64,000 nt of DNA, taken from contig NZ_LT670818.1 in assembly GCF_900129505.1 (NCBI RefSeq), forward strand, positions 2,294,001 through 2,358,000. Direction: 5' to 3'. Shown piece by piece: positions 1 to 64,000 of the stretch. A model generated the notes under the pieces. That model was not told where the DNA came from, ran no database searches, and saw nothing but the letters and a program-made list of their open reading frames with translations. Source of the DNA: Bradyrhizobium erythrophlei. Lineage in GTDB: Bacteria; Pseudomonadota; Alphaproteobacteria; Rhizobiales; Xanthobacteraceae. The position numbers and the translations under genes are program-made. Position 1 is the first letter of the stretch, and the number at the start of each line of letters is the position of its first letter.

Positions 1-1
1 G

Positions 2-925
2 CTGTTGTTCCTCAACCGCAGGGGCTATGCGCCCTTGACCCTGTGCCGGGCCTGCGGGCATCGCTTTGCCTGCACAATCTGCGACGCCTGGCTGGTCGAT
101 CACCGTTTTCGCCAGCGCCTGGTGTGCCATCACTGCGGCTTCTCGATGCCGCGCCCGCATGTCTGCCCGCATTGCCAGGCCGAGGAATCGCTGGTCGCGG
201 TCGGCCCCGGCGTCGAACGCCTGCAGGAGGAAGCCGCGGCACTGTTTCCGCAAGCCCGCACCATGGTGCTGTCGAGCGACCTGATCACCTCGATCGAAAC
301 CATGCGCGCCGAGTTGACCGAGATCGCGGAGGGCCGCGTCGATATCATCATCGGCACCCAATTGGTGGCGAAGGGCCATAATTTCCCGAGGCTCAATCTG
401 GTCGGCGTCGTCGATGCCGATCTGGGCCTGAGCAATGGCGATCCGCGCGCGGCCGAGCGCACCTGGCAATTGCTCAACCAGGTGATCGGACGCGCCGGAC
501 GCGATCAGGGCAGGGGCGTCGGTTATTTGCAGACCCACCAGCCCGAACATCCCGTGATGAAGGCCCTGGTGGCGTGCGACCGCGAGGCGTTTTATGCCAG
601 CGAGATCGAGGCCCGCGAGCGCGCCTCCTATCCGCCGTTCGGCCGGCTGGCGAGCCTGATCATTTCCGCCGGCGACCGGCCGACCGCCGAAGGTTTTGCG
701 CGCAAGCTTGCCGCGATCGCGCCGATCGACGAGCGGATCAAGGTGCTGGGACCCGCCGAAGCCCCGCTCGCGGTGATCAAGGGCCGCTATCGCTTCCGCC
801 TGCTGGTGAAATCGGCCCGCAATGTCGATCTGTCGGAATATCTGCGCGAATGGCTGGCCGCCGGTCCGAAGACAAAAGGCAATCTCAAGCTTGAGGTCGA
901 CGTCGATCCGCAGAGCTTTTTGTGA
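2..925 (+). CDS. priA: Primosomal protein N' (PriA helicase), C-terminal part
   Basis: Partial gene; the start lies before the window and the reading frame is open from base 2. PriA is the 3'-5' superfamily 2 helicase that reloads the replisome at stalled forks. Visible are the cysteine pairs of the two zinc sites (CRAC, CTIC, CHHC, CPHC) within the first 60 residues, helicase motif V-like GTQLVAKGHNFP, motif VI QVIGRAGRDQG, and the C-terminal domain ending DVDPQSFL. A strong bidirectional terminator follows about 40 bases after the stop. The position close upstream of the atp operon is usual for Bradyrhizobium relatives. Identification is secure. Confidence 0.96.
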   Translation: MLFLNRRGYAPLTLCRACGHRFACTICDAWLVDHRFRQRLVCHHCGFSMPRPHVCPHCQAEESLVAVGPGVERLQEEAAALFPQARTMVLSSDLITSIETMRAELTEIAEGRVDIIIGTQLVAKGHNFPRLNLVGVVDADLGLSNGDPRAAERTWQLLNQVIGRAGRDQGRGVGYLQTHQPEHPVMKALVACDREAFYASEIEARERASYPPFGRLASLIISAGDRPTAEGFARKLAAIAPIDERIKVLGPAEAPLAVIKGRYRFRLLVKSARNVDLSEYLREWLAAGPKTKGNLKLEVDVDPQSFL

Positions 926-962
926 GTGAGAGGATGATGCCGCAGTGACGGCCGACAAAAAA

Positions 963-995
963 GCCCGCCGTCATTTACGACGGCGGACCCTTTTT
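963..995. terminator. Bidirectional intrinsic terminator between priA and the rlpA-like gene
   Basis: Perfect 8-bp stem (CCGCCGTC at 965-972, GACGGCGG at 979-986) with a six-base loop, preceded by an A run and followed by five T. It lies between two convergent genes, so it can serve both strands. Confidence 0.8.
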
Positions 996-1075
996 CGGCG
1001 TGCAGCAAGTCTGCGGCCGTTACGCTACGCAACGCTTACTGGGTTTGATGGATCGAAGAGGCGCGCAAGACGCCG

Positions 1076-1594
1076 TCAGGAGACGACTTCAGCGGTCACC
1101 CGGCCGACGCCGGCGCTGGTCAGGCCGATCGCGCGGGCGGCGCCCGTCGACAGGTCCAATACCCGGCCGCGGACGAATGGGCCGCGGTCATTAACGGTGA
1201 CGACGACGCTGCGGCCGCCATGGGTCACCCGGAGCTTGGTGCCGAACGGCAGTGAGCGGTGGGCGCAGGTCAGGGCGTTCTGATTGAAGTGCTGACCGGA
1301 GGCAGTCTTGCTGCCGGACTCGTTGCCGTAGAAGGACGCCATCCCCGAGAAGCTGCGTCCGCCGCCCGACGACGGAGCGATCGAGGCATTGGCGCCGCGC
1401 CAGGCCAGGCTGCCGGCGCCCCGCGGCGAGTCACTGGCGTGATGGTGATGATGGTAGCCGTCGTGATGATGCCGATGTGATTTGGCAGAAGCCTCGGTGG
1501 CGGTTCCGCCGACCAGGAGAGTTGCGGTGACGAGCGCCAGCGCAGTGCGCGACTGGGTTACCCTTCCCAGTGTCGGGTTTTTGAATGTTACCAT
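1076..1594 (-). CDS. RlpA-like double-psi beta-barrel protein, exported
   Basis: 172 residues. After a basic start there is a hydrophobic signal segment (about residues 15-35, ending near ASAKS), a histidine-rich stretch around residues 40-52, then an RlpA-type double-psi beta-barrel: GMASFYGNESGSKTASGQ, LPFGTKLRVTH, VVVTVNDRGPFVRGRVLDLS. RlpA proteins act in the envelope; some are lytic transglycosylases on denuded glycan strands, but activity of this short form is not shown by sequence. No lipobox cysteine is seen, unlike the second RlpA-like gene at 62920, so it is probably periplasmic. The His run could bind metal (inference). Confidence 0.85.
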   Translation of the reverse strand: MVTFKNPTLGRVTQSRTALALVTATLLVGGTATEASAKSHRHHHDGYHHHHHASDSPRGAGSLAWRGANASIAPSSGGGRSFSGMASFYGNESGSKTASGQHFNQNALTCAHRSLPFGTKLRVTHGGRSVVVTVNDRGPFVRGRVLDLSTGAARAIGLTSAGVGRVTAEVVS

Positions 1595-2253
1595 GCATTA
1601 GTCCCTCGGATAGTATTGCCACATGTGTGACTAGTGGAACCCCCGTCCCAATTTGCTTGGTCGCCGTTTGGTGGGCTAATGAGGCATAAAAGGGGCAGTA
1701 AAACCTGTTTGTCTCCCGCTGAAATATCTTGTGACCGAATGCGGTCAATCGTTAATATTTCATAAGTACTGCAGACACATGAAGAATTAATGGTTTATTA
1801 CTTAGAAATACTTTCAAGAGAAGTCGTCGCCGAAGAAGACGAGATTTCGCCAAGTAATGCGGGCGGTCGGATGAACCCGGCCAAGCCGGCGTTCCCTGCG
1901 TATGGCTCCATGCAGCCATGCATCCGGCGCCGGAACGAATTGCCGCTTGCGATTTCCGCGAAGCGTCAGCGTGATCTGGTCGGGGCCGAAAAACTCGCGG
2001 CGCCGGAGGAGCCGAAAAATGTCATCCGGCCGGCACGGATAAGCACATGCGACAAGGCAGCGCCGGCGCGTTCCGTCATGTTGCACCTGCGCTCCTGCTA
2101 TGTTAGCAAAGCCGCGATTTTAACGATCCCGGTACAGCCTGTGCCGGTCGAAAATCGAAGTCCCGCTTGAATTCCAAGGGCTTGGATCGCTAGGCGCCGC
2201 ATCGTGGCGACGGTTTTTCCCTTGCGAATTTGACAGCAATAAAGAGCAAGCTT
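1595..2253. other. Intergenic region upstream of the atp operon
   Basis: About 660 bases between the divergent rlpA-like gene and atpH. The part around 1680-1800 is clearly richer in A/T than its surroundings and is the likely site of the promoter for the minus-strand gene. A plus-strand open frame (1790-2170) has no recognisable protein character and is not called. The atp promoter should lie here, but I could not place its boxes with confidence. Confidence 0.5.
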
Positions 2254-4343
<2,090 letters not shown>

Positions 4344-4357
4344 AGAACGAGACGTCG

Positions 4358-4380
4358 ATGCCCGGCACAAAGCCGGGCAT
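4358..4380 (+). promoter_or_regulatory. Hairpin between atpA and atpG
   Basis: Perfect 9-bp inverted repeat (ATGCCCGGC at 4358-4366 and GCCGGGCAT at 4372-4380) with a five-base loop and no T run after it. It sits in the 93-base gap between two genes of one operon. It is more likely an RNA-stabilising or processing hairpin, or a relic of a dispersed repeat, than a terminator. Confidence 0.5.
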
Positions 4381-4436
4381 GACAAAAGCGAGGCTTGCGG
4401 TCGGATCGAGGATCGGATCGCCGGGGTGAACTGAGA

Positions 4437-5315
4437 ATGGCTTCCCTTAAAGACATGCGGGTCCGCATTGCCTCCACCAAGGCGACGCAGAAGATCACCA
4501 AGGCCATGCAGATGGTCGCGGCGTCGAAACTGCGCCGTGCGCAGACCGCCGCCGAAGCGGCGCGGCCCTACGCGGAAAAAATGGACGCGGTGATTTCGAA
4601 TATCGCCAGTGCCGCGGCGGGGTCGCCCGGCGCGCCGGTGCTGCTGGCCGGCACCGGCAAGGATCAGGTCCATCTGTTCCTGGTCTGCACCGGCGAACGC
4701 GGCCTGTGCGGCGCCTTCAACTCCTCGATCGTGCGTCTCGCCCGCGAGCGCGCGCTGGCGCTGATGAACCAGGGCAAAGAGGTCAAGTTCTTCTGCGTCG
4801 GCCGCAAGGGCTTCGAGCAGCTGCGCCGCACCTTCGAAAAGCAGATCGTCGAGAATATCGAGTTGCGCTCGGTCCGCCAGCTCGGCTTCGTCAATGCCGA
4901 GGATATCGCCAAGCGGGTGGTCGCGCGTTTCGACGCCGGCGAGTTCGACGTCTGCACGCTGTTCTTCTCGCGTTTCAAATCCGTGATCGCGCAGGTCCCG
5001 ACCGCGCAGCAGATCATTCCGCTGGTGGTGGAGACCGAGGCCGCCAATGTTGGCGCTACCACATCCTACGAATACGAGCCCGAGGAAGACGAGATCCTGA
5101 CCGGCCTGCTGCCGCGCAATCTGGCGGTGCAGATCTTCCGCGCGCTGCTCGAAAACAATGCCTCGTTCTATGGCGCGCAAATGAGCGCGATGGACAACGC
5201 CACCCGCAACGCCGGCGACATGATCCGCAAGCAGACCCTGATCTACAACCGAACCCGTCAGGCCCAGATCACCAAGGAGCTGATCGAAATCATCTCCGGC
5301 GCCGAGGCGCTCTAG
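4437..5315 (+). CDS. atpG: ATP synthase F1 gamma subunit
   Basis: 292 residues. Central rotor shaft of F1. Product begins [20 protein letters not shown], the classic gamma N-terminus, so the ATG at 4437 is taken rather than an in-frame start 42 bases upstream. The C-terminal helix [20 protein letters not shown] matches the family. Lies 93 bases after atpA and 58 before atpD. Confidence 0.97.
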
Positions 5316-5346
5316 CCACTCGCGCGACACACTGGCGGACTTCTAG

Positions 5347-6816
<1,470 letters not shown>

Positions 6817-6818
6817 GA

Positions 6819-6912
6819 GGGCGAATAGCGAATAGGGAGTGGCGAATAGTTAAAGGCCATTCCCTTCCTTCACTGCTCGCCATTCGCTACTCGCCACTTA
6901 CTACTCGCAGGT
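6819..6912. repeat. Palindromic repeat inside the atp operon (atpD-atpC gap)
   Basis: The 104-base gap between atpD and atpC is built from short GCGAATAG / GCGAGTAG units on the left arm and their reverse complement (CTATTCGC / CTACTCGC type) on the right arm, around a centre near 6860. The arms can fold into a long imperfect hairpin. Units of this type are common intergenic repeats in Bradyrhizobium (family knowledge); here one sits within an essential operon. Confidence 0.7.
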
Positions 6913-6920
6913 ACACCACC

Positions 6921-7328
6921 ATGGCCACCTTCCACTTCGATCTCGTCTCGCCTGAAAAGCTCGCCTTCACCGGCGAGGTCGATCAGGTCGACGTTCCCGG
7001 CGTCGAAGGCGATTTCGGCGTGCTCGCCGGACATGCGCCGGTGGTGGCCGTGATCCGGCCGGGGATCCTCACGGTGACCACGGGCGGCACCCATCAGAAG
7101 ATCATCGTGCTCGGCGGGCTTGCGGAAATGTCCGAGAATGGCCTGACCGTGCTGGCCGATGTCGCCACCTCGATCGACGAGCTCGACCGGGCGCGGTTCG
7201 CCGACACGATTTCCGAGATGGAAGCCAAGCTTGCCGAAAAGGACGGCTCGGAGCTCGATCGCGAGATCGAACGGCTCGATCATTTCAAGAGCATCCAGAG
7301 CCAGCTCAGCGCGACGGCGATGCACTGA
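6921..7328 (+). CDS. atpC: ATP synthase F1 epsilon subunit
   Basis: 135 residues. Epsilon subunit, which contacts the c-ring and regulates ATP hydrolysis. The N-terminal beta-sandwich ([30 protein letters not shown]) is clear, followed by a C-terminal helical part. Last gene of the atp operon; separated from atpD by a palindromic repeat but in the same direction. Confidence 0.96.
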
Positions 7329-7469
7329 GCGGGTCGGCCCCGCCAGCCGCGGCAAAACCAAACTGAATTGAGCCTCCGCGACGGCGCGACCGGCGCCGGA
7401 ACTTAGGTTGCGCCTGTGAACTTCTGGCGCCATTCTGCGACCAATCATCGTGGTCCGGGGCCGGCTTTC

Positions 7470-9065
7470 ATGAAACGCAAGATCGCAGCCATTTTTGCGG
7501 CGGATATTGCCGGCTATTCGAGGCTGGTCGCCGAGGACGAAGAGGAGACGCTGCGGCGTCTGGCCTCCTACCGGGCAGTGACCGACGATTTCATCGCCAA
7601 ATCCGGCGGACGAATCTTCAACACCGCCGGCGATGCGGTGCTGGCCGAATTTCCGAGCGCCGTCGAAGCGGTGCGATGCGCGATCGACATCCAGGAAAGC
7701 CTGCGCACCCGCAATATGGCCTATCCGCCCAGCCGCCAGATGAGCTTTCGCATCGGCATCACGATCGGCGACGTGGTCGAGCGTGACGGCGACCTGCTCG
7801 GCGACGGCGTCAACATTGCGGCGCGGCTCGAGGGCCTGGCCGAGGTCGGCGGCATCTGCGTCTCGCGCGCGGTGCATGAACAGGTCGCCAACAAGCTGTC
7901 GGTGCAGTTCGCCGATATCGGCGCGCAGGAAGTGAAGAACATTCCGACCCCGGTGCATGCCTATATGGTGGCGATGCGCCGCGAGGACGGCACCTACGCG
8001 ACACCGCAAGTGAAGAAGCCTGCTGCCAAAGCCTCGGCAACGCCGAACTGGATGTGGCCGCTGGCGGTGACGGTGGTGTGCGTCGTCGCCATTGGCGTCG
8101 CAGGCTTTCTGTATTTTACCAAGCTTGAGCTGCCAGGAAGGTCCGGGGAGACGTCCACCGCAGCCAACACGACCCCGGCGGCAACTGCGGTCGCGGCCGC
8201 GGCGCCCGCGGCGCCGGCCCCTCCGCCGGCGGCACCGATCGCATCGAGCGAGAGGTTTGCGGCCGAGACCGTGCCGTTCGTCGGCGATCGCGCCCGTATT
8301 ACCCTGGCGAACGAGTATGCGCCCGCGGCGGACTTCAAGGCCGTCGCCCTCAACAATGCCGGCGTCAACGCGTTTGTCGTGGCGCAGCCGAGCGAAGAAG
8401 CCGCGAAAAGTGCCGCCGTCGAGCAATGTCAGAAACACGCCGACGCGGCGCAGTCGCCGCGAAAATGCGAAGTCTACGCCGTCGGCAACACGGTGGTTTC
8501 CATGTATGGCCATCCGCCGCTGCCGCCGACGCCCTGGATCGTGCACGATCCGTCGACCGAACGGCCGCTTGTTCCCGTCGAGGTTCCCCTGGTCCACGAA
8601 GGCCCGAGGAAGAGCATCGACGAAAGATACCTGCGGGGACGCAAAAGCAAGGCGATTGCGGTTGGGCCGGGAGGGCAAATGTTCTTCTTCTTCAATCAGG
8701 ACTCGCCGGAAGAGGCGGCGCGGCGGACGCTCGAAGGCTGTGGCGCGGTCGCGGGTACGGCCTGCAAGATCGTCGCTGTTGATGATGTGTTCGTGGTGCC
8801 GGTGCCGACCATCCTGAAAGTCACCGGCCGGCCTGCCGGCAACGCCTCGATCGCGGCGGACGCGCGCGACGACGTGGTGCGCCAGCTCGCGGCTGCGTCG
8901 GACGGATGGAATGCGGTTGCGACCGGCGCGGCGGGGCATCCGGGATTGGCGCTCAAGGCGGCGAACGAACAGAACGCGATCAACCAGGCGCTCGGTAACT
9001 GCGCCAAACGCGACAGCGACTGTCACGTCATCGCGATCGGTCCGTTTTCGGTCGGACCGAATTAG
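7470..9065 (+). CDS. Membrane-anchored adenylate/guanylate cyclase with periplasmic cysteine-pair repeats
   Basis: 531 residues from the ATG at 7470 (MKRKIAAIFAADIAGYSRL); a GTG at 7416 would extend it by 18. Residues 1-165 are a class III nucleotide cyclase catalytic domain with the metal-binding pattern IFAADIAGYS and GRIFNTAGDAVLAEFPS. One transmembrane helix follows (WMWPLAVTVVCVVAIGVAGF), then an Ala/Pro linker and a periplasmic part with three similar units, each with one cysteine pair (EQC...KCEVYAVG, EGC...ACKIVAVD, GNC...DCHVIAIG), resembling DUF4189-type repeats. Likely senses something in the periplasm and makes cAMP or cGMP inside; the ligand is unknown. Confidence 0.88.
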   Translation: MKRKIAAIFAADIAGYSRLVAEDEEETLRRLASYRAVTDDFIAKSGGRIFNTAGDAVLAEFPSAVEAVRCAIDIQESLRTRNMAYPPSRQMSFRIGITIGDVVERDGDLLGDGVNIAARLEGLAEVGGICVSRAVHEQVANKLSVQFADIGAQEVKNIPTPVHAYMVAMRREDGTYATPQVKKPAAKASATPNWMWPLAVTVVCVVAIGVAGFLYFTKLELPGRSGETSTAANTTPAATAVAAAAPAAPAPPPAAPIASSERFAAETVPFVGDRARITLANEYAPAADFKAVALNNAGVNAFVVAQPSEEAAKSAAVEQCQKHADAAQSPRKCEVYAVGNTVVSMYGHPPLPPTPWIVHDPSTERPLVPVEVPLVHEGPRKSIDERYLRGRKSKAIAVGPGGQMFFFFNQDSPEEAARRTLEGCGAVAGTACKIVAVDDVFVVPVPTILKVTGRPAGNASIAADARDDVVRQLAAASDGWNAVATGAAGHPGLALKAANEQNAINQALGNCAKRDSDCHVIAIGPFSVGPN

Positions 9066-9144
9066 GGCGCGTATTCATACATCGAGATTGATGGGCGCCG
9101 CCGTCGCATGATTGATCTGATATGAAAGAGGCCGCTGGGGCGCC

Positions 9145-9480
9145 ATGATTCGTAATCTGCTCGCCATATTTGCGTTTGCTTCTTGCTTGACGGTGTTCGC
9201 TTCAGCAGCGGTCGCGACGTATTTTCATTTCCAAGCAATAGCAAACATCCCGGCTGGTGGCCCGCGTCGGAGGATTGTGAAAGTGAATCGCTTAAATGCT
9301 CTCTTGTTCCCTGATGAGCTATCCCCCATCGGACTGCAGTATAGAGTACGTTGCCTAAGGACTTTGACCGCGCCTTTGCTTCATTGTCGCTACGGCAGCG
9401 ACGGCGTTGGTGCTTGCATTGACAAAAACCGAACTAAAACGCTGCGAGCGAACACTTGGCGTTCGCCGGAGAGAAACCGG
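9145..9480 (+). pseudogene. Small two-helix membrane protein with an apparent frameshift
   Basis: Starts MIRNLLAIFAFASCLTVF with one hydrophobic helix (residues 5-30), then a soluble stretch with NRLNALLFPDELSPIGLQYR. In the starting frame the sequence loses protein character after about 9365, while the +1 frame (from 9368) reads LCFIVATAATALVLALTK, a good second membrane helix. The likely original was a protein with two membrane helices and a one-base indel between 9355 and 9375. The true 3' end is unclear because the frame runs on antisense to rppH; the end given is approximate. A sequencing error is possible. Confidence 0.45.
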
Positions 9481-9514
9481 TTCGTACACTACCGCATCAC
9501 GCGCTGTAGTTCGC

Positions 9515-10015
9515 TCATCCCGCACACGCCGCAAACCGTTGCGCCACCGTGCGATACACCTCGCGCCGGAAGGGCACCACGAGTTCGGCGACGCGGTCGA
9601 GCCGCTCCCATCGCCATTGGTCGAACTCCGCCGGCTGGCCATTGCGCGGCGTCAGCGGATCGATCTCGGCATCGGAGCCGGTGAAGCGCAGCGCGAACCA
9701 TTTCTGGCGCTGGCCGCGGAATTTTGCGAGTCGGTGCGACGGCGGTCCGGCGAATGGCGGAAACTCATAGGTCAGCCAATCCGTCTCCGACAGATAGTCG
9801 GCGTTGGTGACGCCGGTCTCTTCCCAGAGTTCGCGCATCACCGCGTCGCGCGGATTTTCGCCTGCGTCGATGCCGCCCTGCGGCATCTGCCATTCCAGTC
9901 CGGGAAGAATGATCTCCGGCCCGTCGTCCCGGAAGCGCCGCCCGATCAGGACATGACCGGCCGCGTTGAACAGCGCGATCCCTACATTGGGACGGTAGAG
10001 TTTGCCTTCTGTCAT
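9515..10015 (-). CDS. rppH: RNA pyrophosphohydrolase (Nudix), paralogue 1
   Basis: 166 residues from the ATG at 10015, which has a GGAGA ribosome site; an ATG 18 bases upstream also exists. RppH removes pyrophosphate from the 5' end of transcripts, opening them to RNase E decay. Nudix box GGIDAGENPRDAVMRELWEE continues TGV, with all catalytic glutamates, and the RppH-type segment FRGQRQKWFALRF is present. A second rppH-like gene with the same architecture lies immediately upstream on the same strand, separated by a palindromic repeat. Confidence 0.93.
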   Translation of the reverse strand: MTEGKLYRPNVGIALFNAAGHVLIGRRFRDDGPEIILPGLEWQMPQGGIDAGENPRDAVMRELWEETGVTNADYLSETDWLTYEFPPFAGPPSHRLAKFRGQRQKWFALRFTGSDAEIDPLTPRNGQPAEFDQWRWERLDRVAELVVPFRREVYRTVAQRFAACAG

Positions 10016-10027
10016 GGAGTCTCCGGT

Positions 10028-10105
10028 CGTCATTCCGGAATGCGCGAAGCGCAGATCCGGAATCTCGAGGTTCCGGGTTCATGCTTCGCATGCCCCGGAA
10101 CGACG
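10028..10105. repeat. Dispersed palindromic repeat between the two rppH genes
   Basis: A 78-base element whose ends are inverted copies (CGTCATTCCGG at the left, CCGGAACGACG at the right) with further internal inverted parts (GCGCGAAGCGC, ATGCTTCGCAT). This is a common Bradyrhizobium intergenic repeat type (family knowledge). It fills nearly all of the gap between the two rppH genes. Confidence 0.75.
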
Positions 10106-10112
10106 TAACGCA

Positions 10113-10616
10113 CTAGCCGCCCGCGAGGCCGGAAAATTCCTTCACCACGCGCTCATAGACCGGCCGCTTGAACGGGACGATCAGCTCGGGAAGATTCTTC
10201 ATCGGCTCCCAGCGCCAGGTGATGAATTCCGCCTTGTGGCCGCCGCCGGGACTGGCGACGTTGATTTCGGAATCTTTGCCGGTGAAGCGGACCGCGTACC
10301 ATTTCTGCCGCTGCCCGCGATAGCGGCCCTTCCAGGTGCGTCCGGCGACGGTGCGGGGAATGTCGTAGATTAGCCAGTCGGTGACCTCGCCGAGCTTCTC
10401 GACCGAACGGACGCTGGTCTCTTCATAGAGTTCGCGCTTGGCGGCCTCCCAGGTATCCTCGCCGGGATCGACTCCGCCCTGCGGCATCTGCCAGACGTGG
10501 GAGTCGTCGACATGTTCGATGCCGCCGGCGCGACGTCCGATGAAGACGAGCCCTGCCGGGTTGATCAGCATCATGCCGACGCATGTTCGATAGGGCAGGT
10601 CTTCGTAGCGCGCCAT
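10113..10616 (-). CDS. rppH: RNA pyrophosphohydrolase (Nudix), paralogue 2
   Basis: 167 residues from ATG 10616 ([20 protein letters not shown]); an upstream in-frame ATG at 10640 is possible. Nudix box [20 protein letters not shown] continues TSV, and the segment [13 protein letters not shown] mirrors paralogue 1. Both copies keep the catalytic residues. The two differ enough to be an old duplication. This copy is longer between the Nudix box and the RGQRQKW segment. Which one is the main mRNA decapping enzyme cannot be told from sequence. Confidence 0.93.
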
Positions 10617-10693
10617 TCCGTCAGAGCCTCTCCGCGTCATATGGGGCGGCCCGACACAAGGCCCAAGAGCCGGGGTCGCCAGCCGGTTGATAT

Positions 10694-11908
10694 TTAGCTG
10701 GATTTTGATTTCAGCATCGTGGTTGTCAATGGCACAAGCATGATGCCGCGGCTTTCGAGCGTCTTGGCCCAGAGGCCGATCCGCTCGATCGAGATTGGCA
10801 GCGCCGAGGCGATACCGACCGCGGTTCCGCGGTCTTTCGCCAGATCTTCCAGCTTTGCCAGCGCCCGGTCGATCTCAGCCGCCGTCGGCACTGCGTCGAT
10901 CGAGATATCGGCCCTGGCGAACGGCATCAACTGGCCCGCCGCCAATGAGGCCGCGACGCTGCGCGGCGCCGAGCCGTCGTCGAGATAGCCGAGCCCGCGC
11001 TTGGCGGCCTCGCGGACAATCGGCTGCATCACCGCATCGGCGGCGACGAAGCGCGCGCCCATGAAATTGGCGATCCCGGCATAGCCCTGGAACCGGCTGA
11101 GGTGCCAGTACAGCCGGTCGAGGTTTTGCTCGGGTCCAAGCGTCGTGAGCAGGGTTTGCGGGCCCGGATCGTTGTCGGGATAGTCGAACGGCTCCATCGG
11201 CACCTGCAGCAGGATCTCGTGGCGCTGCGCGCGCGCCCGCTCGGCCAGTTTGCCGGGATCGGAGCCATAGGGCGTAAACGCCAGCGTCACCGCGGGCGGC
11301 AGTTTCATGATGGCGTCAGTGGTCTTGGCGGCGCCGACGCCGAGGCCGCCGACCACGATGGAAACCGTCGGCATCCTGGCTGCCTTTGCGCGGTCGGCCT
11401 CGGCGGCGTAGACCGTGAAGGGTTTCAAGCCGTCCGCCACCACCGGGATCATGCCGTAGCGCGATTTTTCGAGCAGGCGGGCGTCGATGCCGGCCATCAT
11501 GGCGGGCGCGGCCGCAGGCTCCCCCGCTGCGGCCTTTTCCGCAGCTTCGCCGCCGCCAATCGGGACGTCGTGGCGCGCGCCGCTGGAGCCGTCGATGATG
11601 GTGACGGTCTTCGGCTCGCCTGGGGTCTCGTGCCTGGAGGCGGCCTTGGCCCCGTGTTCCGGCGCGGCTGCGGGCTCCGCGGCAGGTTTTTCTTCCGCGG
11701 GCGTCGGCGGGCGGATCGCCACGCGGACGATCGGCTCGCCGCCCAGTGGATTGTCGTTGAAGAGGGCGAAGCCCGCGAAGGTAACCAGGAACAGGCCGAG
11801 CAATACGGCCAGCAGCTGGAATCCGGTAAACGGCAGCCGGTAGCGGCGTTTCCGGCGCGGTGTCGTCTGCCCAAGCGGCGTGCTCAGATCGTCGGCCGTC
11901 TCTGCCAT
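10694..11908 (-). CDS. Divergent polysaccharide deacetylase family protein (YibQ-like)
   Basis: 404 residues from ATG 11908, which has a GGGAAAG ribosome site; a further ATG-type start at 11959 would add 17. Short cytoplasmic N-terminus rich in arginine, one membrane anchor ([21 protein letters not shown]), a Pro/Ala/Glu linker of about 100 residues, then the divergent deacetylase domain ([57 protein letters not shown]). Family members are envelope proteins often next to the murein hydrolase activator envC and the protease ctpA, as here. Same strand as ctpA and envC, but a terminator-like hairpin lies after ctpA. Confidence 0.87.
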
Positions 11909-12033
11909 GGATCTTTCCCGAATCAACGGGCCGACGATACCACGGCGCGGCACGGCCAAGGCAGATCCGCGGCCGCCGCGGCCGCACAGAGGCGCATTTC
12001 GGGGCCCAGGCGAACTTCCGGGAAATCATCCAG

Positions 12034-12061
12034 CAAAAAGGGCGGCCCGAGGGCCGCCCTT
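12034..12061 (-). terminator. Intrinsic terminator downstream of ctpA
   Basis: On the minus strand an 11-bp GC-rich stem (AAGGGCGGCCC paired with GGGCCGCCCTT, minimal loop) is followed by a run of five T. It lies 33 bases past the ctpA stop and before the deacetylase gene. Confidence 0.75.
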
Positions 12062-12093
12062 GGCGGTAGATGCAGGTGAGCCGCAGCCCTGAA

Positions 12094-13449
12094 TCAGTTG
12101 GCCGACTTGTTGGCAGGCTTGTCGGTCGCGGTCCTGTCAGCCGTGGTCGGCGCGGTCGCGTTGACCTTGATGCCGTGCAGCAGGTCGTCCGCCATCTTCA
12201 GCGCCTTGTCGTCCTTGGCGTCCGGCGGCACGTAGGATTGCGAGCCGGTCTTTTCGTCGCCGTCGTTCTTCAGATGCCCGCGCAGCGAGGCTTCACCCTT
12301 GGTGTCGGTGCGCGACTTCAGTTCGTCCGGCACGTCCTGCACCACCTCGATATCGGGAACGATGCCCTTGGCCTGGATCGATTTGCCCGACGGGGTGAAG
12401 TAGCGCGCGGTGGTCAGGCGCAGCGCACCGTTGCCGCTTCCGAGCGGGATGATGGTCTGCACCGAACCCTTGCCGAACGAGCGCGTGCCGACCAGCGTCG
12501 CCCGCTTGTGGTCCTGCAGCGCACCGGCGACGATTTCGGAGGCCGATGCCGAGCCGCCATTGATCAGAACGATCACCGGCTTGCCCTTGGTCAGATCGCC
12601 CGGATGCGCGGTGCGGCGCTGGGTTTCCTCGGCGTTGCGGCCGCGGGTGGAAACGATCTCGCCGCGCTCGAGGAAGCTGTCGGAAACCGTGACCGCTTCT
12701 TCCAGCAGACCGCCGGGATTGTTGCGGAGGTCGATCACAAAACCCTTCAGCTTGTCGCCGATCTGGTTCTGCAGGTTGGCGACTTCCTTCTTCAGGCCCT
12801 CGGTGGTCTGCTCGTTGAAGGTGGTGATGCGGATATAGCCGATATCGTCGGCCTCGACATGCGCGCGCACCGAGCGGACGCGGATATTGTCGCGCACCAG
12901 CGTCACGTCGATCGGGTTGTCCTGGCCCTTGCGCATGATCTTCAGCTTGATCTTGGTATTGACCGGCCCGCGCATTTTCTCGACGGCCTGATTGAGGGTG
13001 AGGCCCTGCACGGCTTCGTCGTCGAGATTGGTGATGATGTCGTTGGCCATGATGCCGGCCTTCGACGCCGGGGTATCGTCGATCGGCGAAACCACCTTGA
13101 TCAGGCCGTCTTCCATCGTGACTTCGATGCCGAGGCCGCCGAATTCGCCGCGGGTCTGCACCTGCATGTCGCGGAAGCTCTTGGCGTCCATATAGCTCGA
13201 ATGCGGATCGAGGCCGGACAGCATGCCGCTGATGGCTGATTCGACCAGCTTGGAGTCGTCGGGCTTCTCGACGTAGTCGCTGCGAACCCGCTCGAACACA
13301 TCGCCGAACAGATTGAGCTGGCGATAGGTGTCCGAGGTCGCGGCGCGCGCGCTCGATCCCATCAGCATGGAGCGAGGTTGGGTCACGAACAGCGTCAGAG
13401 CCGCGCCGGTGGCGGCGCTAAGGAGAATTACTGAAGTCTTGCGCATCAT
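12094..13449 (-). CDS. ctpA: Carboxy-terminal processing protease (S41)
   Basis: 451 residues. Periplasmic serine protease of family S41. N-terminal signal or anchor segment (TSVILLSAATGAALTLFV), a PDZ domain (around residues 95-175, with GGLGIEVTMEDGLIKVVSPI), then the catalytic core with the Ser-Lys dyad in NGGSASASEIVAGAL and GTRSFGKGSVQ. Its ATG overlaps the stop of the envC gene by four bases, so the two are translationally coupled; CtpA-type proteases and murein hydrolase regulators work together in other bacteria. Ends in a Thr/Ala/Asp-rich low-complexity tail. Confidence 0.95.
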   Translation of the reverse strand: MMRKTSVILLSAATGAALTLFVTQPRSMLMGSSARAATSDTYRQLNLFGDVFERVRSDYVEKPDDSKLVESAISGMLSGLDPHSSYMDAKSFRDMQVQTRGEFGGLGIEVTMEDGLIKVVSPIDDTPASKAGIMANDIITNLDDEAVQGLTLNQAVEKMRGPVNTKIKLKIMRKGQDNPIDVTLVRDNIRVRSVRAHVEADDIGYIRITTFNEQTTEGLKKEVANLQNQIGDKLKGFVIDLRNNPGGLLEEAVTVSDSFLERGEIVSTRGRNAEETQRRTAHPGDLTKGKPVIVLINGGSASASEIVAGALQDHKRATLVGTRSFGKGSVQTIIPLGSGNGALRLTTARYFTPSGKSIQAKGIVPDIEVVQDVPDELKSRTDTKGEASLRGHLKNDGDEKTGSQSYVPPDAKDDKALKMADDLLHGIKVNATAPTTADRTATDKPANKSAN

Positions 13450-14831
13450 CCGCGAACCTTTTCGCCTTCATTTGCGGCCCACCATGGGCCTGGATCGATT
13501 GGAGTGCCGTCCTTACGGAACTCGACATAGAGCACGGGCTGGCTCGCATTAGTCGCGAGAATGGATGCGACCCGGGACACCGTCCCCATGATCGCGACCG
13601 GCTCCCCCGTAAGTACAAACTGGCCGATGTTGACCGAAATGCGCTCCATCCCGGCGATCAACACATGATACCCGCCACCGGCATTGAGGATCAAGAGTTG
13701 TCCGTAGCTGCGGAAGGGACCGGCGTAAACAACCCAGCCGTCACACGGTGTTGTGACCTGAGCTCCCGGCCGGGTTGCCAAAGAAATGCCCTTTTCGACG
13801 CCACCCGCCCCGTCGGAACCGCCAAAATCGCGAATCTTGACGCCATTAACCGGCAGCGCGAATAAACCCCTGGCGGAGGCGAAAGCAATGGCCGGGCTCA
13901 GCCGGGCAGGGTCCTTCAGCGCCCCCAGATTCGGCTTGCCGTTGAGGGCGGCGGGCGCGCCCTGCAGGCTGGCGGTTTCAGCCGCCTTCGCGGCGCTCTT
14001 CAGGTCCTGCTCCATCTTGGCGATCAGGCCCTGGAGGCTGTCGACCTGCCGGGACAGCGTGATGGCGCGCGCGCCTTCCGTTTCCATGTCTTTTTCGATC
14101 GAACTCTGCTGGCGCTGGCGCTCGTCGACAAGGGCGGCGAGCCGGGTCTGGTCGTCCCTGAGCTTGTCGCGGTCGGCCGCGAGCCGGTCCCGCTCGGTCG
14201 CGATGGTCTTGCGCAGCGATACCAGCTCGGTCAGATCACCCGTCAGTTTCTCCGCACGGGACCGCAGTTCAGGTACCACGGCGCCGAGCAGCATGGCGGT
14301 GCGAAGCGATTGCAACGCGTCTTCCGGCCTGACCAGCAAGGCCGGTGGCGTGCGCCGACCGGCGCGCTGCAGGGCGGCCAGCACCTCGACAATCTCGGAG
14401 CGGCGCGAATCGAGCGAACTGCGGATCTGCTGCTCGCGGGAATCCAGCGGTCGCAGCCGTGCTTCGGCATCGCCGATCCGGGTTTCGACACCGCGTACCT
14501 GGGCCGCGATGTCGATCAGCTGCTGATTGAGCTTGCTGCGATCCTGGCCCATCGAGGTAATTTCGGATTTCAGCTTCTCCTGGGCGTCGGCCGCGTTCTT
14601 TTGCTGCGTACGGGCCGCTTCCAGTTCCTGCTCGCGCTGCTTGATGGCGTCGGATGAAGCGGCCGTCGTCTGCGGCGTCGAAGCCGCGGTCTGCGCGGCA
14701 GCGGGCGACAGGCTAAAACTTGCAAACCCCGCGGACAACAACGCGATCGACAGCGGAATACGGCCGGAAGCGGACCGGCCGCGGCCGATGGTGTCAGGGT
14801 AGGCGTGGTTGGTTCGCGTTGGCTGCATCAA
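13446..14831 (-). CDS. envC: Murein hydrolase activator, EnvC-like, with degenerate LytM domain
   Basis: 461 residues. Signal sequence to about residue 47 (ending SPAAAQT), a long coiled coil rich in Glu, Arg and Gln (residues 60-270), and a C-terminal M23/LytM fold (GVEKGISLATRPGAQV, DGWVVYAGPFRSYGQLLILN). The zinc ligands of active M23 peptidases are not visible where expected: no HxxxD in the first block, and a single His in GGYHVLIAGM in place of HxH. That fits EnvC, which activates amidases during cell separation without cutting itself. Overlaps ctpA by four bases. Confidence 0.9.
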   Translation of the reverse strand: MMQPTRTNHAYPDTIGRGRSASGRIPLSIALLSAGFASFSLSPAAAQTAASTPQTTAASSDAIKQREQELEAARTQQKNAADAQEKLKSEITSMGQDRSKLNQQLIDIAAQVRGVETRIGDAEARLRPLDSREQQIRSSLDSRRSEIVEVLAALQRAGRRTPPALLVRPEDALQSLRTAMLLGAVVPELRSRAEKLTGDLTELVSLRKTIATERDRLAADRDKLRDDQTRLAALVDERQRQQSSIEKDMETEGARAITLSRQVDSLQGLIAKMEQDLKSAAKAAETASLQGAPAALNGKPNLGALKDPARLSPAIAFASARGLFALPVNGVKIRDFGGSDGAGGVEKGISLATRPGAQVTTPCDGWVVYAGPFRSYGQLLILNAGGGYHVLIAGMERISVNIGQFVLTGEPVAIMGTVSRVASILATNASQPVLYVEFRKDGTPIDPGPWWAANEGEKVRG

Positions 14832-14871
14832 GGTCGGTCGGCGCTCTCTTCAACGAAGACGCTGGCGCGGC

Positions 14872-15354
14872 TTACGCGCGGTGATAGGGATGACCCGCCA
14901 GAATGGTCGCGGCCCGATAGACCTGCTCCAGAAGCATGACGCGAACCATCTGGTGCGGCCAGGTTGCGGCGCCGAACGCCATTCTCAAGTTTGCCTTGCG
15001 CCGCAAATCGGGCGAAAGTCCGTCCGCGCCGCCGATTGCAAAAATAGTGTTGGCAACCTGTTCGTCCCGCCAGCGGCCGAGATGCCGGGCAAAACCGACA
15101 CTGTCGAGATTGTCGCCGCGCTCGTCCAGAGCCACCAGCACGGATTTTTGCGGGGTTGCGGCCGAAATGGCCGCCGCCTCCTCGGTCATCCGGGTCGAGG
15201 CGTCGCGCGCGCGGCTTTCGGGAATTTCATGAATATCGAGGCCGCGAAAACCGAGCTTGCGGCCGAGGTCGTCGAACCGTTCGCGGTAGCGCTCGGACAG
15301 CTCCCGCTCAGGGCCCTGCTTTAGCCGGCCGATTGAGATGACAACGAGGCGCAT
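14872..15354 (-). CDS. rlmH: 23S rRNA (pseudouridine1915-N3)-methyltransferase
   Basis: 160 residues, usual length for the SPOUT-fold RlmH. The C-terminal knot region is clear: FAIGGADGLSPDLRRKAN followed by TWPHQMVRVMLLEQVYRA and the terminal GHPYHRA. Sits between rsfS and envC on the same strand; this neighbour order is standard in alphaproteobacteria. Confidence 0.96.
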   Translation of the reverse strand: MRLVVISIGRLKQGPERELSERYRERFDDLGRKLGFRGLDIHEIPESRARDASTRMTEEAAAISAATPQKSVLVALDERGDNLDSVGFARHLGRWRDEQVANTIFAIGGADGLSPDLRRKANLRMAFGAATWPHQMVRVMLLEQVYRAATILAGHPYHRA

Positions 15355-15401
15355 GAGCGCAAGCTAGCATGCGCTCATGCCGATTCGCATCGGCTCGTCG
15401 G

Positions 15402-15839
15402 TCAGATCGCCTTCGCCGCCGTCGGAACCTGCGTCCACAATCTCTCGAGATTGTAGAATTCACGGACCTCGGGTCTGAATACGTGCACGATCACGTCGCC
15501 GGAATCGATCAAGACCCAGTCGCAATTGGGCAGGCCCTCGACGTGGAGGTTCTTGATTCCGGTTTCCTTCAAGGCTTTGGCAACATTTTCCGCGATCGCG
15601 CCGACGTGACGGTTGGCCCGGCCCGAGGTGACGATCATGTAGTCGGAATATGCAGATTTGCCGCGAAGGTCGATGGTGACCGTTTCTTCCGCCTTCATGT
15701 CGTCGAGGCGGGAGAGGATCATATTCAGCGTCTTGTCGGCGTCGGGTTGCGCCTTCAAGGCCGCAGCTTGTGTCGATGTTTTACGCGCGGTTTTGGGGGC
15801 CGGTTTCTTGGGAACCTTGGGTAAAACAGACTTGGACAA
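15402..15839 (-). CDS. rsfS: Ribosome silencing factor
   Basis: 145 residues. RsfS binds ribosomal protein L14 and blocks subunit joining in starvation. Core seen in residues 35-140: DMKAEETVTIDLRGKSAYSD, YMIVTSGRANRHVGAIAENV, EGLPNCDWVLIDSGDVIVHVF, RPEVREFYNLERLW. The first 30 residues are a basic, Ala/Lys/Pro extension, as in many Bradyrhizobium homologues. Downstream of nadD on the same strand. Confidence 0.95.
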   Translation of the reverse strand: MSKSVLPKVPKKPAPKTARKTSTQAAALKAQPDADKTLNMILSRLDDMKAEETVTIDLRGKSAYSDYMIVTSGRANRHVGAIAENVAKALKETGIKNLHVEGLPNCDWVLIDSGDVIVHVFRPEVREFYNLERLWTQVPTAAKAI

Positions 15840-15957
15840 TACAGATGTGGCCAGGGACCATTCCTTTCACTGTATCGCGGGCGCCGAATCTCGGAGCCCA
15901 CAGGCTATACTACGCATGTGGTGTTAACGGTTTCAATATTCTAGTGATGCGGTCCCG

Positions 15958-16602
15958 TCACTTTGTCTTCCAGCTGCCGTCCGGGTTCCGCATGCCGGTC
16001 GACGACAGATTGAGTTTCAGGCCGGTGAGAAACACCCAGGCCGGCGCACGGAGATCGGCGAGGCTGCCCGCCTGATTTTCGCGCAGACGGTAGCGGGCGA
16101 GCGCTTGCGCCGCGGGCGCGGCAAGCGCGCGAAAACTTTGCGGCGGACGGTCGATCACCGCGATCGGCACTTCGGACGCGATGCGCCGCCAGTTTTGCCA
16201 TCGATGAAATTGCGCGAGATTGTCAGCGCCCATGATCCAGACCAGGCGCAGCCCGGGAACGCGGCGGCGCAGATAAGTTATGGTGTCAACAGTGTAGCGG
16301 GTTCCGATGACGGATTCGAGACAGCTGATGTCGATGCGCGGATCGCCGGCCATTTTGCGCGCGGCCTCGGCGCGTTGTTCGAGATCGCGCAAGGCGCCTT
16401 GTTCCTTGAGCGGATTGCCCGGGGTAATGAGCCACCAAACGCGGTCGAGCTTCAGCCGCTTGATCGCGAACAGGCTGATCGCGCGATGCGCGTCATGCGG
16501 CGGATTGAACGAGCCGCCGAGCAGCCCGATGCGCATGCCGTCGGTGTGAAGCGGGATGGCCTGAGCGAGAGACGCGACCGAGGCTTGCTTCAAATGAGCC
16601 AC
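15958..16602 (-). CDS. nadD: Nicotinate-nucleotide adenylyltransferase
   Basis: Makes nicotinate adenine dinucleotide in NAD synthesis. Nucleotidyl-transferase signature [20 protein letters not shown], then [11 protein letters not shown] and [26 protein letters not shown] are visible. Start uncertain: a GTG at 16602 is chosen as a compromise; the open frame extends to 16752, but those extra 50 residues come from 15-base tandem repeats and would overlap proA. The internal ATG before RIGLLGG (16539) is also possible. No start has a convincing ribosome site. Confidence 0.9.
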
Positions 16603-16621
16603 CGCGGGCGCAGTGCATTCA

Positions 16622-16722
16622 TGTTTGACGCGTCCTTGTTTGACGCGTCTTCCTTGCGCCAACCGGCGTCCGCCACGCTTGAAAACGCTTTGCTTGAAAA
16701 CGGCTTGTTTGAAAACGCTTTG
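16622..16722. repeat. Two sets of 15-base tandem repeats between proA and nadD
   Basis: TGTTTGACGCGTCCT is repeated twice head to tail at 16622-16651, and a GCTTGAAAACGCTTT unit three times with small changes at 16678-16722. The unit length (five codons) keeps a frame open, so on the minus strand it reads as VFKQ-like repeats upstream of nadD. It is probably not translated. Confidence 0.75.
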
Positions 16723-16726
16723 GCGT

Positions 16727-18019
16727 TCACGGCCGCGTCTGCCCGGTGCCATGGACGCGGTACTTGAAGCTGGTCAGTTGCTCGGCGCCGACCGGGCCGC
16801 GCGCGTGGAATTTCCCGGTGGCAATGCCGATTTCCGCGCCGAAGCCAAATTCGCCGCCATCGGCGAATTGGGTCGATGCGTTATGCAGCACGATTGCCGA
16901 ATCGACCTCGTCGAGGAACCGGCGGGCGGTGGCTTCGTCCTCGGTCACGATCGCGTCGGTGTGGTGCGATCCGTGGTTGTGAATATGCGCGATCGCCTCG
17001 TCGACGCCGTCGACGACTTTTGCTGCGATGATCGCGTCCTCATATTCGGTGTCCCAGTCTTCCTCGGTCGCCGGCTTCACCCTGACGTCGACTTTCTGCA
17101 CGGCGGCGTCGCCGCGCACCTCGCAGCCGGCGTCGATCAGCATCTCGACCAGCGGCTTCAGCGTCGCGGCTGCGCCGGCGCGATCGACCAGCAGGGTTTC
17201 GGCCGCGCCGCAGACGCCGGGTCGGCGCATCTTGGCATTCAGCACGATCGACTTCGCCATTTCGAGATTGGCGGCGGAATCGACATAGACGTGGTTGACG
17301 CCTTCCAGGTGCGCGAACACCGGTACGCGCGCTTCGGCTTCGACGCGGGCGACCAGGCTCTTGCCGCCGCGCGGCACGATCACGTCGACGCCGCCGTTCA
17401 GGCCGGTCAGCAACAGGCCGACCGCGGCGCGGTCGCGGGTCGGCACCAGCGTAATGGATGCCTCCGGCAAGCCAGCCTCGCGCAAGCCCTGCACCAGACA
17501 GTCGTGGATCGCGCGGCAGGAGCGGAAGGAGTCGGAGCCGCCGCGCAGGATCACGGCATTGCCGGATTTCAGGCACAACACGCCGGCGTCGGCGGCAACG
17601 TTGGGACGACTTTCGAAAATCACCGCGACGACGCCGAGCGGCACGCGCACCCGTTCGATCACCATGCCGTTCGGCCGCTGCCAGCTTTCGGTGACGACGC
17701 CGATCGGATCCGCTATCTCGCGCACGGTGGCGATGCCGCCGGCCATTGCGTCGATGCGCGCCTGCGTCAGCGTCAGCCGGTCGATGAAAGCGGCGCTCGC
17801 GCCGCCGGCGCGCACTTCGGCGACGTCCTCGGCATTGGCTGCGAGGATAAGGGGCGCGTTGGCGCGAATGGCGCGCTCCATCGCTGTTAGCGCCTCGTTC
17901 TTCTGATCGGGGGAGGCAAGCGCCAGCACCCGCGCGGCGGCGCGGGCGCGGCCAGCGAGCTCGGTCATCAGAGCCGGCAAATCGGCGCTTCCGTCGATGG
18001 CTTTGAGCGGCGCGGACAT
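16727..18019 (-). CDS. proA: Gamma-glutamyl phosphate reductase
   Basis: 430 residues. Second step of proline synthesis, in the aldehyde dehydrogenase fold. Visible: [20 protein letters not shown] near residue 110, the catalytic-cysteine segment [17 protein letters not shown], and [19 protein letters not shown] near the C-terminus. Follows proB by 124 bases on the same strand. Confidence 0.97.
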
Positions 18020-18143
18020 ATCGGTTTCAACCTTGGTTAAGGCAATGTCCTAGCACGGAAATCGCCATTTTGCGAAGGCCGGCGGGGCATGGCTGGCAGG
18101 CGGCGGCAGGCTTTTTGGGCCTGTGCCCAGCTAGGCCATTGGC

Positions 18144-19286
18144 CTAGCTCTGCGAAAACGCACCGCTCGGGCCGACCACGAGATCGTCGCGGTGGATCAT
18201 TTCGGCGCGCCCGCTGACCCCGAGGATGGCCATGACGTCGGGGGAGGAGCGGCCCCTGATTTTCTCGGCATCCTCCGCGTCATAGGCGACGAGCCCGCGG
18301 CCGATTTCATGGGTGTCGGGGCCGCGCACCACCACCGCGTCGCCGCGCGCGAACTGTCCGTCGACCCGGATCACGCCCGCCGGCAGCAGGCTCTTGCCCG
18401 CGCGCAGCGCGCTCACCGCGCCGGCGTCGATGGTCAGCGTGCCCTTCGGCTCCAGCGATCCCGCGATCCAGCGTTTTCGCGCGGTGACGGGGGTCGCGGG
18501 CGTCAGAAACCAGGTGCAGCGGCCGCCGTCGGCGATCGCCTGCAACGGATGCTCGATCTTGCCGGACGCGATCAGCATATGAGTGCCGGCGGTGGTTGCG
18601 ATCTTCGCCGCCTCGATCTTGGTATGCATGCCGCCGCGCGACAGTTCGGATTCTGCGGCACCCGCCATCGCCTCGATCTCGGAAGTGACGCTCTCCACCA
18701 CGGGGATCAGTTTTGCGTTGGGATTGCTGCCCGGCGGCGCCGTATAGAGGCCGTCGATATCCGACAGCAGGATCAGCAAGTCCGCGCTTGCCATGGTGGC
18801 GACACGGGCGGCGAGGCGATCGTTGTCGCCGTAGCGGATTTCATTGGTGGCGACGGTGTCGTTCTCGTTGATGACGGGCACCGCGCGCCATTCCAGCAGT
18901 TTGCCGATGGTCGAGCGCGCGTTGAGATAGCGGCGGCGTTCCTCGGTGTCCTGCAAGGTCACCAGGATCTGGCCGGCGCCGATGCCGTGATGGCCCAGCA
19001 CTTCGGACCAGGTTCGCGCCAGCGCGATTTGCCCCACCGCGGCGGCGGCCTGGCTCTCCTCAAGTTTCAATGTGCCGCGCGGCAGTTTCAGGCGGCTGCG
19101 GCCAAGCGCGATCGAGCCCGACGATACGATCAGGAGTTCGCGCCCTTCGCCGTGCAGTTTGGCCAGATCGGCGGCGAGCGCGGTGAGCCAGGCCGCCCGC
19201 ACCTCGCCTGCGTCGGAATCGACCAGCAGCGAAGAGCCGACCTTGACGACGATGCGGCGGAATTTTTTTAAAGTCGGGCGGGCCAT
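18144..19286 (-). CDS. proB: Glutamate 5-kinase
   Basis: 380 residues from ATG 19286 ([20 protein letters not shown]). First step of proline synthesis. Amino-acid kinase domain ([49 protein letters not shown]) and a C-terminal PUA domain ([20 protein letters not shown]), the feedback-sensitive long form. An in-frame extension upstream to 19418 does not look like protein. A perfect 9-bp palindrome (18129-18149) covers the stop codon. Confidence 0.97.
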
Positions 19287-19372
19287 GGTGCTGTCGGACA
19301 ATGCGGCGTGGGTGGCGAGAGCAATACGCGCCACTTCGATGATTTGGAAGTGGCGCGGAGGGCTAAAAAAAG

Positions 19373-20449
<1,077 letters not shown>

Positions 20450-20607
20450 CTATAGGTAAGGCAGAGGGGCCGGTGCGGCAACCCACGAGCTTGGTAAATA
20501 TCGAGAAAGCTCAATATTTTAGGGCTTTATTGGGGCGTCGATGACGATCCGGCTTATGTGGTATGGTTTCCGCGGGGGACGTTAACCAGCGAGATCGGGA
20601 AATCCTC

Positions 20608-21597
20608 ATGAGACGCCGCCGCTTCATCGGGCTCGTTGGCGGCGCGGCGGCTTCAGCGACGCTTTGGCCGCTCGCGGCGCGTGCGCAGCAGGATCTGCCA
20701 GTGATCGGATTGCTGCACGCGGGCTCCCGGGAAGAGAACGCCAAACGCCTGGCGTCATTTCAGAAGGGGCTGGCCGATGCGGGCTTCGTCGAGGGCCAGA
20801 ATGTCACGATCGAATATCGCTGGGCCTCGGGCAGGAATGACGATCTGCCGGCGATGGCCGCCGATCTGGTCCGCCGGCGGGTGAGCGTGATCACGACGCC
20901 CGGCAGCACGGCGGCGGCGGTGGTCGCCAGCGCGGCGACGACGACCATTCCGGTCGTGTTCTCCTCCGGCACCGACCCGGTGGCGCTCGGTCTTGTCACG
21001 AGCCTGCGCCGGCCGGGCGGCAACGTCACCGGGATCACCTCGCTGAACGCCGAGCTCGCCGCCAAGCGGCTCGGGCTGCTTCGCGAATTGGTGCCGAAGG
21101 CGGCGCGCTATTTTGCGCTGGTCAAGCCGACTTCCGAACTCGCCGCGCCCTTTGTCAGGGATTTGCTGGGCGCGGCCGCGAGCCTCGACATCACGGTCGA
21201 TGTCCTCAATGCCGATACCGCCGATCAGATCGATGCGGCCTTCGCCGGCATCCCGAAATCGCCCGGCAACGTCATGGTGTTCGGCCCCGAGGGGTTTTTC
21301 TACATTCATCGCGCCCGCATCGCGGATCTGGCGCTGCGCGGCGGGTTGTCGACGATGTTCGATGTCCGCGACTATGTCGATGCCGGCGGCCTTGCCAGCT
21401 ACGGATCGGATTATCTGGATCTGATGGAGCTCACCGGCAATTATGTCGCCCGCGTCCTGAAGGGCGCGAAGCCGGCCGATCTTCCGGTGCAGCAGGCGAC
21501 CAAATTCGAATTCGTGATCAATCGCAAGACGGCCCGCGCGCTCGGCATCGAGATTCCGCCGACGGTGCTGGCCACCGCGGACGACGTGATCGATTGA
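20608..21597 (+). CDS. ABC transporter substrate-binding protein (PF04392 type), orphan
   Basis: 329 residues from ATG 20608. N-terminus MRRRRFIGLVGGAAASATLW followed by LAARAQQ is a twin-arginine-like or Sec signal with a cleavage site after ARA. Mature part shows VIGLLHAGSREENAKRLASF, VVFSSGTDPVALGLVTSLRRP and GGNVTGITSLNAELAAKRL, typical of the ABC_sub_bind family very abundant in Bradyrhizobium. No permease or ATPase gene is adjacent, so the substrate is unknown. Confidence 0.88.
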   Translation: MRRRRFIGLVGGAAASATLWPLAARAQQDLPVIGLLHAGSREENAKRLASFQKGLADAGFVEGQNVTIEYRWASGRNDDLPAMAADLVRRRVSVITTPGSTAAAVVASAATTTIPVVFSSGTDPVALGLVTSLRRPGGNVTGITSLNAELAAKRLGLLRELVPKAARYFALVKPTSELAAPFVRDLLGAAASLDITVDVLNADTADQIDAAFAGIPKSPGNVMVFGPEGFFYIHRARIADLALRGGLSTMFDVRDYVDAGGLASYGSDYLDLMELTGNYVARVLKGAKPADLPVQQATKFEFVINRKTARALGIEIPPTVLATADDVID

Positions 21598-21606
21598 GGC
21601 TGCGGC

Positions 21607-22095
21607 CTATTTCGCCTTCGCCGGCCGGCGGCGGATCAGGAACTTCTGCATGCCCTCCAGCACCAGCTCGCGGCGCTGGTTGAACACCGTGGAGCGCAGG
21701 GTCACCACGCCGGTGGTGCGGCCGGGCTTAAGCTCCGTCACTTCGAGCGCAGGATAGATCGTGTCGTCGGCGAACACGGGTTTGAGAAACCGGCTCGACT
21801 GTTCGAGAAAGCCGACCAGCGATTCCTCCACCATGTAGGGAAACAGGCCGGCTCCCGGCGCCGTGTGGACCAGGGTCTGGAAACCATGGGCGAGCAGGTT
21901 TGGCATGCCGCGGGCGCGGCAATATTCGACGTCGTAATGCACCGGATGGGTATCGCCGCTCGCGGCCTGAAACGCGGCGAACACCGCCGGGGTCATGGTG
22001 CGGCTGGGAATGACAAAACGCTCGCCGAGCGTAAAATCCTCGAACCAGCGTTGCTCCGGCACCATGCGGTGGCTCACGGGATCGAACTCGGTCAT
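21607..22095 (-). CDS. MaoC-family (R)-hydratase
   Basis: 162 residues, single hot-dog domain. The hydratase pattern FQAASGDTHPVHYDVEYCRA supplies the catalytic Asp and His; later FLKPVFADDTIYPALEVTEL. Probably hydrates or dehydrates an acyl-CoA; substrate not deducible. Convergent with the ABC binding protein gene, whose stop is only 10 bases away. Confidence 0.88.
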   Translation of the reverse strand: MTEFDPVSHRMVPEQRWFEDFTLGERFVIPSRTMTPAVFAAFQAASGDTHPVHYDVEYCRARGMPNLLAHGFQTLVHTAPGAGLFPYMVEESLVGFLEQSSRFLKPVFADDTIYPALEVTELKPGRTTGVVTLRSTVFNQRRELVLEGMQKFLIRRRPAKAK

Positions 22096-22188
22096 GGCTG
22101 GGTTCTCGCGCGGACGGACGAATGTTCCAGGACTGATGTTCCATCGGTATCGCAGCGGTATGAGTGCCGCAATCGATTCCGGTCAATT

Positions 22189-22316
22189 CGTCGTGCCCGG
22201 GCTTGTCCCGGGCATCCACGTCTTTAAAACGACGCGGCACCAAAGACGTGGATGGCCGGGCATAGGCGAGCGAAAGCGACGCCGTCCTTTCGGACGGCTA
22301 TGCCCGGCCATGACGG
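22189..22316. repeat. Dispersed palindromic repeat upstream of the DMT transporter
   Basis: About 128 bases of nested inverted repeats: GTGCCCGGGCTTG with its partner near 22300, ATCCACGTCTTT (22214) against AAAGACGTGGAT (22243), and GCCGTCC TTT CGGACGGC as a separate hairpin at about 22281-22298. Resembles dispersed repeats common between Bradyrhizobium genes (family knowledge). Confidence 0.75.
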
Positions 22317-22338
22317 AGAACTGGGATCGCAATTCAGG

Positions 22339-23256
22339 ATGAATCCACTTTCCAAAATCCCCGCCGTCACCGACGAGCGTTCCGCGCGCCTCGCCGGCAT
22401 CGGGCTGATGCTGTTGTCGATCTTCATGTTCTCGTTCGGCGATGCGCTCGGCAAGTTCCTGGTCGCGACCTATTCGGTTGGACAATTGCTGTGGCTTCGC
22501 GCCTGCGCCGCGCTGATCGTGCTGTTGCCGATGATCTGGCGGCACCGCGGGGAGTTCTTGCGCCTCGAACGTCCGTGGCTGCAATTGTTCCGGGTGATGC
22601 TCTCCACCATGGAAGTCGCGGCGTTCTTCCTGGCGACCGTCTATCTGCCGCTCGCGGACGTCGTGACCTATTATCTGGCGTGTCCGATCTTCGTCACCGC
22701 GCTGTCGGCGATCGTGCTCCGCGAGCATGTCGGCTGGCGGCGCTGGAGCGCGATCCTGATCGGGTTTGGCGGCGTGCTGATCGCGCTGCGCCCGTCGGCG
22801 CAGACCATCAGCTGGCCCGCGATGATCGCGCTCAGCGGCAGCCTGTCGTTCGCGGTGCTGATGCTGATCACCCGCTCGCTGCGGGCGACGCCGGATATCG
22901 TGCTGGCCTCGTCGCAATTCATCGGCACGTTCGCGCTCGGCGCGCTGATGTCGCCGTTCGGCTGGGTCACGCCCGGCCTCGGCAGCCTCGGCCTGTTTGC
23001 CGCCGCCGGATGCATCTCGGTGAGCGCGCTGTTGTGTGTCAACCGCTCGCTGAAGCTCGCGCCTGCCAGCGTGGTGGTGCCGTATCAATATTCGATGATC
23101 GTCTGGGCGGTGATGTTCGGATATTTCGTCTTTGGCGACGTGCCGCAGATGGCGACGATCGCGGGCGCTGCCATCATCATCGCTTCCGGGCTCTACATTT
23201 TCCTGCGCGAGCGAAAGCTCGGGCGCGGCGAGGCGGTCGTCAGTCCGCCGGTGTAA
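22339..23256 (+). CDS. DMT-superfamily (EamA) transporter
   Basis: 305 residues from ATG 22339 (MNPLSKIPAVTDERSARLAG), with an AGGA just before it. Ten hydrophobic helices in two EamA halves, for example MLLSIFMFSFGDALGKFLVA, ATVYLPLADVVTYYLACPIF and SVVVPYQYSMIVWAVMFGYF. Substrate unknown. The 3' end overlaps the convergent MFS gene by 17 bases. Confidence 0.9.
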   Translation: MNPLSKIPAVTDERSARLAGIGLMLLSIFMFSFGDALGKFLVATYSVGQLLWLRACAALIVLLPMIWRHRGEFLRLERPWLQLFRVMLSTMEVAAFFLATVYLPLADVVTYYLACPIFVTALSAIVLREHVGWRRWSAILIGFGGVLIALRPSAQTISWPAMIALSGSLSFAVLMLITRSLRATPDIVLASSQFIGTFALGALMSPFGWVTPGLGSLGLFAAAGCISVSALLCVNRSLKLAPASVVVPYQYSMIVWAVMFGYFVFGDVPQMATIAGAAIIIASGLYIFLRERKLGRGEAVVSPPV

Positions 23257-24463
23257 CCGGGGCGTGAGCCGATGCTTTGGCTGCGAGCCGCGGCGACAAG
23301 GCGATCGCGAGCGGCAAGATTGCAGCGGCCGTGATTGCCGTCGCCATCATGGCGCCGTGCGACCCTACCGCATCGCCCAATATCCCGAACAGAATCGGCG
23401 CAATCGCGCCGGCCCCGATCGTGCCGGTATAGAAGATTGCGAACGCCCGATCCGTGCGACCGGAGGGCGCCAGTTCCGGAACGGTGCCGTAGAGAACCGA
23501 GGAGGTGCCGTTGAGCATGAGGCCGACGACGGGCAGGAGCGCCAGCACCGGGACGAGCGGCAACACCAGGACGGAAAGGATTGCGGCGGCCGTTCCGGCC
23601 TCGGTCACAAGCACCGTCGCGAGGACGCCGAACCGTGCCCCCAGCCAGCCGCACGCAAACTTCCCGGCAGCACCGCCAATAAACACCAGAGCAAGCGCCG
23701 ATCCGATCGTCGATAAGGATGCGCCCTGCTCCTTCAGCAAGAACGGCAGGAACGTCAGAAATCCCATGCGCACGCTGGAGTCGAGGATTCCGATGGCCAG
23801 CAGTAACGGGAATCCGCCATGCGCGCCGGAGGCGCGGCCTTCGGCTTTTTTGCCCAGGGAAACCGGCCGCAGGTTGGCCGGAAAAAAGACCGCCACGGCC
23901 ACCGCCACGACCGCGCCGAGCGCGGCGAGAAACCACACCATTTGGTGCCAGGACATCATGACCAATAAAAGAGACGCGCCGCCCGGAATGGCGGCCTTGC
24001 CGACATCGCCAGCGAAATTGTAAGTGCCGAGGGGACCGCGTGCGTCGTCTTGATAGGCGCGCGAAACCGCGGCCGAGGCGATGGGGTGTTGCGTACTCAA
24101 TCCGCATCCGGTCACCACGAGTGCTACGCATAATCCAGCCAATCCGGCCGAATAGCCCGCAAGCAGGTAGCCAATCGCCGCCAGCACCGTGCCGAGGGCG
24201 AGCGTGGTGCGCCCACCAAGACGCTCCGCTGCCCGTCCGGCCGGCACCTGCAGTCCCGCCATGGTGGCGGCGGCAAGTCCGCGCAAGAACGCCAGCGCAC
24301 CGTAGCCGAGCCCAAACTCGGCCTGCCAGACCGGCAACAGCAGATAGATCAAATCGGTGTAGCCGTCATGCAGCGCGTGCGCCGCACAGGCGGTCCAGAG
24401 CGTCCTTCCGCGCGCCACAGTCCGGGCAGCCGCCTTTCTGCCGTTTGCGTCCAGCGCCGTCAT
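23240..24463 (-). CDS. MFS transporter
   Basis: About 407 residues from ATG 24463; an in-frame start at 24541 is possible. Twelve-helix major facilitator with the loop motif GRAAERLGGRTTLALGTVLA after helix 2. The substrate is not evident. Divergent from the LysR-type gene at 24620, a layout that often means the regulator controls the transporter (inference). Confidence 0.9.
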   Translation of the reverse strand: MTALDANGRKAAARTVARGRTLWTACAAHALHDGYTDLIYLLLPVWQAEFGLGYGALAFLRGLAAATMAGLQVPAGRAAERLGGRTTLALGTVLAAIGYLLAGYSAGLAGLCVALVVTGCGLSTQHPIASAAVSRAYQDDARGPLGTYNFAGDVGKAAIPGGASLLLVMMSWHQMVWFLAALGAVVAVAVAVFFPANLRPVSLGKKAEGRASGAHGGFPLLLAIGILDSSVRMGFLTFLPFLLKEQGASLSTIGSALALVFIGGAAGKFACGWLGARFGVLATVLVTEAGTAAAILSVLVLPLVPVLALLPVVGLMLNGTSSVLYGTVPELAPSGRTDRAFAIFYTGTIGAGAIAPILFGILGDAVGSHGAMMATAITAAAILPLAIALSPRLAAKASAHAPVTPAD

Positions 24464-24619
24464 TAGCCATCCGATTCGCTGTCTTGCCCCAAGCCGAGAA
24501 AAATCCTCCCAGGATGGATCCAAGCCTGCGGCCATTTCCATTTTTTCAGCTGGCTTAGCTCACTAGCCGGGAGCCTTCAACTGAGCTATTTTCCCGTTAG
24601 ATGGGAGGAAAACTCACGC

Positions 24620-25612
24620 ATGGGCGAAAATGAACTGCCACCCCTCAATGCGATCAGAGCCTTCGAGGCCGCGGCCCGGCGCGGTAGCTTTGTTGAAGCA
24701 GCGAAAGATTTGCACGTCACCCATTGGGCGATCGGCAAGCAGATAAGGCATCTGGAAGACTGGCTCGGCGTCCCGCTGTTCGAGCGACGCGCCCGCGGCG
24801 TCGCGCTGACGGACCATGGCGCGGACCTCCTGACAGATGTCGGCGCGGCACTCTCGCGCCTGACGTCGGCAACAAGCAGACTTCGAGAACCTCGATCCGC
24901 GCGCCGCGTGTCCGGCATCGTTCGCGTCAACGCGTTGTCGAGTTTCGCCCTGCGCTGGCTGCTGCCGCGGCTCTCGAGATTCCAGGAATCGTATTCGAGC
25001 GTCGAGGTGAAAATTTCAACCACGTCGCGCAAGCTCCGTTATGTCGGCACCGCTTTCGACATCGGCATACGCTCGGGCGTGGAGCACGGATCCGGAATTC
25101 ACTGCGAGACGCTGATGCCGGACCGACGGCTTCCGGTGTGCAGCCCGAGAATCTTGCGTGACCGTCCGGTGGAAACCGCGCACGACTTGCGACGGCACGT
25201 TCTGTTGCATTCCACAACGACCCGCGCCGCGTGGCCGCAATGGTTCTCGGCGGCGGGCGTCTCGGGCCTGGCGCCGATCCGGCACCTCGAGCTGGATCAC
25301 GTCTACCTTCACCTGCAGGCGGCCGTCGATGGCCTGGGCATCGCCCTGGGATCGCTGCACCTGATTGAGGCGGACATCGCGGCCGGTCGTCTGGTTTGCC
25401 CGATCGCGGCTCCCGAATTGCGGGCCGACGACTATCAACTCGTCATCAGGGATGATCGCCTGCGTGATCCCGCCATCGAGGCATTCCGAAGCTGGATTCT
25501 CACCGCCGCCAGGGAGCCATTGCCGAGCATCGAACCGCCCTTCCGCCAAAATCGGGGAACACGCTCTCCACGCCGACGGCCCGGATCCGATGCCCAGCGC
25601 GGCGGCAGATAG
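24620..25612 (+). CDS. LysR-family transcriptional regulator (GcvA-like)
   Basis: 330 residues. N-terminal winged helix-turn-helix (LNAIRAFEAAARRGSFVEAA, LHVTHWAIGKQIRHLEDWLG, VPLFERRARGVALTD) and a periplasmic-binding-like effector domain. The THWAIGKQIRHLE recognition helix resembles the GcvA/AmpR branch. Strong ribosome site GGGAGGAAAAC. Divergent from the MFS gene, its likely target. Confidence 0.93.
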   Translation: MGENELPPLNAIRAFEAAARRGSFVEAAKDLHVTHWAIGKQIRHLEDWLGVPLFERRARGVALTDHGADLLTDVGAALSRLTSATSRLREPRSARRVSGIVRVNALSSFALRWLLPRLSRFQESYSSVEVKISTTSRKLRYVGTAFDIGIRSGVEHGSGIHCETLMPDRRLPVCSPRILRDRPVETAHDLRRHVLLHSTTTRAAWPQWFSAAGVSGLAPIRHLELDHVYLHLQAAVDGLGIALGSLHLIEADIAAGRLVCPIAAPELRADDYQLVIRDDRLRDPAIEAFRSWILTAAREPLPSIEPPFRQNRGTRSPRRRPGSDAQRGGR

Positions 25613-25731
25613 ATCAGCGTTGGGTCCCCTGATAGCCGACGTTAGTCAAAACGGTCGGCGGGTCGAAAGGTGCCAACAGCGGAAGTCACGGCTTCCTTTA
25701 TTTTGCGAGCCTCATATCGGAACCGGGGCGT

Positions 25732-26907
25732 TCAGCTCGTTCTCATCTTTGAGGCTGCTGCAGCTCTCGGGCGCTTCGCTTGACTCCGATCGTCCCGTAT
25801 GGCCACGCGCTTCACCTTCTTCACGTCCGATCCCGCGTGTTTGGAGCCGCGGTTGTGCGCGGCATATTCCTGGCCGTCGACCGGTGCGACATGCGGCGGG
25901 TCCCTGTCGAGATATGGGCGCCCGATTCCGAACTCCTTCCCATGCGCATCGACCCACTTCCAGAGCTTTTCGGAGGAAGCCCATCGCTGGTCGCGAGTTT
26001 CGCCCTGGACACTCACGATATCGGCCGCAAGCCCATGCCCATAGCCACCATGGGAGCTCCCGCCATGATACGACCTGTTGCTCGCCGCCTTGAGGCCGCT
26101 TGCGATCGACTGGCGGTAGTCATCACGGAACGCGCTGGTGATGCCCGGCGAAAAGCCCGCCGCCTCCGCCGCGTGAAGCGTATGAAACAGTCTTAGCTTG
26201 AAGCTCCGATCCATGCCTCCGATCACGTAGTCCATCATCGACATGCCGGCTCGTTCCGCCGCCTTCGGATCCTTCCACCCAAAATCTTCATCGACGAGCT
26301 TGGTGAAGGTTCTGGCGACAGTCACCATCTTCCTTTTCCGCTTGACGGTGACGTTCCTCCGTTCAAGCTCCTTGATGGTGTCCTCCTTGGGCGTCCGTTG
26401 ATAAAGCGCCCACAGATATCGATCGACACAGATGTCCACGACCAGGCACTCGTCGACGATTTCGATGGAACTCGCGGCTTCGTTGGAGCTCACGGCCTTG
26501 CCGGCGTCGCCCGGTTCGAGATCCGACGGATTCGCCATTGCGACTTGCACAGGCGCTGGTTCGGTTGGCGGCACATCCGGCAAATTGGTCGAGGCCGCCT
26601 CGACAACCGGCTCCGGGTTGTTCCCGGTGATTGATGCGTCGGCGACCGCTTCCGCAAGCGATAGCTCGGCCGTCGCTACATCGGTTTGACCGAGATTGTC
26701 ATTGAGCATCGAGCTTGGCTGCGGTGCCCCCGCGAGTTCCTGTTCGGTGGAGAGAGAGGGAGCGCTGATGTCCGTGTGTGACGCCGCGCCGGTGTTCTGG
26801 ATTCCTGCAGGCCCGAGGGCAGCGAGCAAGCCGACAACCCCGGTCGCGAGAATGACCGATCGCAACAAAGGCGCCGGCACTGTCGAAAGTCGCCGCGGGT
26901 TCATCAT
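25732..26907 (-). CDS. M15/VanY-like D-Ala-D-Ala carboxypeptidase family protein, exported
   Basis: 391 residues from the ATG at 26907, which has a GGAGG ribosome site; a second ATG follows at once. Signal or anchor segment APLLRSVILATGVVGLLAAL, a low-complexity acidic/Ser/Ala stretch to about residue 170, then a catalytic region with ITSAFRDDYRQ, SHGGYGHGLAADIV and DRDPPHVAP. The Hx5D of GHGLAAD and the later His match the zinc ligands of the LAS group of peptidoglycan peptidases. Basic C-terminal tail. Divergent from the L,D-transpeptidase gene, another cell-wall enzyme. Confidence 0.78.
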   Translation of the reverse strand: MMNPRRLSTVPAPLLRSVILATGVVGLLAALGPAGIQNTGAASHTDISAPSLSTEQELAGAPQPSSMLNDNLGQTDVATAELSLAEAVADASITGNNPEPVVEAASTNLPDVPPTEPAPVQVAMANPSDLEPGDAGKAVSSNEAASSIEIVDECLVVDICVDRYLWALYQRTPKEDTIKELERRNVTVKRKRKMVTVARTFTKLVDEDFGWKDPKAAERAGMSMMDYVIGGMDRSFKLRLFHTLHAAEAAGFSPGITSAFRDDYRQSIASGLKAASNRSYHGGSSHGGYGHGLAADIVSVQGETRDQRWASSEKLWKWVDAHGKEFGIGRPYLDRDPPHVAPVDGQEYAAHNRGSKHAGSDVKKVKRVAIRDDRSQAKRPRAAAASKMRTS

Positions 26908-27296
26908 CCCAGCCTCCAAAGGCGGCATCGGACCGGATTGCACAGCAAGCATGCGGACGGCGCTGATTGTTCGGACAAGGTTATGGTCGCGCAATGGCGC
27001 AAACGGGCAGGTCGTGTGCTTTTCCCGGAAGTGTTGCCTGTGTGCAACGGCAGGCGGCAGGCCTGCGAACGCCCGCTCGATGGGCTGCGATCACCACAAA
27101 GGGTGAGCACACACATGCGAGCCACCCTTCCTCCTGCTCCGGCTGTCGTATATGAGAGATTTGCCAGCGGGACGTGCCGATACTCCCCGGGAGCGAATTG
27201 GCGGCGTGCATGGTGGCGGCGGTTAGCTAATCCGATAATCGCGTTTCGACACGTGATCGACGCAGGCGCGGGCAGGCATTTCAACCGGGGCGTGGC
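26908..27296. other. Intergenic region between the M15-like peptidase and L,D-transpeptidase genes
   Basis: About 390 bases separating two divergent cell-wall genes, so it should carry both promoters. No repeat, RNA or convincing small gene was seen. Promoter boxes could not be placed reliably. Confidence 0.4.
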
Positions 27297-28832
27297 ATGG
27301 CAAATCGATTGACGACGGCGCAATCCACCGGGGCGATGCGGCGTTGGAGGCCTCCAGTCATTGTGACGGTCGCGGCGATGGCCGCACTGACGGCGCTGAC
27401 CGCTGACGCCGCGGCGAGACAGGCGCGCCCCGCGCCACCCATCGAGGCGACGGCGCCGCGCGAGGCAGGCGAGCCGATCATGGCGATTGTGTCGATCAAG
27501 AGCCAGCAAGTCACTTTCTACGACGCCGACGGCTGGATCCTGCGCGCACCGGTATCGACCGGCATCGCAGGACGCGAGACGCCAGCCGGCGTCTTCGCCG
27601 TCCTGGAGAAGGACGTGGACCACCACTCGAGCCTCTATGACGATGCCTGGATGCCGAACATGCAGCGCCTTACCTGGAACGGCATCGCGCTGCACGGCGG
27701 GCCGCTGCCCGGGTATGCGGCCTCGCACGGCTGCGTGCGGATGCCCTATGGCTTTGCCGAGAAGCTGTTCGACAAGACGTGGATCGGGATGCGCGTGATC
27801 ATCTCGCCTGATAACGCCGAGCCGGTCGAGTTCTCCCATCCGGCGCTGTTGGTGCCGAACCGGGAAGCCATCGCGGCCGCGCCGGCCAGGGCCGAGGCGC
27901 TCGCCCGCGAAGCGGCCGAGGCTGCCGGGGCGGCCGTCGAGGCGAAGAAAGCCGCCGCGACAGCGCCGCGCGAGACGGCGTCGCTGACTTCGTCGCTGCG
28001 CAAGCTGGAGGGGCTCAAGACCCGCGCCGACGCCGAACTCGCCTACGCCGAGAAGGCGCTCGCCGCCGCCAGGACGGACGAGGCCAAGGCGCGCGCCGAG
28101 GACCTCAAGCAAAAGGCCGCCGCCAAGTCCGCGGATCTGGGGACCCAGCTCGACACCGCCAGGGCCGACGCGAAACCGAAGCTCGACGCCGCCGCCGCCG
28201 CAAAGGACGCCGCCAGGGCGGCCAACAGAAGGAAGGCCGACACCGCCAAAGCGGCAGGCGAGGCCACGCTCGCGCTGGAGCCGGTCTCGGTCTACATCAG
28301 CCGCGCGACGCAGAAGCTTTACGTGCGGCGCAACACGCATAAGCCCTGGCCGGACGGGGGCGAGGTGTTCGATGCGACCATTGAGGTTCCGGTCACGATC
28401 CGCGATCCCGACAGGCGGATCGGCACGCATGTGTTCACGGCGGTGGCGGGCAACGATTCGGGCCTGCGCTGGACCGCGGTGACGATCGACACCGGGGACG
28501 ACGCCAAGGACGCGCTCGACCGCATCACCATCCCGCAGGATGTGCTCGATCGCATCGCGCCGACCGCAGTGCCGCGATCCTCGATCGTCGTCTCGGACGA
28601 GCCGTTGAGCAGCGAGACCAACTATCGCACTGAGTTCGTCGCGGTGCTGAACAACCAGCCCCAGGGCGGCTTTGTGACGCGCCGGCCGACGGCTGATGTC
28701 GCCGTTGCAGGCGGCAATTTCTGGGACGACGGCTTCGGGTCCTTTTTCCAGCCCAATCGGAACTTCCAGACCGGCAATCCGCGTCCGCGCGGCGGCCAGT
28801 CCTTTTTTCCGATGCAACGCGGCTGGTGGTAA
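27297..28832 (+). CDS. L,D-transpeptidase with coiled-coil linker and second YkuD-like domain
   Basis: 511 residues. Signal segment VIVTVAAMAALTALTADAAA. First domain (residues 60-170) is a YkuD L,D-transpeptidase with the active-site pattern GIALHGGPLPGYAASHGCVR, the Cys nucleophile and His both present. Residues 195-325 are a long Ala/Lys/Glu/Asp helix, probably coiled coil. The last third (SVYISRATQKLYVRRNTHKP, ATIEVPVTI, GTHVFTAV) looks like a second YkuD-type fold without the catalytic HGCxR motif. It cross-links peptidoglycan or attaches proteins to it; which one is not clear. Confidence 0.88.
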   Translation: MANRLTTAQSTGAMRRWRPPVIVTVAAMAALTALTADAAARQARPAPPIEATAPREAGEPIMAIVSIKSQQVTFYDADGWILRAPVSTGIAGRETPAGVFAVLEKDVDHHSSLYDDAWMPNMQRLTWNGIALHGGPLPGYAASHGCVRMPYGFAEKLFDKTWIGMRVIISPDNAEPVEFSHPALLVPNREAIAAAPARAEALAREAAEAAGAAVEAKKAAATAPRETASLTSSLRKLEGLKTRADAELAYAEKALAAARTDEAKARAEDLKQKAAAKSADLGTQLDTARADAKPKLDAAAAAKDAARAANRRKADTAKAAGEATLALEPVSVYISRATQKLYVRRNTHKPWPDGGEVFDATIEVPVTIRDPDRRIGTHVFTAVAGNDSGLRWTAVTIDTGDDAKDALDRITIPQDVLDRIAPTAVPRSSIVVSDEPLSSETNYRTEFVAVLNNQPQGGFVTRRPTADVAVAGGNFWDDGFGSFFQPNRNFQTGNPRPRGGQSFFPMQRGWW

Positions 28833-29375
28833 GACGCGGCACGCTGCCTGAGCAAAAGTCTTCCGGGTTACCCCCGAAAGCGGACATCACTCAGTACAGG
28901 CGGCACTTCGGATATGCGCCATTAGCGGAAATCGTGCACTCATTCGATCACCTTATCTGCGCGGGCCAGAACAGAGTCGGAAATTCTGAGGCCGAGCGCC
29001 GCGGCCGTTTTGAGGTTAGGGCAAAATCGAAGGTCTGCGCTGACCCTAGTCATTGTCCGCCACGCTCCGAAAGCGACCGAAGTACTGCGTTGCTGCAAAT
29101 TGACGTGACGGATCGATAGGGCGTGTGGGCAAGTAGATATAGTCCGCGTTTCGGCTCCCCGAGCAGGCCGTTACAGGCGCTCAAGAGCCGGTGATAACGC
29201 GGCGCGCTGCTCCGCTTCGCAGTTGGGCGCTTGCCCAGAGCCGAATATCGCTTCGGCAACGCCTTGTACCTAAAAGCCAGGACCGCGAAACTTGCGCCTC
29301 GCAGTCCTACTTCCGCCGCGCTTCCTGAGCCTTCTGCATGGATACTGCGTGATGCACGGATCGTCGCGCGACTTG
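28833..29375. other. Non-coding stretch with repeat relics
   Basis: No intact gene. At 28860-28895 there is a short relic (CCGGGTTACCCCCGAAAGC followed by GGACATC) that recurs at 35308-35340 and, more weakly, near 63597. The rest is decayed sequence leading into the nuclease remnant. Confidence 0.5.
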
Positions 29376-29498
29376 GATGTCGGAGGCGTCTCAATTAGCG
29401 CGAGATATCTTGATGCAAATGAGCGGGCTGTGAAGGAGCAATTGCAGAAAACCGGCGTTCGACTTGCTCGCATACTCAATACTGCGTTTGGAAATTGA
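29376..29498 (+). pseudogene. C-terminal remnant of an S1/P1-type nuclease
   Basis: The last 40 residues of an open frame, ISARYLDANERAVKEQLQKT followed by GVRLARILNTAF, match in pattern the C-terminal helix of S1/P1 nucleases (a Tyr, an Asn, then VxxQLxxAGVRLAxxLN). Nothing upstream reads as the rest of the enzyme, which has zinc-binding His and Asp and about 250 more residues. Inferred from memory of the family; a search would settle it. Confidence 0.55.
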
Positions 29499-29581
29499 CG
29501 ACCGACAGTGCCGGGGGCGGGACCCTGTCGAGCCTCGACGGGGCGGTTTCTGCGCTGGCGCATAAAACGCCGTGGCATAGC

Positions 29582-29932
29582 TTAGCGCCTTTTTTCACTA
29601 GGCGATGTGCCGGATATGACTCGCGCCGCCATAATCTCGATGCCCGAAATTAGCGTCGCTTTCACGGTCCCTCGCGTCTCGATCTCCGCTGCTATCCTGA
29701 CCGCTGCAGCGGTGGTGATACCGGTCATGACGCTCACATAATCAAAGGGTGCACCCCTGGTCGAGTAGAGGTTACATTGCCCCCCTTCTTTTTTAACTAC
29801 CTTGGTGACATCATTTACTCCTTTCTTCTTCTGTGCTGCGCTCTGCACAGTACCTTTTTCGGTATGCTTGATGAGGAAGAAATACGTGACCACCTCATCT
29901 TTCACAGCGCCTTTAGGATGTATCGCTGCCAT
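29582..29932 (-). CDS. GYD-domain-like protein
   Basis: 116 residues from ATG 29932, with a strong GGAGAAGG ribosome site. The pattern VVTYFFLIKHTEKGTVQSAA, VNDVTKVVKKEGGQCNLYST, APFDYVSVMTGITTAAAVRI, AAEIETRGTVKATLISGIEI follows GYD-domain proteins, small ferredoxin-like folds of unknown function. Slightly longer than usual because of an N-terminal extension of about ten residues. More A-rich than the neighbouring core genes, suggesting acquisition. Confidence 0.65.
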   Translation of the reverse strand: MAAIHPKGAVKDEVVTYFFLIKHTEKGTVQSAAQKKKGVNDVTKVVKKEGGQCNLYSTRGAPFDYVSVMTGITTAAAVRIAAEIETRGTVKATLISGIEIMAARVISGTSPSEKRR

Positions 29933-30110
29933 TAGCCCTTCTCCTCTGTTCTGATCCCGCCCCGCTCGGCGGATCGACACAATCGAACCGGTTTCGGTGG
30001 GTGTCAATAACGACCAAGCGACTCGCGGTGCCTCGCGAGCTCAAGCCATTCTCTCGCAAATTAGCACACGACTCTGAATTGCGCCCCACTTTCATTACGC
30101 GGACACACCA

Positions 30111-33100
30111 TCAGTGCAGTGAATCCAACAGAGCCTTGGCCTCCTTAAGATCCGATGTCTCATAGCCTTCAGTGAACCAGTCGTAGATAGGGCCGAGCAG
30201 ATCGCGCGCTTCATAGCATTTGCCTTCACTACGCCAGAGGCGCGCCAGGCTGGTTGCCGCGCGCAATTCCCAAACTTTTGCGCCCTGCCGTTTCGCAATC
30301 GCCATGGCCTGATGATAGTTCATTTCGGCCGCGGCTCGTTCGCCCATGCCATTCAGAAGATCGCCTCGCAACCGATGCAACTCGGCCTCTTCGAACCGCT
30401 CTTCGATCGTCCCGAGGACGAGCGCAGCTTCGGTAAGGCAACTTAGCCCCTCGTCAGGCTGTCCAATCATAGCGTAGGCATCTGCAAGCAACATGAGCCA
30501 ATATGGCGTCATTAGGACGGTGCCGGTGGCACGTACTGCCGATAGCCCCTGCTTGATCAGCGTGAGTCCTTCCTGTGTCTGACCAAGAGCGCTCAACGAC
30601 CATCCGCGATACGCAATGCCCCAAGCCAACCATAACGGAAAATTGTGTTCGATCGAGAGGGCGACACCTTCATCGGCGCGTCGACGCACGATCTCCGGCG
30701 AACGGCCAATCCACTCCACCCAACATGCGAAGGAAAGCGCCATGGCTCGCGTATACGCGTGTTCAAGCCGATCAGCCTCCGATAACACTTCATGAAGCCG
30801 CAGCCGAGCTTGATCGACGTAACCTAGGGACAGCAGCGTCCAGGCAAGATGCGCCATCGCAGCTACATATGGATCTGCCGTCGTCAGCTGCGTAACCACA
30901 GCCCGATGCACCGGATTGCCTAAGTCATGACACTGCTCAAAGTGCGCGCAAGCGGCGCCAAATTCCCCGAGATAGAAGCGAATCATTCCGTTTAGGTAAT
31001 GCCCCAGCAATTGCACATCGACATCATTCCGTGACTCACCGATTTCTTCCACCTCTTCGGCACACGACAGCGCGAGCTTCAATTCGGATCGGACCATGTG
31101 GTACGCCCATTGGCCGTGGAGCAGTGGAACGAGATACTCCCGCCGATCCAGATGCTCAGCCAGTGCCTTCGCTCGGGCGAAGGTCGCGCCTACAGTGGGC
31201 GCTGAATACCCTCTTGTGGCGATCAGCGCTCGACCGAGTGCCATCTGTAGATCCAACTCCAGTTGCTGACGCCCAGGGCCATCAGGCAGTCTGGCAAGCT
31301 GGTCCAGTCCCTTCTGCAATTGTGTGCTCGCCTCCGTCATTGCGGATCGCGCTAGAGCCTGTTGGCCAGCCCTCAGCCAATAACCAACTGCCTCCTCTGT
31401 AAGGGCGGCCTCTTCGCAATGCTGTGCCAGAAGCGCAGGCTGGCCTGTCACAATTTCCGGGAACTGGCGCTCGAGAACGGCGACGATGCGTGCATGTACC
31501 TGGTGCCGTCCACTGCGCAGGAGGGTGCTATAGGCCGCATCCTGGACGAGCGCATGTTTGAAAGTGTATTCTGCGTCAGGCGGGCTGCCACGTTGAAACA
31601 TCAATTCAGCGCCCACGAGTTGCGCCAACGCCTCGTCTATTTGCCGCTTCGGCATTGGCACAACGGCACTGATCAACTCATGTGAGAATCGTCGGCCGAG
31701 GGCCGCTGCAACCTGCGCGACTTCTCGCGTCGGTGCCAACCGATCGAGGCGCGCCAGAAGCGAATCGTTCAGCGTCGCCGGAATGGCAAGCTGCGGCAAC
31801 GGCCTAGCCACGTTGTAGCGGTCGCCGACATCCACGACTAGGCCACTCTCGACGACGGTCATGGTCAGCTCCTCGATAAACAGCGGCACGCCATCGGTGC
31901 GCTCGACGATCTGGTCGGCAATTTCCTTGGGCAACCTCTTGCCGCCCGCTACCTGAACAACTATTTCGGCGCATCGCCGGGGCGGAAGTCGGTTGAGGTT
32001 GAGCATGGTCACATGCGGAAGGCCGACCCACGGTGGCGCGAACTCCCGGCGGAACGTAATGACGACAAGGACACGTAACGTCGGCACCCTGTCAACGAGC
32101 AGATCTAGCGACTCTCGCGTTGAGGGGTCGCTCCAGTGCAGGTCCTCATATACCATCAGCACCGGCTGACGACTTGCCAATCCTTCGACCTGTGCCAACC
32201 TTGCGTGAAGCGTCTTTTCCTTGCGCTTTTGCGGCGTAAGGTTCAGGGGCGGATAGCGGTCGCCCGTCGGGATCGACAGCAACTCCGCCATTAGGGGGAC
32301 GGCCTCACTCAGATCATCGGTTGCCTGACGAAGCACCGCCTCCAACTTATTCAGCCGCTGCTCGTCAGTGTCCTCGCGCCGAAAACCGGCCGCCCGTTCG
32401 AGCTGCGTGATGCCTGGATACAGGGCGCTGTCCCGGTGGTGAGGAGAGCAAAAGTACCGCAAGCGGGTATGTGGCTCATTACTCAGGCGTTCCAAGAGCG
32501 TCTGAGCGATGCGCGACTTGCCGATGCCTGGCTCGCCGGAAATGAGCACCACGCAGCCCTCGCCGCGCTTCGCCTGGTCCCATCGGCGCAGGAGCAGGTC
32601 GATCTCCTCCTCGCGGCCGATGAGCGGCGTGGTGGTGCCACGCAGCGCCTCAAAGCGGCTGTCAACTGTGCTCAGGCCTGTCACATGCCAGGCCTGCACC
32701 GGATCGCCAAAGCCCTTCAGGGACATGACGCCGAGATCACGGTACTCGAAGAGCCCGCCAAGAAGGCGCCGGGTGCTGTCACCAATGACCACGGTCTCTG
32801 GCTCGGCCAGTCCTTGGAGCCGCGCCGCAAGGTTGGGGGTCTCGCCGACCACCTCGTGTTCCTGCGATACACCTTCACCGATGAGATCGCCGACAACCAC
32901 CAGGCCGGTGGCAATGCCAACGCGCACCCGCAAACGGACACCGACGACAGTTCTCCGCTTCGCTACCGCCTCGACAAGACCTAGCCCAGCATGGACTGCG
33001 CGCTCCGCATCATGCTCGTGCGCTCGAGGGTAACCGAAATAGGCGAGCACACCATCGCCCATGTATCTGGCGACGAAACCGCCGCTCTTGTTAATTTGCT

Positions 33101-33452
33101 CTGCACAGCAGTGGTGATACGCGCCGATCACCTCCCTCAGATCCTCTGGGTCAAGTTTTGTCGCGAGCGCGGTCGAACCGACAAGATCACAAAACATAAC
33201 GGTAAGCTGGCGACGTTCGGCTCCGTCCTGTGCCTGCGGTGCGGGGGGTGCTGCTGCCTGGGGCTGAGCGACGACCGCAAGCTCGATAATTGCTGCCAGC
33301 ATCTTGCGTCGATGCCCGAGCGAGACACCAAGTTCATTAAGGTCTCGATCAGTCAAATGGCGGAGGACCGAAACATCAATGTCGTTCTCGGCAAAGCGCT
33401 GCGCGTATTCGGACATGCCGAGCGACGCCAGCCACTCTTCTATCGTGGACAC
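30111..33452 (-). CDS. SAM domain - class III cyclase - AAA ATPase - TPR signalling protein
   Basis: 1113 residues. Order: SAM domain (residues 1-58, IEEWLASLGMSEYAQRFAEN), class III nucleotide cyclase (about 80-265; LTVMFCDLVGSTALATKLDP, GGFVARYMGDGVLAYFGYPR), AAA/STAND-type ATPase with Walker A SGEPGIGKSRIAQ (near residue 315) and Walker B-like VLMVYEDLHWSDPS, then a long C-terminal helical part with TPR-like repeats (about 680-1113). Both cyclase metal aspartates are present. This layout is a common rhizobial family; its output and trigger are unknown. Transcribed alone. The C-terminus ends LKEAKALLDSLH. Confidence 0.92.
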   Translation of the reverse strand: MSTIEEWLASLGMSEYAQRFAENDIDVSVLRHLTDRDLNELGVSLGHRRKMLAAIIELAVVAQPQAAAPPAPQAQDGAERRQLTVMFCDLVGSTALATKLDPEDLREVIGAYHHCCAEQINKSGGFVARYMGDGVLAYFGYPRAHEHDAERAVHAGLGLVEAVAKRRTVVGVRLRVRVGIATGLVVVGDLIGEGVSQEHEVVGETPNLAARLQGLAEPETVVIGDSTRRLLGGLFEYRDLGVMSLKGFGDPVQAWHVTGLSTVDSRFEALRGTTTPLIGREEEIDLLLRRWDQAKRGEGCVVLISGEPGIGKSRIAQTLLERLSNEPHTRLRYFCSPHHRDSALYPGITQLERAAGFRREDTDEQRLNKLEAVLRQATDDLSEAVPLMAELLSIPTGDRYPPLNLTPQKRKEKTLHARLAQVEGLASRQPVLMVYEDLHWSDPSTRESLDLLVDRVPTLRVLVVITFRREFAPPWVGLPHVTMLNLNRLPPRRCAEIVVQVAGGKRLPKEIADQIVERTDGVPLFIEELTMTVVESGLVVDVGDRYNVARPLPQLAIPATLNDSLLARLDRLAPTREVAQVAAALGRRFSHELISAVVPMPKRQIDEALAQLVGAELMFQRGSPPDAEYTFKHALVQDAAYSTLLRSGRHQVHARIVAVLERQFPEIVTGQPALLAQHCEEAALTEEAVGYWLRAGQQALARSAMTEASTQLQKGLDQLARLPDGPGRQQLELDLQMALGRALIATRGYSAPTVGATFARAKALAEHLDRREYLVPLLHGQWAYHMVRSELKLALSCAEEVEEIGESRNDVDVQLLGHYLNGMIRFYLGEFGAACAHFEQCHDLGNPVHRAVVTQLTTADPYVAAMAHLAWTLLSLGYVDQARLRLHEVLSEADRLEHAYTRAMALSFACWVEWIGRSPEIVRRRADEGVALSIEHNFPLWLAWGIAYRGWSLSALGQTQEGLTLIKQGLSAVRATGTVLMTPYWLMLLADAYAMIGQPDEGLSCLTEAALVLGTIEERFEEAELHRLRGDLLNGMGERAAAEMNYHQAMAIAKRQGAKVWELRAATSLARLWRSEGKCYEARDLLGPIYDWFTEGYETSDLKEAKALLDSLH

Positions 33453-33753
33453 AGGCTACCTCTTGGCTAAAACTCGACCCGGTGGTCGAGGGTAGCACTC
33501 AGGGTGCTCGCCGTTCTCCTTGCAGAAATTATCGTTCCCGGTAGTCGACGAGTATGAAACAGTTCACAAGATATCGGCAAAGCGCTCCCCGTATCCGCAG
33601 TTTATGGACTTCGCGGGGAATGATCCGGTCGTAACCCTAGTCAACAGCCGCCCCCCAGGAGCTCCGGGGATCATCGTTACGATTTCCATCCACGCCGCGG
33701 CCCGATGCTCGGCGCGATGAACTCTCGCCGCTTCGTTCGATCATCTCTCATGC
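33453..33753. other. Intergenic gap
   Basis: About 300 bases between two minus-strand genes. No gene, repeat or RNA element recognised. The promoter of the large cyclase gene probably lies in the higher-numbered half. Confidence 0.4.
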
Positions 33754-34983
33754 CTATTCGCCGACTTCGGTAGTGATGACATCGCCGAACAATTCCCAAC
33801 GCTCGCCCTTGAATGTCCTGAGCTGAAATTGCTTGATTGGAGCGAAGTCAGTTGCGCTGGTGTTGATCGTGATGCCGGGCAACACCCCTTCCAGCTGCAG
33901 ACCCTTGATGCTCGCGGCCTGCTTCATGATATTTTCGCGGGTAAGATCATCGCCGCATGCCTGTAGTACATGGATCATCGTCTGCGCATAATTGTAGCCG
34001 ATTACTACAGATGAGTCTTCGCGGTTACCTTCCGGAAAATATTTCGCCAGAAATGCATCGAAGTGCTTGATTCCGACGTCATCGTTCCACTGCGGATCCG
34101 TCGGATCCTTGTTGTAAGCGGTCGAGATGATGTTTTGTCCGTTTTCAATACCTGCGGGCCTCATGACGGCCCCGGTAGATGAGCCAACGCTGTTGAGAAT
34201 GAACAGCGGTTTCCAACCCAATTCAGCTACTTTCTTGATCGACTGCGCTGCGAATTTCGGTGTCGTGATGCTAATGAAAATATCTGCACCCTCCGACTTG
34301 AGCGCCACGACGTGCGAGTCAATGGTAGGGGTGGCGGTTTCGTAGCTTTCCTCTCCGACAATCATCGAAGCCGCCTTGGCGCCCAGACCGTCCCGGATAC
34401 CTTTGACGTAATCTTTTCCGTAGTCGTCGTTCTGATAAAGGATACCGATCTTGCCGGTCGGCCTTTCCTTCAAAATGTACTGTGCATAAATGCGACCCTC
34501 GCTCTGGTAATTGGGTATCCAGCCCATCGTCCAAGGAAAATGTTTCGGATCGTTCCACTTTGTCGCACCAGTCGAAACAAACAGCTGAGGCACCTTCTTC
34601 TCGTTCATATACTTTTGAATCGCCGAGTTGGACGGCGTACCGAGAGGATTGAAAATGAACAGCACTTCGTCGCTTTCAACCAGTTTGCGGGCTTGTTCAA
34701 CCGCCTTCGGCGGGCTGTAGGCGTCATCATACGAGATGAAATTAATTTTGCGACCGTTGATGCCACCCTCCGCATTTATCTTCTTGAAGTACGCAGCCTC
34801 GGTCTTACCGATGACGCCGTAAGCGGAAGCTGGTCCGCTATAAGGCATGATGTTGCCGATCTTAATTTCAGTATCTGTCGCACCAGTGTCGTATTTCTTC
34901 TGGGCAATTGCGCCGGTGCTGGTTGCTGCCAACAAAATAATGGTTGCCGACAGTATCTGTAATCGATCACGAAAAGCTGGCAT
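33754..34983 (-). CDS. Branched-chain amino acid-type ABC substrate-binding protein, orphan
   Basis: 409 residues. Signal peptide LQILSATIILLAATSTGAIA ending before QKKYDTG. Type I periplasmic binding fold (Peripla_BP_6): DTEIKIGNIMPYSGPASAYG, FISYDDAYSPPKAVEQARKL, TGKIGILYQNDDYGKDYVKG. LivK-like. The ribosome site GGGAGG precedes the ATG. No permease or ATPase genes nearby, so it must share a transporter encoded elsewhere or act as a sensor. Its A/T-richer codon use stands out from the core genes. Confidence 0.92.
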   Translation of the reverse strand: MPAFRDRLQILSATIILLAATSTGAIAQKKYDTGATDTEIKIGNIMPYSGPASAYGVIGKTEAAYFKKINAEGGINGRKINFISYDDAYSPPKAVEQARKLVESDEVLFIFNPLGTPSNSAIQKYMNEKKVPQLFVSTGATKWNDPKHFPWTMGWIPNYQSEGRIYAQYILKERPTGKIGILYQNDDYGKDYVKGIRDGLGAKAASMIVGEESYETATPTIDSHVVALKSEGADIFISITTPKFAAQSIKKVAELGWKPLFILNSVGSSTGAVMRPAGIENGQNIISTAYNKDPTDPQWNDDVGIKHFDAFLAKYFPEGNREDSSVVIGYNYAQTMIHVLQACGDDLTRENIMKQAASIKGLQLEGVLPGITINTSATDFAPIKQFQLRTFKGERWELFGDVITTEVGE

Positions 34984-36288
34984 GATAGACCTCCCTGAAA
35001 AAGTAATTCGCGCAATAATTGTCGCATGCCCGTGCGCACGATGGGTGCTCGCTGAGAGACCGGCGCAAAAGGACTGTCGGTATTATTGAGAGTGCGATGC
35101 CCGCCGACGGCATTCTCCGCTGCCCATCCACCTCGAACGGAGACGTCGGCACGTCCCGTCTCGAAGAGCAGCTCTAAGCAACACTACATTATCCCCCGCC
35201 CATCCAAAAGACCTCATGTTGGCCCGGGGTGCGGCACATAGTTCGGTCAAAATCAGTGACCCAATGCCCGTTCTGGGTCATTCGCGTCACTTTGATCGGG
35301 CGCATGTGACTTCCGGTCTACCCCCGAAGAACGGACATCGCCGGACCGACCGGGTTATTCCGGTTCGTGCCAGAAGCGGGCATGTTGGCTCATCGGGACT
35401 ATCTCAATCCAAATCGATTGGTGACCCGTCGGGCAAATCACTTCGTTCGGCGCGCGACGGCCTGTCCAGCCCTCTTTGCAAAAATATTCTGGTTTTCCGA
35501 AAGACCAAATCAGTTCTATATGCGCATCGTCCCGTCCCACAGAGGGGCGGCTCGCGATCGTCACGGACGCGGGACGGGATGCAGTGGACGCGAGGGCGCT
35601 CTTGACGAACGGCGCTGACGCGGACGGCAAAATCGTGTGGTCCTGACGCCTCGACGCCGGCGTCAAGCCCGGGAGAAACAAGCTTCTCAGGGATGACGGT
35701 GACAAAAAAGCCCGATCGCCGGGGAGAGTACGACATAAGCCGTAAAACCATTGCGCGGGGAATGCGGGGTGTTTCCCGGTGTGACCTGACAACGCGTGTG
35801 CGTTCTACCACACTCATTGCACACGCGGCTATCGGGCGCATCGGACGCCCGGCATTCCCTGCGCCCTCCGATCGGAGAGGGCGGAATGAATGACAAAACC
35901 TCGCGCGAAACATGCGGCGAGATCGCGGAGCCATGCACGGTGATCTCCCCTCCCTCCACGCGCCCTCGCGCGTGGCGGGAAGGGGGTGGGGGGTGTCTCG
36001 GCAGACTCGCTGCCGGAAGAGCAAGCCGATAGACCCCCCACCCCCCGACCCCTCCCCACCGCTTCGCGGGGGGAGGGGAGGAGTTGTTCGCGATGGCAGG
36101 CTGTTTGAAAATTGAATCCGTAGCACAGCTCCTGCTGTCATCATCCGAAAGCGGATGATCCAGTATCCAGAGACATCTGGAATTGAGCCGACGCGCCGCG
36201 GCGTACTGGGTCCCCGCTTTCGCGGGGACGACGGCAGCTACGTTCGCGGGCAGTTTTGTTCGCGGAAAGACGCGGTGGCGCTCAGTCG
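34984..36288. repeat. 1.3-kb pile-up of dispersed intergenic repeats
   Basis: No gene. At least four separate repeat units abut: 35230-35400 (CCCGTTCTGGGTCATTCGCG and CCCCCGAAGAACGGACATC relic); 35650-35890 (a unit containing AAAACCATTGCGCG and CGGGCGCATCGGACGCCCGG); 35945-36090 (long inverted repeat GGGGGTGGGGGGTGTC / GACCCCTCCCC type with hairpin CCGCTTCGCGG); 36140-36235 (TACTGGGTCCCCGCTTTCGC and GGGGACG). The second and fourth are types known to recur through Bradyrhizobium genomes. Long open frames crossing the region on the minus strand are products of the repeats' GC content. Confidence 0.7.
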
Positions 36289-36885
36289 CTACCGCCCGCG
36301 CCGTGTCGAGCTGCCCCAGTTCTTCAGCGACGACCACACGCCGCGCGAAAGCCGGAAGCAATCGACCGGGGTCGATGAGCCCAGCGCCTCGAAGCGGTGC
36401 AGTTCGACGCCGCTCCACTGGAAGCCGCATTTCTCCAGGATGTTGCGCGACGACGGGTTGGTGACGCGTGCGCCTGCGACCAGGTGCTCGGCATCGAACT
36501 CCTCGAAGGTGAAATCGATCACCGCGCGTGCGGCTTCAGTGCCGAAACCCTGGCCCCAATACTCGACGCCGAGCCAGAAGCCGAGTTCCGGCGCGTCCGG
36601 CTGGCGCCAGTCGACGCCGACCATGCCGATCGGCGAAAAATTGTTTTCGATCAGGAATACGGTGCCGCGATTGTCGCCTGCGGTCGCGCGAACGAATTCG
36701 ATCGCGTGGTCCTGGCCATAGGGATGCGGCAGGCGGCGGCTATTTTCCGCAATGCGGCGATCGTCGGCGAGACGCGCGATCGCTTTTACGTCCGCGAGCG
36801 TCGGCCTGCGCAGCAGCAGCCGTTCGGTCTCGAGGACGCAAGGACTTGCCTCGCGCAACGTAGGGGTCGGGATATCCTGCAGCAT
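36289..36885 (-). CDS. GNAT-family N-acetyltransferase (RimJ/RimL type)
   Basis: 198 residues from ATG 36885, which has a CAGGAG ribosome site. Acetyltransferase fold: LETERLLLRRPTLADVKAIA, GTVFLIENNFSPIGMVGVDW, ELGFWLGVEYWGQGFGTEAA (acetyl-CoA loop), NPSSRNILEKCGFQWSG. Substrate unknown. Genes of this kind often sit between rpmA and obgE in Bradyrhizobium relatives. Confidence 0.92.
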   Translation of the reverse strand: MLQDIPTPTLREASPCVLETERLLLRRPTLADVKAIARLADDRRIAENSRRLPHPYGQDHAIEFVRATAGDNRGTVFLIENNFSPIGMVGVDWRQPDAPELGFWLGVEYWGQGFGTEAARAVIDFTFEEFDAEHLVAGARVTNPSSRNILEKCGFQWSGVELHRFEALGSSTPVDCFRLSRGVWSSLKNWGSSTRRGR

Positions 36886-37022
36886 GTCGGGCTCCTGTAT
36901 GCGAAAACAAAAAGCAACTCTGAACACGCACAACAAAAAAGGGAGGCCGGTTTCCCGCCTCCCCTGGAGCCTTCTCGCTCCGCCGGTTCAACAGGACCCG
37001 GCGGACTCATGTTGTCCACCGT

Positions 37023-37295
37023 TTACTCGGCCGCGGCTTCCGTCATCGGAACAACCGACACGAAAGTGCGGCCGTTGGCTTTTGCACGAAACTCGACATG
37101 GCCTTCGACCTTCGCGAAGAGAGTATGGTCGGTGCCCATGCCGACATTAAGGCCGGGATGCCAGGTGGTGCCGCGCTGACGTGCAATGATGTTGCCGGGA
37201 ATGACGTGCTCGCCGCCATAGGCCTTGATCCCGAGCCGCTTGCCCGCTGAATCACGCCCGTTTCGCGATGAACCGCCTGCTTTTTTGTGAGCCAT
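37023..37295 (-). CDS. rpmA: 50S ribosomal protein L27
   Basis: 90 residues. [20 protein letters not shown] and [18 protein letters not shown] are diagnostic. The N-terminal AHKKAG tail reaches the peptidyl-transferase centre. Starts 71 bases after rplU and shares its operon. Confidence 0.98.
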
Positions 37296-37366
37296 AGCCC
37301 GTCTCCAAACTTCGCCGAATCTTTAAATCAATTCCTTGACGGAATCATTTCACTTTTTATCACGCT

Positions 37367-37879
37367 TCACTTTTTATCACTTTTAGCCTTGGCGGCAGGC
37401 TTCTTCGCCGCCGCTGGCTTGGCGCGCGGTTTTGTCGCGGCCTTGGCAACAGCCTTCTTCGGCGCTGCCTTTTTCTTCGCGACCGTCGGCGCCTCGTCGT
37501 CGCCGTCCAGCGGCGCCGGAGCCACCGGCTTCTCCCGTTTCGGACGTGGTCCGATCGAGGGCGTCGCGCTATCGGTCAGGATCTCGGTGATGCGGAGCAC
37601 CGTGATCTCGTCGCGATATCCGCGCTTGCGGCGCGAATTCTTGCGGCGGCGCTTCTTGAACGCGATCACCTTGGGGCCGCGCTTGTGCTGCAGCACTTCG
37701 GCCGCAACGGAAGCGCCTGCCACCGTGGGCGCACCAAGTACCGGCTGGTCGCCGCCGACCAGCAAAACTTCGCCAAGCTGCACGATCGTCCCGACATCGC
37801 CGGCGATCTTGCCTATCTCGAGCACATCATCCGGAACGACGCGGTATTGCCGGCCGCCGGTTTTGATGACTGCGAACAT
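37367..37879 (-). CDS. rplU: 50S ribosomal protein L21 with long basic C-terminal tail
   Basis: 170 residues, against about 103 for standard L21. MFAVIKTGGRQYRVVPDDVL opens the normal domain, which ends near KKRRRKNSRRKRGYRDEITV; the remaining 60 residues are Ala/Lys/Pro-rich and look disordered. Such tails occur in Bradyrhizobium relatives. A 13-base direct duplication (CACTTTTTATCAC) lies at the stop codon (37350-37380). Confidence 0.96.
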   Translation of the reverse strand: MFAVIKTGGRQYRVVPDDVLEIGKIAGDVGTIVQLGEVLLVGGDQPVLGAPTVAGASVAAEVLQHKRGPKVIAFKKRRRKNSRRKRGYRDEITVLRITEILTDSATPSIGPRPKREKPVAPAPLDGDDEAPTVAKKKAAPKKAVAKAATKPRAKPAAAKKPAAKAKSDKK

Positions 37880-38235
37880 CGTTTTATTCCTTCGTGTTCG
37901 ATCCCGGCCTCGGAACGGGTCCGGGCCGGCTTTTTCTTCAGTCGTTATGGGTTCATCGCGACGATCAGATCGTCGCGAATTTCCGCGCGATCGGGGAGCG
38001 ATCCCTTAAATCCGCGCAAAAACAAGCGGCGCGAGGAATTTCCCGCGCCGGGTGCGGGGACTTATAGCCGGGAAGCGGCCTGAGTCAAGGAAAACTGCCC
38101 CAAAAACCGGCCAAATCTGAAGGATTTGGCGCATTTCTGGCCCGATCGGCCGGTTTCGGGCGAGGCTAACCTTGCCAGTGAAACCAATGGGTTCCCGCGC
38201 CGTTGTCCCGCCGGCTCCCACCGGGCAAGGGCAAA
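37880..38235. other. rplU upstream region with leader hairpin
   Basis: About 355 bases between divergent rplU and the ROK gene. Just upstream of rplU an inverted repeat (CCGGCC at 37904-37909, GGCCGG at 37924-37929) could form a hairpin in the L21 mRNA leader. Ribosomal protein operons are often controlled in the leader, but no known L21 leader structure is recognised here. The promoters of both genes should lie in this gap. Confidence 0.4.
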
Positions 38236-39342
38236 ATGGCGGACGATGTAATAACGAGAACGGGCATCGCCCGCCACGGCGCCACCCGGCTGCCGTCGGT
38301 GGACGTGGACAGCTTCAATATCGAGCTGAAGGACGACGACGGCTTTCTCGGCGACCGCGCCAGCAAGCGCGCGTTCCGCAAGATCCTGGACAGCTTGCGC
38401 CAGCCGCTGAAGGGAAATGGCGACGATCCGCTCGGCAAGAAGGCCTCGGCGGATCTGGGCAAGAGCGAACTCGATGAGGCCTTGCTTGGCGAGGACGTCG
38501 GCGCCGCCGCGCTGGTGCATGGCGCGATCGAGGAGTTTGCCCAAGAGCTTAGCCATGTGACGCAGCGCTTCCTCAAAACCAAGGCCTGGGCCGATACCGA
38601 ACGCATCGTGGTCGGCGGTGGCTTTCGCGAAAGCCGGGTCGGCGAACTCGCGATCGCGCGCACCGATGCGCTTCTCAAGGCCGGGGATTTCAAGGTCGAT
38701 TTGGTGCCGATCCGCTATCACCCCGATGACGCCGGCCTGGTCGGCTGTCTGCATCTGGCGCCGTCGTGGATCTTCGAGGCCCATGACAGCATTCTTGCGG
38801 TCGATATTGGCGGGACCAATATCCGCTGCGGCGTGGTCGAAACCCGCTGGAAAAAGGCCCCCGATCTGTCGAAGGCCGCGGTCTGGAAATCCGAACTGTG
38901 GCGGCATGCCGACGACGAGCCGACGCGGGAAGGCGCGGTCAAGCGGCTGGTGAAGATGCTGAAGGGCCTTATTGCGGCCGCGGAAGCCGAAGGCCTCAAG
39001 CTCGCGCCCTTCATCGGGATCGCCTGTCCTGGCGTGATCAACGAAGATGGCTCGATCGAGAAGGGCGCGCAGAACCTGCCGGGCAATTGGGAAAGCAGCA
39101 AATTCAATCTGCCGGCGAGCCTGGTCGAGGCGATCCCCGAGATCGGCGATCACGACACCGCGGTGCTGATGCATAATGACGGCGTGGCGCAGGGGCTTTG
39201 CGAGGTTCCATTCATGCAGGACGTGGAGCGCTGGGGAGTGCTGACGATTGGCACGGGGTTAGGCAATGCGCGCTTCACCAACCGCCGCAAGGAAAAGGAT
39301 AAAGGCAAGGACGAGAAGAAGGACAACAAGAGCAAGGATTAA
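38236..39342 (+). CDS. ROK-family protein (glucokinase-like)
   Basis: 368 residues from ATG 38236, with an AAGGGC ribosome site. N-terminal 190 residues are not typical ROK kinase sequence (WADTERIVVGGGFRESRVGE). The ATP-binding phosphate loop appears late, at ILAVDIGGTNIRCGVVE, followed by APFIGIACPGVINEDGSIEK and WGVLTIGTGLGNARF. The C-terminus is a Lys/Asp tail. The order of halves suggests a circularly permuted or two-module ROK protein. Whether it is an active sugar kinase is not shown. Confidence 0.78.
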   Translation: MADDVITRTGIARHGATRLPSVDVDSFNIELKDDDGFLGDRASKRAFRKILDSLRQPLKGNGDDPLGKKASADLGKSELDEALLGEDVGAAALVHGAIEEFAQELSHVTQRFLKTKAWADTERIVVGGGFRESRVGELAIARTDALLKAGDFKVDLVPIRYHPDDAGLVGCLHLAPSWIFEAHDSILAVDIGGTNIRCGVVETRWKKAPDLSKAAVWKSELWRHADDEPTREGAVKRLVKMLKGLIAAAEAEGLKLAPFIGIACPGVINEDGSIEKGAQNLPGNWESSKFNLPASLVEAIPEIGDHDTAVLMHNDGVAQGLCEVPFMQDVERWGVLTIGTGLGNARFTNRRKEKDKGKDEKKDNKSKD

Positions 39343-39640
39343 GGTTGGGCGGACGGGTAACCTTGACTGGTTAGGTTAAGACCGGGATTGCGTTGCCGAT
39401 TGTGGGCGGATCGCTACCGTCCAATCGTCGCTCGGGCTGGCCGGCGAAGCCGCACTTCACGGCCGCAATTTCAATGATGCGACACGGGACCGCCGGTTTT
39501 TATCGCGTCTGGCGGTCCCACCCTTGTCTGCAGCGGCTGCCGAACCGGGAATTTCCCCTCTCCGGCGCCTTGTCTGCCCCGCCATCCTCGCCTAGAACTC
39601 CGCCCGACCGCGGGCGCGAGAATCGCCCGTTATGGCGCCC

Positions 39641-39730
39641 GGAGAGGTGGCAGAGTGGTCGAATGCACCGCACTCGAAATGCGGCATAGGTGCAAGCCTA
39701 TCGGGGGTTCGAATCCCTCCCTCTCCGCCA
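39641..39730 (+). tRNA. tRNA-Ser (anticodon CGA)
   Basis: 90 bases including an encoded CCA. Acceptor stem GGAGAGG pairs with CCTCTCC; anticodon stem CCGCA/TGCGG encloses loop CTCGAAA, anticodon CGA; a long variable arm (type II tRNA) and T-loop GGTTCGAATCC are present. It reads UCG codons. The 3' end is duplicated 3200 bases downstream, marking the edge of an island. Confidence 0.97.
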
Positions 39731-39903
39731 GTAAGTCTTTGATATAATTATATAAAATATATCTCGCGAAATTGCGCGGACACTTCCGCGGGTTAGTGCA
39801 GATACCTGCGGTAGTTGGCCACTGAGAGAGCGAATTGGTCGTTCTTTTCGCGATGAATGGAGGTCGTTTCTCATAACGCGACTTTGCCAGTGGCCTTCTC
39901 TGC
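39696..39903 (+). repeat. Left copy of the 208-bp tRNA-Ser flank duplication (attL-like)
   Basis: Begins inside the tRNA-Ser gene (GCCTATCGGGGG) and runs 173 bases past its end. It aligns without gaps to 42896-43103 at a constant offset of 3200, with 49 mismatches by hand count (about 76% identity). The tRNA end with GTAAGTCT and the segment ACTTTGCCAGTGG are the best conserved parts. Confidence 0.85.
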
Positions 39904-40142
39904 AATTGATGGCGTCAATGACGGCGCGATCTTGTATATCGCGCGGCCTTTTTGATTTCTCCATACCGGCGTTGGGCCCTTTAACGCTCTATCTCGACTG
40001 GATTCTGCAGACTGCGCGACAGTGGGGCGCTGCATTCTCAAATCTTCGGTCAATTCGAGCGCAACCACACTTGCGCAGCGCCGAGCGCAGTAGAATTTGT
40101 TAAGCTGCTGACAGAGAACGCGCGCATTCGCCAAACTCGACC

Positions 40143-42644
40143 ATGACGCAAACGGACATCAGAATTACCGACCTCATGACGCGGCTCACTGCGCTGGAAC
40201 GCGAGCGAGCGGCGATCGTAGCCGAGATCGAGACGCTGCGATCGGCAGCGAGTGAGCAGGCCGCTGCGATCAAAGTTATCCCTTCGGAAAAAGCCGGCGA
40301 TCTCGTCGATCGGAATTCGACAATCGAAAGCAAGATTGCCCTGTTCCGACGGCTTTTCCGCGGCCGTTCGGATGTCTTCCCTATCCGTTGGGAGAATCGC
40401 AAGTCGGGGCGCAGCGGCTACGCACCCGCCTGTGCGAATGAATGGCAGCGCGGGATTTGCGAAAAGCCGAAAGTCAAATGTTCGGCATGTCCAAATCAGG
40501 CATTCTTGGTCGTAGATGACGTGTCAATGGAACGTCATCTACGCGGGACCGACGCGAATGGCGCCCCGTTTGTTATGGGGGTCTATCCGATGCTTGCGGA
40601 TAATACCTGTTCGTTCCTGGCCGCGGATTTCGACGAAGGGGAATGGCGAAGAGATGTCTTCGCTTTTAGGGAGACCTGCCAGCGTCACGCAATTCCTGTT
40701 GCCATTGAGCGGTCGCGGTCCGGAAACGGTGCCCACGCCTGGATCTTTTTCAAGGAGCCAATACCGGCAGCGTCGGCGCGCCGTCTTGGGGCATTCCTTA
40801 TCACCGACACGATGGAACGTGTCCCCGATATCGGATTCGGATCCTACGATCGGTTTTTTCCGAGCCAGGATTCGATGCCGGCGGGTGGGTTCGGTAATTT
40901 GATTGCATTGCCGCTCCAGGGGCTTGCGCGCAGCTCTGGCAACAGCGTGTTCATCGACGAGTCTTGTTCGCCATATCTGGATCAGTGGACCTTCCTGTCC
41001 GCGGTTGATCCTATAGCGCGAGCGAAGGTGGATCATCTTATCGAGGAAGCAAGTGCATCTGGAAAAATTCTTGGCGTGCGTATCCCTCTCGTCGACGAAG
41101 ACGAAGAACCGTGGCTTGCCCCGCCGTCGCGCCGACAGCCGCCACCAGCAATCGACGGGCCCTTGCCAAGTGCGATCACCGTCGTACAGGCGGACCAGAT
41201 CTACATCCCGCGTCATGCGCTACCACCGTCGCTGATCGCCCGCCTTATTCGCCTCGCTGCGTTCCAGAATCCCGAATTCTATGCCGCACAAGCAATGCGC
41301 CGATCGACCCATGACAAGCCTCGGATCATCTCTTGTGCAGAGTTGACTAGCCATCACGTTGCTCTACCTCGGGGGTGCTCCGACGCCGTCTGCGATCTCC
41401 TCGCGTCACTTGGAATTGCAGTAACCATCGAAGATTGCCGCACCACCGGAGCGCCGATCCCATTCGCATTCACCGGCTCACTACGTCCCGATCAGAAACC
41501 CGCGATCGCAGCCCTGTTGCCGCACGATACAGGCGTGCTTGCGGCAACGACGGCATTCGGCAAGACGGTCTTAGCCATCCGGATGATCGCCGAACGCGGG
41601 TTGAATACGTTGATCCTCGTTCACCGCCGTCAACTGATGGATCAATGGATTGAGCGGCTCACGGCGTTCTCAAACCTGCCGCGCGATGCGATCGGCATAA
41701 TAGGCGGTGGTCGTCGTAAGCCGAAGGGTCAGGTTGATGTCGCCCTGATCCAGAGCCTTGTTCGCAAAGGAGAAGTTGACGATATCGTCGGAAATTATGG
41801 ACATCTCGTGGTCGACGAATGCCACCATCTGTCGGCCGTGAGCTTCGAAATGGTCGCGCGCCGCAGCAAGGCCCGTTACATCCTCGGCCTGTCAGCAACA
41901 GTGACGCGGAAAGACGGACATCACCCGATCATCGTTATGCAATGCGGTCCTGTCCGCCATCGCGTAGATGCGCGATCCGAGGCCGCCAAACGCCCATTTG
42001 ATCACGTGGTGCGGATCAGGGACACCAGCTTCCAACTCCAAGCCACGTTGAACGCCTCTTCCCCTTCCATCCAGGATGTTTTCAAGGCAATGGTCGCCGA
42101 TGAAGCGCGCAACGGTTTGATATTTGATGATGTCTTGCATGCACTCGAAGCAGGACGGTCACCTGTCGTGATCACCGAGCGGACCGCCCACTTGGAGATC
42201 CTTGCAAAGCGTCTCGAGCGTTTCGCGAGGCATGTGATCGTGCTGCGCGGTGGGCAAAGCGAGAAGCAACGCAGCGATATCGCCGCGCGTCTAGCCGCGA
42301 TTCCCCCGACCGAGGAACGCGTCATAGTCGCGACCGGGCGCTATCTCGGCGAGGGTTTCGATGATTCCCGTCTCGATACTCTTTTCCTTACTATGCCCAT
42401 AGCGTGGAAAGGTACACTTGCCCAGTATGCCGGCCGGTTGCACCGTCTCCACGACTCCAAGCGCGAGGTGATCATCTACGACTATGTCGACATGAACGTG
42501 CCGGTTCTGGCCCGAATGGCCGCAAAACGACGCGTCGGATATCAAGCAATCGGCTATAGGATTCTTGCTACCGGTGATTTGCTTTCCGGTCAGTCGGTCG
42601 CATCAGAGGCATCCGGTGAGGCGCCCGCAACTTTCTCCGTTTGA
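40143..42644 (+). CDS. TOTE-type archaeo-eukaryotic primase fused to SF2 helicase
   Basis: 833 residues. Short coiled coil (10-45), then an archaeo-eukaryotic primase-like domain (about 60-310) with a four-cysteine cluster (C97, C106, C113, C116), the metal motif ADFDEGEW (D162, D164) and RSGNGAHAW (H198). Then a superfamily 2 helicase: Walker A AATTAFGKTVLA (about 467-478), VVDECHH (DECH at 558-561), GLSATVTRKDG, and motif VI region TLAQYAGRLHRLH. This primase-helicase pairing is the core of the TOTE conflict systems predicted to act against invading DNA. All key residues look intact. No partner gene is beside it. Confidence 0.85.
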   Translation: MTQTDIRITDLMTRLTALERERAAIVAEIETLRSAASEQAAAIKVIPSEKAGDLVDRNSTIESKIALFRRLFRGRSDVFPIRWENRKSGRSGYAPACANEWQRGICEKPKVKCSACPNQAFLVVDDVSMERHLRGTDANGAPFVMGVYPMLADNTCSFLAADFDEGEWRRDVFAFRETCQRHAIPVAIERSRSGNGAHAWIFFKEPIPAASARRLGAFLITDTMERVPDIGFGSYDRFFPSQDSMPAGGFGNLIALPLQGLARSSGNSVFIDESCSPYLDQWTFLSAVDPIARAKVDHLIEEASASGKILGVRIPLVDEDEEPWLAPPSRRQPPPAIDGPLPSAITVVQADQIYIPRHALPPSLIARLIRLAAFQNPEFYAAQAMRRSTHDKPRIISCAELTSHHVALPRGCSDAVCDLLASLGIAVTIEDCRTTGAPIPFAFTGSLRPDQKPAIAALLPHDTGVLAATTAFGKTVLAIRMIAERGLNTLILVHRRQLMDQWIERLTAFSNLPRDAIGIIGGGRRKPKGQVDVALIQSLVRKGEVDDIVGNYGHLVVDECHHLSAVSFEMVARRSKARYILGLSATVTRKDGHHPIIVMQCGPVRHRVDARSEAAKRPFDHVVRIRDTSFQLQATLNASSPSIQDVFKAMVADEARNGLIFDDVLHALEAGRSPVVITERTAHLEILAKRLERFARHVIVLRGGQSEKQRSDIAARLAAIPPTEERVIVATGRYLGEGFDDSRLDTLFLTMPIAWKGTLAQYAGRLHRLHDSKREVIIYDYVDMNVPVLARMAAKRRVGYQAIGYRILATGDLLSGQSVASEASGEAPATFSV

Positions 42645-42895
42645 GGCGAATTATGTGGGATATTTTCGGACATCAATTTCGGGTCGGAGGGCCTAGGCGG
42701 ACGGGTCGACACGCTCGCCCAACGCGCAGACCTTGCCCGCAATTGTCAGTGCCGGCCCGATTCGGCCGACATCCCCACTGGTGAGAGAGCGGTGCGCCGC
42801 GAGCTTCTGCACCTTTTGCGGGATTTCTCTCAGTGGGCCATTTTGCGGCACATGAGCGGAAATTCAGCCGACATTTCAAAAGGATATTTTGAGAA

Positions 42896-43103
42896 GCCTA
42901 TCGGGAGTTTGAATCCCCTCTGGTCCGCCAGTAAGTCTCTGATATTACAATAGAAAATGTAACTGACTCAATTGTGCCGTCGCTTCCGCGGGTTAGCGCC
43001 CGCAGTTACGCGAGTAGGCCACCGAAAGAGCGAATTCCTCGCCCTTTGCACGTTCAGTGTCGGTCGTTTCTCAGAAGGCGACTTTGCCAGTGGCTTTCTC
43101 TGC
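42896..43103 (+). repeat. Right copy of the 208-bp tRNA-Ser flank duplication (attR-like)
   Basis: GCCTATCGGGAGTTTGAATC with TCCGCCAGTAAGTCT reproduces the T-arm, acceptor end and downstream flank of tRNA-Ser, but the acceptor strand has changed (TGGTCCGCCA), so it cannot make a functional tRNA end for this gene. Only the tRNA 3' half is present; nothing upstream of 42896 resembles the 5' part. Confidence 0.85.
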
Positions 43104-43168
43104 GAATGATGGTGGTGATTAGAAGACGTTCCAGCGTACGCGCCGCGCTAGCTATCGTAGCGCCTTGA

Positions 43169-44227
43169 TCAGGGCCGCGCTTCGAGCACCATGTTAAAGG
43201 GCGTTTCGGCGGCGCGACGGAACCGGGTGAAGCCGCCGGCGCTCACCACTTGCCGCAGTTTGACCTCACCCGCTTGCGCCCCGAGACCAAGCCCAACCTC
43301 CTGCGCCAGCGACGCGGGCGTGCAGATCATGGTGGAGGCTGCGTAATACATCCGTCCGACGGGATTGAGGTTTGCTGCAAGATGATCATGCGCGAACGGC
43401 TCCACAATCATCCAGGTGCCGTCTGGCTTCAGCGTCTCGCGCACGTGCGCGGACGCACCGACCGGGTCCCCCATGTCGTGCAGACAGTCGAAGAATGCGA
43501 CGAGATCGTAACTCCCGGGATAGGTCTTGGCCTGCGCCACCTCGAAGCTGGTGTTGGCAGCGACGCCGGCGTCCGCGGCCGCCTTGCGCGCGCGATCAAT
43601 CGAAGCCCCGTGATAGTCGAAACCGGTAAAATGCGATTTCGGGAAGGCCTTGGCCATCACCACCGTCGAGGCGCCATGGCCGCAGCCGACGTCGGCCACC
43701 CGCGCGCCCTGCTTGAGCTTGTCGACCACGCCATCCAGCGCGGGGAGCCAGGATGAAACGAGATTGGCATTGTAGCCCGGACGGAAGAAGCGCTCGGTGC
43801 CGCGGAACAAGCAAGCGCTGTGGTCATGCCATGCCAAACCCTTGCCGGTGCGGAACGCTTCCGCCACCTTTGGCTCATCGAGCCAAAACGCCGAGACCGC
43901 CTCGAAGGCGCCGGCCATGAAGGCCGGACTGTCTTCGTCGGCAAACACGGTGGCCTGCTCGGCGTTGAGATAAAAGGAATCCTCATCTCTGTCATACCCG
44001 ACGTATCCGGCCGCGGCCTGGGCTGCGAGCCATTCGCGCACGTTGCGCTCGTGGGTTCCAGTCCGCCGCGCGAGTTCAGCGGCGGTCATTCTATCGCCGG
44101 ACTGCATTGCCTTGTAGAAACCAAGCCGATCGCCCAGCACAACCAGGGCACCGGTGGCGACGCTGCCCAAGTCGCCGACCATCTTGCTGAGAAATGCGTC
44201 GAGTTTGTTTTGATCCGGCTGCTGCAT
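43169..44227 (-). CDS. Class I SAM-dependent methyltransferase with N-terminal winged-helix domain
   Basis: 352 residues from ATG 44227, with GGGAG ribosome site; an in-frame GTG start at 44247 or 44248 would add seven. N-terminal dimerisation/winged-helix part (DRLGFYKAMQSGDRMTAAEL, ARRTGTHERNVREWL), then a Rossmann methyltransferase with GARVADVGCGHGASTVVMAK, FTGFDYHGASIDRA and FFDCLHDMGDP. Substrate unknown. GC content is like the core genome, so it may be original chromosome or separate cargo. Confidence 0.88.
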   Translation of the reverse strand: MQQPDQNKLDAFLSKMVGDLGSVATGALVVLGDRLGFYKAMQSGDRMTAAELARRTGTHERNVREWLAAQAAAGYVGYDRDEDSFYLNAEQATVFADEDSPAFMAGAFEAVSAFWLDEPKVAEAFRTGKGLAWHDHSACLFRGTERFFRPGYNANLVSSWLPALDGVVDKLKQGARVADVGCGHGASTVVMAKAFPKSHFTGFDYHGASIDRARKAAADAGVAANTSFEVAQAKTYPGSYDLVAFFDCLHDMGDPVGASAHVRETLKPDGTWMIVEPFAHDHLAANLNPVGRMYYAASTMICTPASLAQEVGLGLGAQAGEVKLRQVVSAGGFTRFRRAAETPFNMVLEARP

Positions 44228-44335
44228 GGCGCTCTCCCAAAGGTTCACGTCGAGAAACCGTCGTCCGTTTCGTGGTCACCCCTGAAAACACCCATCTTGC
44301 AAGCCAGAATCGACGGGCAACCTTCGTCGTTTTCG

Positions 44336-44401
44336 CGCGGTTACCGCCGCAGTGATGCACTGGAGAAACGGCGCAAGTTGATGGAGGCGTGGGCGAGCTA
44401 C
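44336..44401 (+). pseudogene. C-terminal remnant of a tyrosine integrase (1)
   Basis: Frame reads GYRRSDALEKRRKLMEAWAS then Y. The run AYRRxDALEKRRKLMEAWAxYC is the usual C-terminus of P4-type tyrosine integrases in alphaproteobacteria. Nothing of the catalytic domain is left upstream. A second copy of the same tail is at 44820-44926. Confidence 0.7.
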
Positions 44402-44520
44402 GTGAGCGGGTTACCGGCAATGTTGTGCAGATCAGGAATCGAAAAAGGCCCTGACTTTGGCTAGATCTTCAGGTGTTGAACGGTGGCACCCCGCTTGATT
44501 GCCTAAGGCTCAACTTGGAA

Positions 44521-44715
44521 TTACGCTGCCGAACGGAGTTCGGGAGCCTTGGATTCTGTGGTGTTGCATTCTTTGAAGTGTGAAGCGATTTCCGCTTCGG
44601 CGAGATGCTCCCACTTCTGTGCTTCGATTAAATATTTCCAGCTATGTACAGGGTCGAACGCTGCGAACTGACGGCACAGAGAACCCATGGCCCGGTAATG
44701 TCGAACGTTTTCCAT
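44521..44715 (-). CDS. Small hypothetical protein, family of three in this window
   Basis: 64 residues from ATG 44715 (MENVRHYRAMGSLCRQFAAF); an in-frame ATG at 44742 would add nine. It shares the pattern ENVRxxRxxxSLxRQxAA...SWxxLxxAxxWExxAxAE with the product at 58966-59178, and its upstream region shares 21 identical bases with that of the gene at 59762. Soluble, helical by composition. Function unknown; small proteins of this kind are common in Bradyrhizobium (family impression). Confidence 0.6.
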   Translation of the reverse strand: MENVRHYRAMGSLCRQFAAFDPVHSWKYLIEAQKWEHLAEAEIASHFKECNTTESKAPELRSAA

Positions 44716-44760
44716 TGCAACCCCCGCCCGCTTCATATCCACAGCTTATTCTGCCTTTTT

Positions 44761-44781
44761 CGTCAGAGTCATTATGATTAT
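44761..44781 (-). promoter_or_regulatory. Shared upstream motif, copy 1
   Basis: On the minus strand this reads ATAATCATAATGACTCTGAC then G, identical over 21 bases to 59702-59722. It ends 45 bases before the chosen start of the small gene at 44715; the other copy ends 39 bases before its gene. Similar position suggests an operator, leader or promoter element (inference). Confidence 0.5.
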
Positions 44782-44819
44782 GCGAAAGAACTATTTTTGG
44801 CTGGGGGGGCAATGTTTCG

Positions 44820-44926
44820 AACTTCCCGGGGGAAATCACGGAGACCGTGCTGGCGATGTCATCGGAGACAAGGCCGAACAGGCTTACAGGCGGGGCGATG
44901 CATTGGAGAAGCGCCGGAAGTTAATG
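44820..44926 (+). pseudogene. C-terminal remnant of a tyrosine integrase (2), frameshifted
   Basis: Reads NFPGEITETVLAM in one frame and, after a one-base shift near 44860, VIGDKAEQAYRRGDALEKRR then KLM in another. Joined, the two give the standard end of a P4-type integrase (the arginine-tyrosine box lies upstream and is missing). It breaks off exactly where a copied piece of the primase-helicase gene begins. Confidence 0.7.
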
Positions 44927-44982
44927 ATCGTGCTGCGCGGTGGGCAAAGCGAGAAGCAACGCAGCGATATCGCCACGCGTCT
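44925..44982 (+). repeat. 58-bp copy of the primase-helicase gene
   Basis: 57 of 58 bases identical to 42235-42292 (constant offset 2690), which encodes VIVLRGGQSEKQRSDIA of the helicase domain. It is joined directly to the integrase remnant, so it records a recombination event involving the same gene or a close relative. Confidence 0.85.
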
Positions 44983-45484
44983 GTCCTTCTGTGCCAATTG
45001 TCGCATCGTTGTGAGATCTTACCCTATGACGCAGACCGACAGGGCCTTGATCGAAACCCACGGCCCGAACGCCGGGCTTAGAAGCAGTCTTCGTCGTTTG
45101 CGGCCTGAGTAGCAAGCGAGGACGGTGTTACCTCGCCGGAACGGGCTACCAAGTTCGTGGGAAGGAGCGGAGATCACGGAAATTCGCCCTTGAACAAACC
45201 GGCATCGAGCCTGTCGAGGGCACCGGACTATCTCAACGATGGTAAGGACCTGTTTCCGACTCACTGGGCCGAATTGCCTGAGCCACCCAAGTGATGCCAA
45301 GTACCTATGGCGTACCTAAGGCCGCTAGTGATTTCGGAATTCGTAACCTATGTATTTGGTTGGCGCTGCGTCAGTCATCGCTGAATCTTCAATGCCCGGA
45401 GGGCTTCATTGCGTTCGGGATGAAGAGCCAGCGCCTGAGGATTGAAATTGCACTGATCCGAAACCTGCTACCCCGGGTCCAATC
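44983..45484. other. Decayed island sequence without a clear gene
   Basis: No intact gene. A short open frame near 45157-45294 ends DYLNDGKDLFPTHWAELPEP then PK, which reads like the end of a protein, but I cannot name it. Confidence 0.4.
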
Positions 45485-46003
45485 ATGTCCGGTGCCCTTG
45501 ACCTAACCGAGCCCCGCCATCTTCTGACGAAGCTGTCGTACGAAATCGATACGCTCGCAGCAGACCCCCGCAACAGCTATGCGGCAATCAACGCTCTCCG
45601 CGACGCCTATCATTTGCGTGAATGGATTTGGCACGGCCGCTTGAAGAAGAACCCTGGGCTCCAAGCTCAGATCACGGGACGGGAGACCAAGGGGGCGGTT
45701 GCGGAAAGAGAATGTAAATGGAAGGAGTACGTCAACAGAAAATGTCAGAATTTTTCTCTCATCCAAGAACTATGCAACGGTTCAAAACACTTCAGGCCTA
45801 AGGCTTCGGACGAAGTGCAGGCCACTCATCACGCTGGATACGGTAGCCCTCTTTTTGCCTATGGCGCTGGGGTTCTCGGTTATGGCGTCGACGGCCTTTT
45901 CGTGCAGGTCAAAGCCGGGCACATCGTTTCAGTGACCCATCTCCTCGAATCCGCCCATGATTTCTGGATAAAGCTGTTTGAGCGGTCCCCACAACTAGGT
46001 TGA
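45485..46003 (+). CDS. Hypothetical protein
   Basis: 172 residues, no family recognised. N-terminal half is helical with SYAAINALRDAYHLREWIWH, reminiscent of helical bundles in some toxin or HEPN-like proteins; the basic KWKEYVNRKCQNFSLIQELC follows; the C-terminal half is glycine-rich then ends with VTHLLESAHDFWIKLFERSP. No signal or membrane segment. A/T-richer than core genes. Weak ribosome site. Confidence 0.6.
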   Translation: MSGALDLTEPRHLLTKLSYEIDTLAADPRNSYAAINALRDAYHLREWIWHGRLKKNPGLQAQITGRETKGAVAERECKWKEYVNRKCQNFSLIQELCNGSKHFRPKASDEVQATHHAGYGSPLFAYGAGVLGYGVDGLFVQVKAGHIVSVTHLLESAHDFWIKLFERSPQLG

Positions 46004-46004
46004 C

Positions 46005-46331
46005 GTGAACCTTACGCGAGAGGCATCTGTCAGTGAAGGCGATTGTGTTGTCTGCGGGGGATGGCCCAAAGCAGATCAATCATCAATGCGGTTATTGATT
46101 GACAGCCTTCCACTGCAGGAGGTGGAGCAGATTTGCGACGGATGCTTACAGGCGTTTCGGACCAATTGCGTCGTTGGACCAAACCCTAGGCCGGACGGGC
46201 GGACAAGACATAGAGAGCGATCTAAGCGAACGATCTGTTTCGATAGACTGGCGCCGGGGGTTTATCGCCATTCAGTCTTCTGCTGGTTCATTGTCTTCCT
46301 CTATTTCAACTTCCCCTTCGCCGCAATTTAA
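46005..46331 (+). CDS. Possible small cysteine-rich protein
   Basis: GTG start two bases after the preceding stop. 108 residues with two cysteine pairs, CVVCGG and ICDGC, spaced about 28 residues apart, which could form a zinc site. The last 25 residues are hydrophobic and overlap the 3' end of the MmeI-like gene on the other strand, so the true gene may be shorter or absent. Confidence 0.3.
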   Translation: MNLTREASVSEGDCVVCGGWPKADQSSMRLLIDSLPLQEVEQICDGCLQAFRTNCVVGPNPRPDGRTRHRERSKRTICFDRLAPGVYRHSVFCWFIVFLYFNFPFAAI

Positions 46332-49213
46332 GGCAGCGCGAGCCAGATTTATCTCTAGCAATTTGGCCAATGCATCTTCTTCCGAGATGTCAGCAGGCCA
46401 TCCATAGGCTGCCGCGACAGCCGCATCGAGATCGCGATGGACGTCGGTGAGCCATTGCGGGCGCTGATTATAAAGGTTGGTTAGCGTTCGGGTTTTCAGC
46501 GTAACGGCGGCCTGCGCATCTTTCGGCAGGATACGGTCGGGATAGCCGGGGACAACTTCGGGCTCGATCTTCACGAGGTCAGGCGGATTGAGCCACGCGT
46601 TACGCAATTCATCGAGCCGCCTTGCCGCCCTCGCAACCGTCTGCGCGCGCGGATCGTTCTCGTAGTCCTTTGCGGGGATATTGGGCGTCAAGCCCTTGGG
46701 GAAGGGAAAGGTCCGAAACACGCGCGAACTGTTGTATCGACGAGCGGTCGGATGATTTCCGTAGGGAGAACCGAGAGCTCTAGCCCAGGCTATGTGGAAC
46801 CGGGAATGCAAAATACCGAAACTGGTGTCGTCTGATCGCGAAATAACAATAAGATTTTTGTCTGGAACGACGCCAGTGGGAAGCCACGCGAACACAGTGT
46901 GTGTCGGCGTCTCAGGAGTGGCAATTAACCTGTGATGCGAAGAAATGTTAGAGAACATCGCAGGCGCACGCCGAGCCAGAAGCCACCAGCTTTTCTTTTC
47001 TCCAACGGAGCCAGATTTCTCGCGTGCCGATTTTACAGGCTGAGCAATATGTTGAAATGGAGCTTCATAAAGACTCGCCGCACGCAAGCTCATTTCCCCG
47101 AAATTTATTATCCATTTGCCCGAACCGCGCGCGGTTACGTCTTCGCCATTCAACCAAGGGAATAAGACGTCCGAGTTTGGTCTACCATTCGGATTGAGCG
47201 GCAACATAAGCCACGCACGCGCGAGATCGCCGACAATATCAAACGCGCCTTTCTTAGAGATTCCGTTGAACGCCGTGTTGGCGTTTTCAGGAAGCGCTGT
47301 TGCCGTGGTCATATCTGTCGAGCGCGATGAAAGATCGGAATGGATTTTTTCTACCTTTCTTGAATCAAGCTCTGCAAATCCTTGTGGCTTTGGATGATCG
47401 AAGCAAACGAGAGATACGCGAACAGCAGCTCCTTCAATCGTCCACTCTTCATTTGACCATGCGGCAAAGATCCTGCCGGCCGCTGCGATGCGATCTAGCA
47501 CAGCGCGATTTGCGCCCCCTCGTATCGAATTCGTTGAAACTAGGCCAACACGAAGCGCAGCCTCAGAGCAGAGTTGCTTCTCCGCTTTGTCAAACCAGTA
47601 ACACACCAGGTCTGCGCCTCCTGGCACGCGTCCAAGGTAAATCTCTCTTAGCGTCTCCGTATAGTCCCCGCCTAAACTCTCCCTCATAAATTTATCGCCT
47701 AGAAATGGCGGATTGCCAACGATGAACTCGGCAGCGGGCCAACCAGCTTCGACAAACGATCCTTCGCTCCTTTTTGTGATCAGCGCGTCGCGGCATTCGA
47801 TCGCGTCAAGCTTACGTAGAATAGGTGGTGGCTCAGAATAAATTCCATTGCGCCTGCGCCATTGAATATCGCCGATCCAAATCGTGGTGCGAGCCAACTC
47901 GGCAGCAAATGGATTGATTTCGATGCCATGTACGATCTCAGGGCCTACCTCTAAGGCCCTGGGCGAAAGTTCTAGTGCCTCACACTCAAGTACGGCACGA
48001 TTTTCGAGGTCTTTTACGCCTTGAAGCGCGAGATAAAGAAAATTTCCCGATCCACATGCTGGATCAAGGATACGTATGTTGGCCAATCGGTGAAGAAATG
48101 CATCGCGCAACTCCATTGCTTGGGACCGAAGCTTGCGAGAAGCGGTATCGGCAGCGCGGCGATCCCCTGGACTCTGGCTTCGGGGGACAATACCTGACGC
48201 TTTCTCCGCAAGAGGAATGATCTGTGCCTTTATGCTCTCCCATTCAGCGCGCAACGGGCGCAGAATGACCGGCTCGACGATCATCATTATTTTTTCGGGA
48301 TCGTATAATGCGCGCCGATCTGCGCGCGCTTGTCGGGATCGAGGAAGCGTTCGAACAAAGTGCCGAAAATGGTAGGGTCGATCAGGCTCCAATCGAGATT
48401 TCCGGCCTCGACCAGCAACCCGATGTCGCCGTCATCAAGCTGGATGGCGCGCCGACCATCGAACAAACCGCCGTTGAAATGCGCAATATCGGTGAGGTCG
48501 AATTCGCCACCATTTTCCATAGCCTCGAACAGCGAATTGAAATATTCCTGCGCCTTGTCTGGTCGCTGCCCTGCACGCTTCAAAAGCTTCGGAAAGAAGC
48601 CTTCCGGTAAGAGCTTTACGCTGTTGGCAAAATAACAGAAGACGAGTTGGTTGACGAAATGCGCCACTTCCTCCGGCGTACCCCGGCCTTGTAACCGCAA
48701 TGCGATCGTAGAAAACTTGTCTGCGGCTTCTTTAGTAATGCCAGTCCGGGTTTCTTTCGGCCGCAGCCGTTCAGGATCATGAAAGACCGCCCAGAGAATT
48801 TCGCGCTTTTCCGGCAGTGCCAGACCGTCGAGTTCGATTTCATATTGCTTCGGGACTGTGTTCGTCCATGCGGTGCGAATGATAAAGCGATCGGTATCGC
48901 AGACGACCTGAAGCGGTGGATTTTCCAGTGCGGCGGCGTACCGCACCAGCTGGTCCATGGCGGCGTTGAGGTCACGCTTTTTCTTTTTATATTCCCACGC
49001 AAAGAAATTCTTCTTCCAAACATCGGCGAAGCCCTCGCCACCACCGGTCTTAGTGGCTCCCTTTTCAAACGTGAACCATTCGCCAGTTGGATCAGCCGAA
49101 ACCGGATCGTCGTGCTCAAACAACTTACACAAGTCGAGAAAGTGCGTATGCGCGGCAGCTCGCTCGGTGAGCGCAACGGGCTTCCATTTTTTTATGAATT
49201 CGGCGGGAGTCAT
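46272..49213 (-). pseudogene. MmeI-like restriction-modification gene (type IIL), split by a frameshift
   Basis: N-terminal frame (48287-49213, ATG 49213) gives a PD-(D/E)xK-type nuclease: FADVWKKNFFAWEYKKKKRD, then the helical spacer up to DWSLIDPTIFGTLFERFLDP and IGAHYT. The C-terminal frame (46272 to about 48305) continues DPEKIMMIVEPVILRPL, with methylase motif I ILDPACGSGNFLYLAL, motif IV IVGNPPF, and a target-recognition region to the C-terminus. Together about 980 residues, the usual single-chain size. One base is missing between Tyr-Thr and Asp-Pro near 48305, next to a run of six A. No partner gene. May be dead, or rescued by slippage, or an assembly error. Confidence 0.8.
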
Positions 49214-49474
49214 CAATTGGGACAGACGTTGCCAGGCGGGGCTTATTGGTCGACTTGGGCCCTTGATTAACCACTAGCTGGCATGATTCTCTAGGCCAGC
49301 GAGGATAATAAATGGCGAAGAATCCAAAATTGAAGGGACCTCAAACCCCACGGCATAGGCGGCGGCGGAAACGACCACATCCCTGATAGGGTGTGTATAT
49401 CTCCGGTTGTTCAGGACTCCGCTTGCTCCCGTTGGAAAGCGCCCATAATAATAGGCTTTTCCCGGAGATTCTTT
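49214..49474. other. Gap without recognised feature
   Basis: About 260 bases between the MmeI-like gene and the truncated gene at 49475. A ribosome site GGAGA precedes the latter. Nothing else recognised. Confidence 0.35.
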
Positions 49475-49789
49475 ATGGCTGAGGCGATATCTCTTCCAAC
49501 CCGCACGACCATTGAAGACGTTATAGCCCTGGTCAAATACCTCGCAACCAAACCCATGGGGGCGACGGTTGCTGAGGCCAAGTCTATTATTGACAACGGG
49601 CATTTGGACGCCCGAAAGCTGAGTGCCTACAAATACTGGGGTCTTGCGGAAGAGGCCGATGGCGGAAGGCTCAAACTGGAGCTTCGGCGCACCGCGGCGA
49701 AGGATAAGGGAGCCCATCTCGCCAAGGCTATGCGGGGGGTGATCGAATCCATCCCTGCCATCATTGGCGAGTTCACATTGTCGTTGTAA
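49475..49789 (+). pseudogene. Truncated winged-helix-like small protein
   Basis: Starts MAEAISLPTRTTIEDVIALV with ribosome site GGAGA. KYLATKPMGATVAEAKSIID, LDARKLSAYKYWGLAEEADG look like a winged-helix protein of a type seen with defence or transposon genes. From about 49760 the frame is antisense to a DNA methylase and reads IIGEFTLSL to the stop, so the natural 3' end is lost. The fused product would be 104 residues. Confidence 0.55.
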
Positions 49790-50025
49790 CTCCAGCCCTC
49801 ATTGCCTGTGTTATAAGGCGGGTCGATAAACACGCAGTCCACCTTACCGGCGTACAAGGGCAGCAGTGCTTTTAGCGCGTGTAAGTTGTCGCCGTGAATG
49901 ATGAGGTTGCCGTCAAGCGCGACGGCGCCAATCCCTTTTTTCGCGTGCGGCTCCAGCGGCCGAAAGGGCACGGCCAGGTGATGGTTGTAGACAAATTCTT
50001 TGCCTTTAAAGTTCAACTCAGTCAC
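49758..50025 (-). pseudogene. Type III-like DNA methyltransferase, N-terminal fragment
   Basis: GTG start 50025. Reads LNFKGKEFVYNHHLAVPFRP, GNLIIHGDNLHALKALLPLY, GKVDCVFIDPPYNTGNEGW: the start of an adenine-N6/N4 methylase of the Mod type with the catalytic DPPY motif. After NDNVNSPMM the sequence changes abruptly and is antisense to the truncated gene at 49475; the remaining 400-600 residues are gone. Not functional. Confidence 0.85.
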
Positions 50026-50267
50026 ATCGCCCCCGTCCCGAAAACATCGGTTTCGCCGACGCATAGAATCGGATGGTGATGGTGCTGGCAACAGCACTCC
50101 GGACGCGCTCGCCGCAAAGACCGGTGGCAGGCACAGATAATTGCGTAAAGTGCCGAATGATTGCGGCCGAACCTTAAGCTCGGGCGACGAAATGTGAAGA
50201 AAAATCTTCCATTTTGCAAAAATATAGGCCATAAATCCGCCTATACGCAATTGATGGATTCGCTCAA

Positions 50268-50993
50268 ATGCACGATACGGTCCAACGCCACCTACGCCTA
50301 ACTCTCGGCAAAGACTTGCTTATTGACCTTGAGGACAGGGTGCGGGCCGAAGCGGTCAAAGCCTTCGAGATGATTCGCGACCATTCGGGTTTGGACAAAA
50401 AGCGGGCCCGAGAAGCTGAAGGACAGGCGCGGTTCCGGATGTGGGAGCAAGGCTTCGAGGAAGTCTGTTCGTCACATGGTGGCCGCCTTCTTGACGGCGG
50501 CGTGATCCCAAACACCGAACTGAAGGTGTTTCAACCGTTCATGCGGCTTGAGCAGGGCGAAACAGGCATCATCCTGGGCCTCGCAGCTATGCCCGAGCCA
50601 AAGTCGATTCCGATAAAAAATAAGTCGCGGAGCGCCGGCGTTAGCCTCAACTACGATCTTTCCCCGCGCCTGGATCTCGACGGTATGGGACCGAAAGTCG
50701 GAGACGTTTTTGCTCTGCTGCTTGTGTCTCGCCATCGTGAGCGGGCTGGCCAAATCGAAGAGATTGCCGTCGGGATCATCGATTCGGCCTATGAGAGCTA
50801 CTTGTTCTATGAGTCACTCGACACTTTCCTAAGTGGTCACGGGGACGCTCCTGCTGCGGGCCCGGTCAATCCGACTTCGCCAACTCCGTCAGCGGCTCCA
50901 ATCAAGGTCTCGCTGAAAAAAGTCGTAAAGCCATTCGTCCCACCAGAAGCTCCGAAGCCCGAAGAAGAAGACGGCAGTGCGGAAGGCGATTGA
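50268..50993 (+). CDS. Hypothetical protein, partner of the XRE-ImmA gene
   Basis: 241 residues, unknown family. N-terminal helical part (LLIDLEDRVRAEAVKAFEMI), a middle region with two basic stretches (EPKSIPIKNKSRSAGVSLNY), then GDVFALLLVSRHRERAGQIE and a Pro/Glu tail. No membrane or signal segment. It ends 40 bases before the XRE-ImmA gene, so the two are probably one operon, which points to a partner or substrate of the metallopeptidase (inference). Confidence 0.65.
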   Translation: MHDTVQRHLRLTLGKDLLIDLEDRVRAEAVKAFEMIRDHSGLDKKRAREAEGQARFRMWEQGFEEVCSSHGGRLLDGGVIPNTELKVFQPFMRLEQGETGIILGLAAMPEPKSIPIKNKSRSAGVSLNYDLSPRLDLDGMGPKVGDVFALLLVSRHRERAGQIEEIAVGIIDSAYESYLFYESLDTFLSGHGDAPAAGPVNPTSPTPSAAPIKVSLKKVVKPFVPPEAPKPEEEDGSAEGD

Positions 50994-51033
50994 GCCTTCG
51001 CGACAGCGTAGATTTTCGGTTGGGTGAATAAAA

Positions 51034-52230
51034 ATGCGTGTTGGAACGCCTGGATTCGTTCGGGAGCGATTGACCGAGGCTCGCGCCGCGCGACGACTTG
51101 CGAGCATGTCGGCGCTTGCTCGGCTTTTGAGCGTGAGCGCAAGCACGGTGACACGTTGGGAAGACGGCTCCAGTGCACCGGATTCTGATGCTCTCTCCGC
51201 ACTTGCCGGCGCGCTACAGGTACGACGCGAATTTTTCCTTCGACCTGTGTTTGATAGCACCCGGCCTGTCTTTTACCGATCTCTGGCGAGCACGCTCGTC
51301 CGGGACATCGACTATCAGCACGCTCAGATGCATTGGTTGCAAGAAATCAGCGCGGCACTGCAACATTATGTGGATTTTCCCAGTGCTGACATTCCTGATG
51401 TGCTCGACGGGGCGAGTTACAAACAACTTCGCGATGAGGATATCGAGAAGATTGCACTCGATTTGCGGCGCCACTGGAAAATTGGTGAAGGTCCCTGCAC
51501 GGACGTTGTGGCGCTGCTCGAACGCGTAGGAGTTGTCGTCGGCGCCATAGAAATGGGTACATCCAAGCTCGACGGGCTTTGCAGTTGGTCAGCTTCCGAG
51601 TGTCGGCCGCACATACTCTTGGCAACAGACAAGATGTCGTTTCCCCGGCGCCAAATGGACGCTGCGCACGAATTGGCCCACGCCGTTTTACATAAGGACG
51701 TCACAGAGGACGAGCTAAAGAAAAACCTCAAGCCAATCGAAACGCAGGCTTTTAGACTCGCGAGCGCATTTTTGCTGCCGTCTACAACCTATCCGCACGA
51801 GGTTCGGCGACCTTCGTTAGCGGCTCTTTTGTCTTTGAAAGAGCGTTGGCGCGTGTCCGTAAAAGCACAGATTAAGCGTCTTTCCGATCTCGATATCATT
51901 CCAGAGACTCATGCAACAGACCTCTACAAGCTCTACTCGGCAAAGGGCTGGAACCGGGAAGAGCCGCTGGATCGAGAGTGGCTGGTACCCGAGCCGCGAA
52001 GCCTAGCGGACGCGATGAATATTGTGGTCGACTCAGGCCTGCGCACCAAAGCAGACCTTCTCTCGGTCGAATTTACAATGTCGGCCGGCGACGTTGAGAA
52101 TCTGACTTGCCTCCCGCCCGGTTGGTTCTCAGCACGTACAGCGGAAGTAGTTCAGTTGAAGCAGGATTCGGCACGTATCATGCCGAAATCAGAATTTCCC
52201 GGTGTGGTCGTGCCCTTTAATCGAAAGTAA
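51034..52230 (+). CDS. XRE-type regulator fused to ImmA/IrrE metallopeptidase
   Basis: 398 residues. Helix-turn-helix at 20-65 (MSALARLLSVSASTVTRWED), then an ImmA/IrrE zinc peptidase with the HExxH motif in DAAHELAHAVLH (H212, E213, H216). ImmA-type proteins cut a bound repressor and so release phage, ICE or stress genes. The C-terminal 150 residues (ERWRVSVKAQIKRLSDLDII onward) extend beyond the peptidase. Lies downstream of an unknown partner gene and just before the retron. Confidence 0.9.
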   Translation: MRVGTPGFVRERLTEARAARRLASMSALARLLSVSASTVTRWEDGSSAPDSDALSALAGALQVRREFFLRPVFDSTRPVFYRSLASTLVRDIDYQHAQMHWLQEISAALQHYVDFPSADIPDVLDGASYKQLRDEDIEKIALDLRRHWKIGEGPCTDVVALLERVGVVVGAIEMGTSKLDGLCSWSASECRPHILLATDKMSFPRRQMDAAHELAHAVLHKDVTEDELKKNLKPIETQAFRLASAFLLPSTTYPHEVRRPSLAALLSLKERWRVSVKAQIKRLSDLDIIPETHATDLYKLYSAKGWNREEPLDREWLVPEPRSLADAMNIVVDSGLRTKADLLSVEFTMSAGDVENLTCLPPGWFSARTAEVVQLKQDSARIMPKSEFPGVVVPFNRK

Positions 52231-52308
52231 GTCCGCCAAATATACGCAATACCGTAGTCCTCTGCAACATCTTGCGTTGACCGCCTTTACCGCTACATTG
52301 GTCCACAA

Positions 52309-52434
52309 GCTTACAGGCAGATTTATTATCGTGTTTCGCGATATATGATCCAAAGTCAGGCACGCTGCTCCCTATGATCCATGATTGAAACATATGGCCC
52401 ATGGCCTATGCGACGCGTAGGAGTGCCTGTAAGC
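52309..52434 (+). ncRNA. Retron msr-msd non-coding RNA
   Basis: Between an 11-bp perfect inverted repeat, a1 (GCTTACAGGCA, 52309-52319) and a2 (TGCCTGTAAGC, 52424-52434), 22 bases before the RT start. Candidate branching G at 52320. msr hairpin TATCGTG TTT CGCGATA (52327-52343). msd about 52365-52423: a stem CTCCCTATG (52368-52376) against CGCGTAGGAG (52414-52423), adjoining a2, with an inner hairpin CATATGGCC CAT GGCCTATG (52391-52410). This matches the standard retron layout: a1, msr, msd, a2, RT. Structure is by eye. Confidence 0.8.
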
Positions 52435-52456
52435 CTTTTTCCTTTGGTGATTTGCG

Positions 52457-54282
52457 TTGTCGATCCTTCACACCCTCCGCACAGCAAAAACTCGATATGA
52501 TGTTGCAGCGCTGCTCGGCTACAAGCCGAGCGCTTTGTCCTATATCGTCTTTCAAATTCCAACGGCGGAAAAATACAAGACCTTCGAAATTAAGAAAAAA
52601 GGCGGCGGCAAACGTCGCATCGATGCGCCGATTCCGATGCTCAAGGGACTTCAGAGGCGACTCGCCGACGTTCTGTACGAATGCCTTCGCGAGTTAGAAG
52701 AGCCCGAGAAACGCAAGAACAAGTTGTCACATGCGTTTCGCAAGGACTACTCCATAATCACCAATGCGAAAGCGCATAAGTCGCGCCGTTACGTGTTAAA
52801 TCTCGACTTGCAGAATTTCTTTCCTAGCTTGAACTTTGGGCGCGTCCGCGGCTTCTTTCTCAAGAATAATCAGTTCAAGCTGGCCGAACCTGTAGCGACC
52901 ATTCTCGCACAGATTGCTTGCAATGATGGAGTATTACCCCAGGGAAGCCCATGCTCGCCGATCTTGTCCGAGCTATTGACGCATTTCCTCGATATAAGGC
53001 TGGTCAAATTGGCCGCCAAAAACCAATGTTCCTATACGCGCTATGCTGACGACATCACATTCTCGACCAACCAGAAGGAATTTCCAGTGGCCCTTGCGGT
53101 CGCGGTGGGCGAAGGTTGGATACTAGGTGATGAGGTAAAATCTCGCATCGAGGGTGCTGGATTTACGATAAACGACACAAAAACTCGTATGCAGGTGAGG
53201 GGGAGTCGCCAAACCGTCACCGGCCTCACGGTCAATGAAAAAGTCAATGTACCGCAGCGTTACTGCAAACTTGCACGCGCGATGACGCATTCATTTCTCG
53301 CCACCGGCGCCTACAAGCGCGACGGGGTAGATGACTCTTCTGTTCCGCGCCTGGAGGGCGTCCTTGACCACATCTATCACATTAAGGAACGACAGATAGA
53401 TATTGCGATCGACGCTGAAAAGAACAAGGAAAAGCGGCACAAGCTGCATGCCGACCGGACCAAACATAAGAACGAATATCCCTCGGCGATACGCCTCATC
53501 TACTTCCAACTCGTTTTCTTCAAGCACTTCATCGATCCGTCAAAGCCGCTCATCATTTGCGAAGGACCGACCGACTCAATCTACCTTAAGAGTGCGATTC
53601 GCAAACTGGCGGCACTCCATCCGAAGCTGGCTTCGACTAAAGACGGCAAGCTTTCCCTCGATATTCATTTCTTCAAATATTCAAAGCAATCGAAGGATCT
53701 CCTGCAGCTTCGAGGCGGCTCACCTGACCTCAAATTCTTCCTCGAAGCATGGAGAGACAAGCTTGCTAAGTTCAAACACCGCCCGATGAAGCACCCGGTG
53801 ATTGTGCTGATCGATAATGACGATGGCGCAACTCAGATATTTAAGCTGGCTCAGAGCAAGAAGTTTGGCGTCACCATTGGTCACGCGACGGACTTACCTT
53901 TCTATCATCTTGGCGGCCATCTCTATCTTGTCAAAACGCCGATCAAGGGTCCCGACAATAAGTCCTGCCCCGAGGATTTTTCGACCCGGCCCTGCTGGCA
54001 ACCAAGATCGACGGCAAGACCTTTAATCCCGACAAGGAGCACGACGCGCCTGGCGAGTTCGGAAAGGTCGTCTTTGCAGAGCGTGTCGTGCGGCCGCAGG
54101 CGGGCAGCATCGACTTCTCAGGCTTTGATCCCCTTCTCACTCGCATTGACGCCGTACTCGATGATTACGCCAAACGCAGGGCTACGGGCCCAGCGCCCGC
54201 GCCATCGCCGGCGGTCCCAGCGGTGTCGGCACCGACAAAGAAGAAGCGCGCGAAGGCAGCCGCCGCCGTGGCCACGCCCTAA
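52457..54282 (+). CDS. Retron reverse transcriptase-TOPRIM protein (Ec67-like), frameshifted
   Basis: TTG start at 52457, forced by an in-frame stop at 52448. RT with retron hallmarks: NAxxH (NAKAH, 103-107), NLDLQNFF (D117), YADD (196-199) and VTG (254-256, in TVTGLTVN). A C-terminal TOPRIM domain has LIICEGPTDS (E369) and VLIDNDDG (D453, D455), the fusion of the Ec67 type, where TOPRIM is the effector. After F508 the frame is lost at a run of five T (53977-53981); six T would restore FFDPALLATKIDGKTF and the C-terminus ending KKKRAKAAAAVATP, stop 54282. The unshifted frame ends at 54481 with non-protein-like sequence. Confidence 0.9.
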
Positions 54283-54360
54283 CGTGGGCTGCGCAAGCCA
54301 ATCGATTGATCTAGGACGGAACCGAGCTGGCGGGGGTGCGGCCGGCCGCGTAAATCCGGT

Positions 54361-54708
54361 TCAGGACTCGAGCCGGGAGGCGTCAATGCTTTTCCCGAAC
54401 CTCAACACGGCACTGATGGAATCAAAGATGAAACGCGCCTCCGCCTTTTCCAAAAAAACGTTATCGTGGGCGAGGCTTTGATTTTTGCGGATATGGTTGA
54501 ACTTGTCGAAAAGTCCGATCGAGTTCCTCAAAAGTTGTTGGGTCATCTCCCGCAATTCCCGCTCTTGAATGACACTCTTGACGTATTTTCCAAGCCTGCT
54601 CAGCAGGCCACCTGCGATACTTGAATTCCATAACATTGGATCGGCGAAACTCACCGCGCCCCGGGGCGCGAACGCTCGGTCGAGCTTTCTGGCTATCTCC
54701 GGCTCCAT
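54361..54708 (-). CDS. Small protein resembling the C-terminus of abortive-infection proteins
   Basis: 115 residues. The segment FNHIRKNQSLAHDNVFLEKA and the closing EARFIFDSISAVLRFGKSID resemble the C-terminal helical domain of abortive-infection family proteins. Its start overlaps the end of the serine recombinase gene by 16 bases in another frame, so it may be a 5'-truncated gene cut by insertion of the recombinase module. Resemblance is from memory, not a search. Confidence 0.5.
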   Translation of the reverse strand: MEPEIARKLDRAFAPRGAVSFADPMLWNSSIAGGLLSRLGKYVKSVIQERELREMTQQLLRNSIGLFDKFNHIRKNQSLAHDNVFLEKAEARFIFDSISAVLRFGKSIDASRLES

Positions 54709-56384
54709 AGAACGTCGGACTTACGCGTAAGCATCGCCGTTTTCGCTAACGCGGTTGTCTCCGTATCACCTTCCAGGACCTTTCCGACCAGATCGGGTGA
54801 CAACCATGCGAGATGAATCAGGTTGCTGACATAGTTGTCGGTGATGCCTTCACGTACCGCAATTTCCGCCATCGACCGCGATTTGCCCGTCGTGAGTTGT
54901 TCGAACCAGACCAAGGCGCGTGCGATCGCCTTTACGACAACGGCGTCAGGTGTCTTGCCATTCTGATCGTCGAAAACGAGTTTGCCAGAGCCGCCGCCTG
55001 GGGCGGCAGGAACAGTCGCCTCAAGTGAGATGATGTTGTCTTGGCCGTTGTCCTGGGATGGCTCCGCGAATGTGTCAGTCAACACCGCCAGTAACTGGTC
55101 TCGATTGATTGAGATATTTAGGCTAGTTGGACTGACAGTCACGCGCGCGAGAATATCCGCAACATTCTGCGCCATGGGTGCGGCGGACGTCAGCGAATCC
55201 GCGAACTTGCTTGCGATTTCAAGGCCGCTGCCAATCTCTGCCGGCCGACACCGCGTTTCGCGAAGCAAGGTCGATATCTGGGTTTTATCCGTCAGAAACC
55301 TTTGCAATTTCGCCAGCACGAGCTCGTCGATCATGACTGCGGGTAGCCGGAGCCTTGGTACGCTAGCCGCTGCGACGGAACGCCCATTCCCGTCTGACGT
55401 CACGTAATATCGGTAACGCTTGCCATTTTTGGTCGCGTGGCTGGAGACGAGCCGATTGCCGGCGTCGTCATAAATGAGCCCTGCGAGCAGACTTTTGCTT
55501 TTTGCGTTAGTCCGGGCCCGATTTTCGTGATGGTTGGCCCCAAGCTGGGCCTGGACGGCGTCCCATGTCGCGGCGTCAACCAGGGGCGGATGCTGACCAG
55601 GATACCGCACACCTTTATGCTCAATCTCCCCTATATAAAGAGGGTTCGACAGGATCTTGTAGAGGTGACCGCGCGCAAAGGACAAGCCGCCGACCGCTCG
55701 GCCTCGGGGCGTCGCATATGGCTTGGTCTTGAGATGGAGGCGAACGAGTTCGGTCTGGACCCGCTGGACGTTTTTGAGTTTCAGAAACAGGTCAAAGATC
55801 GTCCGGACGGTCACGGCCTCGGTTTCATTGATGGTGAGGGTCCGGTCCTTGCGGTCATAGCCGATCGGCACCCAGCCTCCCATCCACATGCCCTTCTGCT
55901 TGGATGCGGCGATCTTGTCGCGGATCCGCTCACCCGTGACTTCGCGCTCGAACTGCGCAAAGGACAGAAGGACATTGAGGGTCAGGCGCCCCATCGAGGT
56001 CGTGGTGTTGAATTGCTGGGTGACCGAGACGAACGAGACGCCCGCCGCGTCGAAGATTTCGACGATTTTCGCGAAATCCGCCAATGACCGGGTAAGCCGG
56101 TCCACCTTGTAGACCACGACCACGTCGATCAGGTGGGATTGGATATCGGCCAGCAACCTTTTGAGGGCCGGTCGTTCCGTCGATCCGCCTGAATAGCCGC
56201 CATCGTCATAGAGGGAGGGAAGGGGAGTCCAGCCCTCGTGCCGCTGACTCTTTATATATGCGTCACAGGATTCGCGTTGCGCATGCAGCGAATTGAAGTC
56301 CTGTTCCAGTCCCTCTTCGGAGGATTTCCGGGTGTAGATCGCGCAGCGAAAAACCTTGGTCCGGGGCGGGGCCGGATTACGCAT
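54693..56384 (-). CDS. Large serine recombinase
   Basis: 563 residues. Resolvase catalytic domain with CAIYTRKSSEEGLEQDFNSL (Ser21 as likely nucleophile), VVVVYKVDRLTRSLADFAKI and REVTGERIRDKIAASKQKGM; then a recombinase domain and zinc-ribbon region, and a C-terminal helical part rich in Asp. Integrase of mobile islands. Its start overlaps the DUF2924 gene by eight bases, and DUF3489 lies further upstream, a trio frequent in Bradyrhizobium. Intact by length. Confidence 0.93.
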   Translation of the reverse strand: MRNPAPPRTKVFRCAIYTRKSSEEGLEQDFNSLHAQRESCDAYIKSQRHEGWTPLPSLYDDGGYSGGSTERPALKRLLADIQSHLIDVVVVYKVDRLTRSLADFAKIVEIFDAAGVSFVSVTQQFNTTTSMGRLTLNVLLSFAQFEREVTGERIRDKIAASKQKGMWMGGWVPIGYDRKDRTLTINETEAVTVRTIFDLFLKLKNVQRVQTELVRLHLKTKPYATPRGRAVGGLSFARGHLYKILSNPLYIGEIEHKGVRYPGQHPPLVDAATWDAVQAQLGANHHENRARTNAKSKSLLAGLIYDDAGNRLVSSHATKNGKRYRYYVTSDGNGRSVAAASVPRLRLPAVMIDELVLAKLQRFLTDKTQISTLLRETRCRPAEIGSGLEIASKFADSLTSAAPMAQNVADILARVTVSPTSLNISINRDQLLAVLTDTFAEPSQDNGQDNIISLEATVPAAPGGGSGKLVFDDQNGKTPDAVVVKAIARALVWFEQLTTGKSRSMAEIAVREGITDNYVSNLIHLAWLSPDLVGKVLEGDTETTALAKTAMLTRKSDVLWSRR

Positions 56385-56940
56385 TTCGCCCGCTCCTCGT
56401 AGACTTCACTTTTGAAACAGGCTCAGTGCTGACGTCAAGAGTTGCAGGCAAGTTAGTTCGCCGCGGCCCCGACGCGTTCTTGTTCCCAGATGGCGCCCGC
56501 TTGATGCCAAAGAAAGCAAACCCGTTCCAGTTGGTACCGGTAATGGCATTGGCGACGGCGGAGAGTGACTTGTAGGTCCGACCGTTCCACTGGAATCCCT
56601 CCGCCAATGCTGTGACGGTATGGGTGGTGCCCTGCCATTGCCGGATCATTTGCGTGCCGGGTTTAATGCGGCTGCTGCCTAGCATGGCGTTCGCGTCACC
56701 ATTTCGAACGGCGTTGGCGATTTCCCGCAGCCGACGCTTTGTTGCGACCGATAGTCCACCATAGACCTCGACCTGCATTTGATACGCCACCGCCCGCGCC
56801 AAAAAATTTCGGCGCAATGATTTGGGCGCGGGATGGCCAAACAGCGCCTTCCATCGGTTCCGGAGTTCGAGAAGGCTGAGATCGCGCAAACGCCCGATCT
56901 CAGCCTCAAGAGCTGCATCTTCGATCGTGCCACGTGGCAT
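56377..56940 (-). CDS. DUF2924-domain protein, recombinase companion
   Basis: 187 residues from ATG 56940 (MPRGTIEDAALEAEIGRLRD). Contains LLELRNRWKALFGHPAPKSL, RRNFLARAVAYQMQVEVYGG and later GFQWNGRTYKSLSAVANAIT, GTNWNGFAFFGIKR, typical of DUF2924. Such proteins accompany serine recombinases and are thought to bind DNA. Overlaps the recombinase start and begins only four bases after the DUF3489 stop, so the three are coupled. Confidence 0.88.
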   Translation of the reverse strand: MPRGTIEDAALEAEIGRLRDLSLLELRNRWKALFGHPAPKSLRRNFLARAVAYQMQVEVYGGLSVATKRRLREIANAVRNGDANAMLGSSRIKPGTQMIRQWQGTTHTVTALAEGFQWNGRTYKSLSAVANAITGTNWNGFAFFGIKRAPSGNKNASGPRRTNLPATLDVSTEPVSKVKSTRSGRNA

Positions 56941-56944
56941 TCGA

Positions 56945-57601
56945 TCAAGCCTTTCGCGCCGCCGAGGTCTTCTTACTCTTTGCGGCTTTGGCCGTGCCGA
57001 TCCGGTAGTTTCTGACACCGTCGATCTTCTCGGAGAGGAGGGCGAGTTTCAGCTTTTTGCGCACGGTGCCGGCGAGAAATCCGCGTACCGAGTGCTTCTG
57101 CCATTGCGTCTCCTTGACCAGGACATCCAACGTCGCGCCTTCCGGGCGCTGTAGGAGGGCGACGATCTTGTCCTGTTTGGAGTTTGGTTTGGCTCGATCG
57201 GGCGATGGCTTGGTTGTCCTCGTGGAAACGGCAGCGGTCTTCTCTGCCCTCGATCGCTTGGCGCGGCCTGGCCGCTCGTTCGACTTGGGTTGCGTGGATA
57301 CATCTGGGCCTGCGACTTCATTGGGATCAGCCGCGGCATTATCGTCCGGCGCCTTGGCCAGCTCGATCGCTCTAAGGCCGGCCTTCGTAATCCGCAACGA
57401 ATAAGGCCTGTTATCGTCGTCGCGCCGCCATATCGGCATGTCGTGCTTGGCGCGAAGCTCTTGCAGAAGCTTTTCGTTCAAGAGCCTGTCGACCACCTTC
57501 TTTGCGGCGTTGCCTTTGAGATTTGCAGGTAGAAGGGCTGCATGGTCGGCTCGTTGCGAAGCCGAAGACAGAATCAGTAGTTGAGTATCGGAGAGCTTCA
57601 T
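56945..57601 (-). CDS. DUF3489-domain protein
   Basis: 218 residues from ATG 57601, with a textbook AAGGAGGATTTT ribosome site. N-terminal LSDTQLLILSSASQRADHAA and a winged-helix region KVVDRLLNEKLLQELRAK, a basic linker (residues 95-150), then the DUF3489 C-terminus QDKIVALLQRPEGATLDVLV, KETQWQKHSVRGFLAGTVRK. Upstream member of the recombinase operon; probably DNA-binding. Confidence 0.88.
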   Translation of the reverse strand: MKLSDTQLLILSSASQRADHAALLPANLKGNAAKKVVDRLLNEKLLQELRAKHDMPIWRRDDDNRPYSLRITKAGLRAIELAKAPDDNAAADPNEVAGPDVSTQPKSNERPGRAKRSRAEKTAAVSTRTTKPSPDRAKPNSKQDKIVALLQRPEGATLDVLVKETQWQKHSVRGFLAGTVRKKLKLALLSEKIDGVRNYRIGTAKAAKSKKTSAARKA

Positions 57602-57702
57602 AAAATCCTCCTTCAAGGTCGTGCGGCATCATCGCCGCCACGACCGCAACCCCGCGGAAGACGCAAGCGCCGGCGGGGAGGAGGCTTAAAGAAAAATGAC
57701 CC

Positions 57703-57927
57703 TCAACTTTGTCGACTGATCCGGTTGATGAGGCTCGCGGCATTCAGCAGCGTGGTTGCCTCGTACAGAAGTTGCTCCATGTCGAGTGCGACTTCGAGGC
57801 CCTTCTCGTGAAAGCCAGCCCCAGCGCAGGCGTCTGCTGCGCGTCCTATTCCCGCGGCCTTGTCGAGCCGGCTGCGAATTTCGGTTAGGTAAGCTCTAAT
57901 TGTCGTTTCGACTAAATGTGCGTCCAT
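57703..57927 (-). CDS. Small hypothetical protein
   Basis: 74 residues from ATG 57927, which has an AAGGAG ribosome site. Mostly helical: DAHLVETTIRAYLTEIRSRL, EKGLEVALDMEQLLYEATTL, LNAASLINRISRQS. About 100 bases before the DUF3489 start on the same strand. Probably the first gene of the recombinase operon. Function unknown. Confidence 0.7.
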   Translation of the reverse strand: MDAHLVETTIRAYLTEIRSRLDKAAGIGRAADACAGAGFHEKGLEVALDMEQLLYEATTLLNAASLINRISRQS

Positions 57928-58082
57928 GGCGGATAACTCCTTGTTGCCACCACACACGCTTCCCGTGCCGGCGAAGTCGAGCGAAACCAAAGCAATCTTG
58001 TTGCTCATTTCAAGCGATACCAGGCATCTTAGGATCCGAATCGAGAATATCCTCATTAAAGCGAGGAAGACCTCAAAGGAGC

Positions 58083-58333
58083 ATGCGCATCGGAATGTTG
58101 CCAAGCAAATTTCCCGTGTTACAACCCGTTCCAAAGCAGGAGTGGAAGTTGCCTAAAAAATCCAAAAAGAAAATCGTACGCGGGAATATTCGAAAGCCGA
58201 TGTCAGAGAGCTTCGGGCTCATTCCAAAGCGAGAACACCCGTCGACAAGATCGCAAAGTTGACCAAGCGGACCGTGGGCTCTTTACGCCAGAAGGCGCTC
58301 AAACTTGGCATTGGCCTTGGTCACCAGCGCTGA
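58083..58333 (+). pseudogene. Small basic DNA-binding-type protein with a frameshift
   Basis: An ATG at 58083 with AAGGAGC before it gives a basic peptide ending LPKKSKKKIVRG; after a one-base deletion near 58180 the other frame reads EYSKADVRELRAHSKARTPV, DKIAKLTKRTVGSLRQKALK, LGIGLGHQR to the stop at 58333. Joined, these make a small basic protein of a type often seen in rhizobia (SPxxKIAKxxKRTxGSLRQKA), probably helix-turn-helix. Only the frame break makes it a pseudogene. Confidence 0.65.
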
Positions 58334-58965
58334 CTAAGAGGCGATCACTCACCCAATGCGCAGCCCGCAGCAGCGCGGTCACCGATTGGACGCGGTGCGG
58401 ATCGGCCTCGAGACCGGATCGACGTCCACGTGATTAAGGACAGAACTCAACCGAGTTCGCCCACCACCCTCCGTAGCGAGCATGCAAGTGGGGTGCCGCG
58501 TCTTGACACGTGGTTTGTTTTCCCAAGCTGACGGTAAGAGAACTCAACCCTCTCAAGGTAAGGGTCGAGCGCAGATAATTTGTTGAACTCAAGAGAGGTC
58601 TGCCGTTTGAAATTGTATGGGGGAGCCAAGGGGGAGCGGCAGAGTGTTGTGCCGATCCCAAGTAGGGGCAGGCTTCGCGGTCCGTTAATGACCACCCACG
58701 TCGGGCATGGGGCCTTCCCGCGAAAGTGCTGGAGGACAACAGCTCGATGCCGTAAAAGCTGCAATTCGACAAATTGACGAGTTCGCGGACTTCCCGTTTT
58801 CGATTGACGCCAAGCCAACGAATGGTGGCCCAAAGAACTACATGCGCGACCTCTGGCTTGGACAGAAGCCTTCTCGGCAAAGGCGGGCCAATTCCCGAGG
58901 CGCAATCCGCCGGCTACAGGAGGGTTGACATCCAAAGCTTGGATAATATTTCCGCCGAGCAGCAC
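58334..58965. other. Stretch without a convincing gene
   Basis: About 630 bases. Open frames exist on both strands, but none has clear protein character. One plus-strand piece (IDEFADFPFSIDAKPTNGGP, near 58780) may be a fragment of a lost gene; I cannot name it. Confidence 0.4.
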
Positions 58966-59178
58966 TTAGGCGGCAATAGCGATCTCCAATTGCGCGCCGG
59001 TAGGCTGTGCTGAGCCCCCAAAGTAGGACTCCAACTCCGCCAATGCGCGATACTCCCAATCCTTGGCCTGCCCAAGCAAGGACCAGCTTTGGCCAGGTCG
59101 GAGGGCTGCGGTTTGCCGGTATAGCGACGCGATGGTGCGAAATCGACGTACGTTCTCTAGAACTGCTTCCCTGCTCAT
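58966..59178 (-). CDS. Small hypothetical protein, family member 2
   Basis: 70 residues. MSREAVLENVRRFRTIASLY, RQTAALRPGQSWSLLGQAKD, WEYRALAELESYF shares the pattern of the 44521 product (ENVR, SLxRQ, SWxxL, WExxA). Short upstream region without the 21-base motif seen near the other two. Function unknown. Confidence 0.6.
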   Translation of the reverse strand: MSREAVLENVRRFRTIASLYRQTAALRPGQSWSLLGQAKDWEYRALAELESYFGGSAQPTGAQLEIAIAA

Positions 59179-59701
59179 GATCTGCGCTCCACTTCACCCC
59201 TTTGACTGAGGAGAATGTGCGCAAGAACGATTTTCGATTCGTTACTGGTATTTACGCGATCGGTTGAATGGTTTGCAAACGGTTGCGAATCTGAGGACCC
59301 AAACTGCGCGGGCAATTTGCGGACGGCCTCTGATCAACCGGCTGGCGAGATCATCCGAAAAACCAATTAACGAGTGTGGCGAATCGGCGGGTTGCCGCGC
59401 GGCGGAGCTTAATAAAACAAAGGGAGCCGCCGAGGCGGCTCTCAGTAGCAGATGGCTGTGTCAGGGTCAGCCGCCAACTCGTCCGTTCTGCGCGGTCGTA
59501 GTCGGACATAGCTATTGCGATTCGATGCGACTTGCCTGTCACATGCATTGATTTCCAGAAGTTTAAGCCGTGCCTATCTGGCGGTTCGCTCGCTACCGCC
59601 CTGGCAATGTCAATCAGGCGGATGCATGGCTCGGGAACTCAATAGAGTCCGTCTAACCAGGCCGGATCTCCGTGGAACCTATTTAAGAATCGTTTTGCCA
59701 T
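59179..59701. other. Intergenic region
   Basis: About 520 bases. Short open frames only. Contains a perfect inverted repeat GAGCCGCC (near 59426) and GGCGGCTC (59434), which with the tailing sequence may be a terminator-like hairpin. Nothing else recognised. Confidence 0.35.
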
Positions 59702-59722
59702 ATAATCATAATGACTCTGACG
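59702..59722 (+). promoter_or_regulatory. Shared upstream motif, copy 2
   Basis: Identical over 21 bases to the motif at 44761-44781 (minus strand), ending 39 bases before the start at 59762. Carries an ATG (59711) in frame with the gene downstream, so a longer start is possible, but the strong GGAGGG ribosome site favours 59762. Confidence 0.5.
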
Positions 59723-59761
59723 CAAACAGAAGAAATAGACTGGCGGCAGGAGGGTCCTGGG

Positions 59762-59965
59762 ATGAGTGACAATGATTGCTCGGCGATGGAATTGTACTGT
59801 CTGGAGCGGGCGAGGTTAGAGCCTTCGAATCGAGGAAAATGGATTTGGCAAGCGGAGCGCTGGCACGAGCTTGCACGCGCTCAAACTTCCTGGCGCCTCC
59901 AGAAGAGGCCACTTCAGCAGTCGATGCACACCGAGCCGATGGCAACGCAACGCCAACAAGGCTAA
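59762..59965 (+). CDS. Small hypothetical protein, family member 3
   Basis: 67 residues from ATG 59762, ribosome site CAGGAGGG. MSDNDCSAMELYCLERARLE, then WIWQAERWHELARAQTSWRL. It is a more distant member: the QAERWHELARA part aligns with EAQKWEHLAEA and QAKDWEYRALA of the other two. Function unknown. Confidence 0.5.
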   Translation: MSDNDCSAMELYCLERARLEPSNRGKWIWQAERWHELARAQTSWRLQKRPLQQSMHTEPMATQRQQG

Positions 59966-60014
59966 GCCTTCCGAAGGTTAGTTTGCGTGATGAATGTTAG
60001 CGAGTTGAAGAACG

Positions 60015-60521
60015 ATGGGCTCGCGGCCCCTTCGATGTCATTTTAACGGAACGGCTCAGTTGTCTAGTTGGCCAAAATCTGAACTCGGAGAGCAGCGGAG
60101 AAAGATCCGGCGTGATCGCAAACATCTGGAGGCCAGATCACGACGATTTCTGAAGACATATTTGAACGCCGACGAAGCCCAAAAACCGCATTTCTATGAA
60201 GTATTGCAAGAGGCTTCTCAGCAATGCCACCCAACGCAATCGGGCTTGCCGTCGCCAGACTTGGAGGATGCCGACATCGCCGAAGCTACTTCCAATGCTG
60301 CGATGAAAGTGGTGTTAGAAAGAGGTATTCTTAAGAAAGGTGACCGCACTGCCGATTTCGTAACCGATGCCTACGCTACTGTTGGTGTCGCGTATCACAG
60401 AGCAGCAGGGGTCTACGTGCTTGATAAAGACATGCAGGAGTTGGGGACTGCGGCCGTTCACCTTCTCACAATAGCAACGTCATATATGACGCGGCACCAT
60501 GACGGCTCTGAGCTGCGTTAA
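60015..60521 (+). CDS. Hypothetical protein
   Basis: 168 residues. Basic N-terminal 45 residues (GEQRRKIRRDRKHLEARSRR), then a helical domain with EATSNAAMKVVLERGILKKG, DRTADFVTDAYATVGVAYHR, LGTAAVHLLTIATSYMTRHH. No known family recognised. The start could be later. Island-type base composition. Confidence 0.55.
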   Translation: MGSRPLRCHFNGTAQLSSWPKSELGEQRRKIRRDRKHLEARSRRFLKTYLNADEAQKPHFYEVLQEASQQCHPTQSGLPSPDLEDADIAEATSNAAMKVVLERGILKKGDRTADFVTDAYATVGVAYHRAAGVYVLDKDMQELGTAAVHLLTIATSYMTRHHDGSELR

Positions 60522-60634
60522 CCGTACGACAAACAACTTTTCCAGTTCCTCCATCTTTTCCGAGCCTGCCCTTTAACAGCCTGAATCCGTCCCGAGCTTA
60601 CGACGACCGAGTTGCTCGGCTTGAGGGATTAGCC

Positions 60635-61123
60635 ATGAGGATAGTGGGGCTCCCAATTGTCTGTCTGATCCTCCTAGGGGCAATAGCGATTAAGGCTGGG
60701 ACGGCGGCGTCGCGTCCTCCGGCCATCGAACCCTTACCGAATCGAACGACCGTTGGCTCAGCCGTCCCGCAGGACACCCTAACGAAGGCGGACAAGCTCG
60801 AAATCTCCTATGTGCGCAAGGCGGTCCCGGTTGACCCGGTCACACAGTTTGCGAAAGCAACCCCCGAACCCTCATTGCCGTTGCCCACAACGGTCCCGAA
60901 GGTTACTGGCCGTCATTGGCATGACCCGCATTCGATGAAGGTCGAAAAGGGCGCACAGGACCGACGCATCAAGAGCTCGCAATCAAAGAAGGGGCAAGAA
61001 TCACAGAAGAGCAAGAATGTCGAACCTCCGAAGGCAATCGTCGACCTCAGGCCATGTCGGCGCCCCGAGGGCCTTGCGGGGTTGTTGAGGGCACTGAACC
61101 TCTCACCAGGATGCGACACGTAG
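60635..61123 (+). CDS. Hypothetical exported protein of rhizobial type
   Basis: 162 residues. Signal segment MRIVGLPIVCLILLGAIAIK followed by AGTAAS, then a disordered, Pro/Lys/Ser-rich body with TGRHWHDPHSMKVEK, ending VVDLRPCRR-like (here IVDLRPCRRPEGLAGLLRAL then NLSPGCDT). The HWHDP and PCRRPEG...LSPGCDT pattern recurs in Bradyrhizobium small secreted proteins (family impression). Convergent with the gene at 61142. Confidence 0.65.
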   Translation: MRIVGLPIVCLILLGAIAIKAGTAASRPPAIEPLPNRTTVGSAVPQDTLTKADKLEISYVRKAVPVDPVTQFAKATPEPSLPLPTTVPKVTGRHWHDPHSMKVEKGAQDRRIKSSQSKKGQESQKSKNVEPPKAIVDLRPCRRPEGLAGLLRALNLSPGCDT

Positions 61124-61141
61124 TTTCGCACGACGGCGAGG

Positions 61142-61612
61142 TCAACGCAGGTTGAATAGGTTTCTCACTAGCTGTCCAGAAATGATCTCCGCGAAGGATA
61201 ACCTGGTTGACGATACAGCTGTCGTCGAGCCGCCGCGAGCGACCGCAGGGGTGTTCGATAGCGTCGGTCGGTAGTTATCAACTCTGGCCCCCCGCCGTTC
61301 AACTGCCTTCGGCAGCTTTTTGGCTGAGTCGACCACTGTCGGAAATGGGTCCACAGAAGCGTACGATTGCAGCGACGATGGACTGCCTGCACCTTCGCTT
61401 TTGAATGGCGGCGGTGGCGGAACTACCGTCGGCTGACTGGTGTCAATGACCACTCGCTCGGGTGGCTGCTGAATTGAGGCTATCCGAATAACCGGCTTAT
61501 CGATTGCCTCATGCCCTGGCTCTCGCGTGGGTTCGGGAAGGAACCAATTTGCCACGAACAGTAGCGCAAGAAGCGATGTGCCAACCCAGACTACGTATCG
61601 TACGATAGGCAT
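61142..61612 (-). CDS. Hypothetical single-span membrane protein
   Basis: 156 residues from ATG 61612. One membrane helix (YVVWVGTSLLALLFVANWFL), then a Pro/Ser/Thr-rich periplasmic part, ending SFAEIISGQLVRNLFNLR. Of the small membrane-anchored type frequent beside accessory genes in Bradyrhizobium. Function unknown. Ribosome site GAGAG. Confidence 0.6.
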   Translation of the reverse strand: MPIVRYVVWVGTSLLALLFVANWFLPEPTREPGHEAIDKPVIRIASIQQPPERVVIDTSQPTVVPPPPPFKSEGAGSPSSLQSYASVDPFPTVVDSAKKLPKAVERRGARVDNYRPTLSNTPAVARGGSTTAVSSTRLSFAEIISGQLVRNLFNLR

Positions 61613-62198
61613 AGAAATCTCTCGCCGTTGTGACGAGAGCAAACGCCGCAATTCCTGACGATCAACTAAAGAACGTGGTTACTGCCAGAATTGTTGTTGG
61701 GGCAGTGTAAGCAAGCTCCACATTTGCTCCAGCTTGGCTGCTCGATGTCGATAACCCCGGAGAGCGACTCACGCATTTCCCGCGCGATGCCAGCCGGACG
61801 CCAACAGGACGAACAGCGTTCGGTTGCCTTGATATTTGGCCTCAGCCCGACTGCTTGCCAATCCATTCATTATCGCCGCTCCGTGGCGGACACATGCGCC
61901 CTCCTGCTCGGGCTGCTCTTGATAATCATTACCTCCAACATGATTGAAGGCTACCTAGTCCCAATCAGTTAGAGTCCGCGCTTGATCAAGCAAGATACAG
62001 ACTTGTCCACGCCAGCCATTGGCGCATATTTTTTGATGGCGGTTAAGTTTCCGCATTGTTGGGTTTCCGCTGCCGGGGGGACTTCACCGATTGCGCAATC
62101 CTCCCTGCGTCCGGACCCGGACGCAGGGATAGGCGGATGCTGACCTAAAGATTGGGGCGTCGCGACGCTATCCTACGCAGCGCATAGCGATGGAGGCC
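61613..62198. other. Stretch with two competing weak open frames
   Basis: About 590 bases. A plus-strand frame (61691-61972) ends in a hydrophobic helix (ALLLGLLLIIITSNMIEGYL); a minus-strand frame (61666-61866) has two cysteine pairs (CSSC, CGACLHC). They overlap and I cannot choose between them. 62090-62125 has inverted CCTGCGTCCGG / CCGGACGCAGG (a perfect hairpin with a T-poor tail). Confidence 0.35.
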
Positions 62199-62489
62199 TT
62201 AGTGCCCGGTCTCCAAGACGATGACGAGGCCTGTCGGTTCCGGTTCGTGGGGCCTCAGTTTCGTAAGGGTCGCATCACTCCAACTGGCAAGGCTCACGAC
62301 TTCTCCGGTTCGAATTTCCGTTTCCAGTTTTTCGGCCGGCTCCAGGACGTTAAGGCCGCTGTCATCGATAAAGAACGTATGTTCCCCGAACATGCTATGC
62401 AGTTGAGGAACCGCCGGATGATTATCGGGAAGAACCTCAGCCTCGAATTGGCTCAAGGTCTTTTTCACCTGTGTCGAATTCAGCTTCAT
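62199..62489 (-). CDS. Hypothetical protein of rhizobial type
   Basis: 96 residues from ATG 62489, with a CAGGAG ribosome site; the open frame extends upstream but that part is not protein-like. MKLNSTQVKKTLSQFEAEVL, DNHPAVPQLHSMFGEHTFFI, then ASWSDATLTKLRPHEPEPTG. Acidic. No known domain, though similar short proteins are frequent in Bradyrhizobium (family impression). Confidence 0.65.
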   Translation of the reverse strand: MKLNSTQVKKTLSQFEAEVLPDNHPAVPQLHSMFGEHTFFIDDSGLNVLEPAEKLETEIRTGEVVSLASWSDATLTKLRPHEPEPTGLVIVLETGH

Positions 62490-62919
62490 GATTACTCCTG
62501 TTTTTGCCACCAGCCTTTCGGAGTGCGCGCTATATCTAGCGATGAAGGTCTGCGGGGAGCCTCTAGCAAAGCGGGGCTTTCTCCTAGTTCCCGCCGCCGG
62601 TACCGGGCGACGACGCGCCGAACGGCTTTGGTCATTAGTGAGAACCCACCATGATTGTTTGTGTTCCATCTTCAGCGCGACCAAAGCCAACCTGTCGCGG
62701 CGAGCGTCAGAGCCGGCGCCCCCTAAACAGACATCTTCGTAGCCGGCTGGAATGTCTCAAACGTGCCAACAGGCGACATCGCGCCTTGCGGCGAGTTGTG
62801 GCGCAATAATCACACCCGAATGAAATCGGTGGTTGATGCCGCGCCTGGTCTTGTTCAGCGGCGGTTCCGCCCTCATCGTGGGTCGGATTTAGGTTGGAGG
62901 AACAGGTTGGGGATGCAAC
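62490..62919. other. Intergenic region upstream of the second rlpA-like gene
   Basis: About 430 bases. No gene recognised. It should hold the promoters of both flanking divergent genes. Confidence 0.35.
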
Positions 62920-63510
62920 ATGTCTTCCGTCGATTGTGCCAAGAGTTCGTACGGCGCCATTAAAGCAAATCATATTCCTGACGCGTTCTCGGTCTCGGGC
63001 GCTCGTGTCCGGAATGTCATTCGACTGTTTGCCATCGTTCTCGGCGCGGCGTTGCTTGCGGCTTGCGCTCAGTCATCCGTTGTCACCAGGAATTCCGAAT
63101 TTGTTGGCCCCAGTCGACAGGCGTCGCTGCAGCACAATCGAACGGCATCATTCGTCACCAACAGGCGTGTCGCATCCGCGAAAAAGCATATCCCGTTCGC
63201 GCGGCACAACAACGCGGCCCCGACACAGATCGCCTCGCGGGGAATTGCCAGCTTCTACACGGAAGGGCAACAGACCGCGAGCGGCGAAAAGTTCGATACG
63301 CACGATTTAACCGCCGCTCATCCTACGTTGCCGTTTGGCACCCGGCTGCGGGTGACAAACGTCGCGACGGGGCGGTCAGTGACAGTTCGGGTCAATGACC
63401 GCGGTCCGTACATTCCCGGACGAGTAGTCGATGTCTCACATACTGCGGCCGATGCGCTGGGAATGGTTGGAAGTGGGATCGCAAAGGTCAAACTTGACGT
63501 CGTCCAATAG
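62920..63510 (+). CDS. RlpA-like lipoprotein
   Basis: 196 residues. Lipobox LLAAC (residues 46-50) after a hydrophobic segment RLFAIVLGAALLAAC, so probably an outer-membrane lipoprotein; the 30 residues before the signal are unusual and the true start may lie later. C-terminal double-psi beta-barrel: GIASFYTEGQQTASGEKFDT, LPFGTRLRVTNVATGRSVTV, RVNDRGPYIPGRVVDVSHTA. Paralogue of the protein at 1076. Longer Ser/Arg/His linker between anchor and barrel. Confidence 0.88.
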   Translation: MSSVDCAKSSYGAIKANHIPDAFSVSGARVRNVIRLFAIVLGAALLAACAQSSVVTRNSEFVGPSRQASLQHNRTASFVTNRRVASAKKHIPFARHNNAAPTQIASRGIASFYTEGQQTASGEKFDTHDLTAAHPTLPFGTRLRVTNVATGRSVTVRVNDRGPYIPGRVVDVSHTAADALGMVGSGIAKVKLDVVQ

Positions 63511-63683
63511 CTAGCAGAAGCGGCCTAAAGGTAAGGATCGAAAGATCGTTTGGATCATCTTCAGACATTGACGCCCGCAATCGCGAAGTCTGCTTTGCCC
63601 GGAACAACGGACATCGTCGGATCGCCCGGCTAGGTCCGTTTCGTGCCACGAACGGACATTCACGTAATAATATTGAGGTCCGC
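63511..63683. repeat. Relic of a dispersed GGACATC-type repeat
   Basis: CCGGAACAACGGACATCGTC and GTCCGTTTCGTGCCACGAAC, followed by GGACATTCACG, echo the units at 28860 and 35308-35390 (CCCCCGAAGAACGGACATC, GGTTCGTGCCAGAAGC). A decayed copy of the same family, next to the terminal gene. Confidence 0.5.
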
Positions 63684-64000
63684 TCACGCCTCGAAAACCA
63701 AGCGAGTTCCTGTGTACCCGCGTAAGAGCTTCGTCGGCATAGCAGCGCGCGCGATTTCGTAAAAAGGTTCGCCCGTACAATGCAGCGGAACCACGTAAGT
63801 CGGATCGATTTCCTGGAGTGCCTTGACCGTATCTCGAACGTAATCCTCTTGATAGGGCGCGAGATGAAAGCCTCCAATCACTGCATGAATTCTTTCCACA
63901 CCGGAGGCAGCTTGAGCTTGCCTGATTGCGTTGACCACGCCGCGATGGCTGCACGAAGTCAGGACGACAAGCCCCCGTCCTTTCAGATTGAATGCCGTCG
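63684..64000 (-). CDS. MBL-fold metallo-hydrolase, C-terminal part
   Basis: Partial gene; the start lies beyond the window. Reads FNLKGRGLVVLTSCSHRGVV, NAIRQAQAASGVERIHAVIG, GFHLAPYQEDYVRDTVKALQ, YVVPLHCTGEPFYEIARAAM to a C-terminus LLRGYTGTRLVFEA. The SCSHRGVVN and LHCTG blocks are the metal-ligand regions of MBL proteins of the dihydropterin-synthase-like (RFAP/arylsulfatase-like) group. Substrate unknown. Convergent with the rlpA-like gene. Confidence 0.85.
   Translation of the reverse strand, partial: TAFNLKGRGLVVLTSCSHRGVVNAIRQAQAASGVERIHAVIGGFHLAPYQEDYVRDTVKALQEIDPTYVVPLHCTGEPFYEIARAAMPTKLLRGYTGTRLVFEA

Follow-up and report, generated by a model that had tools for sequence, protein, structure and literature searches.

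Two questions are raised by a reverse transcriptase (RT) gene preceded by an inverted repeat in Bradyrhizobium erythrophlei: whether it belongs to a phage defence retron of the Ec67 type, as proposed by the first-pass annotation, and whether this copy could still work. Positions refer to the window, i.e., the whole stretch of 64,000 nucleotides that was analysed (Table 1). The account favoured here, with a probability of about 93%, is that of a type I-C (Ec67/Eco2-like) retron in a low-GC Bradyrhizobium stretch, in a copy that would make msDNA without a working effector, unless the break in its effector frame is an assembly error. The Bradyrhizobium-like host proposed from the letters alone was right at the genus level.

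The protein was assigned by family models. Residues 1-514 matched the PADLOC model RT-Toprim_I-C (3.4e-195), the protein scored 608.7 bits against NCBIfam NF038237 (retron_Ec67_fus, cut-off 450), and the solved Eco2 (PDB 9lm3 and 9i2f; PMC12405507), used as reference throughout, was a homologue at 365 bits with 39% identity (202/522 positions). The RT motifs NAxxH (here NAKAH), YADD and VTG had been correctly read by the first-pass annotation, and the TTG start at 52457 was in register with the starts of the homologues P0003, P0005 and P0006. Fused to the RT was a Toprim domain with its E, D and DxD residues; in the alignment E369, D373, D453, D455 and E506 corresponded to Eco2 E374, D378, D460, D462 and E515. 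Two other Eco2 positions differed: C504 stood opposite the metal-binding S513, in a variable column, and H328 opposite R332, in a gappy loop, R332 being a trimer contact required for Eco2 defence according to passages of PMC12405507. Judged by its sequence, the locus is a type I-C retron (PADLOC label) of the RT-Toprim Ec67/Eco2 family, a new copy and an ordinary relative of a known kind, Ec67 being among the known retrons in passages of PMC8934634.

Table 1. Features of the retron and of its neighbours, with positions in the window.
Feature	Position	Strand	Basis or remark
MmeI-like type IIG restriction-modification gene, broken	46272-48392 and 48287-49216	-	two overlapping frames
Type III DNA methyltransferase, N-terminal fragment	49627-50250	-	
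RmrT and RmrA genes	50268-50993 (RmrT); 51034-52230 (RmrA)	+	directly upstream of the retron; PADLOC names; RmrA with HTH and IrrE-like peptidase domain
Putative retron cassette	52268-54591	+	81% DNA likeness to Bradyrhizobium sp. 132 (L039); retron and end of the Abi_C gene
msr-msd non-coding RNA, full model match	52306-52437	+	held-out covariance model R1, 92.7 bits, E 2.3e-24
a1 arm, 11 bp	52309-52319	+	perfect complement of 52424-52434; covarying helix in 31 relatives
Predicted branching G (equivalent of Eco2 rG15)	52320	+	A-G-A invariant in 31/31 relatives; 2',5' bond expected by analogy with Eco2
msr hairpin	52327-52343	+	covarying helix 2, 96.5% of cells paired in relatives; window aligned to the helix
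Predicted msd template, 68 nt (Eco2 67)	52355-52422	+	placed by matching the Eco2 limits
a2 arm	52424-52434	+	repeat with a1; GAGT (T is the first a2 base) invariant in 31/31 relatives
RT-Toprim protein, family-like part, residues 1-508	52457-53980	+	TTG start; PADLOC, NF038237, Eco2 identity
T-run holding the frame break	53977-53981	+	
Conserved C-terminal Toprim tail, in another frame	53980-54282	+	holds the conserved GK lysine
Abi_C gene, shortened	54361-54708	-	convergent to the retron
Large serine recombinase, DUF2924 and DUF3489 genes	54693-57616	-	right of the retron cassette end

Upstream of the gene, the 11-bp perfect inverted repeat cited in the retron call was found as described, its a2 arm ending 22 bases before the TTG. 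Hairpins had also been read in the msr and the msd, and only the first of these readings stood: the msr hairpin was present and covaried in relatives, and the msd stem and its inner hairpin were not recovered as common elements. For this retron type an msd of about 67 nt, folded as one long DNA hairpin, is expected. The predicted template length in the window (68 nt) fits, and predicted msd folds varied among the window and 17 relatives, that of Eco2 included; as these folds disagreed, an msd hairpin common to the relatives was dropped as a candidate. The limits of the template and the branching G were transferred from Eco2, for which passages of PMC12405507 give the branch at G15, a hairpin at 20-42, a duplex at 52-62 and an msd of 67. 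Rfam at gathering score returned no retron match in the window, its sole match being a tRNA.

Conservation of the RNA was assessed in an alignment of 31 related RNAs, from which the window (L022) was deliberately held out and L019 was omitted as a near-copy of L018. Over the a1/a2 helix and the msr hairpin, 95.7% of the cells were paired, with double-sided changes in 19 of the 21 pairs. None of 500 shuffles reached the observed value on any of five measures, and pairing fell to 28-40% when partners were slid by 1-3 columns. The arms had been found by searching for inverted repeats, which biases helix 1 toward pairing, but the msr hairpin (96.5%) was not so chosen. Hand placement was used for the arms of four loci (L069, L072, L073, L074), in two of which (L069 and L074) a repeat other than the a1/a2 pair was the longest perfect one. 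The first of the two refuting conditions set with the retron call came out in its favour, the inverted repeat being kept with compensatory changes in homologous loci; a repeat of at least 8 bp lay at a similar upstream place in all 20 RT-Toprim loci first compared, the window included. By sequence and covariation, the predicted branching G is likewise conserved, and one msr hairpin follows it.

The covariance model trained without the window recovered its RNA over the full span given in Table 1, and found no second match (E up to 1) in the window's own 9.18-Mb genome. At the same limit the model gave no match in 34 other-RT loci, whose RTs were intron-like or scored below the Ec67 cut-off (10 of these loci were typed). 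A database of msr-msd covariance models exists (the PADLOC paper, PMC9252829, in the passages concerned), so that RNAs of this kind have already been modelled elsewhere.

The RT phylogeny agreed with the RNA. A quick tree built on 60 RT rows placed all 32 RT-Toprim rows on one side of a branch with SH-aLRT 99, and in it the window RT adjoined L012 from Bradyrhizobium sp. 132, inside the RT-Toprim retrons together with an E. coli Eco2/Ec67 copy. The 28 non-Toprim rows comprised 10 typed by PADLOC and 18 labelled by likeness; L023, L025, L055, L001, L002 and L005 (no RT frame extracted) and L031 (wrong frame picked) were absent from the tree. RT-Protease (type XI) and RT-TIR (type XII) retrons have an RT domain related to that of the window, but they carry a different effector, fell outside the RT-Toprim branch, and their loci gave no match to the RNA model of the window family. 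Could the locus nevertheless be a non-retron RT beside a chance inverted repeat? Repeats of 8-13 bp were also present upstream of many of the compared non-Toprim RTs, and part of these repeats may belong to RNAs of other retrons. Against chance stand the covariation and the absence of model matches at the 34 other-RT loci, and the held-out match and the tree refute this reading, which we regard as extremely improbable. The Ec67-type call was thus upheld by the family models, the RT clade and the conserved a1/a2 repeat.

Besides the retron, the window's own genome contained 16 further RVT_1 matches, several with identical scores, which were taken for putative group II intron RTs; one RT (C1:1467063-1467475) was split over two overlapping pieces.

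A single open reading frame running to 54282, the end given by the first-pass annotation, was not confirmed, and the frame break had escaped that annotation. The RT-Toprim frame departs from the family sequence after residue 508, within the T-run, and the conserved tail resumes in another frame, up to the stop at 54280-54282, so that 54282 is the end of that other frame. Of 32 aligned rows, 29 carried the GK lysine of this tail; the other three (the window frame, L043 and L073) stop short of its column. In the family search of the genus, 13 of the copies over cut-off ended at profile position 571 or 572 of 572, against 518 for the window copy. The GK lysine was taken as the catalytic lysine named K562 in passages of PMC12405507. 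The numbering there does not fit: in the 586-aa Eco2, position 562 holds D, and the conserved GK lysine is found at 546.

A complete effector frame bears on function, and not on family assignment. According to passages of PMC12405507, alanine at catalytic residues abolished Eco2 defence; the window effector should therefore not work as it stands. As assembled, and as far as the letters tell, the copy should combine a working RT and RNA with a dead effector, since the conserved Toprim lysine lies past the frame break. The complete frame with its catalytic lysine, absent from the window copy, was present in the otherwise identical P0002, a protein of 608 aa from a cluster of 7 members whose longest contig is 7150 bases. 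As P0002 and the window do not differ on either side of the break, an intact copy of the window allele is on record, and the break is either specific to the strain or an assembly error.

An assembly error would leave the retron call unchanged, with a natural gene that is intact and confers full Ec67-type defence, and we give this reading somewhat less than an even chance. It draws on the identity of P0002 on both sides of the break and on the position of the break in a T-run. It also draws on a survey of the best 120 of 5791 homologues, in which the 16 proteins lacking the lysine motif showed no break at the place of the T-run. On the other side, the genome is a single contig of 100% completeness, 12 other RVT_1 matches in it have open frames of at least 309 aa with no inner stop, and P0002 possibly comes from the same strain as the window. 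The listing of P0002 as an otherwise identical intact allele also speaks against a true inactivation.

The surroundings of the retron bear on both readings. GC content was 51% in 52001-54000, against 60-68% in 2-kb windows across the first 29 kb. Since DNA likeness to Bradyrhizobium sp. 132 (L039) spans only 52268-54591, the retron looks like a cassette, as far as this comparison goes. To its left lie RmrA/RmrT and restriction genes (Table 1). At the convergent Abi_C gene, the L039 counterpart is an open frame of 259 aa, with a stretch of 81 aa that is 89% alike. That neighbouring genes are broken as well (the MmeI-like gene in two overlapping frames, Abi_C shortened) argues against an assembly error at the T-run and in favour of a genuine loss of function of the retron in this strain, within a defence island undergoing decay. 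No intact identical copy of the MmeI-like gene was found among the best 120 of 7660 matches, which speaks for true decay of that gene; as an indirect check on a general indel problem of the assembly, it gives no direct evidence on the RT-Toprim gene.

True inactivation, to which we assign barely under even odds, is further in line with RT-Toprim copies broken elsewhere (L023 in the RT near YADD; L043 and L073 ending early in the Toprim part) and with the loss of the lysine motif in the 16 homologues mentioned above, some of which may be contig-end pieces. The window RT and RNA, which are without visible damage, count against it.

Alternatively, the T-run could be a reversible on/off switch of the effector, through replication or translation slippage, in which case a population would mix armed and disarmed retrons with the same msDNA. 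The broken and intact alleles agree on either side of the break, and a T-run at the same codons was also present in the two closest relatives. The run is short, however, and no long run occurs there in four more distant Bradyrhizobium copies of the same alignment. Such a phase switch, sought among the same best 120 of 5791 homologues, was not seen, no other broken copy breaking at the T-run, and we hold a switch to be very improbable.

Two repeats were observed farther to the left. The 3' part of a tRNA-Ser (cga) gene (39641-39730) opens a direct repeat of 219 nt (39694-39912 and 42894-43112; 77%), with its copies 3.2 kb apart, a possible integration site. A second direct repeat, of 58 nt and 98%, was found at 42235-42292 and 44925-44982.

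The family was present over cut-off in 14 of 265 Bradyrhizobium genomes and in 6 of 397 genomes of the host order, the window's own included in both counts; the latter search gave 5 new loci. Comparison loci were also drawn from plasmids (6 of 23 matching records, all from Pseudomonadota, Gram-positive ones being left out) and from E. coli (2 of 538 matching genomes). A scan of viral contigs with P0002, using six word patterns favouring close relatives, gave no relative, and the phage collection gave 2 records; neither source showed a phage link for the window's branch. A literature search pairing retron or retron Ec67 with Bradyrhizobium found no paper in the library searched, and the words Toprim and Bradyrhizobium were absent from the main text of PMC12548924.

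By analogy with Eco2, a1 would pair with a2 in the RNA, and the RT would start on the conserved G after a1, reverse-transcribing some 68 nt of the msd into DNA linked to the RNA. Were the copy intact, the complex of msDNA and protein would keep the Toprim domain inactive until a phage infects, and the RNase activity of this domain would then halt the infected cell. Passages of PMC12405507 propose that DenB degrades msDNA and thereby frees the RNase. In the window copy, msDNA would still be made and the effector would not work, as the break in the Toprim frame precedes the conserved lysine, unless this break is an assembly error. With a good RNA model, these results add a soil and root-nodule genus to the range of a retron type whose structure is solved. 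If real, a naturally occurring copy in which the effector is broken while RT and RNA are intact would provide ready material for msDNA study without toxicity.

Compared with Eco2, the window shares the RT-Toprim fusion, the Toprim E/D/DxD/E residues and the order of the RNA elements (a1, G, about 4 nt, msr hairpin, msd, GAGT, a2), with an msd of predicted 68 nt against 67. It differs in its msd sequence and predicted folds, and in having its Toprim tail out of frame. The copy of E. coli NCTC8623 (L074) was identified with Eco2 by eye, its protein matching the PDB 9lm3 alignment and its RNA fitting the Eco2 limits. In this locus, the RefSeq start of the gene (L074:2597-4477) lies inside the msr-msd RNA (2548-2680), and the start giving 586 aa lies downstream at 2717. 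Both E. coli retrons (L073 and L074) stand beside phage portal and terminase genes, whereas that of the window stands beside serine recombinase and restriction genes. Among the closest known systems are two retrons of the genus itself: the protein is 85% identical to that of Bradyrhizobium sp. 132 (L039, the same as L012) and 75% to that of sp. Rc3b (L040, the same as L014), and DNA likeness to sp. Rc3b was found only within 52307-54190, as it was only within the cassette for sp. 132. Both retrons have the same RNA as the window and, unlike it, intact frames.
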